Assembly: GCF_000002995.4 (NCBI RefSeq)
Contig: NW_025062476.1
Coordinates: forward strand, 13,164,501 to 13,228,500
DNA from: Brugia malayi
Lineage: Eukaryota; Nematoda; Chromadorea; Rhabditida; Onchocercidae
DNA: 64,000 nt
Reading direction: 5' to 3'
Positions within the stretch are counted from its first letter, which is position 1, and each line of letters opens with the position of its first letter. Below are positions 1 through 64,000 of the stretch, in pieces. Under the pieces are notes generated by a model. That model was not told the origin of the DNA, ran no database searches, and saw nothing but the letters and a program-made list of their open reading frames with translations. A program made the translations under genes and the position numbers.

Positions 1-731
1 ATTTTACTACTACTGTTATTGCTACTGATATAATTATTTTATCAGTAATAATAAAGTAATTTGTAAATTAACCATACAATCCAGGGTTACTATTTATTTG
101 TAACCTTTAATTAATTTTTTAATATATGCTCTGATCGATATTTGCATATCATTGCTTTTCTTCTTTTCTTTTCTTTTCCTTTTTTTTTTCCCTCTCTCTC
201 CCTCTCTCTTTCTTTTATCAAATAAGGAAAGATCAAAATTTTCGAAATTTCTATTTCATCATTTTGACAGGATCTACCATATTTTACGGAACATTCCATA
301 CCATTATTACTATTATTAATTATTATTATTATTATTATTCCTATTACTGTTACTGTTATTATTACTCTTTTTTTTTTGGTATTCTATTATCAATAAACTA
401 ATTTCTACAATCTAATAACTATTATTATTATTATTATCAATTATTATTCCAAAAACAAAAAAAAGAGAAAAACGGAAAGGAAAATTTTGAATTAAAACAC
501 CGGATACGCAATTATTTCATATACAAAATATATATTCCTGAATTTTTGGACAACAGAAAAAAAAAACGGAGAAAAGTGAAAAAAAGCAAAAAAAAAAAAA
601 AAAAAAAAGCTTTGGATCTCTTTGAATTTTATAATCACTTAAAAATTCGCTTATCACTATAATATCAATTTTACTAATTGCTATACAATATAACAAATAC
701 ATCAAAACGTTACCGTCTTGCATCATATCAG
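1..731. other. 5' flank of the PTB exon; no gene seen
   Basis: AT-rich low-complexity sequence with CT-rich (about 160-215) and TTA/ATT repeats. I find no RRM1-like coding sequence on the + strand. It is most likely an intron of the PTB gene. Confidence 0.5.
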
Positions 732-1801
732 CTCCAACATTATCAACGGTAACACTGTTTCCACATACCGTTGCTACAACATTTGATAATTTAAATCAAT
801 CCCAGAATTTTCTCAATCCTTCAGCATTTTATCCGTTATCAGGATATACAACAACAACAGCAACAACTACTGCTACTACTACGTTTGCTACTACAATAAC
901 AACAACAGCAACAACAACAACATTAATTCCAATTGGTGAAGCACAAACTGTATTTTTAACTCATCCTAATACAAATATTTCTACTCCTAGAACTTATTAT
1001 CATCAACAATATTCAAATTTTCAACCTTCTGCTACAGCTGCTGTAGCAGCCACCGCTACCTTTCTTTCTGGTAATATTCTAAAGAATACAACAATTACTG
1101 GTATACCATTTAATACCACTAATAAACGTAAATCATCAACAATTTACGGTAATATATCAGATAATAATAGTAATAATAATACTAAATTATATCGTGGCAA
1201 TCATTTTACTACTACTATCTCTGAATCACTATCATCATCATCATCATTATCATTAGCATCATCAACGATACCAGTAAATTCGAAGAAAACGTGTCTAAAA
1301 CTTGATCAGAACACATTTTCCGGTATTGTATCGGAAATTACACCAACAGCAGCACATTCATTTGCAGCTACATGTATGGCTGCATCACCTATAAGACCGA
1401 TAATTGGTCAACAACAACAACAGCAACAACATTCACCACAACAACAATTTATAATTGCTTCTGATATCAGTAATCGTCATCAGTGTCGTAATCATCATCA
1501 TCATCATCATCATAATCATCATCAACATAATCATCCTCATTCAATATTAGCAAAAAATCAACATCATCATCATCAGCAACAACAACAACAACAACAACAA
1601 CATCGTCATTTAAATATTAACGAACAATCATCACGTATTGCTGTCATATCATCATCATCATCATCGTCAACTGCATTTAATCTACACGAACCTACCACAT
1701 ACAATAACAGACGACAACATTCATCTATGGATCAGATGCGACATTCGCAACAATCACAAACACAGCAATCACAGTCGCAACAAGATTCGCAAGAACAAAT
1801 G
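732..1801 (+). other. Low-complexity Thr/Ser/Gln/His-rich coding exon of the PTB gene
   Basis: A 1,070-nt open exon encoding about 356 residues with no recognisable fold. It runs from a Thr/Ala-rich part (about 840-930) through Asn/Ser stretches to alternating poly-Gln and poly-His tracts (about 1411-1600), then Ser and Gln/Ser runs up to a donor (ATG|GTATCC) at 1801/1802. It joins in phase 0 to the RRM2 exon at 2684. It occupies the place of the short RRM1-RRM2 linker of vertebrate PTB, or is the N-terminus if RRM1 is missing. The CAA/CAT repeats may vary in length between individuals. Confidence 0.7.
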
Positions 1802-4800
1802 GTATCCTACTGGATATACCATTGTATCAATAATATATTTAATAATATTCAATTTATACTATTATATTATTCGTATGAAAATTTCTCAATTCAAAAAAAA
1901 AACATTTCATTTCGTCTTTTTTTTTTTTTCTATCCTAGAATTTAGAATTTTATTTGATATAAATAAAAATTTGAAATTTTTTAGTAACATACTTCATCAT
2001 TCATTCAAAATAAGAATTTTTGTGATCATATTTGATTTATAGCAATTAATTGATTGAATAAATTCTAGCATATAGTTAATTAGTTTAATTTATTAATAAT
2101 ATTTATTCCATTTAAATGTAAGAATTTAACCAGTTGATTTAAATCATAATTTAAAATAATTGATTCATTAATATTAAAAAAAATTTTCATTTCATTTAAA
2201 AATGATATTTATTGGATGATAAGAAAATAATTTTGCTAATAAATGAAAAATTGATTATTTAATTTGAAATGATAAGAATATATATGTGTGTTTCTTCTAT
2301 ATCTCTGTCTATGTTTAACATCATCAACTGAATTTCTAGTTGTAAATTGTCATATTTTCATCATCATCATTTTTTTTTTTTAAATCTAATTTAAAAATTC
2401 ACATATTCATATTATTATCATTTGATAATGATAATATTAATTATCAAATACAGCAAATATTCAATTAAATGAAATGCAAAAACAATAGTTTTATTTTTTG
2501 GAATAATTAAAAATAAAACCTTTTTTAAAAAAAAAAAAAAAAATTCTAAATCATTTTTTACATTTATCAATAAATATCAGAAGGCATAGTTTTTTTTTTT
2601 TTTTTCTTTTTTAAATTAAATAGGATTTGATGAAATGTAATAAAAAAAAATAAATTTAATTGAATTTTTTTTTTTTTTTTCAGGCATCAAATTTGTTAGT
2701 TTTGGGTAATGGTTCAACAGCCACCGGTACAGCAGCAATTAGCGCTTCCGCATTGGACATTTCAGCATGCACACAGCAACAACCAAATTCAGTGTTGCGT
2801 GTTATCATCGAGAATATGCTTTATCCGGTAACTCTCGACGTGCTGCATCAGATATTTTCCAGATATGGCAAAGTTCTTCGAATTATTACATTTAATAAAA
2901 ATAGTTAGATTTTTTTTTTCTTTCTTTTTATCCTCATAAATACATATATTTTTTTTATTAATACATCAATATAAATTAATTAGGTATAATTTTTATTTTT
3001 TAAATTATTTTCAAAAAATTTTTTTCAAAGTTTACATCAGTATAAATTAGGTATGGTCTTCTTTTTTGAATTATTTTTAAAAAAAAAAATTTTCCTTTAA
3101 ACTTTACATTAATATAAATTAGGTGTAGTTTCTTTTTTGAATTATTTTTTAAAAATTTTTTTTAAATTTTATATCAATATAAATTAGATGTAATCTTTTT
3201 TTTTTTTTTTTTTAAATTATTTTTTAAATAAAAGATTTCTTTTTTTCTTTTTTTTTTTGGTAACATTTATTGACTTTATTACCTTTTTTTTTTATTACTT
3301 TAATTAAGTAAAATATAATATGGACAATAGCGCTAGAATAAATATTTCATAAACATTCAAAATTAATGTATTTCTTATCAAATAAATTGGCACAGCTGCA
3401 CATATCGGTTTTAGCTATAGCAAATTAGCCTTAACTAATTATTTCTTCTAAATTTTTACAACTGGCTAAGCTATTGATAGGATTAAAATATCTCTGACAT
3501 ATTCAGAAATGAATTTTGAAATGCAAAATATAAAGATGATAACAAATAAAATAATTAATTATTTAATTATACAATTTAGAAAGTTTTTAAAATAATATAA
3601 CAAAATTATTGAAGAATTAACTAAATTTCATTCTATCAATATAATTTTATGAAAATATGTTTCATTAAAAAAAAAAACTCATTAAAAAAAAAAAGAGAAA
3701 TAATTCAATAATTTATATTAGTTTAATTAAATGATTTAAATTGAATCAAATGAATAAATTAATTTTATTGGCGCAAATATTCTTTTTTTTTTTTTATTTA
3801 ACTGAATTTTTTCATTCTTTTTTCTTTTTTCAAATTCTATTTTAGATACATTTCAAGCATTGGTGCAACTTAGTGAAGCTAATAGCGCCCAATTAGCGCG
3901 ACAATCATTAGATGGTCAAAATGTTTACAATGGATGTTGTTGTCTTCGTATTGATTATAGCAAACTTGCAACACTTAATGTGAAATATAATAATGATAAA
4001 AGTCGAGATTATACCAATCCAAATTTACCATCCGGTGAATTAACTCTTGAACAACAGCTTAGTCTTGGTTGGTTTGTTTGTTTGTTTGTTCTTATTTGCT
4101 ATCAAAATTACAATTTATAAATATAACAAATTAGGACGATGAAACTTGACAAAAATTAATTACAATCAATTTCTTTCATAATTAATCTCTGAAAAGTTCA
4201 TCTTCAATAAGTTCAAATTTGATCGAAAATTAATAAACTCTTAACAAATGATTGGTAATTCATTATTTTAACACATTTATAGTATGTAAATGATTATTTT
4301 ACTGGCGTAAAACATTGTAAAACCGTCAAAAATTTATGTATTAAAAAGAAAAAAAAAGATAATAATAAACATATAATTAAAGGTTTAAAATTTGTTTTCT
4401 TTTTTTTTTTTTTTTTTTATAGGTAAGCAATTTTACTTATTTGATTTTATAAAAAAGAAAAGAAATTTTTGTTATTTTCAAATTTCTCTCTATGCAATCC
4501 TTGAAAGTTATTTCTTTTTATAATTTTTTTTTTTTTTTTTAACAATAATTTTACAATTATTATTTTTAAATATTTTTTTTTTTTTTTTTTTTATAGTATC
4601 AGCGGCAACAGGTGGACAAATGGGTCCAACAATTGCATCACTTGTGCAATCACCGTTTGCTTTTCCATTTGGTGCAACAAATCCGCAGTATGCTTTTCAG
4701 CAGCAAGCTGCGGCATTTCCGCAAGCTGGTATATTTTTAAGAAAAAAAAAATTGTACTTTTAATTTTTTTTTTTTTAATTTTCTCTTTCTTTTTTTTTTT

Positions 4801-7800
4801 CAGTATAAATTTGAAAGAAATTTTATAGATGCCTTAGCATCACCAACCGGAATTTCGCCATTTCTTACTGGTTTAACAACAACACTTGCATCCGGTGCAA
4901 CAAGTCCGGTAACAGCTAATGCAGCAATGATTAATGCTACCGCAGCGGCACTTCGTTTTCCACATGTCAATGTTTTAAATATGTCATCCGTTGTACTTGT
5001 CTCCAATCTAAATGAAAATGTTAGTAACATCTTATTTCTAATATTCATTTTTTTTTGTTAATTTATTCAATTTAAATTTTTTTTTTCTTTTTTTTTTTTT
5101 TTTTGCTCTATGCTTTATATATTATTTATTTATTTGCCTCATTTTAATGAATTTCTTACGACTTTCATAATAATTTTCCATTTCTTTTTGTTTTAACAAA
5201 AATATTAAACACAAATTATAACAATTTTTTTTTTAAAAAGTTAATTCAAGTTTAATCAATTATTATATTTTAAAAAAGAAGAATAATATAGTATCTATTT
5301 TTTTTTATATCAAAATTTTTTTTTTTTTTGTTTTTAATAAATAAATCATTAATTAATTTTTTTTTTCAAACTTTTTGTCCTTTTTTTTCTTTTTTTTGAT
5401 TTATTTTTCCTTTCTTTTTTTTTTTTTTTAAATTTATTGCTCTAAACTATCCTACTTTTTGTTTTCCCTATAAAATAAACATTATTATCAATTTTTTTTT
5501 CCCCTTACTTTCTAGTTAATTTTTTTTTTTTTTAATTTTAATTTTTTAAATTTTTCTATTCACACATTAAATAGAAGGAGACAAGGTGACACAGTGACAC
5601 ACACACACACACATACACACTATCTCTGTCCTATTTTCAGAAGGTCACGCCAGATGCTCTCTTCACTCTTTTCGGTACGTATTGCTTGTTTCTCTTTCCT
5701 ACTTTTTTTTTCTTTTTTTTTTTTTTTTCATTTTAAAAATTTAAATAACATTTAAAATACATATATAATTTGAGGAATTATACTAAACAATGCAAAATTA
5801 ATTAGATATATTTGATTGATTGTTAAAAAAATTTTTTTTTATTAGCTTTTTTAATGTATTATATTTCATTGCTTAAATAAATTAATAAAATTATATTTTA
5901 AAATTATATTTATATTTCAGGATCTGTTAGCTTTATCATTTTCAATTAAAAATATAATATATCTAATCTATTCACTTAAATGCTAATGAAATATTATTTA
6001 TTGTAAAACTTTTTGTAATAATTTTATAGCAAAAAAAAAAAAAAAGAAAAAACTAAAAATTAAAAATGGAAGAGAAAAGAAATAAATTTCAAGAAATAAT
6101 TTAATTTAAAGAATTGTTTAAAAAGAAAAAAAAAAAAAAAGAAAACGAGAGAGAGAGAGAGAGGAGAAAAATTCTAATTTTTAGTATAAATGCAGAAAAG
6201 AAAAATGCATAAAATGGTTAAAATTGTTTTTTTTTTTTTTTTTTTTTAAATTAAGATTTAAACTTTCAGAATTTTTTTTTTCTTATCCCTTTCTATCCTG
6301 TTTCTCTTTCTCTCCCTCTCTCCCTCCCTCTCTCTCTCTCTCTCTTTCTCCCCTTCTTTAACCATTATTCCTTTTTATTAAAATTTTTTTTTTTTTTTTG
6401 AATTATTAAACAAAATGCTACACAGATCCTGAATTATTATTACACTATCAAAAAAAAAACATACATATTAGCAATGTAAAATTAAAATTTTTTTTTTTTT
6501 TTTTAAAAATGAAAACTTCAAAAAAAAAAAAAGGAAAGCAAAAACTTTTTTCTTTAAAAATATGCTTACTATCATTTTCTATATTCTAATTTCCCCTTTT
6601 TTTTTTCTCTCTTTTAATCCTATCAAACAAAAATGTAAATAAAATTAAGCCAATTTTTTTAAAACTTTCATAAATTACCAAAAAACAAAAAAACTTTTCA
6701 CTTTTTTCTTTTTTCTTTTTTTCCATTTCTTTATGTTTCATTGATAGATAAATGCTAATTACTTTTCAAATAGCGCCAAAAAAATTTTTTCCCTTTTTTT
6801 CTTTTTTTTTTTTTTACTTTCTTTTTGTAATTATAGCAAAATACTATTGCTTTGTTCAACATTTTTTTTTTTTTTATATTTTATTAAATTTCAACAAAAA
6901 AAGAAAAAAAAAATGAAAAAAAAGTTATTGATAAAAAAAAAAGAGAGAGAGAGAGAAAAAAAAGAATTTTAATTTTTTTTTTTTTTAAATTTTGAAACTA
7001 AATTGAAATTCATGCAATCGCTTCTTTTTTTTTTTTTTTTTTTTGATCATTTTATTATTATCAAAATATTTATTATTAATGTAAACAAACTCTCAGTACT
7101 CCTTTCAAATGATATATATATTTAATATAGAAATTAAAAACTTTTTTATTCTAAATTTTTTGCATTTTTTTTTTTTTAAATTTTTGTTACTTTTTTTTTC
7201 TTTCTTTTTCTTACACATGAATGAATATTAATAAATAAAAAAGTTTTTTTTTTTTGAAAAAAACAAAATTTGAAATTATTTGTTGATAAAAGATATTTGT
7301 TTGTTTGTTTGTTTTTTCCTTTTTATTTATTTTCAGGTGTATATGGTGATGTACATCGAGTTAAAATTCTTTTCAATAAGAAAGATAATGCATTAATACA
7401 ATATGCTGAACCACAACAAGCACAACTTGGTTTATTTTTTCATTTTTTACTCTTTTTTTGTTGTTAAAAATTTTAAATCTTTATTTTTAATTACTGTTTA
7501 ATAGGAATTATAATATAATGTAACCTGAAATTGAATTATCATCAATAATTTAAATTACTATTAATAGAAATTGATCGTAAATTTAATTTGAATTATCATC
7601 AATAATTTTTATTTTATTTAATGATAAAATCAACGATTTGAGGCATTTCTCTTTCCCTTCTTTTTAGTCTTTGTTTGAAAATAATTCCAATTTAAGAACA
7701 AAAAAAAAAAAACTTTTTTTTTCCTTTTATTTTATAGTTAAATTGATTTGACACATAAATTTACCATTGTATGCTTACTTTTTCATTCTAAAATTAGTCA

Positions 7801-10635
7801 TTCGTTTGTCAACAATTATTTATTTATTTATTTTTTTTTTTCTGATTCTGTTTTTATATTCGATTGTTTTCTTTTATTATTATTAATTATTATTACTATT
7901 ATTGTCCTTTTTTTTTTTTTTTTTCGTTTTATAGGAATTATTACTTATAAATTTTAAAAAAAGAAAAAAAAAAATTTTTGAAAAGGATGAAGTAATTACC
8001 CATAATTTTTCCACAATTTAAAATATCTTCCATCTTTCCTCTTCTATTATCATTAGCTATAATCAATCATTCTATTAAATATTCCTCTACAACTAATATT
8101 GCTGCAATGTGAAGGAATATTTTTTTTACGTATGCGCAAATAATATGCGCAAAAGTCGCAGTATATTTTAGATTCAAATAGATATGAAAATTTTTTTTTT
8201 TTTATCAATTCTATCCCTCGGTTCACTTTTCTCTCTCTCCCTCTTCCTCTCTGTCCCTCTGAATCCTTTTTTCTCTCTTTGAAATACATTTTTTGGATTA
8301 TTTTATTCTCCTTTCACTCCCTCCTTCTCCCTTTCTCTCTCTCTCTCTCTTATCAAATTAAAATAATCATTCAATTCCGTCAATAATATTAATGAAATTC
8401 TGAAAGTTATGTAGAATTTTTTTTTGCGGAAAAATGAAAAAATGAAACAAAAAATTTTTTTTTTAAATATAAATTTTGCTTTTTTCTCTCTCATCTTTTA
8501 TATTTCAAAAATTTTTTTTTTTCTTTTCTATTTATGAAGAAAAAAAAAAGAAAGAAAATGATTTTTTGTAATTTTTAAAAGTTACTTAAAAATTATTCAT
8601 TCTTTTTCAACTATTCCAATCATAATCTAACTTCAAAACTGATATTATATATTCAAAAATAGTCCTAATCACTTATCTTTATTCAAATTTAAAAAAAAAA
8701 TTTTTTTATAATTAGCAAAGAGCGAAAGTATCATTAGATTTACTTTTTTTCATTAGATTAAGTTTTAATATTTCATTAGAAAACATTGTAACACTTTAAG
8801 TTTTGATATCAAATTAAAAAGAAAAAAAATGATATTTAATTTGTGATTTCAAACTTTAATATTTGATTTTTAATCCCAAAAAAAAAAAAAAACAACGCCA
8901 AATTTGTAGTTTTAAATTTTTTTTTTTTTTTTTAAAGAATTAAATTATGATACCAATTTAAAATTTTAGTATCAAATTAATTCAAATTAATTTTTTCAGC
9001 TATTCAACATCTCGATAAAGTCCGCTGGCATGATAAGCAAATACGTGTTGCAACATCAAAACATAGTAATGTTCAAATGCCAAAAGAAGGTAATTACGTG
9101 TTCGTATGCGTTTACGTGTACGTACGTACGTGTGTGTGTGTGCACATTTGAATATATACGTGTACTGAATGTTATTTTTGTAAACTTCTAAATTGTTTAT
9201 TTATATCAATTATTTAAAAAAAAAAAAAAAAAGAAAGTCTATTGATGTGACACGATGTCATTGCAGGAATTTATTCAAGAAATTGATTTTTTAATTTTAT
9301 CCTTAATATTTGTCCAAAAAAGAAAAAAAAAAAAAACAAAGAAAAATAAATGAAAGAATCAAAAAAGGCAAAATAAAAAATCTTTCATTTCATCTTTCCT
9401 TTCACCCTCTCTCTCTCTCTCTGTGTTTTAAAAAAAAAATGAACTCAAAAGAAATTTATAAAATTATTCTAGAAAAAGAAAAAAAACACTTATTTAAAGA
9501 AAAAACTGTTTGAAAAAGAAAAAAAATAATTTTAATTAATGAAAAGTTTTTTTTTTTTTTTGAATAAATTTTTTAAAGAATAACTCATTTTTTTTTTTTT
9601 TTTTTTTTCAGGAATAACCGATTACAAAATAAAAAAAGAAAAAAAAAAAAACATAATTATGCATAATTAAATAATTATTTTTGAGGACAACCGGATGCTG
9701 GCTTAACACGTGATTACTCTCAATCATCATTACATCGTTTCAAGAAACCTGGTAGCAAAAATTATTTAAATATTTATCCGCCAAGTTCAACACTTCATCT
9801 TTCAAATATTCCACCAAATATTACGGAGGAATTTCTTACAAATGCTTTTGAACAACATGGCTATATCCCTAAAGGCTTTAAATTTTTCCCGTTTGTTTTT
9901 ATTATTATTATTATTATTAATTTCCTATTAATTAATTTCTTATTAATTTTTACTATTATTCATATTAATTAATTTTTTATTAGTCAAATTATTGTTAACT
10001 TTTATTGTTCTTATTAATTAATTTCTCATTAATTTTTATTATTATTCATGTTAATTAATTTCTTACTAATTGAATTATTGTTAATTTTTTTATTATTCAT
10101 ATCAATTAATTTCTTGTTAATTTTTATTATTTATTTTAATATTGATATTTTTTAATAAAACCATCGATTATATCTAATCTAATGGAAAATTTTTGAAACA
10201 TTTTAATTAAATTTGAATAAAATTTTGCATTTTTTTTTTTTCTTATTTTTTGTAATAATTTCATTTTACAATAATGCATTTTTTTTTTCTTATTTTTACA
10301 ATAATTTCAAATGTGAAATTAATTGATTATAATAAATATGAAATAAAATGAAATAAATATAAAATAAAAAATATAAATATGAAAAGAAAAAAAAAAATAA
10401 AACATAATTTATAATAAGTATGAAATGAAATAAAAAAAAAAAAATAAATTTTATGCAAATTTTTTTTTTTTTTTTTTTTTTTTATTTTTTATTTTTTTTT
10501 AGAAAGGATCATAAAATGGCTTTGCTACAATTAAACGATGTGGAAACAGCGATTAATGCACTAATCGAAATGCATAATTTTAAACTAGCCGAAAATGCAC
10601 ATCTTCGGGTATCATTCTCAAAAAGTGGTATATGA
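732..10635 (+). CDS. ptb-1: Polypyrimidine tract-binding protein (hnRNP I / PTB), 5'-partial
   Basis: RNA-binding splicing regulator that binds CU-rich RNA in the nucleus. Exons: 732-1801, 2684-2903, 3846-4067, 4597-4728, 4829-5019, 5641-5674, 7337-7429, 9000-9089, 9686-9890, 10503-10635. Phases agree at every junction, giving 795 visible residues to TGA. RRM2 starts at [20 protein letters not shown] and ends near [23 protein letters not shown]3 starts at [20 protein letters not shown] and continues through [20 protein letters not shown]. The linker [20 protein letters not shown] leads into RRM4, which ends [10 protein letters not shown]. All match animal PTB closely. RRM1 is not in the window and is presumably upstream. 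The first exon is open from 626 with no in-frame ATG before 1376; the only AG in that stretch is at 730-731, so it is taken as an internal exon. AATAAA lies at 10919-10924. Confidence 0.93.
2941..3240 (+). repeat. Degenerate tandem repeat, about 60-65 bp, about 4 copies
   Basis: Repeated ATCAATATAAATTAGGT followed by a T-run and AAATTATTTT, in the PTB intron between the two halves of RRM2. Copies differ mainly in homopolymer length. Confidence 0.6.
5641..5674 (+). other. 34-nt microexon opening RRM3 of PTB
   Basis: Encodes [11 protein letters not shown] plus the first base of a Gly codon. The acceptor is CTATTTTCAG, preceded by a short CA repeat and CTATCTCTGTCC; the donor GTACGT is followed by TTTCTCTTTCC. 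The exon length is 3n+1, so skipping it shifts the frame. Splicing 5019 directly to 7337 gives a stop at 7394-7396, upstream of four further junctions. Vertebrate PTBP1 exon 11 and PTBP2 exon 10 are also 34 nt, lie at the same point in RRM3 and mediate autoregulation through decay of the skipped mRNA. Confidence 0.85.
6298..6353 (+). repeat. CU-rich tract downstream of the PTB microexon
   Basis: Dense CTCTCT/CCCTC/TTTCTC run in the intron 5675-7336, on the transcribed strand. It is of the type PTB itself binds (UCUU, CUCUCU). Long U runs and further UC stretches lie on both sides of the exon. Confidence 0.6.
9895..10150 (+). repeat. Degenerate ATTAATT/TATTATT intronic repeat in PTB
   Basis: Several imperfect copies of TTAATTAATTTCTTATTAATTTTTATTATTATTCAT-like sequence in the intron before the last exon. 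No other feature seen there. Confidence 0.45.
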
Positions 10636-13600
10636 AAAAGTAAACAAATTAATCTTTTCTTTCTTTTTAATTATTATCATTTTTGTAATTGGCATAAAAT
10701 TAATTTCGTTTTGTTATCAGTGAAAGATAAGCATTTTATCATTTATTGTTTTTTTTTTTTGATTTTTGTTATTTAAAAAAGAAAAAAAAAAGAAAATTTT
10801 ATCATTTTTCTGTTTATTTTTTGCAATGTACCCAACGTTTCCCTTTTTTTTCTTCTCTCTCTCTCTCTCTCTCTTTTGTCCTCCTTCCCTTTTATTTATT
10901 TATTTATTTATTTTTTGAAATAAAAAATATTTTCTTTTTTGATAAATATTGATTTTAAAAAAATGAAAAAAGATGATAGATGAACTGATGAAAATATATT
11001 TAATGAAATTATTTGATTTAATTTAATTTTTTTCACTTTGTTTTCATTTTTTCTTTCTTTCTCTTAAAATTATCATCAAAATTTCTCTCTCTCTCTCTTT
11101 TTTTTTCAATTTTATTTTGTATTCATCTAAACTATTAATTGAATTTATCATAGAAATTATCATTTGGAATTTATTATCATTTATCAAAATGTATCGGAAT
11201 GTCCTTTTTATGATGACCAATTTTAAATTTTTGTTTTTTTTTTTCTTTTTATTTTTTTTTTTATTCATGTTTTTTTACATATTAATTTGATAAAAAAAAA
11301 ACAAAAAAAAAAAAAAACAAAAAAACAAAAACAAAAAAAAGAAGAGAAATGCAATTCCAATATTAAATAATTAATTCCTAATATTCCGATTTACAATTTT
11401 GTTTTTTTTTTTTCTTCGTCATTTTTCTAAATTTTTATTTACATTTATTTATAAATAATAAAATGGATAATATACATTTTGAAATTTCATCGAATTTGTT
11501 TTTTCTTAATCAACTAAATTTGCATATTTAATAGAATATTTTAAGACAAAAAAAAAAAAAAAATTTACAATTAAATTTAAATGAAAAAAAAAAAAAAATA
11601 TTTGATGCAAATTCAATCTTATTTAACATTACGTGAAATGTTTCAGCGTAAATAAAATTGCATTATTATTTCATTTTGGTTTGTCATTGATACATTTTTA
11701 TGATATCATTAACCCACGTCAATAATAAATAAAATTGCTACTGCTAAAAAAATTTAATTTTCTTTCAATTCCAATTTTTTTTTTTTTAAAAAAAAAATTA
11801 CGTTATGAAATGTAATTAGGATAAATTTAATTTTCTTTCAATTAATTCCAATTTTCTTAAATTATGAAATGTAATTAAGATAAATTCAATTTTTCTTTCA
11901 ATTAATTTCAATTTTTTTTTTTTTTTTGTTTCAATTAATTTTTTCTCTCAATTAATTTCAATTGAATTAAGTTATATATATATTTGAATTAAGTAAAGAA
12001 GTTTTTTTTTTTTAAAATAATCTTTCTTTCTTTCTTTCTTTGTTCTGTTTCATTCATAAACGAAATTAATTTATTCACTGGAATTGAACAAAAATAAATT
12101 GTTAAAATTTTTTAATTAAATTTTCTTTAGTTAAACATTTTAAAAATTTGTTTTTCATCCTTCTAAAACAAAAAAAAATATTCTTTCACACACATACATA
12201 TGTTGTTAAATTTTTGATTATTAAATTTTTTAAAATTATTGAATTTCTTTTTATATTCAAAAAGCATTTGCTATTATCTTCAAAATGAAATTACATGCAG
12301 TTTATTTTAACTTTCTCATTGAACAAAATGAATTCTGTGAAATTTTCAGGCTAATAATCAAACAGAATTTTTCTTTTTAAAAAAATTTTAACCAATAAAA
12401 TATTTGGAAAATTTTTACAATAAAATCTATTTCATTCATTTTCTTTCCAAATAAATAACTATTAGTATTATTATCATCATCAATTATTCGATTATAATTG
12501 ATTTAAAACGAAAAAAAAAAAAAAAAGAAAGCCATTTTCAAATGCCATTTTATGCAAATTAAAAATTCGCTCATTGCATATTTGATGTCATTGAAATTAA
12601 AATAGAAATTGTAATTGACAGATTTGAAATGTGATATTTTATTTTATTTGATCGTCTTTTTTTCACAAAAAAAAAAGAAGTAATTGAATTTGTAATTTTT
12701 GAATTTTTTTTTTTTTCTTTGGTAAAAGGAAAAAAAAAATTTCACTAAATTGAAATTATTTGAAATACACTTATTGCTTTTTTTTTGCGTTCATTCTTTT
12801 TTTTTTATATATTTGTTTTGTATAAATTTAATTTTACAAAAAAAAAAAGAAAAAAAAAAAAAGACAATAGCAAAGATATGGAAATATTTTTTTCTTAATT
12901 TTTTGAGTGAAATTTTTAATATGTTTTTATGCATTTTATATTTCATATTTTAGTATACTGTGTGTTATTTAGTAGCATACTTTTAATTTATTAAAGAAAT
13001 TGTAATATATTTAAAATTAGTAGAACTGATTTCAAAAACAAATTTTAAATTTTTCCGTGATGAAAAACAAAAAAAAAAAAAGAAGGTAAAATTTGTTTTT
13101 CATTTTCAACTTATTATTCAAAGCTGTTCATTTAGATAATCAGAAAAAAAAAATTGTAATTATAAATTTATTTTTTCTTATTGCTTGATTTCCTTTTTTT
13201 TTTTTTTTTTTTTCTAGAAAATACATTCCTTCTAAATGGCATAAATTTCTAAAATATTAATTTCTGCAAATTTTGTTTAAAAAATTGAAATTTAAATTGT
13301 GGAAGATATTTAATTAAATATGAATTTAAATTGTAAGTGAAAATTTAATCAAATTTCCAATTTCAACTAATATATCCTTCAATAATTTTGTTTTTTTTGT
13401 TTTGTTTTCAAGGAAACGAAGGAAAAGTGTTGCAAATGAAAATGATTTAAAAAAGTAGTGGTAGTAAAATTTAATTCATTCGAATAGATCAAATGAAGTA
13501 AAATATTGATGGAAACAAATCATTTTATCAGTTGATCATTTCAATGCGGGTTTATCACTCATTATCACTTTTTTTAGCTTATCATCATTTATTGCTATTT

Positions 13601-14401
13601 GAATTGTATTAACAATTATTGTAGCTATTATTTTTGTCTCTATTTTGTAAATTTTATAGTAAAAAAAAAAAAAAAAGGGAAAAGAATGAGTTGAAAAGAA
13701 AATTGAAATCAATTTTAATTCATTGCTTAATGGATGCTAATTTATATTAAATTTTAAATGAATAAAATTTCACATGTTTAATTGAATTAGATTTTGAATA
13801 AGTATTGTGTGTTTCTTTTTTTTTTTTTTTCACATCTTTTTTAATTTATTAAATCAACTTTATTTACTTATTTGTTTAACTTTTTAAGTTTAAATCTAAC
13901 TTTTTTTTTTTTTTGCTTGATTAATTTCTGCATAATTAACCATTGTTCACTTTGTTTGCCTTTGTTTGTTTTCTTTTCTTTTTTTTATTCACAAAATCTC
14001 TTTTAGAAAATTTTTTTTTTTCTTTTTGAAATTTCAGTGAAATTATTCACAAATGAATCATTCATTATTCATCAGTGTTATTTGAATTATGCATAAAAAA
14101 TGCATGATGTAAATTTTTTTTTGAATTTTCATTTTAAACAAATCTTTTATTCTTTCATTTCTTTTCCTATCCACTTTTTTTTTTCTTTCTTTTTTGTTGA
14201 CATAAATTTTTTCGCAATGAGTTTGATTGAAATTTTAATCTAATGGTCGATTAATCTTTTTTATGAAATTTTGTTTTCTTTTTGTTTTGTTGATAAATAA
14301 TTTTTGCATTTTTAAAAATTAATTTCTGCATTTGAAAGGCATTTTTGATGATTTAACGCACAAATTTTTAAAACTGTAATTTTAAATTGCTCATTTGTTT
14401 G

Positions 14402-14432
<31 letters not shown>

Positions 14433-14680
14433 GTAACTTAAAATATTTGAGAAAGAAATTTTTTGTTAATTATAGATTAATATAAATGTAAAATATAATA
14501 TAGACAATAGCTATTGTTCATCCTAAGCTTTTCCTTTTTTTTTTTTTTTTTCTGCAACAGTAATTTTTAACGTATAATTCATTTCCGTCAAACTGTAATT
14601 ATAATTAGACAAATGCATATGTTTCAATTATTAAAAAAAAAAAAAAAATTCATAAAATTCATAAAAGATTTGAGGGAGAA

Positions 14681-14711
<31 letters not shown>

Positions 14712-15104
14712 AAAATAATTGAAATAAATAATTTTTTAAAAAATTTTCTTTTCCTTTTTTTTTTTTAATTTCCATTTTTGCCTCTGCATGCATCATCTTC
14801 ATTTCAGTTATTAAATTTTCAACAAATAAAGAAAAATTTATGCTCAAAATCATATGCAAAAAAAAAAATAAGCAAATATGAAATGTTTTATTATCAAAAT
14901 TAATTTCTTTTTTTTTTTATTAGCTATTTTACATCTTTTCAATTTAATTATATATATTTAATTTTTATATGAAATGAATACAATGTTTTGCTAGAGTGTT
15001 TAATTTGATTTATATATCAAATTGAAATACTGATTGCATTTAGGCATTTGCATAAAAATTATTTTGTAATTAATTTTTTTTTTCCAATATTATCTTGGAA
15101 ATGT

Positions 15105-15122
15105 TGTATGTGTGTGTGTGCG

Positions 15123-15187
<65 letters not shown>

Positions 15188-15306
15188 GTACTTTTGTGTG
15201 TGTGTGTATGTGTATGTGTGTGTGTGTGTATGTGTATGTGTGTACTTTTGTGTGTGTGTGTGTATGTGTATGTTTGTGTGTGTGTGTATGTGTATGTGTG
15301 TATTTT

Positions 15307-15337
<31 letters not shown>

Positions 15338-15352
15338 GTGTATGTGTGTGTA
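15105..15352 (+). repeat. (GT)n microsatellite with higher-order structure
   Basis: A long TG run, then about three or four copies of a TGTATGTGTATGTGTG...(T)TTTGTG module ending in a short (TA)n. The apparent Cys/Val/Tyr ORFs across it are repeat artefacts. Confidence 0.9.
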
Positions 15353-15497
15353 TGATTTATCCCCGAGAATTCTACATATCAGTGTTTCGTATGTGATTAT
15401 TTGTTTACGTACGAAAAGTTAAAAAAAGAAAGAAATAACAATATTTCTTTTATTTTTTTTTCTATTTGCTCTATTTTATCCTAAAATTCTAAAATGT

Positions 15498-15715
15498 CAT
15501 TTTATTATTAATTTTTAAAATCATCCTCTATCATATCATTTTATTATTAATTTTTAAAATCATCCTCTATCATATCATTTTATTATTAATTTTTAAAATC
15601 ATCCTCTATCATATCATTTTATTATTAATTTTTAAAATCATCCTCTATCATATCATTTTATTATTAATTTTTAAAATCATCCTCTATCATATCATTTTTA
15701 AAATCATCATCTATC
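15498..15715 (+). repeat. 39-bp tandem repeat, 5 near-identical copies plus remnant
   Basis: Unit contains TTTATTATTAATTTTTAAAA then TCATCCTCTATCATATCA. Copies start at about 15501, 15540, 15579, 15618 and 15657, followed by a truncated, diverging copy. Confidence 0.9.
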
Positions 15716-17942
15716 AATCATATCATTTTATTTCACATATCACATTCTATCTAATACATCATATCATTATATCAATCAAATCATTTCTTATTTTAGTTCT
15801 CTATTACATCTTAACTTATTTGCAAATATATTCCTTCTTATGTCTAATTTGTTTGTTTGTTTTTCTTTTCATTTTGTTTTTTCTTATAACTTCTTTCCAA
15901 TGATTCATTTGTTATATGTATTTCTTATCATTTATTAATCTTTTTTTTTTCTTTTATTTTTCGATGTTAATAATAAATAACACAACAAGGAGTTGAAAAT
16001 TTAAATTTAAATGCTTTTCATTTTATTTTTCATATAAAAAAAGCTAAATGATTAGAATGCTTAGTGGAATTTTTTTTTTATTATACCGAACAACTAATTA
16101 CGCTTATTTTAACACTAAATTTTAATGCAAACTTTAACAAAAAAAAAAAAATCATTAACGTTAGAAGAACATTAATTAATTAATTGTTCATTGTCTATCG
16201 AGTGATTAGTGATAACAATAATTTGTTCAAAATGTGAAGAAAAAAGTAATTAAATTGTTTATAGGTTTTAAGTTAAGTAAGTAATTAAATTATTTATAGG
16301 TTTTAAGCTAAGTTTTTTTTTTTTTTCGTATTTTTTTAAATTTGTAGTAATTGTGATAGAAAAAAAGTTTATACACAGAAATGGACAATTTGATGAAATG
16401 TCTGGAAAGTAAACAATGTTTTTGTATGAATTTCATCATTTTTCATGCAAAATTTATTTAAATATTCTTTCTCTTTTTTTTTTTTTTTTGAACTGATTTG
16501 TATAACATTAATTGTGCAAATGTTATCAAATTATTTTCCTAATATTAGTGGTTTATTTGTTTTTTTTTTTTTTTCGCGTTGAAATCTATGAGAAAGATAA
16601 ACAGAGAAATTCACTAAAATATATATAAATCAATAAAAAAAGACCTCAATTTTTGAAATAATTTTTTGACTGAATTTTCAAACAATTTAAATTTTATACT
16701 TTTGCAAGATACGATATAATTAAGCCATTTAAATGCAACAAAAATTTAACAAATAAAGAATGGAGGAGAATTTTTTTATGATTTGAATTCAATTTCCTCT
16801 TTCTAAGATTGAAAAAGGTTAATTAATTCACCGGGAACTGACATTCCGACTTTTGCGTCAACAACAAAAAGCATTTGAATATTCCAACATCTAACTGAAT
16901 TCTTTTTTTTTTTTTTTTTGATTAAAACAAAAATGCATCGTTATACTTTTTTCATAAATGATAAAAAATTATTCTTTCATTTAAATTATTTACCAGAAAT
17001 AAATTATTTTTAAAAGCTTATTCTTATGAATGTTTTAATTACTATTCTACATTAATTCATCTTATTTCTATCAATTGAAATATTTGAAAATGATCAAAAT
17101 TACAATATGAAATGATTATGTTTATTCATATTTCTTAGAAATATGAATTTCTTATTCATATTTCATAATCTTCAGTATATTTTATTCATTCATTTTTGAA
17201 CTAATGAAACTAATTAATATTCATGCAAATGGGTCGCCGATAATTTGTTAATTTCTTCAATGGTTTACAAAAACAATAATTTGAATTAATCAAACATTTC
17301 TGATAATCTTACAACTGATGCATATTAGTAATCAATTTGAAAAATGACTTCTAAATGAACAAAGATTTCATGTTTTGCTGTATGGATGAAGAAGGTTGTT
17401 GAGATTTTCATGTGTATGAGAAATAATACCTAATTATGTACCTAGTACAGGTAAAAAATAGGTAGAAAATTAGAGGTTAGAAAAAAACCTAAATAACGAA
17501 TATTATTACCTACGTTTAGATTGATAATGAAACAGAGAAAATTAGCTAATTAATTTAAATGAAAAATCTGAAGCAAGCAAGAAAGATGGCAAAAAAAAAA
17601 CACATAAATTAATAATTTATTCATTTAGCTTACTGATTTTTGCTCATTAATTGAATTGAAATTAAAGGATAATAACTTATTGCTATGTAATTTTCTTTAT
17701 TAATTAGCTATTGTTACAGTTTGAGGAATATTTTAACAATTTGCTATTGTCACAGGTTGGAGGCTGCTTTTGGAACATACAAATATGCACACAATTCATA
17801 TCATATTTTCCTCCCTTTCTTGAATGAGAATGTTTTTTTGTTATTTCCTAATTGTTATTTGGTGACATTAGTTCGAAATGAACATTGTATTGCAGTAATT
17901 CTTAGAAGATAGAAGAATGCGCAGATGTTAATAAAGCGCTAA

Positions 17943-20900
17943 TTATTCATCATTTTCATCGGTGTCCGAAAAGCTTGGTCGACGACTTTGTGATGCCGAT
18001 GGTACTTTGCCAATATTATTATCAATTATTTCATCCAAATTTGGATGTAATCTTTCCAATGCCATCCTTCGTGCATCTCTGCAATATAAAATTATTTAAA
18101 ATATTACACCAATCTAAATTACAAATCTTATAATTAATTTAGATAATTTAACTCAGGAAATTTATTTAAAATTTGATAGTCTGATTTATTACTTTTAACT
18201 TTTCCAATTTTACAGTTATTCTTACAAGCGATTAACATAATGTTATAAATTAATTTCCATTATAGAAAGGATAAACAAAATTAACTAGCGCTTTATTGTA
18301 AAATGCCTTTGTTGTTAATGTCCACTACATAAGGGAATAAAAGCCATTGTGTCAGCTAATGCAAGCTTCGATTCCGCTCCGCTCCGCTCCATTCCGCTCC
18401 CTCTCAGCACTCCTCACTCAATCACATTCACTCAATTCTTTGATGGTACAGAAGCAGCAAGAACAATAATGGATCGGATTATAATTTCATATTCGCTTTG
18501 TTCATTTCCTTTTTACTACTGTATAAACGCGATGTTTTATGTTCAAAAAGAAAAAAAAAAAAAGAAATAAAAAAAAAAAGAAATAAAATTATATAGCTAT
18601 TGTCGACGCTTATAGAGCATATAATACTGCTAAAAAAAAATTTTTCTCCGATAACATTCTAACAACTGAGATACTTTTATACTTCACTGGACGGTGCATT
18701 TAAAAAGTTAATAAAAGCCTAAACAAAAAAAAAAAAAAGTTGTTTATCATGCCAGGTCTTAATTTTGAAAAATTCCCAATATTTTTGCTATTTATTCATA
18801 GTTGAATAAAACAAAAAACCTGTAAAATACTCCCAAATTTTTCCAATCTAAGAGTTCACTAAGCCGTTCCGTACGATTGCGCATTATGATACGCTGACGC
18901 CGTGAAAGTCCACAAAAGTCGTACAGCACTTGTGCTAAATCACGTATTGAACCTTCACAATCTTTAAATCGACGATCAATCACGTAAATGCCGTACGATG
19001 ATGCATCCATTACATTCTGCTAAAAATTTTCACTAATAACAATATCTACATACATTATAGTGGGCAATTTAATCAACACTATGTGAATAATATCCTATTA
19101 ATTAATTTATATATTTTTATTACAGTTTAAATTTAAATCCCAAAAAATTACTGCAATCTGTCAATCAGTGAAATCAGTAAGTGATAGCAATCAGTTATTA
19201 AAGAAAAATTGCTGAATTTAGAGAATTAATGATGAAAAATATCCATAATATTTAAATTAACATTATAAGTAAGAAATTGGCAAATAATATCTTCATAAAT
19301 TTAACAGAATATATCATACCTGTATGAAACAACCGAAACCGGAAAGATTTGTCGATACAGATGGTACACCCATTACTGTACATTCTGCCGGAGTATAGCC
19401 CCAAGGTTCATAGTAACTTGGGAAGACACCAAGATGACAACCGCGAACGAATTCTTCATAATCAAGGCCTATTAGCGGCGAAACTGATGATAAAAATTCT
19501 GCAAATCATATTACTATTAAAGAAAAAAAAAAAAAGAATTTAGAATTTTAAGTGTATATAAATATAAATAGAAATATTGCGGTCCGATTCAGGTGATTTG
19601 TATTACATGATTTGTTTGCATAGATTAAAGTAGAAAGAGATTATTTCTCACCTGGATGGAAAATAACCTTAACTCGATCACTTGGATTATTGAGAAGTTG
19701 TGTTCGCCGTAAAGCATTTAGTACATGATCGGATGAATCTAACATATTATGCGTACAAACCGGTGGTAGTTCATGTTTTGCTGTTGCCATAATACATCGT
19801 TTTAACTGCAAATTTCATTTTCATCACTGATCTTTCAATGATACTCGACGAATTTTTGTGCTAATCTTGGCTTTCTTTATCGCAACTTTAGTAAAATATC
19901 CAAAGTAAGAAGCTTTTGTGATATAAACAAGTAAAAAAAGAAAGACTGATTAATTTTACTCATAGAATGATTAATGAGATGATAAAGCAGTACGATGTGT
20001 GAGAAATACACAATCCATCAAATCATTCTATTTAAATCATAGATGTATGATCCACTTTTTTTGTCATGTTATTTTAAGCAAATATTAATTTTCAATCTTA
20101 AATTAGTGTTGTCACAGTATGAAGATAACAAGCTAAACAAGTAGCAAATTGAATTCAATAAAAATTTGATCAAATCTAAGAAATATTTTATGGTTTTGCT
20201 GTTTTTATTTCGCAATCCAAAAAGTAACCAAAATATAAATTTTTGAATTAACAAATTAATTAGGAATGTCATAAAGCCTGAATTAACAACTTATCTATCT
20301 ATGTAAGGAATATCATAAAAAAACCAACCTGAATTCGTTCCATTGGTAGCAATAATTCATCTGCATCCAGAATATGTCCTTTAAGACATGATTCAAACAT
20401 TCTTACAGCAATACTTTCTTTAATTTTATCAATTGTTTCGTGTAATTGTTTCGCTACCGCTTGTCCTTTCAGTGATTCAACATTGAATGAATTTGCCGCA
20501 GCTATAAATGAATATTTGATATGATAAAGTCGACGATGAAACTGATAAGATAAGAATAATTAAGTGTTATGAGTTTTTTGGTTAGAAAATAAGATTTTTT
20601 AATTTGAGCATTACTCGAGCATGTTTCTCAATGTGTTACAGTATGATAAAAATATTTCAGAATTAAACTTATCATTATTATCACAATAAAAGTTTTAAGT
20701 CTTATTTTCTCTAAATAAATTAGCTTTATTTTACTACGATCACGGACGTATTTTACTTGACAGTTACGAGCATACTATTTTTCAATGCTTACATGACAAC
20801 AGATTTGATTTGATATTATCATATACTTTGCTTCTGTTCAATTTATACCTTACGTGAAATGATAAGAACATTATTGTTTAAAATTTATCTTTTTTTATAT

Positions 20901-23900
20901 CTTAATCATTTTGCATATCTAACTAACATCTTTTCAAGTATTAATAAAATTTGAAAAAATTTTTATAGATGTTAAATTTAACTAACCAACCAGGATAAAT
21001 GATGAATGCTACCACGGTAACATCTCGATAACGTGGATCAACGGTTGTCTTCAGATAATGATTTAATCTAGCCAATGATTCAATGAATATATCACCACCT
21101 TTATTAATAAATTCATAACGTCCAGCAGTAAACATATATATTGTTTTGTCCAAATCAAAATCATAATGACCATGGAAATGTCCACGAATGAAATTGTTGA
21201 TTTTTTCTTTTGCTATAGCATGTAAATTCTGTAAATGTAATTTCTAATTTTTTTTTTCTTGATTTCAGTTTATTTAATTTATGGTTGCAATTATTTTGCT
21301 TAATTTAAACCGAAAAAAGAAAAAAAAAAGAGAGTTTAACATAGATAAATGACCTTTGACATAATGATATGAAAAATTATTAAAAGATAGCAAAAACAAA
21401 GGTCACAAAATTTATTATTAAGCATTGAAAAAATGATCGATTCGATCAAGGATGAGAAGAAAGCAAAAAGATCATTTAAAAAGATTACTTCTTTATGATC
21501 GATTTAATTTTTCTCAAAACTATATGATCTCAACTATGTGATACTGAAAAAAAAAAAAAAGTCAATTCTTTGTTAAATTTTAATATGGATAAAATTATCG
21601 CAATAAGAATTAGAAATGATTACTTTTTGCTTCTCTAATTTAATTTAACCTAAACAACAAGATAATTCCCTTGTTGGCATAACAAAAGAAAGAAGTAAAT
21701 TAAGAAAGAAATATTTACAGATATCGATTTGATCACCTTATTCTCATAGTTATTACTTAACATTTTAAAATATCAATACGGACATTATCAAATGTGATGA
21801 ATGAATTTTATTTTTCATAGGAAGAAATTTATAAGAAATAATTTTAAGAATCTAAATGCTATCATTGCATTATTCAAAATTATCTTTTACTTTGAATTCA
21901 ATTATTCGTAAATTTGTTCTTTTCTCCTCCAACAATTCGAAATAATTTGTTAGAGAAAATAATATTATATTAAAGATTAGATGACTAAATAAAAAAAAAA
22001 AGATTTTTATTTTTCTAATGGAAAAAAAAAAAGAGGGCAAATTCTTTTTGTCTTTTGTTTAATATTTTCATGAAATAGTATATTATCTCTCTCATATTTT
22101 TCACTTTTTTTTTTTTTTTTTCAAACAGTCAAATTATAAAAATAGCAAAAAAAAAAAAAAAAAATACACAATTGATATGATAACAAAATATTTTAAGTTG
22201 AAACTAATCGTTAATTATCATCTATTCATTTTCAAATCATTTTAAAGCATTTCAAATTCTTCGTTTTATAAATAAATGTCATTAATATTTATGGCTTAAT
22301 TATTAGAAACAAAATGTTTCGTTTTTATTCTCATTTCGATTTAAATAATAATTTTGAAAATAAAAAAATAAAAAGAAAATGATGATGAAGTAATAAAAAA
22401 AAATTTTACACAGAAAATAAAATAAAAAAGTATAGAGAGGACTTATCCATTGAATAACCTGAAATTCATGTAAAGCAGCAAATTTGACAACATTCAAACC
22501 GTTTGGTGTTACAATATCCGGTTTCTGATGAATTAAATGTTCGGCTTCAATACCCGTTATTTCACTAACAGTTGTAAAAACATGCGCCATATGACATGCT
22601 GCTCGTTCCATGCAATATTGATGATAAATCTAAAAAAAAAAAAAAATATTAAATCAATAAAAAAAATTCCTTCCCCTTTTCAATTTTCTTTTTTTAAATA
22701 ATAAAAATATCAAAAAAAAAAAAAAAAAAAAAAGAAGGAAAACATTATAATTCATTAAATTTTTAGATTAATATAATGAATTTATTGTCAGTCAGATTTA
22801 TGACATCCATTAAACAAATTTTAAAATTCAATAATGTAATTAATTTCTGTTTAACAATGAAAATATGATATAATGAACAAGAAAAGCGTAATTGAATTGA
22901 TCTGATAAAATGAACTGAATTAAATTAACTATTAAATAATTGATATTTTATTAAAAAAAAAAAAAATGATCAATTTGATAATAAAGTAAGAACACAAATC
23001 AAATAAATACGTTTATATATTTTAAGAAAAAAAAAAATGAATTTTCCAGTGAGCTATGAAATGGTATTTGAATTTATTATGATCATTTAATGATTACCTT
23101 TCGTTTTCCAGCTTCTTCATCTAAATTAAATCGATTAATATTATTGTAAAGATCACTACCGCCAGCTGCTAAATGTCGCCCTAATAATGTCGCATGCGTA
23201 GTATAGATTAAGGCAACATCCAAATTCCAAAATTTTGCATTAATTAATCCAACACCTTAACACAAATTAAGTTTGTCCGGGTAATCATCATTGTAGTATG
23301 CTTTATATTGCTAATTACAGTTTGCAACTTGTACTTGTAGGACAAGTGCGCTCAAATAGTTGACAAGTGAAAAAGTCTCGAATAAAAAAAACAAGTTTAA
23401 AAAAAATAATTTAAAAAAAGTAATGGATTTGTAGATTTTATTTTACTGCTAAAAATAGTAAAGAATTAAGCCCTAATAAAAATTTAACAAATTCAAAAAG
23501 CATTCTCATCTGTTATGATTTGATTGATTTGATTTTTATCAGGAACAAATTTAATAAAAAATATTCGCACTATATTGGAGTATTTTCAGAAGCTGAATAA
23601 TTCACATTAAAATTTATTCATTTAAATAGAACATAATCCAGAAAATAGAATAGGAATTAGCATATCTTAATAAAAAATATAACATAGCAAAAAAAGAAAA
23701 TACATACTAGCCTGCCATTCATGAAAATGTGCAACAACCAAACTATGATAGCCGGAATTTTTGTATGAATCCAGAAAATGTTTCAGGAACATAGCAATCA
23801 TAAAACCAAGAATTACTGCATCATTTGATTCGATATCCTCGTATGGTATTCCAATTTGACATCTAAAGTTACAATAAAATTTTAAGCAAATTGACACTTG

Positions 23901-25400
23901 AAAAGTAGTTAACACATATAGAGTTAATTATAATAAATATTTTTAATTAATTAAGAAAGAATGAAGAAACGAAAAGTTATTTAATGTGCAATTGAAGTAC
24001 GAAAAGTTTGTATAAATAAATTATGCAAAAAAAAGTTTTTTTCGTTCATTTTGATGAATTGTTTGAATATAATTCAAAATTTTCCATATTCATCTAAAAA
24101 AGTTTTTAAGTGTTAATCGTTAAATTATTAATTGAAATTTAATATAATCTATAGTCTAACTCATTTACGCCTAAAATAATGTTTATTTGGAAAGAAATGA
24201 TGTTTGCAAAAATTGACTACTTTTATAAACTTGAAAAAAAAAAAAATTAAACATTTTTAAATTTATAAATTCTGCTTATTGAATCATATATATGTATCAA
24301 TAATAATGGCCATAATTTTGATATAATTTTAAGAATTGTTTCAAAAAAAAAAAAATTATAAAACACCAAATTTTGTTTGGCTAATAAATTTAAATTTAGA
24401 TTCGACATATGCTTAAATTATGAAAAAATTAAACATGAAGAACAAAATAAACTATTAATAAAATGAAATTAAAATTATTTGTTAATCTATTTTAATCTAT
24501 TAACTCAAACATAACAATATCATAAATGTGTATTACTGAAAAAAAAAAATTTTAAATAAAAAAAATTATTGCAAATTTAACCTTTCGTAGAGTTCATGCT
24601 TCCAGTCGTTCATTTTCCTGGATCCAGAACCCAAATCAAATAAAATTACTTTTGGATAACCATCAATTAGCCATCGACCATAAACTGTCTTAAAAAAAAA
24701 AAAAAAAAAAATTAATTCTTTTTTTAGCTAAAAATAAATTAACTAAACTCCTAATTATGTTACCTATCTAAAGTCATACCTGAATGATATCACATGTTTA
24801 CCTTGAAACCACCTTCTTTCAATTTGTGAATAGCTGTTGCAATATGACGACTTTCAGGCGCAATTTGTTCCACTTCTAATTGCCATTTGCCATCACGTAA
24901 TGGACCTAACATACAGTACTGATCACCGTATTCCTCGGTACTTATTGGTGCTTTACTGCGTAATACTGTATAAATACCACCAACCTTAATTTTGTTTTTT
25001 TTTTAAAAATTAAAATTAATAATTAGAAAATTAATATGAAAATTTTGATAGACAATATTTTGATAGATTATTTGAAATATTAATTGATGTAATTATTAGT
25101 AGTAATTTTAGTAAATAAATGCTATTTACATAATGATTTGGTTAAAATTTTATTCAAATTATTTATAAATGAATACTTTTTTTTTAAATTATAATTGTAA
25201 ATTGCAAATGTGTATCATTTCATTTTTCATAAATGAAATTAAGTTGACATTTGTCAAAATGTTATAAATTGATTGAATTAGATTATTACAACTTATTCGA
25301 TTAAGCAATTTTCTAGAAAAGAAAAAAAAGGATGAAGTTTATTAAATTTAATAATTTAAAAGTATTTAGACTAAATGCATTAATTTGATCTGTACTAATT

Positions 25401-25439
<39 letters not shown>

Positions 25440-26768
25440 TTACACTTAAAGTTATTGCAACAATAACACTGAATTCAGTTTTATCTTGTTTTTCTTTCAC
25501 TTTTTTTTTTTTTAATTTTAATAATTTCGCTAATACTGATTTTTGAATCAAGGCAGTATGATCAAAATATTGAATAAGTTAAAATATTAAGTATTTCTTT
25601 TAGTATCCAAAAGATTCACAAAGGTTTTAGTGTTATATTCAAAATGATGTTAAGTATTCTTTTCAATATTAAATAATCGAAAAAAAAAAAAAAAAAACGA
25701 AATTAAATTTAATATCAAAAATTAATATTAAGCAACTAAAAGTATTCTTATCAATTCATTCTTTTTCTTAGCTATTGGAGGATTCATGGTTGTAGCAGTT
25801 TATGTTAACACATAATACGAAAATTAATGAAATTCAATGAGTAATCAGTAAGAATTTTAAGATTATTCGGCTATAAACTGAACTTTTTCTTTGTTATTTA
25901 AATTTTTTTTTTTTTTTTTTAAATTGCTAATAAAAAAATTTATTTTTTTTTATTGTTACATTAAATATTTAATGTCATTTCCATTGGAAACTATAATTTT
26001 TAACATTATCTTCATTTTGAACTTTAATAGTTTAAGATAATTTAAAGAAGAATTTTAAAAAAAAGGTATGATTTTATTTTGGATATTTACGAATTGGTGA
26101 AATAGAAATTTTTTGGTTTATAAATTCATAATTTTTGTGGCTTGTCATCAATTTTCAGGTAGTAAAAATTGATAGTAAATGGTGACAAGTAGCTCCAGAT
26201 GATAGCAGGTAACAAATGGTGACAAGAGGTAGTAGCAAGTGGTGACTAGTGCTAGTAGCAGACAATGACACATATATGGTAGCAAATGGAGGCAAGTAGT
26301 ATCAAATAGCGATAGATTATGATTAGTAAGTACCAACCGGTAGCAATACTGTTTGTCACCTACTAATAATTATTATTACTTGCTACAACCTGCTAGCGGA
26401 TACTACTACTTGCTACCATCTACTACTATTTACTACCAATTGCTACCAACAATTGCAACCACTGTTACCACTCACTACCACTTGCTATATCACCTGCTGC
26501 AACCGGTTGCTTACTACTTGCTACCAACTTGTAGATTTCATTTCATAAATTTATGCACAAATTTTTAATGGTTAATTGATAATTTTCAAAAATTTCATAC
26601 TTTATTAGCAACTTCCCATGAACATTCGAAAACACACCGTCCTTCACGTCGTGCTGTTTCACCTGCATCCATACGAACTAATCTTGCTTGCTCAGTATTC
26701 ACTCCAGCTAATGTCATCTCAATTTTTGTTCTTGACAACGATCGTAGCATATGTCCTCGTTCAGTCAT
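17943..26768 (-). CDS. gsy-1: Glycogen [starch] synthase (GT3 family), complete
   Basis: Adds glucose from UDP-glucose to glycogen in the cytosol. Exons in transcription order: 26768-26601, 24984-24802, 24688-24582, 23862-23708, 23255-23098, 22629-22459, 21228-20991, 20501-20329, 19805-19652, 19498-19320, 19016-18820, 18078-17943. All phases agree, giving 672 aa. Visible motifs: UDP-glucose-binding KVGG at about 56-59; [41 protein letters not shown]; the catalytic E-x7-E in [11 protein letters not shown] at about 533-541; and the Arg cluster [15 protein letters not shown] at about 600-613, which senses glucose-6-phosphate in the animal enzyme. N-terminal RSLSR resembles phosphorylation site 2. 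The C-tail is short ([13 protein letters not shown]) compared with mammalian GYS1 (737 aa). The start follows an AG acceptor by 17 nt. Confidence 0.97.
26150..26540. repeat. Imperfect large inverted repeat in intron 1 of glycogen synthase
   Basis: The left arm (about 26158-26345) is built of degenerate TAGTAGCAAGTGGTGAC-like units. The right arm (about 26357-26535) is built of complementary TACTACTTGCTACCA-like units. Both arms are therefore degenerate tandem arrays and could pair as a long hairpin. The sequence is less A/T-homopolymeric than its surroundings. Confidence 0.75.
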
Positions 26769-26785
26769 TTTGAAAATATAGGAAT

Positions 26786-26787
26786 CT
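26786..26787 (-). other. Splice acceptor 17 nt before the glycogen synthase ATG (likely trans-splice site)
   Basis: On the minus strand TTTTTCAG ends at 26786, then 17 nt of leader precede ATG at 26768-26766. No donor-bearing upstream exon was identified, so either a spliced leader or a 5'-UTR intron fits. Confidence 0.5.
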
Positions 26788-29700
26788 GAAAAATTAAATT
26801 TCTTTTTTTTTTTAATATACGAAAAATGTGAATTAAAATATTTGCAAAAAAAGTTGCAATTGTCACACAAAAAATTTTTAAATCAGATAAAAAAATAATA
26901 ATTTAAAAAAAAAAAATAATTTAAAATTTCTCATTGTAAATTTTACTCCAATAGGATAATTTTATAAAATTTCTAATAGTGGAATTGACTTTTGTTTTTT
27001 TTCCCTACCAGTAACATTGCTAATAAATTTTAAAATTTCTAATTTTTAATATTTGAAATTTCTAATACTATTAGCAATACTTTTTTAATCAAACAAAAAT
27101 CAATCCTATTTCAAATTGTTCATTTTTTGGTTGCTTAAAATTCAAAAAATTAAAATTTAGCAAATATCAAAAAAAAAAAAAAAACTTTCTTCTTTAGTTT
27201 CATTTCATTTCAAATAATGAAATGCACTGCAAAAATTGTAAAATGAAATTAGAAATGAATGTTTGCTAAGAGAAATTCTTAAAACATATGTTGTTGCTAT
27301 CATTTGAACTTAAAGCTATTTAAACAGAAACTAAAATGAAAAACGAAAAAATTGTATTGTTAAAAAAAGAATAAATTAGCAGTTGTTTTCTTCTCATCAT
27401 TATGAACATCAATATTTTGTTACTTTTTTTTTAATTTAATAAAATTTAGCAAATCAAAAAAAAAAAAAAAAAAAGCTCCAATAATGTATGACAAATAGCT
27501 GTAAATATTGGATTATTTTAAAATAATAATAATCATTTGAATTCATGTTTTAAACAAACTTTTTTAGTAAAAAGTAAAAATTATTAATTCGAAATATTTT
27601 TTTTTCTGTATTTTAATTTTTTTTTTAATTTTTTAAATTTGTATGATTGCTATCTTATTACAATAATTCAAAGTTTTAATTTAATAAAATATATTGTATG
27701 ATTTAATTTTAACAACAAAAATAGCCAAATCTCCGAAATAGATGTAATTTTTTTTTCTGAAAAAAAAAAAAAAAATGTAAATTTGAACGAGAAAATTTAT
27801 CAAACCTTATTAAATTTATTTGATTATTTGATCAAATAAGCAATTCACTTCATTAAAATTTTATTTTAATTTATTAATTTCAAATTTGTAAGCATTAACT
27901 GGGGTAGCAAATTAATAGATCAATTATAAATTAATTTTAATGCTTTTCCTCTTGTCTATTTTCTACTTCTTTTCATTTGATTGCGTAAAAATTTTTTTTA
28001 GCAAAAATTTAAAATTTCAAATGTTATAAAAATTTCGATAAATTTAATTGCTAAAATTATTTATCTGATACATTAGTAAGTAACATATTGTCCCTTATTT
28101 TCTTTCTTTTTCATTTCTCTAAAGAAATATTATATTTAATTGCTTTGATTAATTACAAATTACAAAATGAATTATAATTAAAATTTTTTTTTTTAAAATA
28201 ATAAAATAAACTGAAATCGTCATTTGTATGCTATAAACCAGAAAAACTATTAAATATCTCAAATTAATAATAATTTTGAACAAAATTATTGAAAAGAAAA
28301 AATTTTATATAAATTAAAAAGATTCAAAAATAAGTTAAGAAAATGAAAATTAGCTCATTTTAAGAGTAATAATAAATACGATAAACAGTAATTGTTTTCT
28401 TTTTTTTTTTTGTAAAAAAAATTGCTTAATTTTTTAAACATATATTAACTGATAAAAGCAAAATTTTTTTTCATTAGAAAAAAAGCAAACTAATTAGTTT
28501 TCATTTTTATTAATAAAACTATTTTTAGTTTTACTAATGAAATTATTAATGGTATTTTTTTAAAGTTGGAAAGAAAAATACTAAACAAATAAGTTAGATA
28601 CGAAAGAATTGAATAATAATTATAAAAAAAAAAAAAACTTTTTAATTTTTAAAATTAATTTGTAAAAAATTTTTTGTCTGTCTTAAATTGCTAAGCAAAT
28701 GAAAAAAAAAAAAAAAAAAAAGATTGGACAAAATTATTGTGTGTAAATTTTTTAAAAAATGATTTATGCAATTTTGATCCTCAAAAAAAAAAAAAAAAAA
28801 AAAAACGGAAACGAAATTTTCGTTTTAATTAATTAACGTTGAGAAGCAAATTGTACAGATAGAATCGATTTTGTGCTCTCATTTCAATCATTAGCTATTT
28901 TTCATTTTTTTTTTCTTAAAAAATAAAAAATATTCAAGAAAACAAAAAAAAAAAAAAAAAAATTATTTAACTTGCTAACGATAATATAATATTATAGATA
29001 AAAATTAAAGTTAAAAATTTTGTATTAAAAGAAGAAATAATTAAAATTTGGTGAAATCAAAAATAAAATCTTTTCTAAAGATTAGACAGTATGGTGGTAA
29101 TTAAAATTAAAATTATCAGATATTCATCAATGAAAAAATATTCATAACTGTAGCAAATGCTAATGAAAGATTATAATTAATTGCATGTAATTTTTAATCT
29201 TTAATTTTAGACGATTAATGCTGAATTTAAATATTTTTTTTAAAACAGAATTCCAAGTATGTAATTTTAATTTAAGCGAAAATAATTTTTGAATAATAGC
29301 AATTTTGCTTTTTTCAATAGAGTTATTAAAATTAACTTTTCATTAATTAGTAATTCATTTTATATTTCTATCAATAAGTTTTTATTGTTTTTTTTTTTTT
29401 TTTTTTTTTTTTTTTCATTAATAATTTTTTATCTTTTATACAACGTTTTTCAAGTAAATTCTCTTTTGTATACTTTTTTTATATTTTTAAATATGAAAAA
29501 TATATAAATAAATTTTCGTTTTTTTTTTTTTTTTTTAAATTTTTATATTTTTAAATAAATTTTGGTAACTTCTCGTATTGCTATTCAAAAAAAAAAAAAA
29601 ATGCCAAATTACAAATGAAATCAATGAAATGATCATTTTTGAGAATTATTTAAAACATTCAATAAACAATTAATGATTATTAAAATTATTCAAATTTGAA

Positions 29701-32700
29701 ATAAAATAATTGAATGGAAAATGTTAATAAAATTGTTTTTTTTTTTTGTTGTTTTTATTTCTAAAAATTTCTAAAAATGTTTTTATTTCTAAAAAATTGT
29801 TTTTATTTCTAAAAAAAAAAAGAAACTAAGTAGGGTAGGTAAGAAGGAAAGAAAGAAAAGAGAAACGAATGAAATTGACAATGCAATTGAAAAATTACCA
29901 CCAAAGTTCGTCTTCTAATCATCGTTTTATGAATGTTTGTGTATGTCTATGCATGTCTGTGTATGTTTGTGTATGTTTGTGTATTTTTGTGTATGATTTG
30001 ATGATACCGAAGATAATAGTTTTCGTTCTTCGTGTTGTAATGAATGATAGTCTAGCATTGATTGAAAATAGATAGATCAATTCATTTATTATCATTGATA
30101 AAATAAAATTTAACTTTTTGATATTTTATGTTTAAAATTGAAATTTAATAAAGTTTTTATTTTCAATGAATAATTTTGACTCTACTTCATACTACTATTA
30201 ACTATCATATCATTAAATATCTTATCTAATCATATATCAGTTCATTTCGGAATAAGTTTCATTTTGTTTGATAAAATTATTTCTAATTGATAATGATAAG
30301 TTAAGGAAAAAAATGCTGCTATGTGATTTTTTTTTTTTTTTTTTATTCATTTATTAATGATTTATTAATGATACTAATTAATTATCGAATCAATTTCGAT
30401 CTTTGTTTTCGCTTTTTTTTTTCTCTCTCTCTCTCTCTCTCTTTAACAACAATCAATTGATTAGTAATTATATAAATTTTGAATTAAAAATTGGTTCATT
30501 TTTCTTTATCAAATTATTTTTGCATCTCAGAAATGTTTCGCATTTCAGAAAATGAAACAACAGATATGAGTCATTAAAATTTCCATTTTTTTACATTTTT
30601 TTTTTCATATTTTATTTTTATTTTTTTGTTTTAATATTTTAGGAGAAATAGAATTAGAAGAAGTCTGAAATTCTGTTAACTTATCTGTAAAATTTATCAA
30701 ATATTTTAAAGATTTAAAATATTTTTGGAAGCTTAATTCTAATAATTATATCAATATTTGCTAGATAGTTTTATTTTAATAAATTTATTGAACTAATTCA
30801 ATTACATAATCATTACGATAATATTATTTCATTTATTAGCTCCATCATTTATTCATTGAAATTATAATATCTATCAGAAACTTTTTTAATTGTTTAATCA
30901 ATTCTCTTTGCTTGTGATCTTTGATCGCTGTATGTAGTGAATGATTTGTTGTTTGTTTATTTATTTGTTTCTTTCTTTCTTTCGCATTTCATTTTCTGAG
31001 AAATCAATAATTTTTGTTAAAAAATTCGATAGCAACAAAACAGATTGATTTTAAGTTTAATTATTTTTAACTTCAAAAAATTTTTCGACAATGCACAAAA
31101 ACGTTGTTGATTTTGTATTGGCTATTAATATTACCGTAATATATGAATCATTTACGTTTAAAAGACGTGAAAAAACGTTTAAAGTTTTTTTTTTTTTTTT
31201 TTTTTTCTTAAAGCGTTGTTATGATTAAATATTTTGTAATATATTTTCAAACGATATATTGCCATGATTTACGGTGATGAAACTGAAAGGATGATGAGCA
31301 AATTGAAAATAACTTTAAAAAAGTACATAGTATAAGTATCAGAGATGAATCCGGAAAGATGTAGAATTGAAATAGTAAAAACATTAACCAAGAATAAATC
31401 CGGAAAGATGTAGAACTGAAGCAGTAAAATCACTAACCAAGAATAAATCCGGAAAGATATAGAATTGAAATAGTAAGATAATAGCAGATAAACTCATTAA
31501 CCAAGAATGAATCCGGAAAGAGATGTAAAATTGAATTACAGGAAGAAAATAAATGAAGCAAAAATTTTTTCCATAAATACAAAAATGATAAAATATATTA
31601 TAGTGAACCGATAATTGAAATGATATTAATTAATAAATTTAAATTTAATTAATTTAATTGTTTCAAGTTTTAAGTAACATCATGAAATTCTATTCTAAAT
31701 AAGATGTTACAAGTGAAATGGAAATTATAATAATACCTAATAATTTGATTAACGAATGATTCTAATAAAATTCGTAAAAATCATTCGTCAATTCAATTTA
31801 GTCTATTCCAGGCTTTAAGTTTATTTTATTTTATTTTTTTTTCTTTTTACATAAATACAATTTGATTGTAAAAAAGAAATAAAAAACAATCAATAATAAT
31901 ATGTATATTTAAAATTATCATCCAAATTATTTAAGTAATTTAATTCAAATTATATTTAAATATATTTAAAAATCAATTATGTTAATTATTTAGTTCCTCT
32001 CTATGAACTTACAATATAGTATAAAATGAGAAATTTAATTTTGGTTAATTATTCAACATACGTAAATTTTTTAAATTATGGTAACGTACACGTTTATTAT
32101 AGAATTTAATTTATTACATAAATCAAAAATTTATACTAAATTTTCTTTTCCATTCTCTTACACAAATATAATTTTAGCTAAATTTCTTTTTCAAATTAAA
32201 TTATATTTTATTTATTAAAAAAAAAAAAAAAAAAAAAAATAAAAATGAACAAATAAATGTGTGAGACAACGATTGCTTATTTCGTTGCATACATTTACGA
32301 TTATACCAAAATGTAATTTTGTTAATGTGTAGCTTACGTGTAACTTAATGCCGGCTTACGTGAACTTTTTATTAAAGTTAATTTTGGTAGCGTGCACGTT
32401 TACTTATTACGCTACGCTATTTTGATTCACTCTTATTTGCAATTTAAATAAAATTTATGCTTTTTTTTTTTATAAAATTAATTCCATAAATGTTGGATAA
32501 TTTTTTTTAGTAATAATTATCTGAGAGATTTTTGAATTCATTACAAATATTCTATCCGTGTAATATATATCCGGTTTTCCGTAAAATTTACTCTTTGTAA
32601 TTGCTTTTGTTATTTTCTAATCAATTCTAGTTTTTGCTAAATATTTATTTATTAATTATTAATATTTATTTCAAATATTTACTGGTTAATATTTATTTAA

Positions 32701-32710
32701 CGTTTATCAT
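26788..32710. other. Divergent intergenic region between glycogen synthase and aminoacylase-1
   Basis: Both promoters must lie here. Contents are AT-rich homopolymers, a TGTGTATGT stretch (29935-29990), a CT tract (30424-30442) and a 57-bp repeat. No credible exon was found on either strand, and no TATA-type or other promoter could be picked out against the AT background. Confidence 0.5.
31340..31545 (+). repeat. About 57-bp tandem repeat containing AATCCGGAAAGAT, 4 copies
   Basis: Each copy has AAGAATGAATCCGGAAAGAT or AAGAATAAATCCGGAAAGAT, then GTAGAA, TGAA and ACTAACC-like sequence. The CCGGAA core is intact in all four copies. Confidence 0.8.
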
Positions 32711-32717
32711 TTTTAGA
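32711..32717 (+). other. Splice acceptor 1 nt before the aminoacylase-1 ATG (likely trans-splice site)
   Basis: CATTTTTAG ends at 32716, one base before ATG at 32718-32720. Such a tiny 5' UTR is typical of spliced-leader acceptors. Confidence 0.55.
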
Positions 32718-34555
32718 ATGAATGTTACATCAGTAATTCCGGAAAAAGACGAAGATATTGCGTTACGAAATTTCCGTGAATATTTACGCATCAATACAGC
32801 TCATCCAAATCCGGATTATGGTAGGAAATAATTTGTTAAAAAAATAAAAGATATAAATTTTTTTTTTTCATATATTTAATTATATAGCTTTAGATTCAAT
32901 TTATTATTTATTTTAATTCATTCCATTTTACAAAATTTACTCATAAAGATCTTTTCCGGAATATTTTTTCTTCTAGTAACGGTAAAATTTCAATGATTAA
33001 AAAATACTTTATTTTGTTTTATTTGTGTTTTTGTTTATTAGAAATTATATAATTTCAATAACATACATAAATAATTCAAATATATAAATAAAGTTACTTT
33101 TTAATAGTAATCATTTAGTATAATAGTGTTAATAATAATAATAATATTATAAAATTTAATATATAATGGAGTATATATTAAAATATTCAATTACTATGGA
33201 TTATATGTCATTCCGGTTATGCTGAAATTACATACCGGACATAGTTATACGTAATTTCCTGGTAGAAAGTCACAAGATGAAATCATATTAAATCATCAAT
33301 TTCATCTCTCTTATCAAACTTAGCCTTTTCTATTTAATTTGTGATTGTTTTGAACAATCCGATTTTCCGATAAAAACATCCAGAAACATTTATGTTATTA
33401 CTTTGCTATCCATTTCATCGTTGTACTAATTTTTATATCCAAAAACTGGAATTGTTGTACAATATATAATTTAAAAAAAAAAAAAAAACAGAATAGTATA
33501 AATATTTCATGAAAAAAAGGCAAAATTTTTTCAGAGAAATGTATTCGATTTTTATTTGATTTAGTAGATGGATTGAATTTTGAACGATCCGTTCATGAGG
33601 TATGTCAATTTTTATTCATATTATTGTATATATGATACAAATTAATAATAGTATATGAAATGGATTATTATAATTTAAACAAAATATCCGGTTGAAGATA
33701 TTTTATGGTAATTCATTCATAAATTTGGTGCATATTTTGCTCAAAACAGTTAATACTTAATATTTACTTAATATTATTTAACTTACTTTTCTTTTCATTC
33801 CAAAATGCTCAGAAAAAAAAAAAAAAAAGAAATGACTGTTTTTATTGGCTTGTTATCCGGTTTTTTTTTTTTTTTTTTCTCAAATCGAAATATATAACAT
33901 TTATGAGAAATTGTAAACATACAAACATTTATATATTTACTTACATATGCATATTAGTTTTATAATTTATTAAATTGATGAATTTACCTGGTGAAAATAA
34001 ATAATTTCAGTGTGTACCAGGTAAACCATTTATTATTATGACTTTACCTGGACGTGATCAATCACTTCCGTCATTAATGCTTTATTCGCATACTGATGTT
34101 GTTCCTACACCTAATAAAGTTAGAATTTTTTTTTTCTTCTGTATAAAAAAAAAAAAAAATTGATAAATTTATACTTATTTCAGAAATCTAAAAAATGTTA
34201 CCTTTTTTTTTTATTTTTTTAATTTCAAAAAAAAAAAGAAAAACGGAACGAAGAAAAGAAAGAAAAGTTTAAAAATTAGTCATTTGTCTCTTTTCTTCTT
34301 ATTTTTAATTGTAAAATATTTTCAAAATATTAAATATTATAGGAATATTGGAAATTTGATCCATTTGCTGGAATAAAAGATTTTGATGGAAAAATTTATG
34401 GTCGTGGTGCACAAGATATGAAATCGATTGGTATTCAATATGTTGAAGCAATACGACGATTATTTAAAATTAACCAAAATCAAAACAATTTTCTCCGAAC
34501 ATTACATCTTGTATGGGGTCCAGGTTTTGTTTTTTTTTTTTTTAAATTTAAATTT

Positions 34556-34594
<39 letters not shown>

Positions 34595-37346
34595 TTTTTT
34601 TCAATGTTTGAACAAACGTTTTTGGGATAATTTTCTTAGGAAATAAGCAGAACAGTATATGTGATATGTGAAATATTTTTAGATGAAGAAATAGGTGGTG
34701 AAGATGGAATGGAAAAATTTGTTGAAAGTGAAGTATTTAAAAAATTAAATGTTGCATTTGCTTTGGATGAAGGATTACCAACAGATGAGGAAGCATTTAA
34801 AGTATATTATGCTGAAAGATGTCCATGGTGTATGTTTTTTTTTTTTTACTTTTTTAAGTTTTTCTTTTCTCTTTTTCATCCTTTTCTTTTTTTTTTTTTT
34901 TTTTTTTTTTTTTTGTTAAATTTAATTAATTTTAGAAATGAAAAGATAATAAAATTAAAAGTATGTAGGGAAATTTTTAGAAAACAATTACAAATTTTCA
35001 TCATCTTTTTTTTTTTTTTTTTTGTCAGGGATTGTTATAAGTTGTAAAGGTGTAGCAGGACATGGATTGCAATTAATCGAAAATACTGCCAGTGAAAAAT
35101 TGGTAAAAATATTTAATTTGCATTTTAATTTTCTATTAAAATTTATAAATGTTATTGTGCCCATAAATGTATTGTTTTAATGATTCTAAAGCATATTTAT
35201 ATTGAAATAATTTTAATAAGCATTAATGGATGCATTTAAATTCAAACATAAAAATGATGAGTTGAAAGTATGTAAGTAAATTTGAAACAGATGTATATTA
35301 GATTTATTTTTTTTTTTCCAGTAAAGAATTAAAAATTTAACTCATTGTTTTGTTATTGTAAGAGTTTACTTGATTGTAATTTTAGGAGGAAAAAAAAAAA
35401 TTTGTTTTAATTATGCTTTTAATTTCTTTAAAATAATATTTGTAATACCATATCTATATATTAAATATTTTTTTTTTTTTTTTAGCAAAAAATAATCAAC
35501 AGTTTTATGAAATTCAGAGAGGAACAAAAAAAACTACTTGAATTAAACAAAGATTTAACGCTGTCCAATGTTATCTCTGTAAATTTAACAAAAATTGAGG
35601 TTATTTTAATTTAGTTTTTCTTTTTGTCATTTAACTACTATGATTAATTATTTTATGACATTTTTTTGATTATTTCTATTTCTATTTTTTTTTTCTTTAA
35701 TGCGAAATAATTCTGTATAGGATAAATTAGCTCATTGATTTCAATTCGTAAAAAATCATTTATTAATCATTTTTACAAAAAAAAAAGGAAAAAAAAATTA
35801 GCAATGAAATGAGTAAAATGGTTTGGAAGGAAAAACTATTTAATGGAAAAATTTGTTCAAAATTTTTTTTTCTCTTTTTTAGGGTGGAGTTCAATTGAAT
35901 GTACTACCAACGGAGATTAAAGTATGTAAGTTTCATTTCTAATTTTTTTTTTTATATAAGCACTTGATGTTAATTAATTAATTAACAGAGTATGTTAATT
36001 AGAGGTCAGGTTATCTGATTTACACATCAAATGTAATTTTACTTTAATTAAACAATGAATAATTAGCTGTTTCATAATTTTTTTTTTTTTTTTTTAAATT
36101 TCATTGGCGATAGCTGTTTTTTTTTCCTGTTTATTTAAATTGTTAAAGTTATCATTCATCTTATTTTTTTAAGGGTTCGATCTTCGGATACCACCAATGC
36201 ACAATTTTGAGGTTAAATTTGATAAAATAGCAATAATTTTAGCAATTTTACATGAATTAAAATAATTTAATTGAAGCACAAAAGATTTAGCCTATTATTA
36301 ACAATTTTATTATCGATTCGAATAATTTCAATCAAACCATTCAATGGTTATTATTAATTTTAATTTATAGGAATTGGAAAATCAAATTAGCAAATGGTGT
36401 ACAGATGCAGGTAGTGATGTGACATATAGCTTTATAAAGGTATACACTTATGTATTTTTATTTTTTTTTATTTATTTCATGCTAACATTTTTTGCAAATA
36501 TTTTGTTATTTTTTTCTTTCCATATTATTAGAGTATTTTTAAATGTCTTTTTTTTTTACTTTAATGTTTTTTAATTTAGTTTAAATTTTGAAGTATTTTC
36601 AATTATACTACAATTTTAGAATACAAGAATTAAAGCGATGACACCAGTAACAGATGATGATCCATGGTGGCATGCATTTTCATCAGTTTTTAAACAATTG
36701 TATGTTTTTTTTTTTTTTTTTATAATTCTGTAATAAATTTAATCCAGGAAAAGCTGTGCAAAAAAAAATCTCACTGAAGTAATTATTAAGCCTAGGACAC
36801 ATTGACTAGGCTTAATCTAACAAGTAAATACTATGCCTAGAACGCATTCACTAGGCTTAATCTGATTTCAAGTTGAAAGATGTAATGATATGATCATTTA
36901 ATTAATGTAAAATTGCTATTCATTGAGATAATTTTTACTAAAAAATACTTGTAAATTTTGCTTCTTCTTTTTTTTTTCATACTGATTATAACATTTTTTT
37001 TTTTTTCTTCATTAAGGAATTATCCGATATTATTGGATATTTTCCCGGGATCAACCGATTCACGTTTTCTGAGACAGGTTTAACAATTTCTTTTTGCTCT
37101 TTTGCTTGTTTAATTTAATTTATTCAAATTTTGGTCATACATAATTTTATCTAAAAAAATTTTTTTTATAAAATTATAATTTTATTGTCTTTTCAGAAAG
37201 GAATACGATCAATTGGTTTTAGTCCAATCAATAAAATACCTTTATTACTTCATGCTTATAATGAATATATCACTGAGGAATGCTTTTTAAATGGTGTGAC
37301 AATTTATGAAAAGTTAATCGAGAAACTTGCTAATTTACCAGGATAA
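32718..37346 (+). CDS. ACY1: Aminoacylase-1 (N-acyl-L-amino-acid amidohydrolase, M20 family), complete
   Basis: Cytosolic zinc enzyme that deacylates N-acyl (mostly N-acetyl) amino acids. Exons: 32718-32820, 33535-33599, 34011-34118, 34343-34523, 34683-34829, 35029-35102, 35486-35599, 35883-35925, 36174-36211, 36371-36439, 36620-36699, 37017-37077, 37197-37346. Phases agree throughout, giving 410 aa against about 408 in human. N-terminus FREYLRINTAHPNPDYG matches the family. Expected dinuclear-site residues are present: H83 and D85 in YSHTDVVP, D117 in GRGAQDMKS, E154/E155 in DEEIGGEDGM, E182 in FALDEGL, and H380 in LLLHAYNE. H213 in GVAGHG matches the dimer-interface catalytic His of M20 enzymes. 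Two exons are very small (43 and 38 nt). The junction 35925/36174 uses GTAAGT rather than the overlapping GTATGT, because only that keeps the frame (EIKVWFDLRIPP). Confidence 0.95.
36785..36870. repeat. Hairpin-forming inverted repeat, two tandem copies, in an aminoacylase intron
   Basis: Arms ATTAAGCCTAG and CTAGGCTTAAT (36785-36795 and 36806-36816) are perfectly complementary around a 10-nt loop. A second, slightly diverged copy (GCCTAGAACGCATTCACTAGGC) follows. Confidence 0.75.
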
Positions 37347-38519
37347 CATCTAATAGTGTACCTTTTTTTTTCTTTTTTTAAAAAAAAAAAAAAAATGAAT
37401 TTATATAGATGTGGAAAAATATTATTGAATGTATGTTTTAAATTATTTGCGATATTAAAAATATGCAATTAATTTTATTGTCAAAATTTTTCACTCTCTT
37501 ATTTTAATCTAATATTTCTTTTTTTTTTCCTCAAACATTAAAAAGAAAGAAACATTTTAAGAAATATTATTTTAATGAAAAAAAATTGTTGCTAAGATTT
37601 TGACAATTAATGCAAAAAAATGACATATCCATTTCTTTTTTTTTTTTTTTTCTCCCTCTGCCAAATTATTTGTTAAATTATTATAAGTTATTTTAAGTAA
37701 TTACTTAAGGATAGTTATTTGTATTCTTATCTAATGAAAATTTTTTAAAGTAATTACTATTGAGAGATGAATTTTTAAATGATAAATTGTATCATATATT
37801 GAAATTTTGTTCAAATTTATATTTAATTTACAAGTTTCATTAATTTTATAGCATAAACTTTGTTATTGATTTGAAAATTACAGCATTATCTATTTTGTAA
37901 CAAATAACAAATAGCAAAAAGAAAACAAAAAGAGAAACATTATTCCATTTTTCGATTTTCGATTGATTGATTAATTGTTATTTTTTCTGGGGGAAAAAAA
38001 AAAGAGAAAAACGAAACATTTTTGGATTAGAAAAAAAAAAAACATTTCCTTTTTTTTTTTTTCGGAGAGGGGGGGGAGGGTGAAGTATTATCTATTATAG
38101 TTTTGATAAAATAAAATCGTTTCAAATGAAAGATTTAAATTTAGGCATGAATGGCTTATATATATATATATCTGAAATATTATTAATTTGGGGACTCTTT
38201 AATACTTGAATAAACAAACAAAAAAATATTACTACATTTCATTATATTTCTTATTAATTACTAACAACAAAAGTAACATTTAATTCGTACTGAAAGAATT
38301 AAAATCTGTTTATGATAATGCGAATATTATCATTTGTGAGTTTTTTTTTTTTTTTAGCTTAACACTTTAGCTTCGTTATTATTATTTTTGGTGTTTTTGA
38401 TTTAACAGTATGAAATTTTTAATGTTTATTATTTAATTCAGTGATTACTTAAAGCAACATTATATTATAGAAGAAGGAAATTATCTTATTACAAGAAAAA
38501 AAATTTTTACTTTGCTTAA

Positions 38520-39010
38520 AACGTTATTGTACGTCATATACGTCAAAAGGAAAGTCTTACTTTTTGCTTATGACTTTGTTCGTATATCATATAGACAAAC
38601 TTTGTTGTACGTTGTTGTACGCCATATACGTCAAAAAAATCTTACTTTTCTTATAGTCCTCATGTAGTGAGGAAACTTTGTTGTACGTCATATACGTCAA
38701 AAAAATCTTACTTTGCTTATAGTTCTCATGTAGTGAGGAAACTTTGTTGTACGTCATATACGTCAAAAAAATCTTACTTTTCTTATAGTCCTCATGTAGT
38801 GAGGAAACTTTGTTGTACGTCATATACGTCAAAAAAATCTTACTTTTCTTATAGTCCTCATGTAGTGAGGAAACTTTGTTGTACGTCATATACGTCAAAA
38901 AAATCTTACTTTTCTTATAGTCCTCATGTAGTGAGGAAACTTTGTTGTACGTCATATACGTCAAAAAAAAAAATTTTTTTTTTTTTACTTTGCTTATGAC
39001 TTTACTATAT
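38520..39010 (+). repeat. 66-bp tandem repeat (about 5 good copies, degenerate edges)
   Basis: CTTATAGTCCTCATGTAGTG recurs at about 38650, 38716, 38782, 38848 and 38914, and each copy carries TTGTACGTCATATACGTCAA. Flanking copies near 38520-38640 and 38970-39010 are degenerate. Because 66 is divisible by 3, both strands stay open, but no start context or homology supports a gene. Confidence 0.92.
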
Positions 39011-40749
39011 GTCAATGAAAGTTACAGAAAAAGTTATGATATAACTTTATGCGAAATACTCTAATAATGCACTTAAAAAAAGAAAGAAAATTAACACCTT
39101 ATGATCAACCATACTTTTTCCCTTTTTTGTTTGCAGCATGCAGATAGCATGCATGCAATACAAACAGAAATGAATTGCACTATTGATCAAATTAAATAAT
39201 TTTCTCCTGAAAGATTCATTAACAAATAAACCCGAAAAATTGATATAAAAATTGAACTTATTTCGATTGTTTCAATTGCAGCCTAATTTGTTATTATTGA
39301 TAAGTGTTAAGAACAAAATGAAAGAAATTATTTGAATGAATAATTTAAAATTTATGAAAATATTTAGTGTCAAATTTTTTGATAAAACAAAAAATGTAAA
39401 TAAATCAAAGTATGCAAAAATATTCGCTATAATTTTTATTTGATAAGTTTTTTTAAAATTGTAACTCATCAAAAAAAAAAAAAAGATGTATTTTTTGAAT
39501 TTAATTGACAAATTTATTTACATTGCACATGATCTATTTACATTCTGGCATTATCATTGACAATTTAAACAAATAAAAATTTAAAATTTCATTTTATAAA
39601 AAAATAAAGATTTAACAGTATCTTTATGAGAAATATTACTATAAATATTAGTACTTGAAAAGCCATTAAAAATAAATAATAATAATAACAACAAAAACAA
39701 AAAAAAAAAGCTAATATATTTTTTATTTTATAAAATTTATCATTGAAATATGAAATTTCAATTTAATTAAAATGGCTAAAATTTTGAAAAGTTTTCAAAT
39801 ATAAATATTAATATCAATGAATAACAATTGCATTTTATTTTATTTATAAATGAAAATTTACTAGTGATAACATAAATTTTAGTAATGGATAAATGTGATA
39901 TATCAATGTTGATATCAGTAAGTGTTATCAGTTGTTAGACTGTAATCAATATTTGTAGCAAACGAAGTATTGTGATAACACTATCATCAAAGATAAATTA
40001 TGTGCTAATGCATGAGAATCTAAATGAAATATTTGATAACTTTGGTGACATGCGACACAAATCTTGTCACAATTGTCAACATCTAGTTATGCACTAAAAA
40101 TTGTAATTAATATTAACATTGTATTGTGAATGTTGCCACCACTTTCCTTTTTTTTTTTTTTTTTTTAATTAAGATAAATCTAACTTAAACATTGAATCTA
40201 ATCTGAAAATTATGCATAATTTTTAATTGTATAGCAAAATAAATTAAACTACAATATTACATTTTATTATGATGCATAAATTATTTATATTAATTAGTTA
40301 ATAATTATAATATTTAAATGAGAAACATTAATAAATAATAGCGAAAAGTTATTGTTTTTTCTTTTTGTTTTTTAAACTAAAGCAATAGTTATACTTTATT
40401 ATTTCAAATTCTAATTTTCACTTCAAATATATTTTAATTTATAATTGATAAATAATAGTACTAATTCGAGTTCAATTTATAATTATAATTGATATTTAAT
40501 TTATAATTAATAATTGACATGAATGAGACAAAATGAAAATAATAATATTATTATTATATAATAAAATTTGCTAACAATTATTTACTAAACAGTGATTCAA
40601 TTTTTGGCTAAAAAAAAAAAAAAGAAAAGAAAAGAAAATATAAATAGCTTTAATATATTTGCTAAATATACCATAAATAATGATAGCAATTCCAATATTA
40701 TTTCCTGTGTAGTAAAGCTTTACTTTAAGAAAAGGCATATAAGCAAAAT

Positions 40750-41135
40750 AACATTATATATATACTCTTGGCTCTTTTACATATAAATATGTACTCTTGG
40801 CTCTTTTGTATATAGATATGTACTTTTTGCTCTTTTATATGCATAAATACTCTTGGCCGTCTTATAATATACTTTTGGCTCTTTCATATATGCATAAATG
40901 GTCCTGGCTCTTTTGTATGTACATATATATTTTTGCATACATACTCTTGGCCCTTTTATATATACGTAAATGGTTCTGGCTCTTTTATATATATATATAT
41001 ATATATATGCATTTTTGGCTCTTTTATACATACATAAATACCCTTGGCTCTTTTGTATGTACATTTATATTTTTGGCTCTGGCTCTTTTGTATGTACATA
41101 TATATGTACATACTCTTGGCTCTTTAGCTATATTT
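40750..41135 (+). repeat. Degenerate 30-40-bp repeat with TTGGCTCTTTT core, about 11 copies
   Basis: Core (C)TTGGCTCTTTT alternates with TA-rich spacers (ATATACATAAATAC type). Spacer length varies, so reading frames are not consistent between copies. Confidence 0.88.
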
Positions 41136-41410
41136 TAAAAGCTTGTCCTTTTTTTTTAAAAAGTGCTTTTTTACTGAGCTAAAATATAAGAGAGAGAGAG
41201 AGAGAGAGAAAGGAAAAAAGTTGAAAGACAGGAAGTAAAGTTATATGAGGGAAAGAGAAAGAGAGAGAGAGAGAGAGTTTTTTATCACATATTTTAAAAG
41301 CTTTTTATTTTTATTCAAGCAAATAAATGATAAAAGCTGAAAAAAAAAATTTTTATGTGACAGAGTGACAAAGAGTGAAATAAAAGATGATGAAAATAAT
41401 GAAAGTGAGA

Positions 41411-41480
41411 GGAAGAGGAAGGGGTAAGGGGTAGGGGAAGGGAAAGGGTAGGGGAAGGGGTAGGGCAAGGGGAAGGGTAG
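41411..41480 (+). repeat. G-rich tract, possible G-quadruplex
   Basis: About ten runs of three or four G separated by 1-4 nt (units such as GGGGTA, GGGGAA, GGGTA) on the + strand, right after GA tracts at about 41190-41278. Unusual in this AT-rich sequence. It lies about 0.9 kb upstream of the next gene's ATG. Confidence 0.8.
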
Positions 41481-42383
41481 TTGAAATAAATTATAGAATT
41501 GGCCCAGTAATATTCTGTGCTTGGATATATATATGTATATTATTTATGGATGACTGATCATTAGCATAAAACTTTTTGTAAAAACGATGTTTGATTTACT
41601 TTAAGCAAATAATACAATTTTATTATTTATTTATAAGAGAGTTAATTTTTATTGTCTATCATTTTAATTTATAATTATTTTATTTGTTTTCTTTTTAATT
41701 CATTTATTTATTTAAAAAATTAATGAGATTTGTTTATTTATTTGTTTTTTTATCAGTCTGATTTTATTGAATTATTAATTATTAGAAAATAGTAAAGCGC
41801 TAATTGATTCGTTATTTTAATTTGATTTTAATTTGAGCATTTTAAATTTTAGAATATATAATTTTGCTATGTGAAAGTTTTTTTGCTGTTATTATGAATT
41901 TAATCGCTTAATTAATTGCATAAAGTATTAATTCTTAATTATAAATAATTTTTTTTTTAAATTATTATTAATTAATAATTTGTGATTATAAATAATTTAA
42001 TTTGAGCATTTTAAATTATAGGATGCGAAATGAAACTTTTTTTTTTGTTATTATTAAGAATTTAATCGCATAACTAATTGCATAATTGTTTAAAATATTT
42101 ATTATCTATAAAATCATTGTAATAAAGAAGTTCTGTTTTTCTCGATTTATCAAACAAAACTTATTGTTAATCATTTTTTTTTCTGCCTGAAAATTTAAAT
42201 ATATTTTGTTACTTATTTTTTTAACTTTTTAAAATTAATTCATTTTTTTTTTTGTCAAGAAAGAAAAGTCATATATTTATTTAATATTACTATAATCGTT
42301 TATTCTTTTAAGGTGCATTTTTCATCGTAATATTACATCTAAATGCTTATCGTCGTGTTGTTACGAGGTGACAACAACGGCTA

Positions 42384-45300
42384 ATGATCTTATTTGTTTA
42401 CCATTTGCAACGACAACTACAACGACAACAATTACTATTGATAGTATTTTTATTACAATTATTACTTATGCAACGTAACTTTGACGTAGCGGCACAATTA
42501 ATTACAGTTGCTGGTAATTTAATATTTTTTTTTTTTTTTTTTTATTTTTTAATTCTTTAAAAATATTTAAAATTAAAAAATTATATCCAAACAAATGCAA
42601 ATAAATTAAAAGATAATTATAGTTTGAAGTAAGTCTAATAGAATTATACTTTGTAATAAACTTTAGTACAATTATAATTTTAACATATTTTTAACATTTT
42701 TTTTTTTTTTTTTTTTTTTGTTCTTAAAAAATTTTAAATACATAATTAAATATGAATAAGATTAAAATTTGAAATTATATTCAAACTTTTCAAATGAATT
42801 AGGAGATAAGTATATTTTGAAGTAAGTTTAGTAGAATTATACTTTGAAATAACTTCAATAAAATTAAATTTTGAAGTAGCAAAAAATTAAACTTTTAAAA
42901 GTAAAATAATTTTTATTTGCTTTTTTTTGCCTTCTTTCTTCCACTTAAAAATTCTTAAAAGCATACCTAAATCAAAAGAAAAAGCATAAAATAAATCTTT
43001 TTAATTGCAAATCAAAAATTCAAATTTTCTGAAAATAAAATACCTTTAATTATTTCTCTTTTTTTTTTTCCTTCCCCATTTCTTTTACCCTTTATAGTTA
43101 TATTTAAATAAATTTACTATTTATAAAAATTTTAATAATTACTTATAAAAGTAATTTTTAAGAATGTTTTGCATTAATTTCAATTTATTATACAATTTTC
43201 TTCCTATTATCTGCTAAAAAAAAATCAAATTTATATAATTTAGTAATAAATTAAATTGTTACATTTATATTTAAATAAATTTATTAAAAATATTTCGCAT
43301 TAATTTCAATTTATTATAGAATTTTCGATGCGTGTCCCAGGTCGTTGTACGGTTGTTTCTGGTACCAATAGTAACTCAAAAATTTTACAACGACAACAAT
43401 TTGATTGTGGTGGTAGCAAATTACTACCACAACAACAACGTCGTTGTATTCCACTTCAACATTTTCATGATGGCATTGTTGATTGTCCTGATGGAAGTGA
43501 TGAGTGTAAGTTAATTAATTAGTTTAATATTTTAATCTTTTTAAATTTAAATTGATTAAATTATAAAATTTATAAATTAATACTGTAATTATTAACAATT
43601 AATAATGGCAATCTTTTTAAATAAGCTAGAATTATCAATTTTATCAGTTAAGTTATAAACATTTCAAATATGCTAAATTATCAGTTTAGTATTGCAATCG
43701 TTTTAAACAAACTAAAATTATCAATTTTATCAATTAATTTGTAAACATTTCAAATAAGCTAAATGATCAACTTAATATTGCAATCTTTTTAAACAAGCCA
43801 AAATTATTAAATTTTGTCAATTAATATTTTGAGCTTTTTAAATAAGCTAAATTGTCAATTAATATTATAATACTTACTAATTATTATTGTAATCTTTTTA
43901 AATAAGTTAAATTATCAATTATTCAACAAATTAAATAAATCAAAAATCTTATTGTGTAAATCAAAATCAATTTTAAATAAGTTAAAAATCAATGTTATGA
44001 ATTATTAAATAAATTAAATAAATCAAAATCAATTAATAATTAAATCAAAACCGATTAACCTCCCTTAACCAAACCTTATTAAATAAATCAATTAATATTT
44101 TAAACTTTAATATTAATATCAAAAAATCGATTAATATTATAATCTTTTTAAATAAGTTGAATTAACAATTTTCATCAATAATCAGTAGTTATTTCAAGAA
44201 AAAAAAAAAAATAAACATTATCAATAATAAATCTAATCTAATAATAAATTATTGATTATACGAAATTTTACGTACAGCAAAATTTGTGCTTTCTTTAAAA
44301 AGGAAAAAAGTTATGAATTATAAAAAATAATCGAACAAAAAAAAAAACAAAAAATGTTACTAATATTTGAAATAATTCATATTAAATTAATTGAACTTAT
44401 ATCAACAATTATGTATAATTTAATTCAAATTTAATTTAAATTAATTTAAAAAATTTCTTTCATAATTTTTTCTTTTTTTGTTTTTTTTAGTTTGTTTTCC
44501 TGGTTACGTCAAATGTGGAACATATTGCGTATCATTAAAATATGCAGCACAGTGCTTTATTAATCCCAGTAATGTTTTACTCATTAAAAATTTTTTTTTT
44601 TTATTAATTATAAAATTTGCATAAAATTTAAATCAATAATTTTATATTTATTTTTTTAGGATGTGATAATACGCCAACATCACCGCAATTTTGTGATGTT
44701 ATCAGTAAGTTTTTTTAATTTTAATTTAGAAAAAAAAAAAAAAAAAAGGATTGAAGTTATTTCAAAAATTTAATTGTTCAAAAAATTTTATCAGTTTTTT
44801 TTTTTTGAAGTATCAAATCGAATGATATAATAAAATTAAATATTATTTTAAATGAATTTACAAAATCTTTCTGTTATAAGTAATTTTCGTTATAATAACA
44901 TATATCAATGCTAACACTATTATATTTAAAGTTTAAAATATGATATGTAAATTAAATAATAATTTATATAAAATGATATATACGTTTATGATAATTTCAA
45001 TTGATAAGCAAATTTTCAAAAAAATTTTTTTCAATTTTCTTTTTTTTTTTTTTTTTTTAGAGAAAAAATTATGTTCAATTGAGGGAACAGTGCCTTGCAA
45101 AGGTTATGGTGAATGTGTGATGAAAAAATGGATCGAAAATGGTCAAACTAATTGTATTGATAAATCTGATCAAGGTTCTTCTTTATCATGAAAATGTTTT
45201 ATTCTCTAATTAATATCAAATTTAATAAATGAATAAAAGTATGTACGTGTACGTGATTCACGTGAAAATAGAACTCATTTCAAAACAATTTTTTTTTTAT

Positions 45301-46536
45301 TTATTACTCTTGAATTATTATGTTTATTTAATTTTTTAAATGTTTATTTAATTTTTTCAAATTATTTCAATTTTTTTTTTTTTAGATCTTGATTACATTG
45401 CTGTATTTGGTATTAAACGTGGTACTAATCGATATCAAAATTTACAATTTATAAGTAATACATCGAATAATTTGAATGATATGATGATTAGCACTCAACA
45501 ATTTATACCATCTTGGCTTCAATTTGTTTCTCCATCACCATCATATCATGGTTTGATTGATCATACAGATCAAGGATCTATATCGATGATCACAAATGAT
45601 TGGAAGAATGATAATGCAATCACTCAATCAACAACTACGCAATTTATATTTCAAATACCAAATAATAACAATGATAATAATGATAATAGTAATAAAAGTT
45701 TAAATGATCAACATTTTAAATTATCAAATTTTGATCCTACAGTAGTTGGATTTATCAATAAATCAGAAAGTAACAATAATAATTTTAATTTTACACAAAT
45801 AAATCATTTGATGCAAAAAAATTTGCAAAATTTTATCACTGGAATTGATAAAAATCAAACAAGGTATAATTTTTCAAATTCTATTTCTAATTTCTAAAAT
45901 TTTATTTAATCACTACAAGAATCAAATATAAATGATTTTTAATCTACTTTTTTTTACTACTAATCGTTATTGTTAAAATGCTATAATAATAATAATAATA
46001 ATTTTATCATCATTCTTTTGATGAAAAATTTAATGAAACAAATTTTAGAAAAATTAAAAAACTCAATAAGCAGAGCATTAGCAAATCCAATAAGTTTAAA
46101 AAATGATAAAAAAAAAAAGTTAGTTGATAGCTGATAATATTAATGGAATATTATTATCAGTTAAATCTTCCAGTACTATTCGAATCAGTAACGATAATGG
46201 AGATAATAAATTAGGATATAATGGTATCTTAAAACAGGATAATATCATTGTATCAAATAATATTTCATCGTCATCATTATCACCATCATCATCGCCATCA
46301 TTATCACCATCGTTATTGCCATCGTTATCATCGCCATTAGCACCATCGTTATCATCATCATCATTGTCATCAAACAAGATAACGAATCAAAATAATATGT
46401 TCAATTCTTCTATAAAAACGATATCAAATAGTGTTGAAAACAGAGCAATAATATCAAAGGAATTAGAACAAATGCAATCATCAAATTTATCAAAACAACA
46501 ACGAGAGGAACAGATTATCAGTACCTCGCAAAATGG

Positions 46537-46571
<35 letters not shown>

Positions 46572-48921
46572 TCAAGAAGGCAATTCATTATGTAATATTA
46601 TCAATAATTTTTATGTCATAATTAAACAAGCAATTTTATAAATTATTAGATGATTTGGCTAATCTTATCACCAGTACCACAACTTATCACTTATCACCGG
46701 ATCAAATTGCTTGTGCTCATTACGAATATGCTGAAGCACACCGTTTGGTACCAGAACCATTATGCACCTGTCCACCAGGAGAAATGCCCGGTGGTAATCA
46801 TTCAACATGTAAAGGTATATATTATTTAATAATCAAATCATTCTCTTTCAATTTTTTAATTTTAATTTTAGTAATTTAAAAAAATTTAAACGTTTATTAT
46901 TTTTGATAGTGTAGAAAGAAAACATTTAACTGTGATGCAAAATAAAGTAATGTAACATATGAAAAGTAAAAGTTATCAGAAAATGTTGATAATTTTATTT
47001 TGTTATCAGTAATTGATAACAAAAACTTCTAATCAATAATTATGTTAATTTCTTAGCAACTATTATATCAACATTTGGTATAGATGTAAGTAATATGTGC
47101 GGTGGTATGGAAACTATTCCGGAAGAGCGATCACGGCTTGCTATTTTAGTGGTTGGTTTTTTTTTTTTTTTTTAATTAGCTAATTAATTAGTCAAATTTA
47201 TTGTAGCTAATTAATTAGTCTGACTTTTAAAATTTTTTAAATTTGAAACAGAAAAAAAAGGAAGTGAGAGAGTGAGAGAATGAATATTTATCAAAATGCA
47301 TTTCAATTGAATCATACCTGATTATCTTATCAGACTTATGTCCGGCATGATGGCCATTATCACTGATTATTTAGTAATTTATAATTCGAGATGTTCTTTT
47401 TTTTTTTTTTTTTTCAAATATAAGCATAAACAATAGAGAGAGAGAGAGAGAGAGAAAGTGAACATTTATTGAAATGTATTTCAGTTGAATCGTACCGGAT
47501 TACCATATCAGGCCTGTGTCCGGCGTGATGGTCATCCGGTTATGGTGCAACTTGATTGCTCACAGTGTACTGTTAAAGAATTTGATGATGCTTTTAAACA
47601 AAATTCCAATGATCAATATGTACCTTTACGTATAATGGGTATTAATTAATTGTTGCTAATTAATTAAAAATATGAAATGACTAAATAACTAATTAAATTA
47701 GTTATTTAATTAAAATTTAATAACATATTCATTAGCTATGATTAAAAATATGATTAAAATTTAATAATATATTATTATCATTCATTAGCTTTTTAAAGTA
47801 TTTAAATTTCCTTTTTTTTTAAAAAAAAAAAAAAAAAAAGACTATAATGTTTAAATTTTAATCACTTTTCTCATATTACAAATCAAATTTTTTCTTAATC
47901 ACTTCTAAGTTTCATTTGTAATTTTATCATATAAATTGTACAATTATCAATGATAGTTCTTTTCCTAAATAATTTATTTATTTACAAATTCAACAAATTA
48001 ACAGTTTCTTCGAATATTTGATATTAAAATAAAAAAAAAAAAAAAAAATTTTTTTTTTTCAAATGACAATTGCTAAAATATTTGATATTATAATTTTTGA
48101 TTGTAAAAAACGAATTAATAATATATTCGAGATCATGCTTACAATAATAATAATAATATATGATATTATAAAAATTTTAGAACTTTCTGTTGGCGCTTGT
48201 TTGACATCAGCGCTTAATGATTGTGATCCAGAACATGCTGATTGCTTAATAAATGGTCCTCGATATGAATGTCGCTGTCATGATGGTTGGAATGATACAT
48301 CAAAAAATTTTGGTAAAGCAGAAGGAAGACGATGTGAACAATTAATTTTACTTGCTGATGGGTAAAAAATTTTAAATCATATTTTATTTTCAAATTTCTA
48401 AAAAATTACTTTTTTATTTAATAATTTAATCAATTAATTTAAGCATTTATCAAATTAATTTTGATTTTATTTATTTTATTTTTAATTTTTTCAATTAATT
48501 TCTAGATGTATTTTATTTTATGGTTATTGTTTATTATGGTGGCTTCTTTTATTTGGTATTAGTTTCATTTTATTATTATTATTATTGTATTGGTTAGGTT
48601 CTAAATTATATAAATTATGCAAAAAACGACGAAGACGAAATGTTATAGAGGAACAGGTATAAAATTTATTTTACATTTTTTTTCTTTCGTTTTTTTTTTT
48701 TTTTTATTTAAATTAATTTTTATTTTTTTTTTTCTATAATTTTTCATTTTATTTATAGGGTCATTTGGTTACATCGGAAGTTAGTTCAATCAAAAATAGC
48801 AATGCTAATAATAATAAATTAGCAATAATCGAATCAATCAATATGAATAATAATCCAAATTCTATTGATACAATTAGTGTAGCAGAAGATTGTGATGAAA
48901 AATTAGCAACAACAACAACAA

Positions 48922-48953
<32 letters not shown>

Positions 48954-49498
48954 GCAACAACAATAATTGATAATAAATGTATTACTAATTTTATGCAAAA
49001 TGATAAACAAAATGCAACAAAAAATGCAGAAAAAATTTTAATCAAACAAGAAAGTGTAAAATCATTGAATTTAATGGAAAAAAATGATGAAAAACAACAA
49101 ACAAAAATGCAATCGGAAAAATTGGAGCAAACTTCTGATCAATTAAAATGTTAGTTAATTATTGATATATTATTATAGTTTAACACAAATATAAATATTA
49201 ATTTAAATTTCCTCTCTTCTTGGTTTTTCTTTTTTTCTTTGATAGCTAAAATTGATTAGAAAAAAATTAAGCTGATTAGTTGTTGATAAAAAACTGATAA
49301 AAAAATGAGTTGATTAAATGAGATAGAATACATAATATTTTTTAAAATTTTACAGTTAATCATTCATTCATTTATTTATTTACAAAAAACAATTAAAAAT
49401 TATTTGCATAAATTATGAGTAATTGAAAAAAAAAAAATAATTTAAAAAATAAAAAAGCAACAAATGGATATTTTTTTTATTGCTTTGTATTTTGTAGT

Positions 49499-49534
<36 letters not shown>

Positions 49535-49654
49535 GAAAAAATCTAAAATAATTATTTTAACAAATAATTATTTAGTTCCTTTTTCATTTTTAATTAATTA
49601 ATTTTTAAATAATTATTCCTCTTTTCTTTTTCATTTATATTTTTAAATTCGTAG

Positions 49655-49685
<31 letters not shown>

Positions 49686-50807
49686 CTTTTTTTCTACTCC
49701 CACGCTTTTTTTGCTAATTTTAATTTCATATAGGGAAAAATTTTTCTTTTCTTTTTTACCTAATACATCATTTATTTATTTATTTACTAATTTTAATTTC
49801 ATACAGAGAAAAAAATTTCCCTTTTTTTTAACCTAATACATTATTTATTTGTTTATTTACTTATTTATTTACATTTTCATTGCTAATTTTATTTTCATGT
49901 AGAGAAAAAAATTTCTTTTTTTTTTTAACCTAATACATTATTTACTTATTTTGTTTGTTTGCAGCTGAAAGAGTGAAAATTGAACAAAATGAGCAAAAAT
50001 TATCAATGAATCAACATGCTAAGATTAATTCATCAATTTTATCAAAAAATAAATTAATGAGGAAAACGTTATCAGATGATCAAAATGAATTAATCAATGA
50101 ATCATTGGAAACATCAAAGAATGAAACAATTAATCAATCACAAAAATTTACCGAATTAACACAAAATGATGATGATGATGAAAAAATGTTGAAAAATGTT
50201 GAAACTATGGAAGCTACAAATTCAAAAGTGATGGTAAAATAGAATAGTAAATTGATGTGAACATATTTTCCCTTCTTTTTGTTTTATTAATTTTTGTCTA
50301 AAAATGTTAATTTGTTAAAGTTTTGTAAAAAAAAAAAAAAAAAATTAATTATTACTACACTCATTGTTATTTTAGGTAAGATTAAATTATTGCAAAAGAT
50401 AAAATTTTTAAGAAAAAAAAAATTATTTTAATTTTTTAAAATTTTTTTTTTACAATGAAATTAATAAAATTTTGCAGAATATCAGTCAGTCAGTATCGGA
50501 AACATCACTACGTACAATGTGGGAATTATTTAAGCAGGGCACATGGAAACAATCATCCAGACCTAGTTGTTAGTTCGTTTAATTGGTGCAAAAAAACAAA
50601 AACAAAAACAAAAACAAATAAGTTTAAATTGAACAGAGAAATTAATTTTTTTTTTTTTTTTAATAGGTTTAAATTTATGTATAATTTCTACTATTATTAA
50701 AATTTCCTCTTATTTTTTTTTTTGCAGATTGTAACTTATGTTATATTTATATTTAGTTAAATTTTTTTTTTTAAGTATTATTAATTGCTTAAGATTTATA
50801 CCTTCTC

Positions 50808-50857
<50 letters not shown>

Positions 50858-52684
50858 GTAAAAATGCACATATATTGATTTATTGCTTTCGTTTAAATTT
50901 AATTATTTTAAATAAAATTTTTGTCATTTCAATCTAAATGTTATTGTTTGTAATGTGACAAAAAAAAAGAAAAAGAAAAAAAACAAACAAATTAGAGAAG
51001 TATTTGAAACTTTTTTCTACTTCAATAATTTATTTTAAATTTCATTTTTTCTACTAAAAATAGAAAAATGGAACAAAAAAAAAAAAAAAAAAAAACTTTT
51101 TTTATTTAAATAGAAAACAAATTTTTACAAAAAAAAAAAAAATTTCTTTGGAGCTATCAAATCTTCAACATCATCATTGGATCATCTTATCGATGTATTC
51201 TTATGCCGAAAACGAAACAAGAAAATTCATCCGGATACTATCACAATATCAAATGATCCGGAATATCCGTTAAATACTATTAAAATATCAAATTCTACAA
51301 TTGCTGATACTATTCCATCAATTTCACCACTTTCTCATCTATCAAATTCGGCATCTACGACAGTTATCACATGTTGTAGTATTAATACTGCAACAACAAC
51401 AACAATAACAACTGCAACAACAACAACAAATGATTCAATTAGCTGCTATTACTCGACTAATAATATGGAAGAGCAATTATTTACTGCAACTGAAAAAGTA
51501 CCAATGCAAAATCAATTATTGGAGCAAAAAATTATAACTGAAACAAAAACATTAACAACCAAAAGTACCATATCATTGTTGCCACAAGAATTATCACTGT
51601 TATCACTAAAGAATACATCATCAGTACAATCAGTGAATCCTACTCCTACTCCTACTACTACCACTATCATATCAGATCGATTAGAATTTACTAAAATTGA
51701 CCAGCAATCAATATTAAATGATGCTAAAAAAGATTCAATTGATAATGCTACTACAACTATCAATGAAATGACGCAACAATATATGATTGATAAAAATCAG
51801 AAATTATCAGTGATTGAACAAAATGAAAATAAAATAAAAGGTATATTGGAATAAATACAAAATATATATTTTAAAATTTGCATAAATTATGCTTATTTCA
51901 AATTTTAATTTAATTCTTTTCTTTTTCTTTGCTTTGTTTTGCTTTTTTTCGCTTTTTTTTTTTAGATGAAATGGATACTAAATTATCAACAACTACTATT
52001 GTTACCAGTTCAGATAAACAATTGAAACAATGTACCAGCAGTACAGAGCAATCCATTTCTAGTAAAACACAATCTGAGAATGATAGCTGTGATATGATAA
52101 CAGTGATAAAGAATGATAATGATAATGATGATGATGATGATGGCGATGATAATTTAAATGAAAAGATGCTATCAACAAATGATGAATTAAGAAATGCATT
52201 AAAAGAGGTTATGAAGATGATAAATGATAAATTTTTTTCACTTTTTTTTTTTTGTTATTGTATTTTTTTTTAATGGAAAAAAGTTTTTTACTATTAAAGT
52301 TTTTTTTTATTATTTTGAAGAAAAATTTATTAAAATAAAAATTAGACACAGAAATGGTGTTCGTTTTATTTTTATTTTTGTCTCATGAAATTTTTGGAAA
52401 AAAAAAATAAATTATTATTATAGGTAACATCAACAAAACCACCAATTAAACGACTCACTGAGAAGCAAAAAGAGAAATTAAGTGCATCATGTGGACATTT
52501 GCATATTCAAAGTGATGATGAAATGAATAGAAAAGGTAGATAATATAATTGAGAAAAAATTCATTCTGTATCCTATTTATTTACTTATCAATTTAATAAA
52601 GTTAAGTAAACAAACCAATTACTATTATTATTATTGTTATTGTTTTTGTTATTATTGTTATTATTACTACTATTATTGTTACTA

Positions 52685-52722
<38 letters not shown>

Positions 52723-54459
52723 ATTAATGTAAGAATGAAATGAAATTAATAGAATCAATTGCTAATATTATTATTATTATTACTACTATTATAGGTGATG
52801 GTGGTTCTATTCGACAATTTTTAGCAACTGCAAGAAATGAATCACGACGAAAGCTTTCAAGTATATCAGAAAAAAGCACTGAAATGATGAATGGCGGAAA
52901 TCAATTGATATCAGCGCCAAGTAGTATCAGTTGTCCAACAACTACACGCAGAAGCAAAGGTTTTGATATTAAATGATTATAATAAATGATAATTTCTATA
53001 ATGAAAATTTAATAATGTTTATATTGTAATATATATTTCGTTGTAGCTAATAAATTTAGTTTTTTATCATTTTAGGCTTTTTTATCACTTTCAATTAGAT
53101 ATCTCTAGATTTTTTAATCAATTAGAAATTACTTATTACTTATAGGAATAAACAATATTGATTTGCAATTTACTTATAGGAATAGATGGTTTGCAATTAC
53201 TTATAGACAATATCGCTTGCAATTACTTATAGACAATATTGATTTGCAATTACTTACAGACAATATCGCTTTGTAATTACTTATAGACAATATTGATTTG
53301 CAATTACTTACAGACAATATCGCTTTGTAATTACTTATAGATAATATTGGTTTGGTTGCAATTACTTATAGACAATATTGATTTTCGATTACTTATAGGC
53401 CAATTTATTTATAGGAATAGGTAATATTACTTTTGTAGATTATAGACAACTACCACGTACATTACAAAGACATCGTGATAATGCTTACGGGGTATGGAAT
53501 TATTTTTTCGCAGATTTAATGGCATCATTAACCGAAGAGCCAACAACTAATATCAATGATTGTGCAAAAACAATACCAAATAATAATGGTACAACAATAC
53601 GAAATGCTAACAGTAAGCATTCTCATTAATCATAAATTAATGAAAAAATAATTAATAATTCAATTTATTTATAGATTGGAGTAAATTAGAGCAGAATCGA
53701 ATTAATGCTAAACTGAAACATAAAATTGGTAGTAATATAAGTCAACATTCAATTGCTATTACTGATAAACAACGTCCACCGTGGAATTTTTCACCATTAA
53801 AAGATGGTTAGTACTTATAATAAATAGATAATTAGAAAATTTTGAAAATAAATATATCATATTTGATCTACAATGAACATTTTATCTCATCAAATGATGC
53901 ATATATATGTATATATATATATATATATATAATTGATAAAAAAATTAAAATCTAATTTTATTATTAATCATTTAAATTATTTGAAAATTATTTTAACTAA
54001 TAAGCAATTTGTATATTTTCAACTTTTATTCGTCATCTTTCATATATGTATATGTGACAAATGACAAATATTTGATTATGATTAAAAAATTTAAGCATTT
54101 ATTATTCTTTCACAAATACTAATAATATTGTTTGAGGTAATTTGGATCGTATTGCGCCACTTCAACCTGTTTTTTCACATAGTAATCAGCCGCGCAAATG
54201 GCTTTCAGCATTACATCTTAACGACGATAAATATGCTACAGCTTTACAGTCCAGTAGAAGAAATATTAGTGAACGTCGACAAAGTGATTGCAATTTACAT
54301 GATATTTCACATTTACGTATGACACGTGGATCACATTCAGCACGATTGCATACACGTTTAACATCTGCTAAAATGTCACGAAATATCAGTGGCGTAAAAT
54401 GGACACCAAATGATATCAATAATCAACCAATAAAAGAACAATTATGGTGGGGTAAATAA
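42384..54459 (+). CDS. Large single-pass membrane protein with LDL-receptor-A-like and EGF-like modules
   Basis: 22 exons: 42384-42513, 43320-43505, 44491-44568, 44660-44704, 45061-45174, 45386-45863, 46174-46535, 46650-46814, 47057-47151, 47485-47638, 48181-48361, 48506-48656, 48759-49149, 49965-50233, 50478-50565, 51154-51840, 51966-52207, 52424-52535, 52795-52959, 53439-53612, 53675-53806, 54137-54459. All phases fit, giving 1,573 aa. Hydrophobic signal (LLLIVFLLQLLL), then an LDLRa-like block ending DGIVDCPDGSDEC, a second Cys-rich block ending NCIDKSDQG, an Asn/Ser-rich low-complexity part, an EGF-like CTCPPGEMPGG, an unassigned Cys segment, and an EGF-like CLINGPRYECRCHDGW. The membrane segment (about 665-690, LLWWLLLFGISFILLLLLYW) is followed by a KKRRRR stop-transfer and a tail of about 880 Ser/Thr/Asn-rich residues. 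Orthologue name not recognised. Least certain joins: 45863/46174 and 50565/51154. Confidence 0.82.
43560..44170 (+). repeat. Degenerate intronic repeat (AATAAGCTAAATTATCAATT type)
   Basis: About ten imperfect copies of CTTTTTAAATAAGCTAAATT plus ATCAATTAATATT-like sequence fill much of the second intron of the LDLRa/EGF gene. Confidence 0.7.
47262..47360 (+). pseudogene. Decayed duplicate of the following exon's 5' part
   Basis: The sequence from a GA-rich run through TTTATCAAAATGCATTTCAATTGAATCATACC and on to TCCGGCATGATGGCCAT parallels 47441-47540, which includes the real acceptor and exon start at 47485. The acceptor TTTCAG has become TTTCAA and in-frame stops are present, so it cannot be used as an exon. 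It lies inside the intron 47152-47484. Confidence 0.85.
49712..49964 (+). repeat. Triplicated intronic segment ending at a real 3' splice site
   Basis: Three copies of CTAATTTTAATTTCATAYAG/GTAG + GAGAAAAAAATTTC + TTTAACCTAATACAT lie upstream of the acceptor TTTGCAG at 49964. Each copy carries its own acceptor-like TTTCATATAG, TTTCATACAG or TTTCATGTAG. Confidence 0.75.
50728..50756 (+). other. Possible alternative terminal exon (short cytoplasmic tail)
   Basis: A T-rich tract plus TTTGCAG ends at 50727. From the phase-1 donor at 50565 it reads NCNLCYIYI and a TAG at 50754-50756, for a 971-aa protein. AATAAA at 50911-50916 could serve as its polyadenylation signal. Confidence 0.45.
53110..53438 (+). 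repeat. Intronic array of 3'-splice-site-like units (about 28 bp)
   Basis: Eight to ten units of TTTGCAATTACTTATAG or ...TTACAG followed by ACAATAT(C/T)G lie immediately upstream of the used acceptor TTTTGTAG at 53438. Confidence 0.82.
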
Positions 54460-55782
54460 TAGAATAAAAAAAAAAAAACAAATTTAATAAATTTGCCTTT
54501 ATCCACTTAATTTAATTAGTGCTTTCATATCAGGGAAGATTTCTGATAATTATTATCACTGCAGTGTTATATTTGTCATGAATTTGTTAATTATAAATAT
54601 GTTTGATTTTTATATTTTGTATTAATAAAATGATAGCAATACTTATGTTCAAAACAACTAAACATTCCAAAAATTTCAATTCCATATGCTTTTAAAATTT
54701 TTTTTTTTTTTTTGAATGAATCAGCAAATAATATTGAATTAGAATTATCAAAATAATAATAAAAAAAAATACATCATGCATATTATTAGCATATCTAAGA
54801 TTTTACTTGCATTTTCTTAAGCGAAATGAATGTATGTTAATCAATCAAATTAATTAATAATTCTTTCACTGAGACTATCTCGATATGTTTAATTAAGTTT
54901 TCTTATTCCAATTTAAATAGAACTAATCATAAAATTAAACATTCAACTTTAGCAGGCTTATTGTTAAATTGTTTTAAATGTATTGTCTTCTGTTGCATAA
55001 TAAATTAGGTTATTACAAAGCACTACAAAACAAATTCTTGAAAATTTACAGCAATCTCAAATAGCAATGTTTTCATATATTAATTATGCTAAATGGATTA
55101 AATGATACAATACACTTCCAGAAATTATATCAGAATAAAATTTTCATTTGTCAAAATGTGAGTAATTTTCTAATTAACTGCTTGATAAATATAATTTGAA
55201 TACAATTAAAAACATCATTTACTTTTAAGAAAAGAAAAAAAAAATATTGCTAGTAATGATATAAGTTTTGATTGTTAAGGAATATTTTATTATTTGTATT
55301 ACTTACTTTCTTTTTCTTTCTTCCATTCACAAATAAAAATAGCCCAAAATATTTCAGATGAGTAAAAAACACTGAATATTCCCAAAAAAAATTATATTAT
55401 TATTAGAAAGGATTATTTGAAACCCTTGAATATTATTTAAAATATTATATTATTAGTAAAGGGGAATATTATTTTAAAAGACAGTTATAAAAGAATATTA
55501 TTATAGAAGGAAAAAAAATAAATAAATATTATAGAGGAAAAAAAAATTATAAAAAGGGTATTGTTTTAAAAAATATTATATTATTGAAAAGGAATATTAC
55601 TAAAAAAAATATTATATTGTTACTGAAAAAGAATATTATTTAAAAATAAAAAAAATACAAAGGAATATTATTCAAACTTTTTGCTTTTCTTCTTAACTAA
55701 CTATTTGTTAATTAAAAAAAAAAAAAAACTGAACGTTGCATAAATTTAAAGTCTTAAATTAACTGATACGAATCTATCGTAC

Positions 55783-56240
55783 ATTGCTTAATTTGATATT
55801 CCCTTATACTTATACATTTATCAATACTGAAACAGTTATTATTACTTTATCTCGATTCCTTACACTTACTTATACATTTATGAATAGTAGAAGAGTTATT
55901 ACTACTTTATCGCAATTCCTTATACTTACTTATATATTCATCAATAACGCAATAGTTATTATTACTTCTTCTCCACTCTTATACTTACTTATACATTTAT
56001 CAATACTGAAACAGTTATTATTACTTTATCTCGATTCCTTATACTTATACATTTATCAATAATAGAAGAGTTATTATTACTTTATCTCGATTCCTTACAC
56101 TTACTTATACATTTATCAATAATGGAAGAGTTATTATTACTTTATCTCGATTCCTTATACTTACTTGTACATTCATCAACAATGTAACTGTTACTATTAC
56201 TTTATTTCGACTCCTATATTTACTTATATCCACGACATTC
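55783..56240 (+). repeat. About 60-bp tandem repeat, about 8 copies
   Basis: Unit contains TTCCTTATACTTACTTATAC, ATTTATCAATA, AACAGTTATTATTACTTTAT and CTCGA. Some copies lack four bases (ACTT), giving 56-60-bp spacing. Confidence 0.88.
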
Positions 56241-56412
56241 TCTCCATTACCATACCTTCTCGGATAATCCGTAAAATATCGAAAATAAATTGATCAAACT
56301 TTTTTGTAAATCTGCTTTTCGAAGCTGTTCTACTTCTCGATGCTAGATTGCATTGTTATTTGTGCTGTTTTAGTAGTAATGCTGATGCGTTATGATTTGT
56401 TGGATATGTGTA

Positions 56413-56700
56413 TACACGTACGTAGGCGTGATGTACGTGAACGTGAATTAGAAAAGCAAAATTGTACAGCAGTAGCTTTATTTTACATCGATATTTGAAC
56501 GTATTGGAATACGTGAATTTATTTATATTTATAGATATATGTGTGTTTATGTACGTATGCGTTTGTATTTCAATTAATATAAATGAGTAAAGATTGTTGA
56601 TGAGCGATGATTATTGTGTTAGCAGTTATTAAATCTAAAGTATTATTGTTATTTTGTCATTGTACGTGACTGATTCGTTTAGGAACGTAACGTAAGTTAC
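56413..56700. promoter_or_regulatory. Cluster of ACGT-core motifs upstream of the cargo lectin gene
   Basis: About ten ACGT cores (ACACGTACGT, TGTACGTGA, GAACGTGAA, ATACGTGAA, TGTACGTGAC, GAACGTAACGT) within about 290 nt, ending about 130 nt before the lectin start. ACGT cores are the heart of bZIP sites such as XBP-1/ATF6 elements; function here is inferred. Confidence 0.4.
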
Positions 56701-56819
56701 TGAAACATCATTGATATATCTCCTGCAAGTATCTTTTTTTCTTTTCTTTTTTTTTTTTTTTTGTTAAATTTGGATGTAATTATTTGAAAAATCATAAGTA
56801 AAAAATATGAATGTATTAT

Positions 56820-56831
56820 AGGAGTTGTAAT
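56820..56831 (+). other. Splice acceptor 10 nt before the lectin ATG (likely trans-splice site)
   Basis: GTATTATAG ends at 56821; ATG at 56832 follows after 10 nt. This supports choosing 56832 over the in-frame ATG at 56811, which would lie upstream of the acceptor. Confidence 0.5.
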
Positions 56832-59558
56832 ATGTTGTTAACTCATCATTTATTCATTCCATTCTTTACTTATTATTTGTCACTGCAAATAAGGAGCAGT
56901 TATGGTCAACAACAACAACAACGACTACAATTAAGTGATACATCAGTTGATGAATGGCGTGGATATTTCAGGAAAGAACATTCATTGGCTAAACCATATC
57001 AAGGTTACTACATTATACTTACTTATTTATTATATTAAAATCAAATATTTTGTAGTTCAGGAAATTCAGTCGAATTTAATGCCTTTTTTTCATGTGTTTT
57101 TTTTTTCTTGTGTAAGAGAGAAGAAATAGTACATTCGAGGTCAGATTTGTTTTGTACTGTTTATAATGTATATATGTATGTGTTTGTTTTAGTTTTATAT
57201 ATAAATTTGTTAAGTGATAAATACATGTCGTAAGTCATCCTTCAAGACTATTAACTTGATCTCGTGTTTACTTGAAGACATATTGTTGATGAAATAATTT
57301 CAACAAAAAAAAAAGGAAATGACTTAAGAAAAAAAAAACTATTATGTGGTCTAATTGTTATTCATTCAATGATGATGAATTTTTTGAATAAATTTCCATT
57401 TTTTTCCATAGTAATTCAAGGGAAAAGATTTTTATAGTATAATAAAAGTAATCATGGGTTTGCTATTTTATTTAAAGGTAATGGAATGGGTATTCCATAT
57501 TGGGACATACAAGGTACAACTATTGTTACTGGACAATATGTTCGTTTAACAGCAGATACACAAAGTGTTCAAGGTGGTATTTGGAATAATGTGGTAGGTC
57601 AATTTGTTTATCTTTTCGTAAAATGTATTCCTGCTGTTTCCACTTTTGAATGTGAGTTACATTAATCAGCTGATTATCGAATGATTTTCCACTTTTGAAT
57701 GTGAGTTACATTAATCAGCTGATTATCGAATGATTTTCCACTTTTGAATGTGAGTTACATTAATCAGCTGATTATCGAATGATTTTCCACTTTTGAATGT
57801 GAGTTACATTAATCAGCTGATTATCGAATGATTTTCCACTTTTGAATGTGAGTTACATTAATCAGCTGATTATCGAATGATTTTCCACTTTTGAATGTGA
57901 GTTACATTAATCAGCTGATTATCGAATGATCAATCAATCAATCTTTGAAAGGCAGAATTTTGCCTTTTTTCTGCACAGAATTTTAATCTAATGCTCAGTA
58001 TCTCAGCTGCTCATTAAGTTTGCACATTAATATAACACTTTTTGATCGCGTTACTTGTTAAACTTGTTAAATGTTACACTTAATAAGTTGATAGTTCTGG
58101 CAGTTTCTAAAGCTTTTTAAAAGTGAGCCACAAATTTCTTAATGTTTTCAAATAATTTACGCTTAATTCTTATCTAAAAAGTGAGCATGAAATAAATTTT
58201 CAACAAGATTATCATTTCTTCATAGCCCGTGAATGTTCGAGATTGGGAACTACATGTAAATTTTGCAATTCATGGTTCCACTGGTGATTTATTCGGTGAT
58301 GGAGCAGCTATATGGTATGTGCAAGATCCTGCTCAAACAGGACCTGTATTTGGATCAAAAGATTATTTCCGTGGTTTAGGAATTTTTCTGGACACCTATA
58401 GTAATCATAATGGACCACATGAGGTAAATTTTTTTTTTTGCTTATATGCATTTATTGAAATTTACAATTTATCAGTTAGTTATATTTATAAATTTACGAT
58501 ATTAAAGAAAAATTTTCTAGCATGGTCATCCATATATCTCAGCAATGATCAATAACGGTTCTCTTCATTATGATCATGATATGGATGGTACACATACACA
58601 ATTGGGTGGTGAACATACAGGTTGTGAGGCAAAATTTCGGAACAAACAACATCAGACGCAAATAATGATTCGATATGTTGGTGATGTACTATCGGTTCGT
58701 TTATTTTTATTTCTAAAAATAACTTTAATGTATTATATTGATAATATTTTATAATGAATTATTTGATGAAATAATTGAATTAAATATATTTCTGATTTAT
58801 GAAATTGTTACTACAAAATATATTTTAATTTGACGAAAGAAAAAAAAAACTAGCGGTAATAAAAGAAAATATGAAATAAAATGTTAAAAAAAAATTAAAA
58901 ATAATAAAGAAAATAGTGAGAAATGAGTTATTTAGAAAATTAAAATGAAGTATAATAGTGTTTTCTTTTTGATTATTTTGCATTTTATGTTGTAGATTTA
59001 CACTGATGTTTTGGGCACTGGGCAATGGAAAGAGTGCATGAGTGTTGATGGTGTTCAGTTACCTACGGGATATCATTTCGGTATTACAGCTGCTACGGGC
59101 GATTTATCGGGTATTTGCATTTTAAGCTTTGTTTTTTTTTTTTTTTTTTTTTTTGTCTCTTCATTTAGATTTTTATGTTGGGAATGAATCTTATTAATTT
59201 CCATATTCTTTAATCATTCAAAACTTTACATTTGTTTCACTTTATCAAAGTGTCATTACCTAATTGATTTAATTTTATAGATTATCATGATATTATATCG
59301 GTACGCATGTTTGAACAAGAATTTGCACATGTGCAACATGGTACTGGTGTCACCGTAGATCCTCGACAACGTGAACCATATGCACAAAATGTTGCAGCGC
59401 CACGTGATCACATCGATCAACCACCAGCATCAAAATTAGGATGGATTGGTACCACAGTATTAGTAATATTAGGTGGTGCTTTATGTGTATTAGTTTTATG
59501 GTTTGGTGTTATTTTTGTCAATCATCGGCAGCAAATGTCGAGAAAACGATTCTATTGA
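56832..59558 (+). CDS. LMAN2: L-type lectin cargo receptor, VIP36/LMAN2 family, complete
   Basis: Binds high-mannose glycans on cargo glycoproteins between ER and Golgi. Exons: 56832-57003, 57478-57593, 58226-58423, 58521-58694, 58996-59110, 59281-59558; phases agree; 350 aa against about 356 for human VIP36. The signal peptide starts MLLTHHLFIPFFTYYLSLQ. The lectin domain runs from HSLAKPYQG through WDIQGTTIVTGQYVRLT to DYHDIISVRMF. The metal and sugar site is visible as FLDTYSNHNG (D152, N156) and MINNGSLHYDHDMDG (N173/N174, H181). One membrane segment lies at about 313-338 (IGTTVLVILGGALCVLVLWF), followed by a short basic tail ending KRFY. That ending is the ER-export/recycling-type terminus of VIP36 and VIPL; ERGIC-53 ends FF. 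A His-rich insert (NHNGPHEHGH) follows the Ca-binding loop. Confidence 0.95.
57638..57931 (+). repeat. 49-bp tandem repeat, 6 near-identical copies, in a lectin intron
   Basis: Unit: TTTTCCACTTTTGAATGTGA then GTTACAT, TAATCAGCTGATTA and TCGAATGA. TAATCAGCTGATTA is a perfect 14-bp palindrome with a CAGCTG E-box centre, repeated every 49 bp from 57663. The near identity suggests recent expansion. Confidence 0.93.
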
Positions 59559-61320
59559 TGCATATTCTTGATAACATTTCATTTTTCTTTTTTCTTTTTT
59601 TTCTTTTTTAGGTGTTTATGAAAGGGATTTTGATTACTTGCGTCAAATTGTTTAGTAATGTCGGTATCTGATGTCTGGTGGAAATTATAAATTGTTTTCT
59701 TTTTTTTAAAATGAATGATTAGTCGTATTATAATAATGATATATGAGGGATGTGATACATTTTGCATGCTGCGTACACTTTGTTAAATTGCATACACTAT
59801 TCTTTTCTTTTTTTTCATGAAGTTTTATATACGAAATATTTTTTGATTGTGCCTTGTTAATTAATTCAAAATTGAGCTTCCAGTAAATAGAGGAAATGTA
59901 TCAAAGAAGTAAGATTTACTAAGATGAAGATATTTTAAAGATTTGTACACTAGTTTCATTCATATGATGAATTCATTATTTCATAAAAATTTGAATAGAT
60001 GCTTTTATTTACTTATCATTTATTCAGATTTACAAATCAATTCTCAAAAGTTTCAAAAATTTTGCCATAAAATTTATACCAAATATAATAGTAATATGGA
60101 ATTAATTTTCAGCATAAGAAAATTATGATATTATGTTTAATCTTGATGTATTACTTGTAGCATTTTTTAGTTGAATGCTCGTGTTTAGGAATGCTCATGT
60201 AAAGTTCTTCTTTTTTTTGTTCTTTGTTAGCTAAAATTGTTGCTATTTAGAAAAAAAACTACTATATTTGTTATCATTTTGTGTTAAATTATTTGCCTAT
60301 TTCAAACATAATTATATAACCATTAAATATTAAATTTTAATTTTTTGATTTGATATATATTAATGCAATTTTGTACGATTGTCTTAACACTAGACGAGTA
60401 TACAATATCAAAAATTGATTAAATAATATTCTGTTTTATCATGTGCTGCTAACACAAATTGGATAATTTTCTAAGTTTTTTTTTTTTGAATATTTTTTCT
60501 TTTTTTTTTTTTTTTTTTATAATTTATCTCACTAATCTTTCCAAAATCAATAAAATTTATGATTATTTCAGAAATTGTAATTTCTTATAGCTAATGATAT
60601 ATTTTCTAATATGCACTCTAATTAATATATGTTATCTGTTTATTTTTTTATTATAATTACCAATTTTTTATTTATGAAAACCTTTTTTAATTTTTTTAAA
60701 AAAAAATTAAAAAAAATTAACGTTTCCTATACAATTTGTACGTTTAGCAAATAACATTGCCAATTGTTTTATCTGCTTTTTTGCTTTTTTTTTTAATTTG
60801 TGTTTATGAATATTATTGCTTACAGTGTTTTTCTTAAAATGGGTTAATATATGAATAAATAAAAAAGAATTTTTTTTTTTTCTTTTTCCTCTTATAAGAA
60901 ATAATATTTAAAATACAAAAATATATGAGCAAAAATTTAATAACATTCATTACACTATCAATAACAAAAAAGAAAAAAAAGAAAAAAAAGTATCAGAAGC
61001 GTGAAATATAGCTTTTAAACTTTCTTATCTTTTTTTTTTCTTTTTTTCTTTCTTTTCTTTTAAAGATATCAATATATAAAGTGTTTCTTCTTATCAGTAA
61101 AAATAATCATTTGCACTTCCTAACATTATCAATTTGTCTTACTTTCAAAACTTCTATACTTCCCTCTCTCTCTCTCTCTCTCTCTCTCTTTCAAATCATT
61201 CAATAATTTTTGCAAAAAAAAGAAGAAAAAGAAAAAAAAAAAGAGAGAGAAGGACATAAAAGAGGAGAAAAATTAATTATTTATTCATTTTTCAATTTCA
61301 ACTAATCTATACAAAATAAT
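59559..61320. other. Lectin 3' flank and intergenic region; no gene seen
   Basis: AT-rich with poly-T runs and a CT microsatellite (61165-61189). No coding exon with homology on either strand. Confidence 0.55.
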
Positions 61321-61330
61321 AGTTGAAATT

Positions 61331-63667
61331 ATGCTATTGCTTTATAATTTTCAATTATTTTTTTATCATTTATCACTATCACTGCCATTATCACTATCAT
61401 TATCACTACTACTACTACTACAATCATTTATTTATCATAAACAATCATATGCAGTACCTATTGATAATAACTTACCTGCATCACGTGTGCAAAATTTTCG
61501 AGCTCGTTATGATCATCCAACGGATGCAATTTACATTCAATGGTCATATCCAGATGAAAGACAAAATGATAGTTAGTTATTTGATAATATTAATTATTAT
61601 TTACTAATTTAATTAATTTATTTATTAATTATTATTTAATATATTAATTTAATTATTAATTATTATTTACTATATTAACTTAACAATTATTATTTACTAT
61701 ATTAATTTAATTATTAATTATTATTTACTATATTAACTTAACAATTATTATTTACTATATTAGTTTATTTATTAATTATTATTTACTATATTAATTTAAT
61801 TATTAATTATTATTTACTATATTGGTTTAATTATTATTATTTACTATATTAATTTAATTTTTAATTAAGATCATTTATAATCGTAATAAACAAAAAAAAA
61901 AGGCAAAAAAATATCACAAAAAAAAAAGTAATCAATTAATATTATAAAGAAAAAAAAAGTAAGAATGAAAAATGTGTGAAAATTATTGTTTAATTCTAAT
62001 TTCTAAAATAGCATATTTAGATTTATTTTTTGAGTGAATTTTAAAATGAATAATGTTAGTATTATTTGATTGAAATATATATGTATTTCTTTCTTTTCTC
62101 TTCTTTTTTTTTAATTGAATTATAATTAAATATTTTAAAATTATTGGTATGACATATTTATATGTTTATTTAAAATTAAACTAACTGTATAGTATTTTAA
62201 ACAAAAAAAAAAAAAAATCCAAATAATAATTTGTAACAGAGAAAAAAAAAGAAGTTAATAATTAATTTTTGGCTTATTTCATTGTTTTTAATTATTATTT
62301 GTATATTTATATACGTTTATAATTGTTTAACATTTTCTAATTAAAAATTATTAAATTAGTAAGCAAATAATTTTTATGTTTTATAGTTAGTTATTGTTAA
62401 TTTATTTTTATCTTTATCAATATCACTCATGATAGATAACTGCAAAGATAATTTTGATAATATTTTCAGTTCAACCACATTTTTTGGTTCGTTATCGAAT
62501 TACCAATCGTCCTGATGGTTCAGCTGAATTTGATTGGAAATATTCATTAGTTGGTAAAGAATTAGAAGCAAGATTGGATTTAGATGAAGTACGAAATGGT
62601 GATGAACTTCAAGCACAGGTAGGTAAATAAAAATTTGCTTATATTAACAATGAATTTATAATAAGTTATCATATACACTTTAGAAGAAATAATTTTAAAC
62701 AAGATAAGAGAATTTTTAAAAAGCTTCAAGCACACAGGTAGGTAATTAAAAAAATTTACTTATATTAAAGATGATAAGTTATAACATATATTTTGAAAGA
62801 AATGATTTTAAACAAGATAAGAGAATTTTTAAGTAAACAAGGAAAAAAAAAAAAAAAAACGAGATAGGTTATTAGAATAGTAATAAAAAAAAAAAAACGA
62901 AAAAGAAAATCAATATGATAATTTTGTTTTATTTTATTATAAAATAAACAAAAAAAAAAGAAAAAAGAAGTGTTATTTTAACTAAAATATAAATTTATAT
63001 ATTAATGATTAGTTATACTGAAAAAAAAAAAAAAACAAAACAAAACAAAAAGCATAAATTATTAGATAAATAAGGTTAGATAATTAATGAATTGTTTTTT
63101 AAATAAATCAATTAATTAGATTAATAATTAATTTAGAAATTATAGGTTCGTGCTGAGCGTTCTGATGGGACAATTTTAGAAGATTGGTCACAATCATTGC
63201 TAATTTCAATTTCTAAACGTGTTCTCATTGATGGTATACCGGCAGCAGATGATGATTTATTACCACCGCTTGATTTTCAAGCTCATATATTAAGTACATC
63301 AATGGTACGCTTAGAATGGATTTCACCTTTTAAAATTTTATCAAATGGTTAGTGCTTGTTAAATTTTATTTATTTTTCTTTTGCTAATAGTAATAGTAAT
63401 AATAAGATTTTTTCTTTGATATGAATTAATTGTAAATATTTTCATAGAATGTGTAAATTTTGCTAAAATAATAAAATTTAGAATGATTATTTATTATTCA
63501 ATTTAATTAATTAAATTTTAATAAAGATAAGGAATATTATTTAGGAATAAATTTGTTTGAATTAAAATTAGAAAAATTTATTCTTTTCAGCTCCACTGAA
63601 TCATTATTATATTGTAAATGTAAAACAGTTAACATCATCAGATAATGCACCATTACTTCGACAACAG
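61331..63667 (+). CDS. Fibronectin type III-like secreted or membrane protein, 3'-partial
   Basis: Four exons with matching phases: 61331-61571, 62470-62618, 63146-63347, 63591-63667, about 223 residues to the last donor, after which it leaves the window. The N-terminus is a long hydrophobic signal ([20 protein letters not shown]). Next comes a first beta-sandwich-like domain: VQNFRARYDHPTDAIYIQWS, then HFLVRYRITNRPDG, then ELQAQVRAERSDGTILEDWS. A second domain starts with PPLDFQAHILSTSMVRLEWI and NHYYIVNVKQL. The Trp and Tyr spacing is typical of FN3. An AG acceptor at 61321-61322 lies 8 nt before the ATG. No family member could be named from the visible part; adhesion or guidance receptors, matrix proteins and receptor phosphatases all remain possible. 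Confidence 0.72.
61590..61866 (+). repeat. Intronic tandem repeat, about 28-31 bp (ATTATTTACTATATTAA core)
   Basis: About nine copies of TTAATTATTAATTATTATTT plus ACTATATTAA fill the 5' part of the first intron of the FN3 gene. Some copies carry ACTTAACA instead of ATTTAATT. Confidence 0.85.
62608..62840 (+). repeat. Two-copy tandem duplication spanning a 5' splice site
   Basis: CTTCAAGCACAGGTAGGTAA at the real exon end (about 62608) recurs as CTTCAAGCACACAGGTAGGT at about 62723. Both are followed by matching TTATATTAA and AAACAAGATAAGAGAATTTT segments. The second donor lies inside the intron. Confidence 0.88.
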
Positions 63668-64000
63668 GTTTATTTGCTTTTTTTTTTTTTTGAATGATAA
63701 TTAAACAAATATTTGATTAATAATCTTTTAATTAGTATTAATTAAAATTGGTAAAGTAGTTAAAATGTTAATCTTTTTCTTTTGATGTTAAATCTTTTTA
63801 CAATATTTTTATGATATTAAATAGTTTTATACAATTTTACCATTATACAGTTAATAAGTGAAGAAAGTTCATAAAATAATAATTTTAATGAAATGCAAAT
63901 AAAATATTTCGGAATATTTGAGAATAAAAAACAAAAAAAAAAAAAAAAAAAATACAAAAACAAAACATTTAAGTAATTTAACTTATTAAATATAAAATCT

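What the first reader, a model, noticed from the sequence alone, without database searches (positions are those of the whole stretch)
5020..7336. A 34-nt frame-shifting microexon in worm PTB, same size and place as the vertebrate autoregulatory exon
Seen: exon 5641-5674 is 34 nt, opens RRM3, and its omission gives a stop at 7394-7396 with several junctions downstream. The flanking introns are unusually long for this gene and filled with U/CU tracts, including CUCUCU at 6298-6353. Known: vertebrate PTBP1 exon 11 and PTBP2 exon 10 are 34 nt, at this position, and are skipped when PTB is abundant, giving decay-prone mRNA. Inference: the feedback switch exists in this nematode and may predate the nematode-vertebrate split, or the exon boundaries are ancient and the regulation arose later.
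Basis: partly seen in the sequence, partly recalled or inferred. Interest (0 to 1): 0.82.

Follow-up and report, generated by a model that had tools for sequence, protein, structure and literature searches.

The report
Filarial PTB's 34-nt frame-shifting exon
A filarial roundworm's gene for the splicing regulator PTB carries the counterpart of the frame-shifting 34-base exon through which PTB limits its own production in mammals and in C. elegans, so this looks like a new species for a switch that is already published.

Summary
The core observation holds. Exon 5641-5674 is 34 nt, opens RRM3 of a PTB orthologue, and leaving it out gives TAA at 7394-7396 with three junctions downstream. The idea is not new. 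Tomioka et al. 2016 (PMC4876481) showed by RT-PCR that C. [quoted passage not shown] they noted that position, size and role match mammals. The window adds a filarial member. Supporting claims are weaker than stated: the upstream intron is fifth longest of nine, and CU tracts are about as dense in the next intron. Size and place alone are not diagnostic: ROD1 exon 10, an apparent counterpart, showed no EST evidence of skipping (PMC1940037). New here, tested post hoc: the exon itself is the densest PTB-motif stretch of the modelled coding sequence, 6 motifs against about 0.7 expected from its codons, 0 of 794 other windows as extreme; the matching stretch of a Ptbp1 cDNA behaves alike, 0 of 349. 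The long AG-free zone of the mammalian exons is absent (44 nt). No transcript data from this species were available.

The parts
1802..2683 (+). intron upstream of the RRM2 exons (phase 0)
   Evidence: GTATCC...TTTTTCAG
2684..2903 (+). PTB exon, start of RRM2
   Evidence: spliced translation, PF11835 and PF13893 matches in the protein
3846..4067 (+). PTB exon, rest of RRM2
4597..4728 (+). PTB exon, linker
4829..5019 (+). PTB exon ending ...[12 protein letters not shown], immediately upstream of the 34-nt exon; donor AAT|GTTAGT
   Evidence: the W. bancrofti and L. loa proteins P0047 and P0049 stop exactly here
5020..5640 (+). upstream intron, 621 nt; AG-free zone before the acceptor only 44 nt; proximal UAUCUCUGUCCUAUUUUCAG
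5597..5613 (+). CA repeat, ending 27 nt before the exon; the only CA run of five or more units on the + strand of the window
5641..5674 (+). 34-nt frame-shifting exon (cassette by inference), opens RRM3 ([11 protein letters not shown]+G); contains GCUCUCUUCACUCUUUUC
5675..7336 (+). downstream intron, 1662 nt, begins GTACGT and has UUUCUCUUUCC within 30 nt; CU tracts at 6298-6353
7337..7429 (+). next PTB exon, RRM3; in the skipped frame encodes [23 protein letters not shown]
7394..7396 (+). premature TAA reached in frame only if the 34-nt exon is skipped
9000..9089 (+). PTB exon, end of RRM3
9686..9890 (+). PTB exon, linker and start of RRM4; acceptor is an unusual GAG
10503..10635 (+). last PTB coding exon with the normal stop TGA 10633-10635

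Best explanation
Exon 5641-5674 is the filarial orthologue of the autoregulatory 'essential' exon of PTB (PTBP1 exon 11, PTBP2 exon 10, C. elegans ptb-1 exon 11). When PTB is scarce the exon is included and full-length protein is made. When PTB is abundant it binds pyrimidine motifs in and beside the exon, the exon is skipped, the frame shifts, translation stops at 7394-7396 early in RRM3, and the mRNA is degraded by NMD, closing a negative feedback loop. Shown here: gene, exon, frame, stop, motif excess in the exon, and a UPF1-like gene in the genome. Shown elsewhere, in C. elegans and mammals: the skipping, its dependence on PTB, and the decay. Inferred: that this species does the same.
For: Exon size, phase and stop. 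Ungapped alignment of the exon peptide to human PTBP1. The same switch tested in C. elegans (PMC4876481). PTB-like motifs (UCUU, UCUC, CUCU, UUCU) 6 in 34 nt, against 0-2.4 per 100 nt in the other seven internal coding exons modelled; given the gene's codon usage the mean expectation is 0.7-0.8, P 0.002-0.005, and 0 of 794 non-overlapping windows of the modelled coding sequence are as extreme. The corresponding stretch of a Ptbp1 cDNA printed in PMC12665102 also has 6 motifs, P 0.024, and 0 of 349 other windows are as extreme. Such motifs lie within 60 nt on both sides, 2 upstream and 6 downstream. UPF1_Zn_bind matches in the genome, 3 stretches, best E 3e-29.
Against: No RNA evidence in this species. 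The 44-nt AG-free zone lacks the distant branch point reported for the mammalian regulated exons and resembles the conventional arrangement reported for ROD1 exon 10, which showed no EST evidence of skipping. The exon's acceptor (ATTTTCAG) is identical over 8 nt to that of the next exon, so it does not look weak. Motif density within 60 nt of the exon is no higher than for exon 4829-5019 (6.7 per 100 nt each), and tetramer density of the upstream intron is ordinary. No protein with the frame-shifted tail was found (3 proteins listed of 4 candidates, none with the tail), though an NMD target need not leave one. The C. elegans effect is modest (PSI 77.6 to 65.2 without NMD). An earlier array study lists a ptb-1 event with 'PTC no' and almost no change in smg-1 embryos (0.06), event not specified in what I read (PMC2265522 Table 3). 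The motif tests were post hoc, on one exon.
Confidence: 0.85

Rival explanations
1. The exon is an ancient boundary only: constitutively included in filaria, as seems the case for ROD1/PTBP3 exon 10, with the CU-rich introns being ordinary low-complexity sequence of an AT-rich genome.
For: ROD1 exon 10, taken here as the equivalent exon, shows no EST evidence of skipping and appears to have a conventional branch point 21 nt upstream (PMC1940037). The window's exon has a 44-nt AG-free zone. CU tracts occur in introns not flanking the exon.
Against: Motif excess inside the exon beyond codon usage; regulated skipping in C. elegans, also a nematode.
Confidence: 0.13
2. The exon is skipped under control of another factor, for example an hnRNP L-like protein on the CA repeat 5597-5613, so the output feeds back on PTB only indirectly.
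For: The only CA run of five or more units on the + strand of the 64 kb window ends 27 nt before the exon. That hnRNP L binds CA repeats is recalled, not looked up.
Against: No test of conservation of the repeat was possible; CA/TG runs occur 5 times in 180 kb of sampled genome, so chance is possible; the C. elegans exon depends on PTB-1 itself.
Confidence: 0.02

Closest known systems
C. elegans ptb-1 exon 11 autoregulation (Tomioka et al. 2016, PMC4876481; section 11, passages and a figure legend seen)
   Same: Nematode PTB orthologue, 34-nt exon encoding part of RRM3, skipping shifts frame and gives a premature stop; forms with and without RRM1 from two promoters, as the exon layout here also suggests
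   Different: There shown by RT-PCR in NMD and ptb-1 mutants; here sequence anatomy only. Intronic sequences were not compared because the C. elegans DNA was not on hand.
Vertebrate PTBP1 exon 11 and PTBP2 exon 10 (Spellman et al. 2007, PMC1940037, abstract and passages seen; Wollerton 2004 and Boutz 2007 known only as cited there or recalled, not read)
   Same: 34 nt, same place in RRM3 (boundaries recalled), frame shift to NMD; PTB-like motifs in the exon of a Ptbp1 cDNA
   Different: Mammalian exons have extended upstream AG-free zones and predicted distant branch points (389 nt for PTBP2); the filarial exon has a 44-nt zone
ROD1/PTBP3 exon 10 (PMC1940037)
   Same: Apparently the same exon of a PTB paralogue, conventional acceptor region
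C. elegans fubl-1/fubl-3 non-triplet essential exons (PMC13247117, passages)
   Same: Non-triplet exon whose skipping is unproductive and autoregulated
   Different: Unrelated KH-domain genes

Membership tests
PTB autoregulatory 34-nt exon | Host gene is a PTB orthologue | tested here: met
   Best PDB matches are PTBP1 and PTBP2, E 7e-82 to 5e-77; the six best proteins are filarial PTBs at 96-99% identity
PTB autoregulatory 34-nt exon | Exon of 34 nt at the start of RRM3, same phase | tested here: met
   34-nt size of the known exons from PMC4876481 and PMC1940037; exact mammalian boundaries recalled
PTB autoregulatory 34-nt exon | Skipping gives a premature stop upstream of further junctions | tested here: met
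   TAA 7394-7396; three junctions downstream
PTB autoregulatory 34-nt exon | PTB motifs in the exon beyond expectation | tested here: met
PTB autoregulatory 34-nt exon | PTB motifs in the flanking introns beyond expectation | tested here: inconclusive
   CU-tract measure high in both introns, tetramer measure high only downstream; the next intron is about as rich; within 60 nt, density equals that of exon 4829-5019
PTB autoregulatory 34-nt exon | Distant branch point with long AG-free zone (mammalian feature) | tested here: not met
   AG-free zone 44 nt; not known to be required in nematodes, so not treated as defining for the nematode exon
PTB autoregulatory 34-nt exon | Skipped transcript exists and is an NMD target | not testable with these tools
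   no RNA data; no skip-tail protein found
PTB autoregulatory 34-nt exon | Skipping is caused by PTB | not testable with these tools
   shown for C. elegans and mammals only

The most novel reading that the evidence does not exclude
The core cis-element of the PTB feedback switch is exonic and far older than its intronic setting: the codons for LF-x-LF in RRM3 are held as CU-rich PTB sites (CUCUCUUC-A-CUCUUUUCG in the worm, CUCUUUAUUCUCUUCG in a mammal), so that one stretch serves both the RNA-binding fold and the repression of its own exon, while branch-point distance and intron sequence have been replaced.
Probability: 0.35. Interest if true: 0.55.

Novelty: new member of a known kind. Interest (0 to 1): 0.3.

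Why it matters
It extends a published nematode-mammal likeness to filarial worms and offers a testable reason for it: the exon that encodes the start of RRM3 also looks like a PTB target. If the exonic motifs prove necessary, they would help decide whether the feedback loop was inherited from the nematode-vertebrate ancestor or re-evolved on an old exon boundary. It also warns annotators: several filarial and related PTB models break at this exon.

Tried and rejected
The 'long intron' argument: rejected for the upstream intron (fifth of nine). The CUCUCU tract at 6298-6353 as the regulatory site: not supported as specific, being 624 nt away with similar tracts elsewhere in the gene. Distant branch point: not supported (44-nt AG-free zone). 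A skipped-isoform protein in public databases: none among the 3 listed; of these P0121 of Onchocerca flexuosa leaves the gene at the same exon end but into unrelated sequence. A second PTB copy in the genome: only four matches came back, all exons of this gene. Paper search for filarial PTB splicing: of 905 papers holding 3 of 4 terms I saw the 10 listed, none of which held 'Brugia malayi'. A narrower search for the nematode switch returned only PMC4876481. Passages of PMC4379411, PMC2689934, PMC2768976 and PMC3302860 found by searching for PTB and related words held nothing on this exon. The background windows are 18 stretches of 10 kb chosen at round coordinates, both strands, not a set of annotated introns, which would be the better control.

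Full report
What is there. The window is a stretch of one 14.2 Mb contig of an 86.8 Mb genome. Its first 10.6 kb on the + strand hold the 3' part of a PTB gene. I modelled nine coding exons from 2684 to 10635, giving 439 residues with RRM2, RRM3 and RRM4, without internal stops. In PDB the best matches to the RRM3-4 part are PTBP1 and PTBP2. Among public proteins the six best are filarial PTBs at 96-99% identity (Acanthocheilonema twice, Dirofilaria twice, Cercopithifilaria, Litomosoides), and a partial Wuchereria protein is 99% identical over 58% of the query (3889 matches, 120 listed).

The exon. Exon 5641-5674 is 34 nt and encodes [11 protein letters not shown] plus the first base of G. It lies between exon 4829-5019 and exon 7337-7429. 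Leaving it out gives [24 protein letters not shown] and TAA at 7394-7396, followed by junctions 33, 123 and 328 nt further on. The worm RRM3-4 aligns with human PTBP1 without a gap through this region. Of the 120 listed homologues, 115 carry a counterpart of the exon peptide in register before GVYGDV: 108 of the 112 with the motif VSNL and 7 of the other 8. Five do not. Two (Wuchereria P0047, Loa P0049) end exactly at NLNEN. One (Litomosoides P0006) has a short foreign stretch that looks like intron. One (Thelazia P0008) has a longer insert that includes what appears to be the exon read in a shifted frame (RQMLSSLFS, compare). One (Syphacia P0022) lacks the whole region. P0121 of Onchocerca flexuosa, from another search, also leaves the gene exactly at NLNEN. 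These look like gene-prediction failures at a small exon; they fit an exon boundary at this place in other filariae but say nothing about regulation.

Prior art. Tomioka et al. 2016 (PMC4876481; section 11, passages and a figure legend seen) describe the same thing in C. [quoted passage not shown] elegans. Against this, an older array study lists a ptb-1 splicing event with 'PTC no' and a change of 0.06 in smg-1 embryos (PMC2265522, Table 3); which event it measured was not stated in what I read.

Is size and place enough? No. Spellman et al. [quoted passage not shown] The regulated PTB exon 11, nPTB exon 10 and ROD1 exon 2 have extended AG-free zones, with a branch point predicted 389 nt upstream for nPTB exon 10 and an AG-free zone of 168 nt for ROD1 exon 2. 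Here the zone is 44 nt, in line with the other eight introns of this gene, which range from 9 to 122 nt. So the mammalian distant-branch-point layout is absent.

Introns and tracts. Of nine modelled introns the flanking ones rank first (1662 nt) and fifth (621 nt) in length. Their CU-tract content (13.2% and 11.1% of bases) exceeds most genomic windows of the same length (0 of 216, and 0.014 of 576, are as high). With a second measure, PTB-like tetramers, the downstream intron is again high (0.014 of 216) but the upstream one is ordinary (0.18 of 576). Intron 7430-8999 has 11.0% CU tract and the 100-nt intron 4729-4828 has 23.0%; the other five have 0-4.9%. The tracts are thus a feature of the middle of this gene rather than of this exon.

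The exon as PTB target. Four tetramers related to known PTB sites (UCUU, UCUC, CUCU, UUCU; UCUU and CUCUCU cores are stated in PMC1940037; my choice of four is a simplification) occur 6 times in the 34 nt, against 0 to 2.4 per 100 nt in the seven other internal coding exons modelled. Drawing synonymous codons from the gene's own usage gives a mean of 0.83 (0.72 when the exon is left out of the usage table) and P of 0.005 and 0.002. Of 794 in-frame 34-nt windows not overlapping the exon, out of 817 in all, none has as low a P and none has 6 motifs. These windows include the long open frame upstream of 1801, whose true start I did not determine. I repeated the test on a partial Ptbp1 cDNA printed in PMC12665102 (passages of its construct table), probably mouse, with the exon placed from recalled boundaries. 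The exon also has 6 motifs, mean expectation 1.5, P 0.024, and 0 of 349 other windows are as extreme. The two exons share 22 of 34 bases. Both tests were made after seeing the exon; they concern one gene family and say nothing on binding.

Mechanism. Most likely (0.85) PTB represses this exon when abundant, and the frame-shifted mRNA is removed by NMD. Steps shown here: frame, stop, motif excess, presence of a UPF1-like gene. Steps taken from C. elegans and mammals: skipping, PTB dependence, decay. That NMD in C. elegans depends less on exon junctions than in mammals is recalled, so the three downstream junctions should not be leaned on heavily.

Surroundings. RRM1 is not in the modelled exons. 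A C. elegans RRM1 query finds three likely exons of it about 38 kb upstream of the window on the same strand (L036), so the gene probably spans about 49 kb. The RRM1-less open frame in the window may be a second start, like PTB-1b of C. elegans, which is made from an alternative promoter.

Verdict. The exonic motif result is the part that could be new; whether it is in print I did not search beyond.

Noticed in passing
L036 1498-2513 (G000:C136:13125992-13127007), about 38 kb upstream of the window, + strand: Three exon-like matches to C. elegans PTB-1 RRM1 (48%, 50% and 59% identity), so the filarial PTB gene probably has a far upstream start with RRM1 and a second start in the window without it, as in C. 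elegans ptb-1a and ptb-1b.
   Followed up: partly
window 9609-9685: The productive acceptor of exon 9686-9890 is an unusual TTTTTGAG; 74 nt upstream a long T tract ending in CAG (exon would start 9612) would give an in-frame stop ([23 protein letters not shown]). Possible second unproductive choice in the same gene, or an error of sequence or model.
   Followed up: partly
window 4790-4829: A T tract ending in CAG (exon would start 4804) lies 25 nt upstream of the productive TTTTATAG (exon start 4829) and would give an immediate stop (V-stop).
   Followed up: partly
window 4400-4427: T tract and ATAG directly followed by GTAAGC inside intron 4068-4596, the layout of a recursive (zero-length exon) splice site; the only match to that pattern on the + strand of the window, none on the other. 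May be chance.
   Followed up: no
window 5597-5613: The only CA repeat of five or more units on the + strand of the window ends 27 nt before the 34-nt exon.
   Followed up: partly
window 5638-5643: The 34-nt exon's acceptor is a tandem CAGAAG, so a 3-nt shift is possible; a second Acanthocheilonema model differs at this residue (NENV-VTPD, P0002).
   Followed up: no
window 15109-15325: Cluster of seven TG repeats of five or more units.
   Followed up: no
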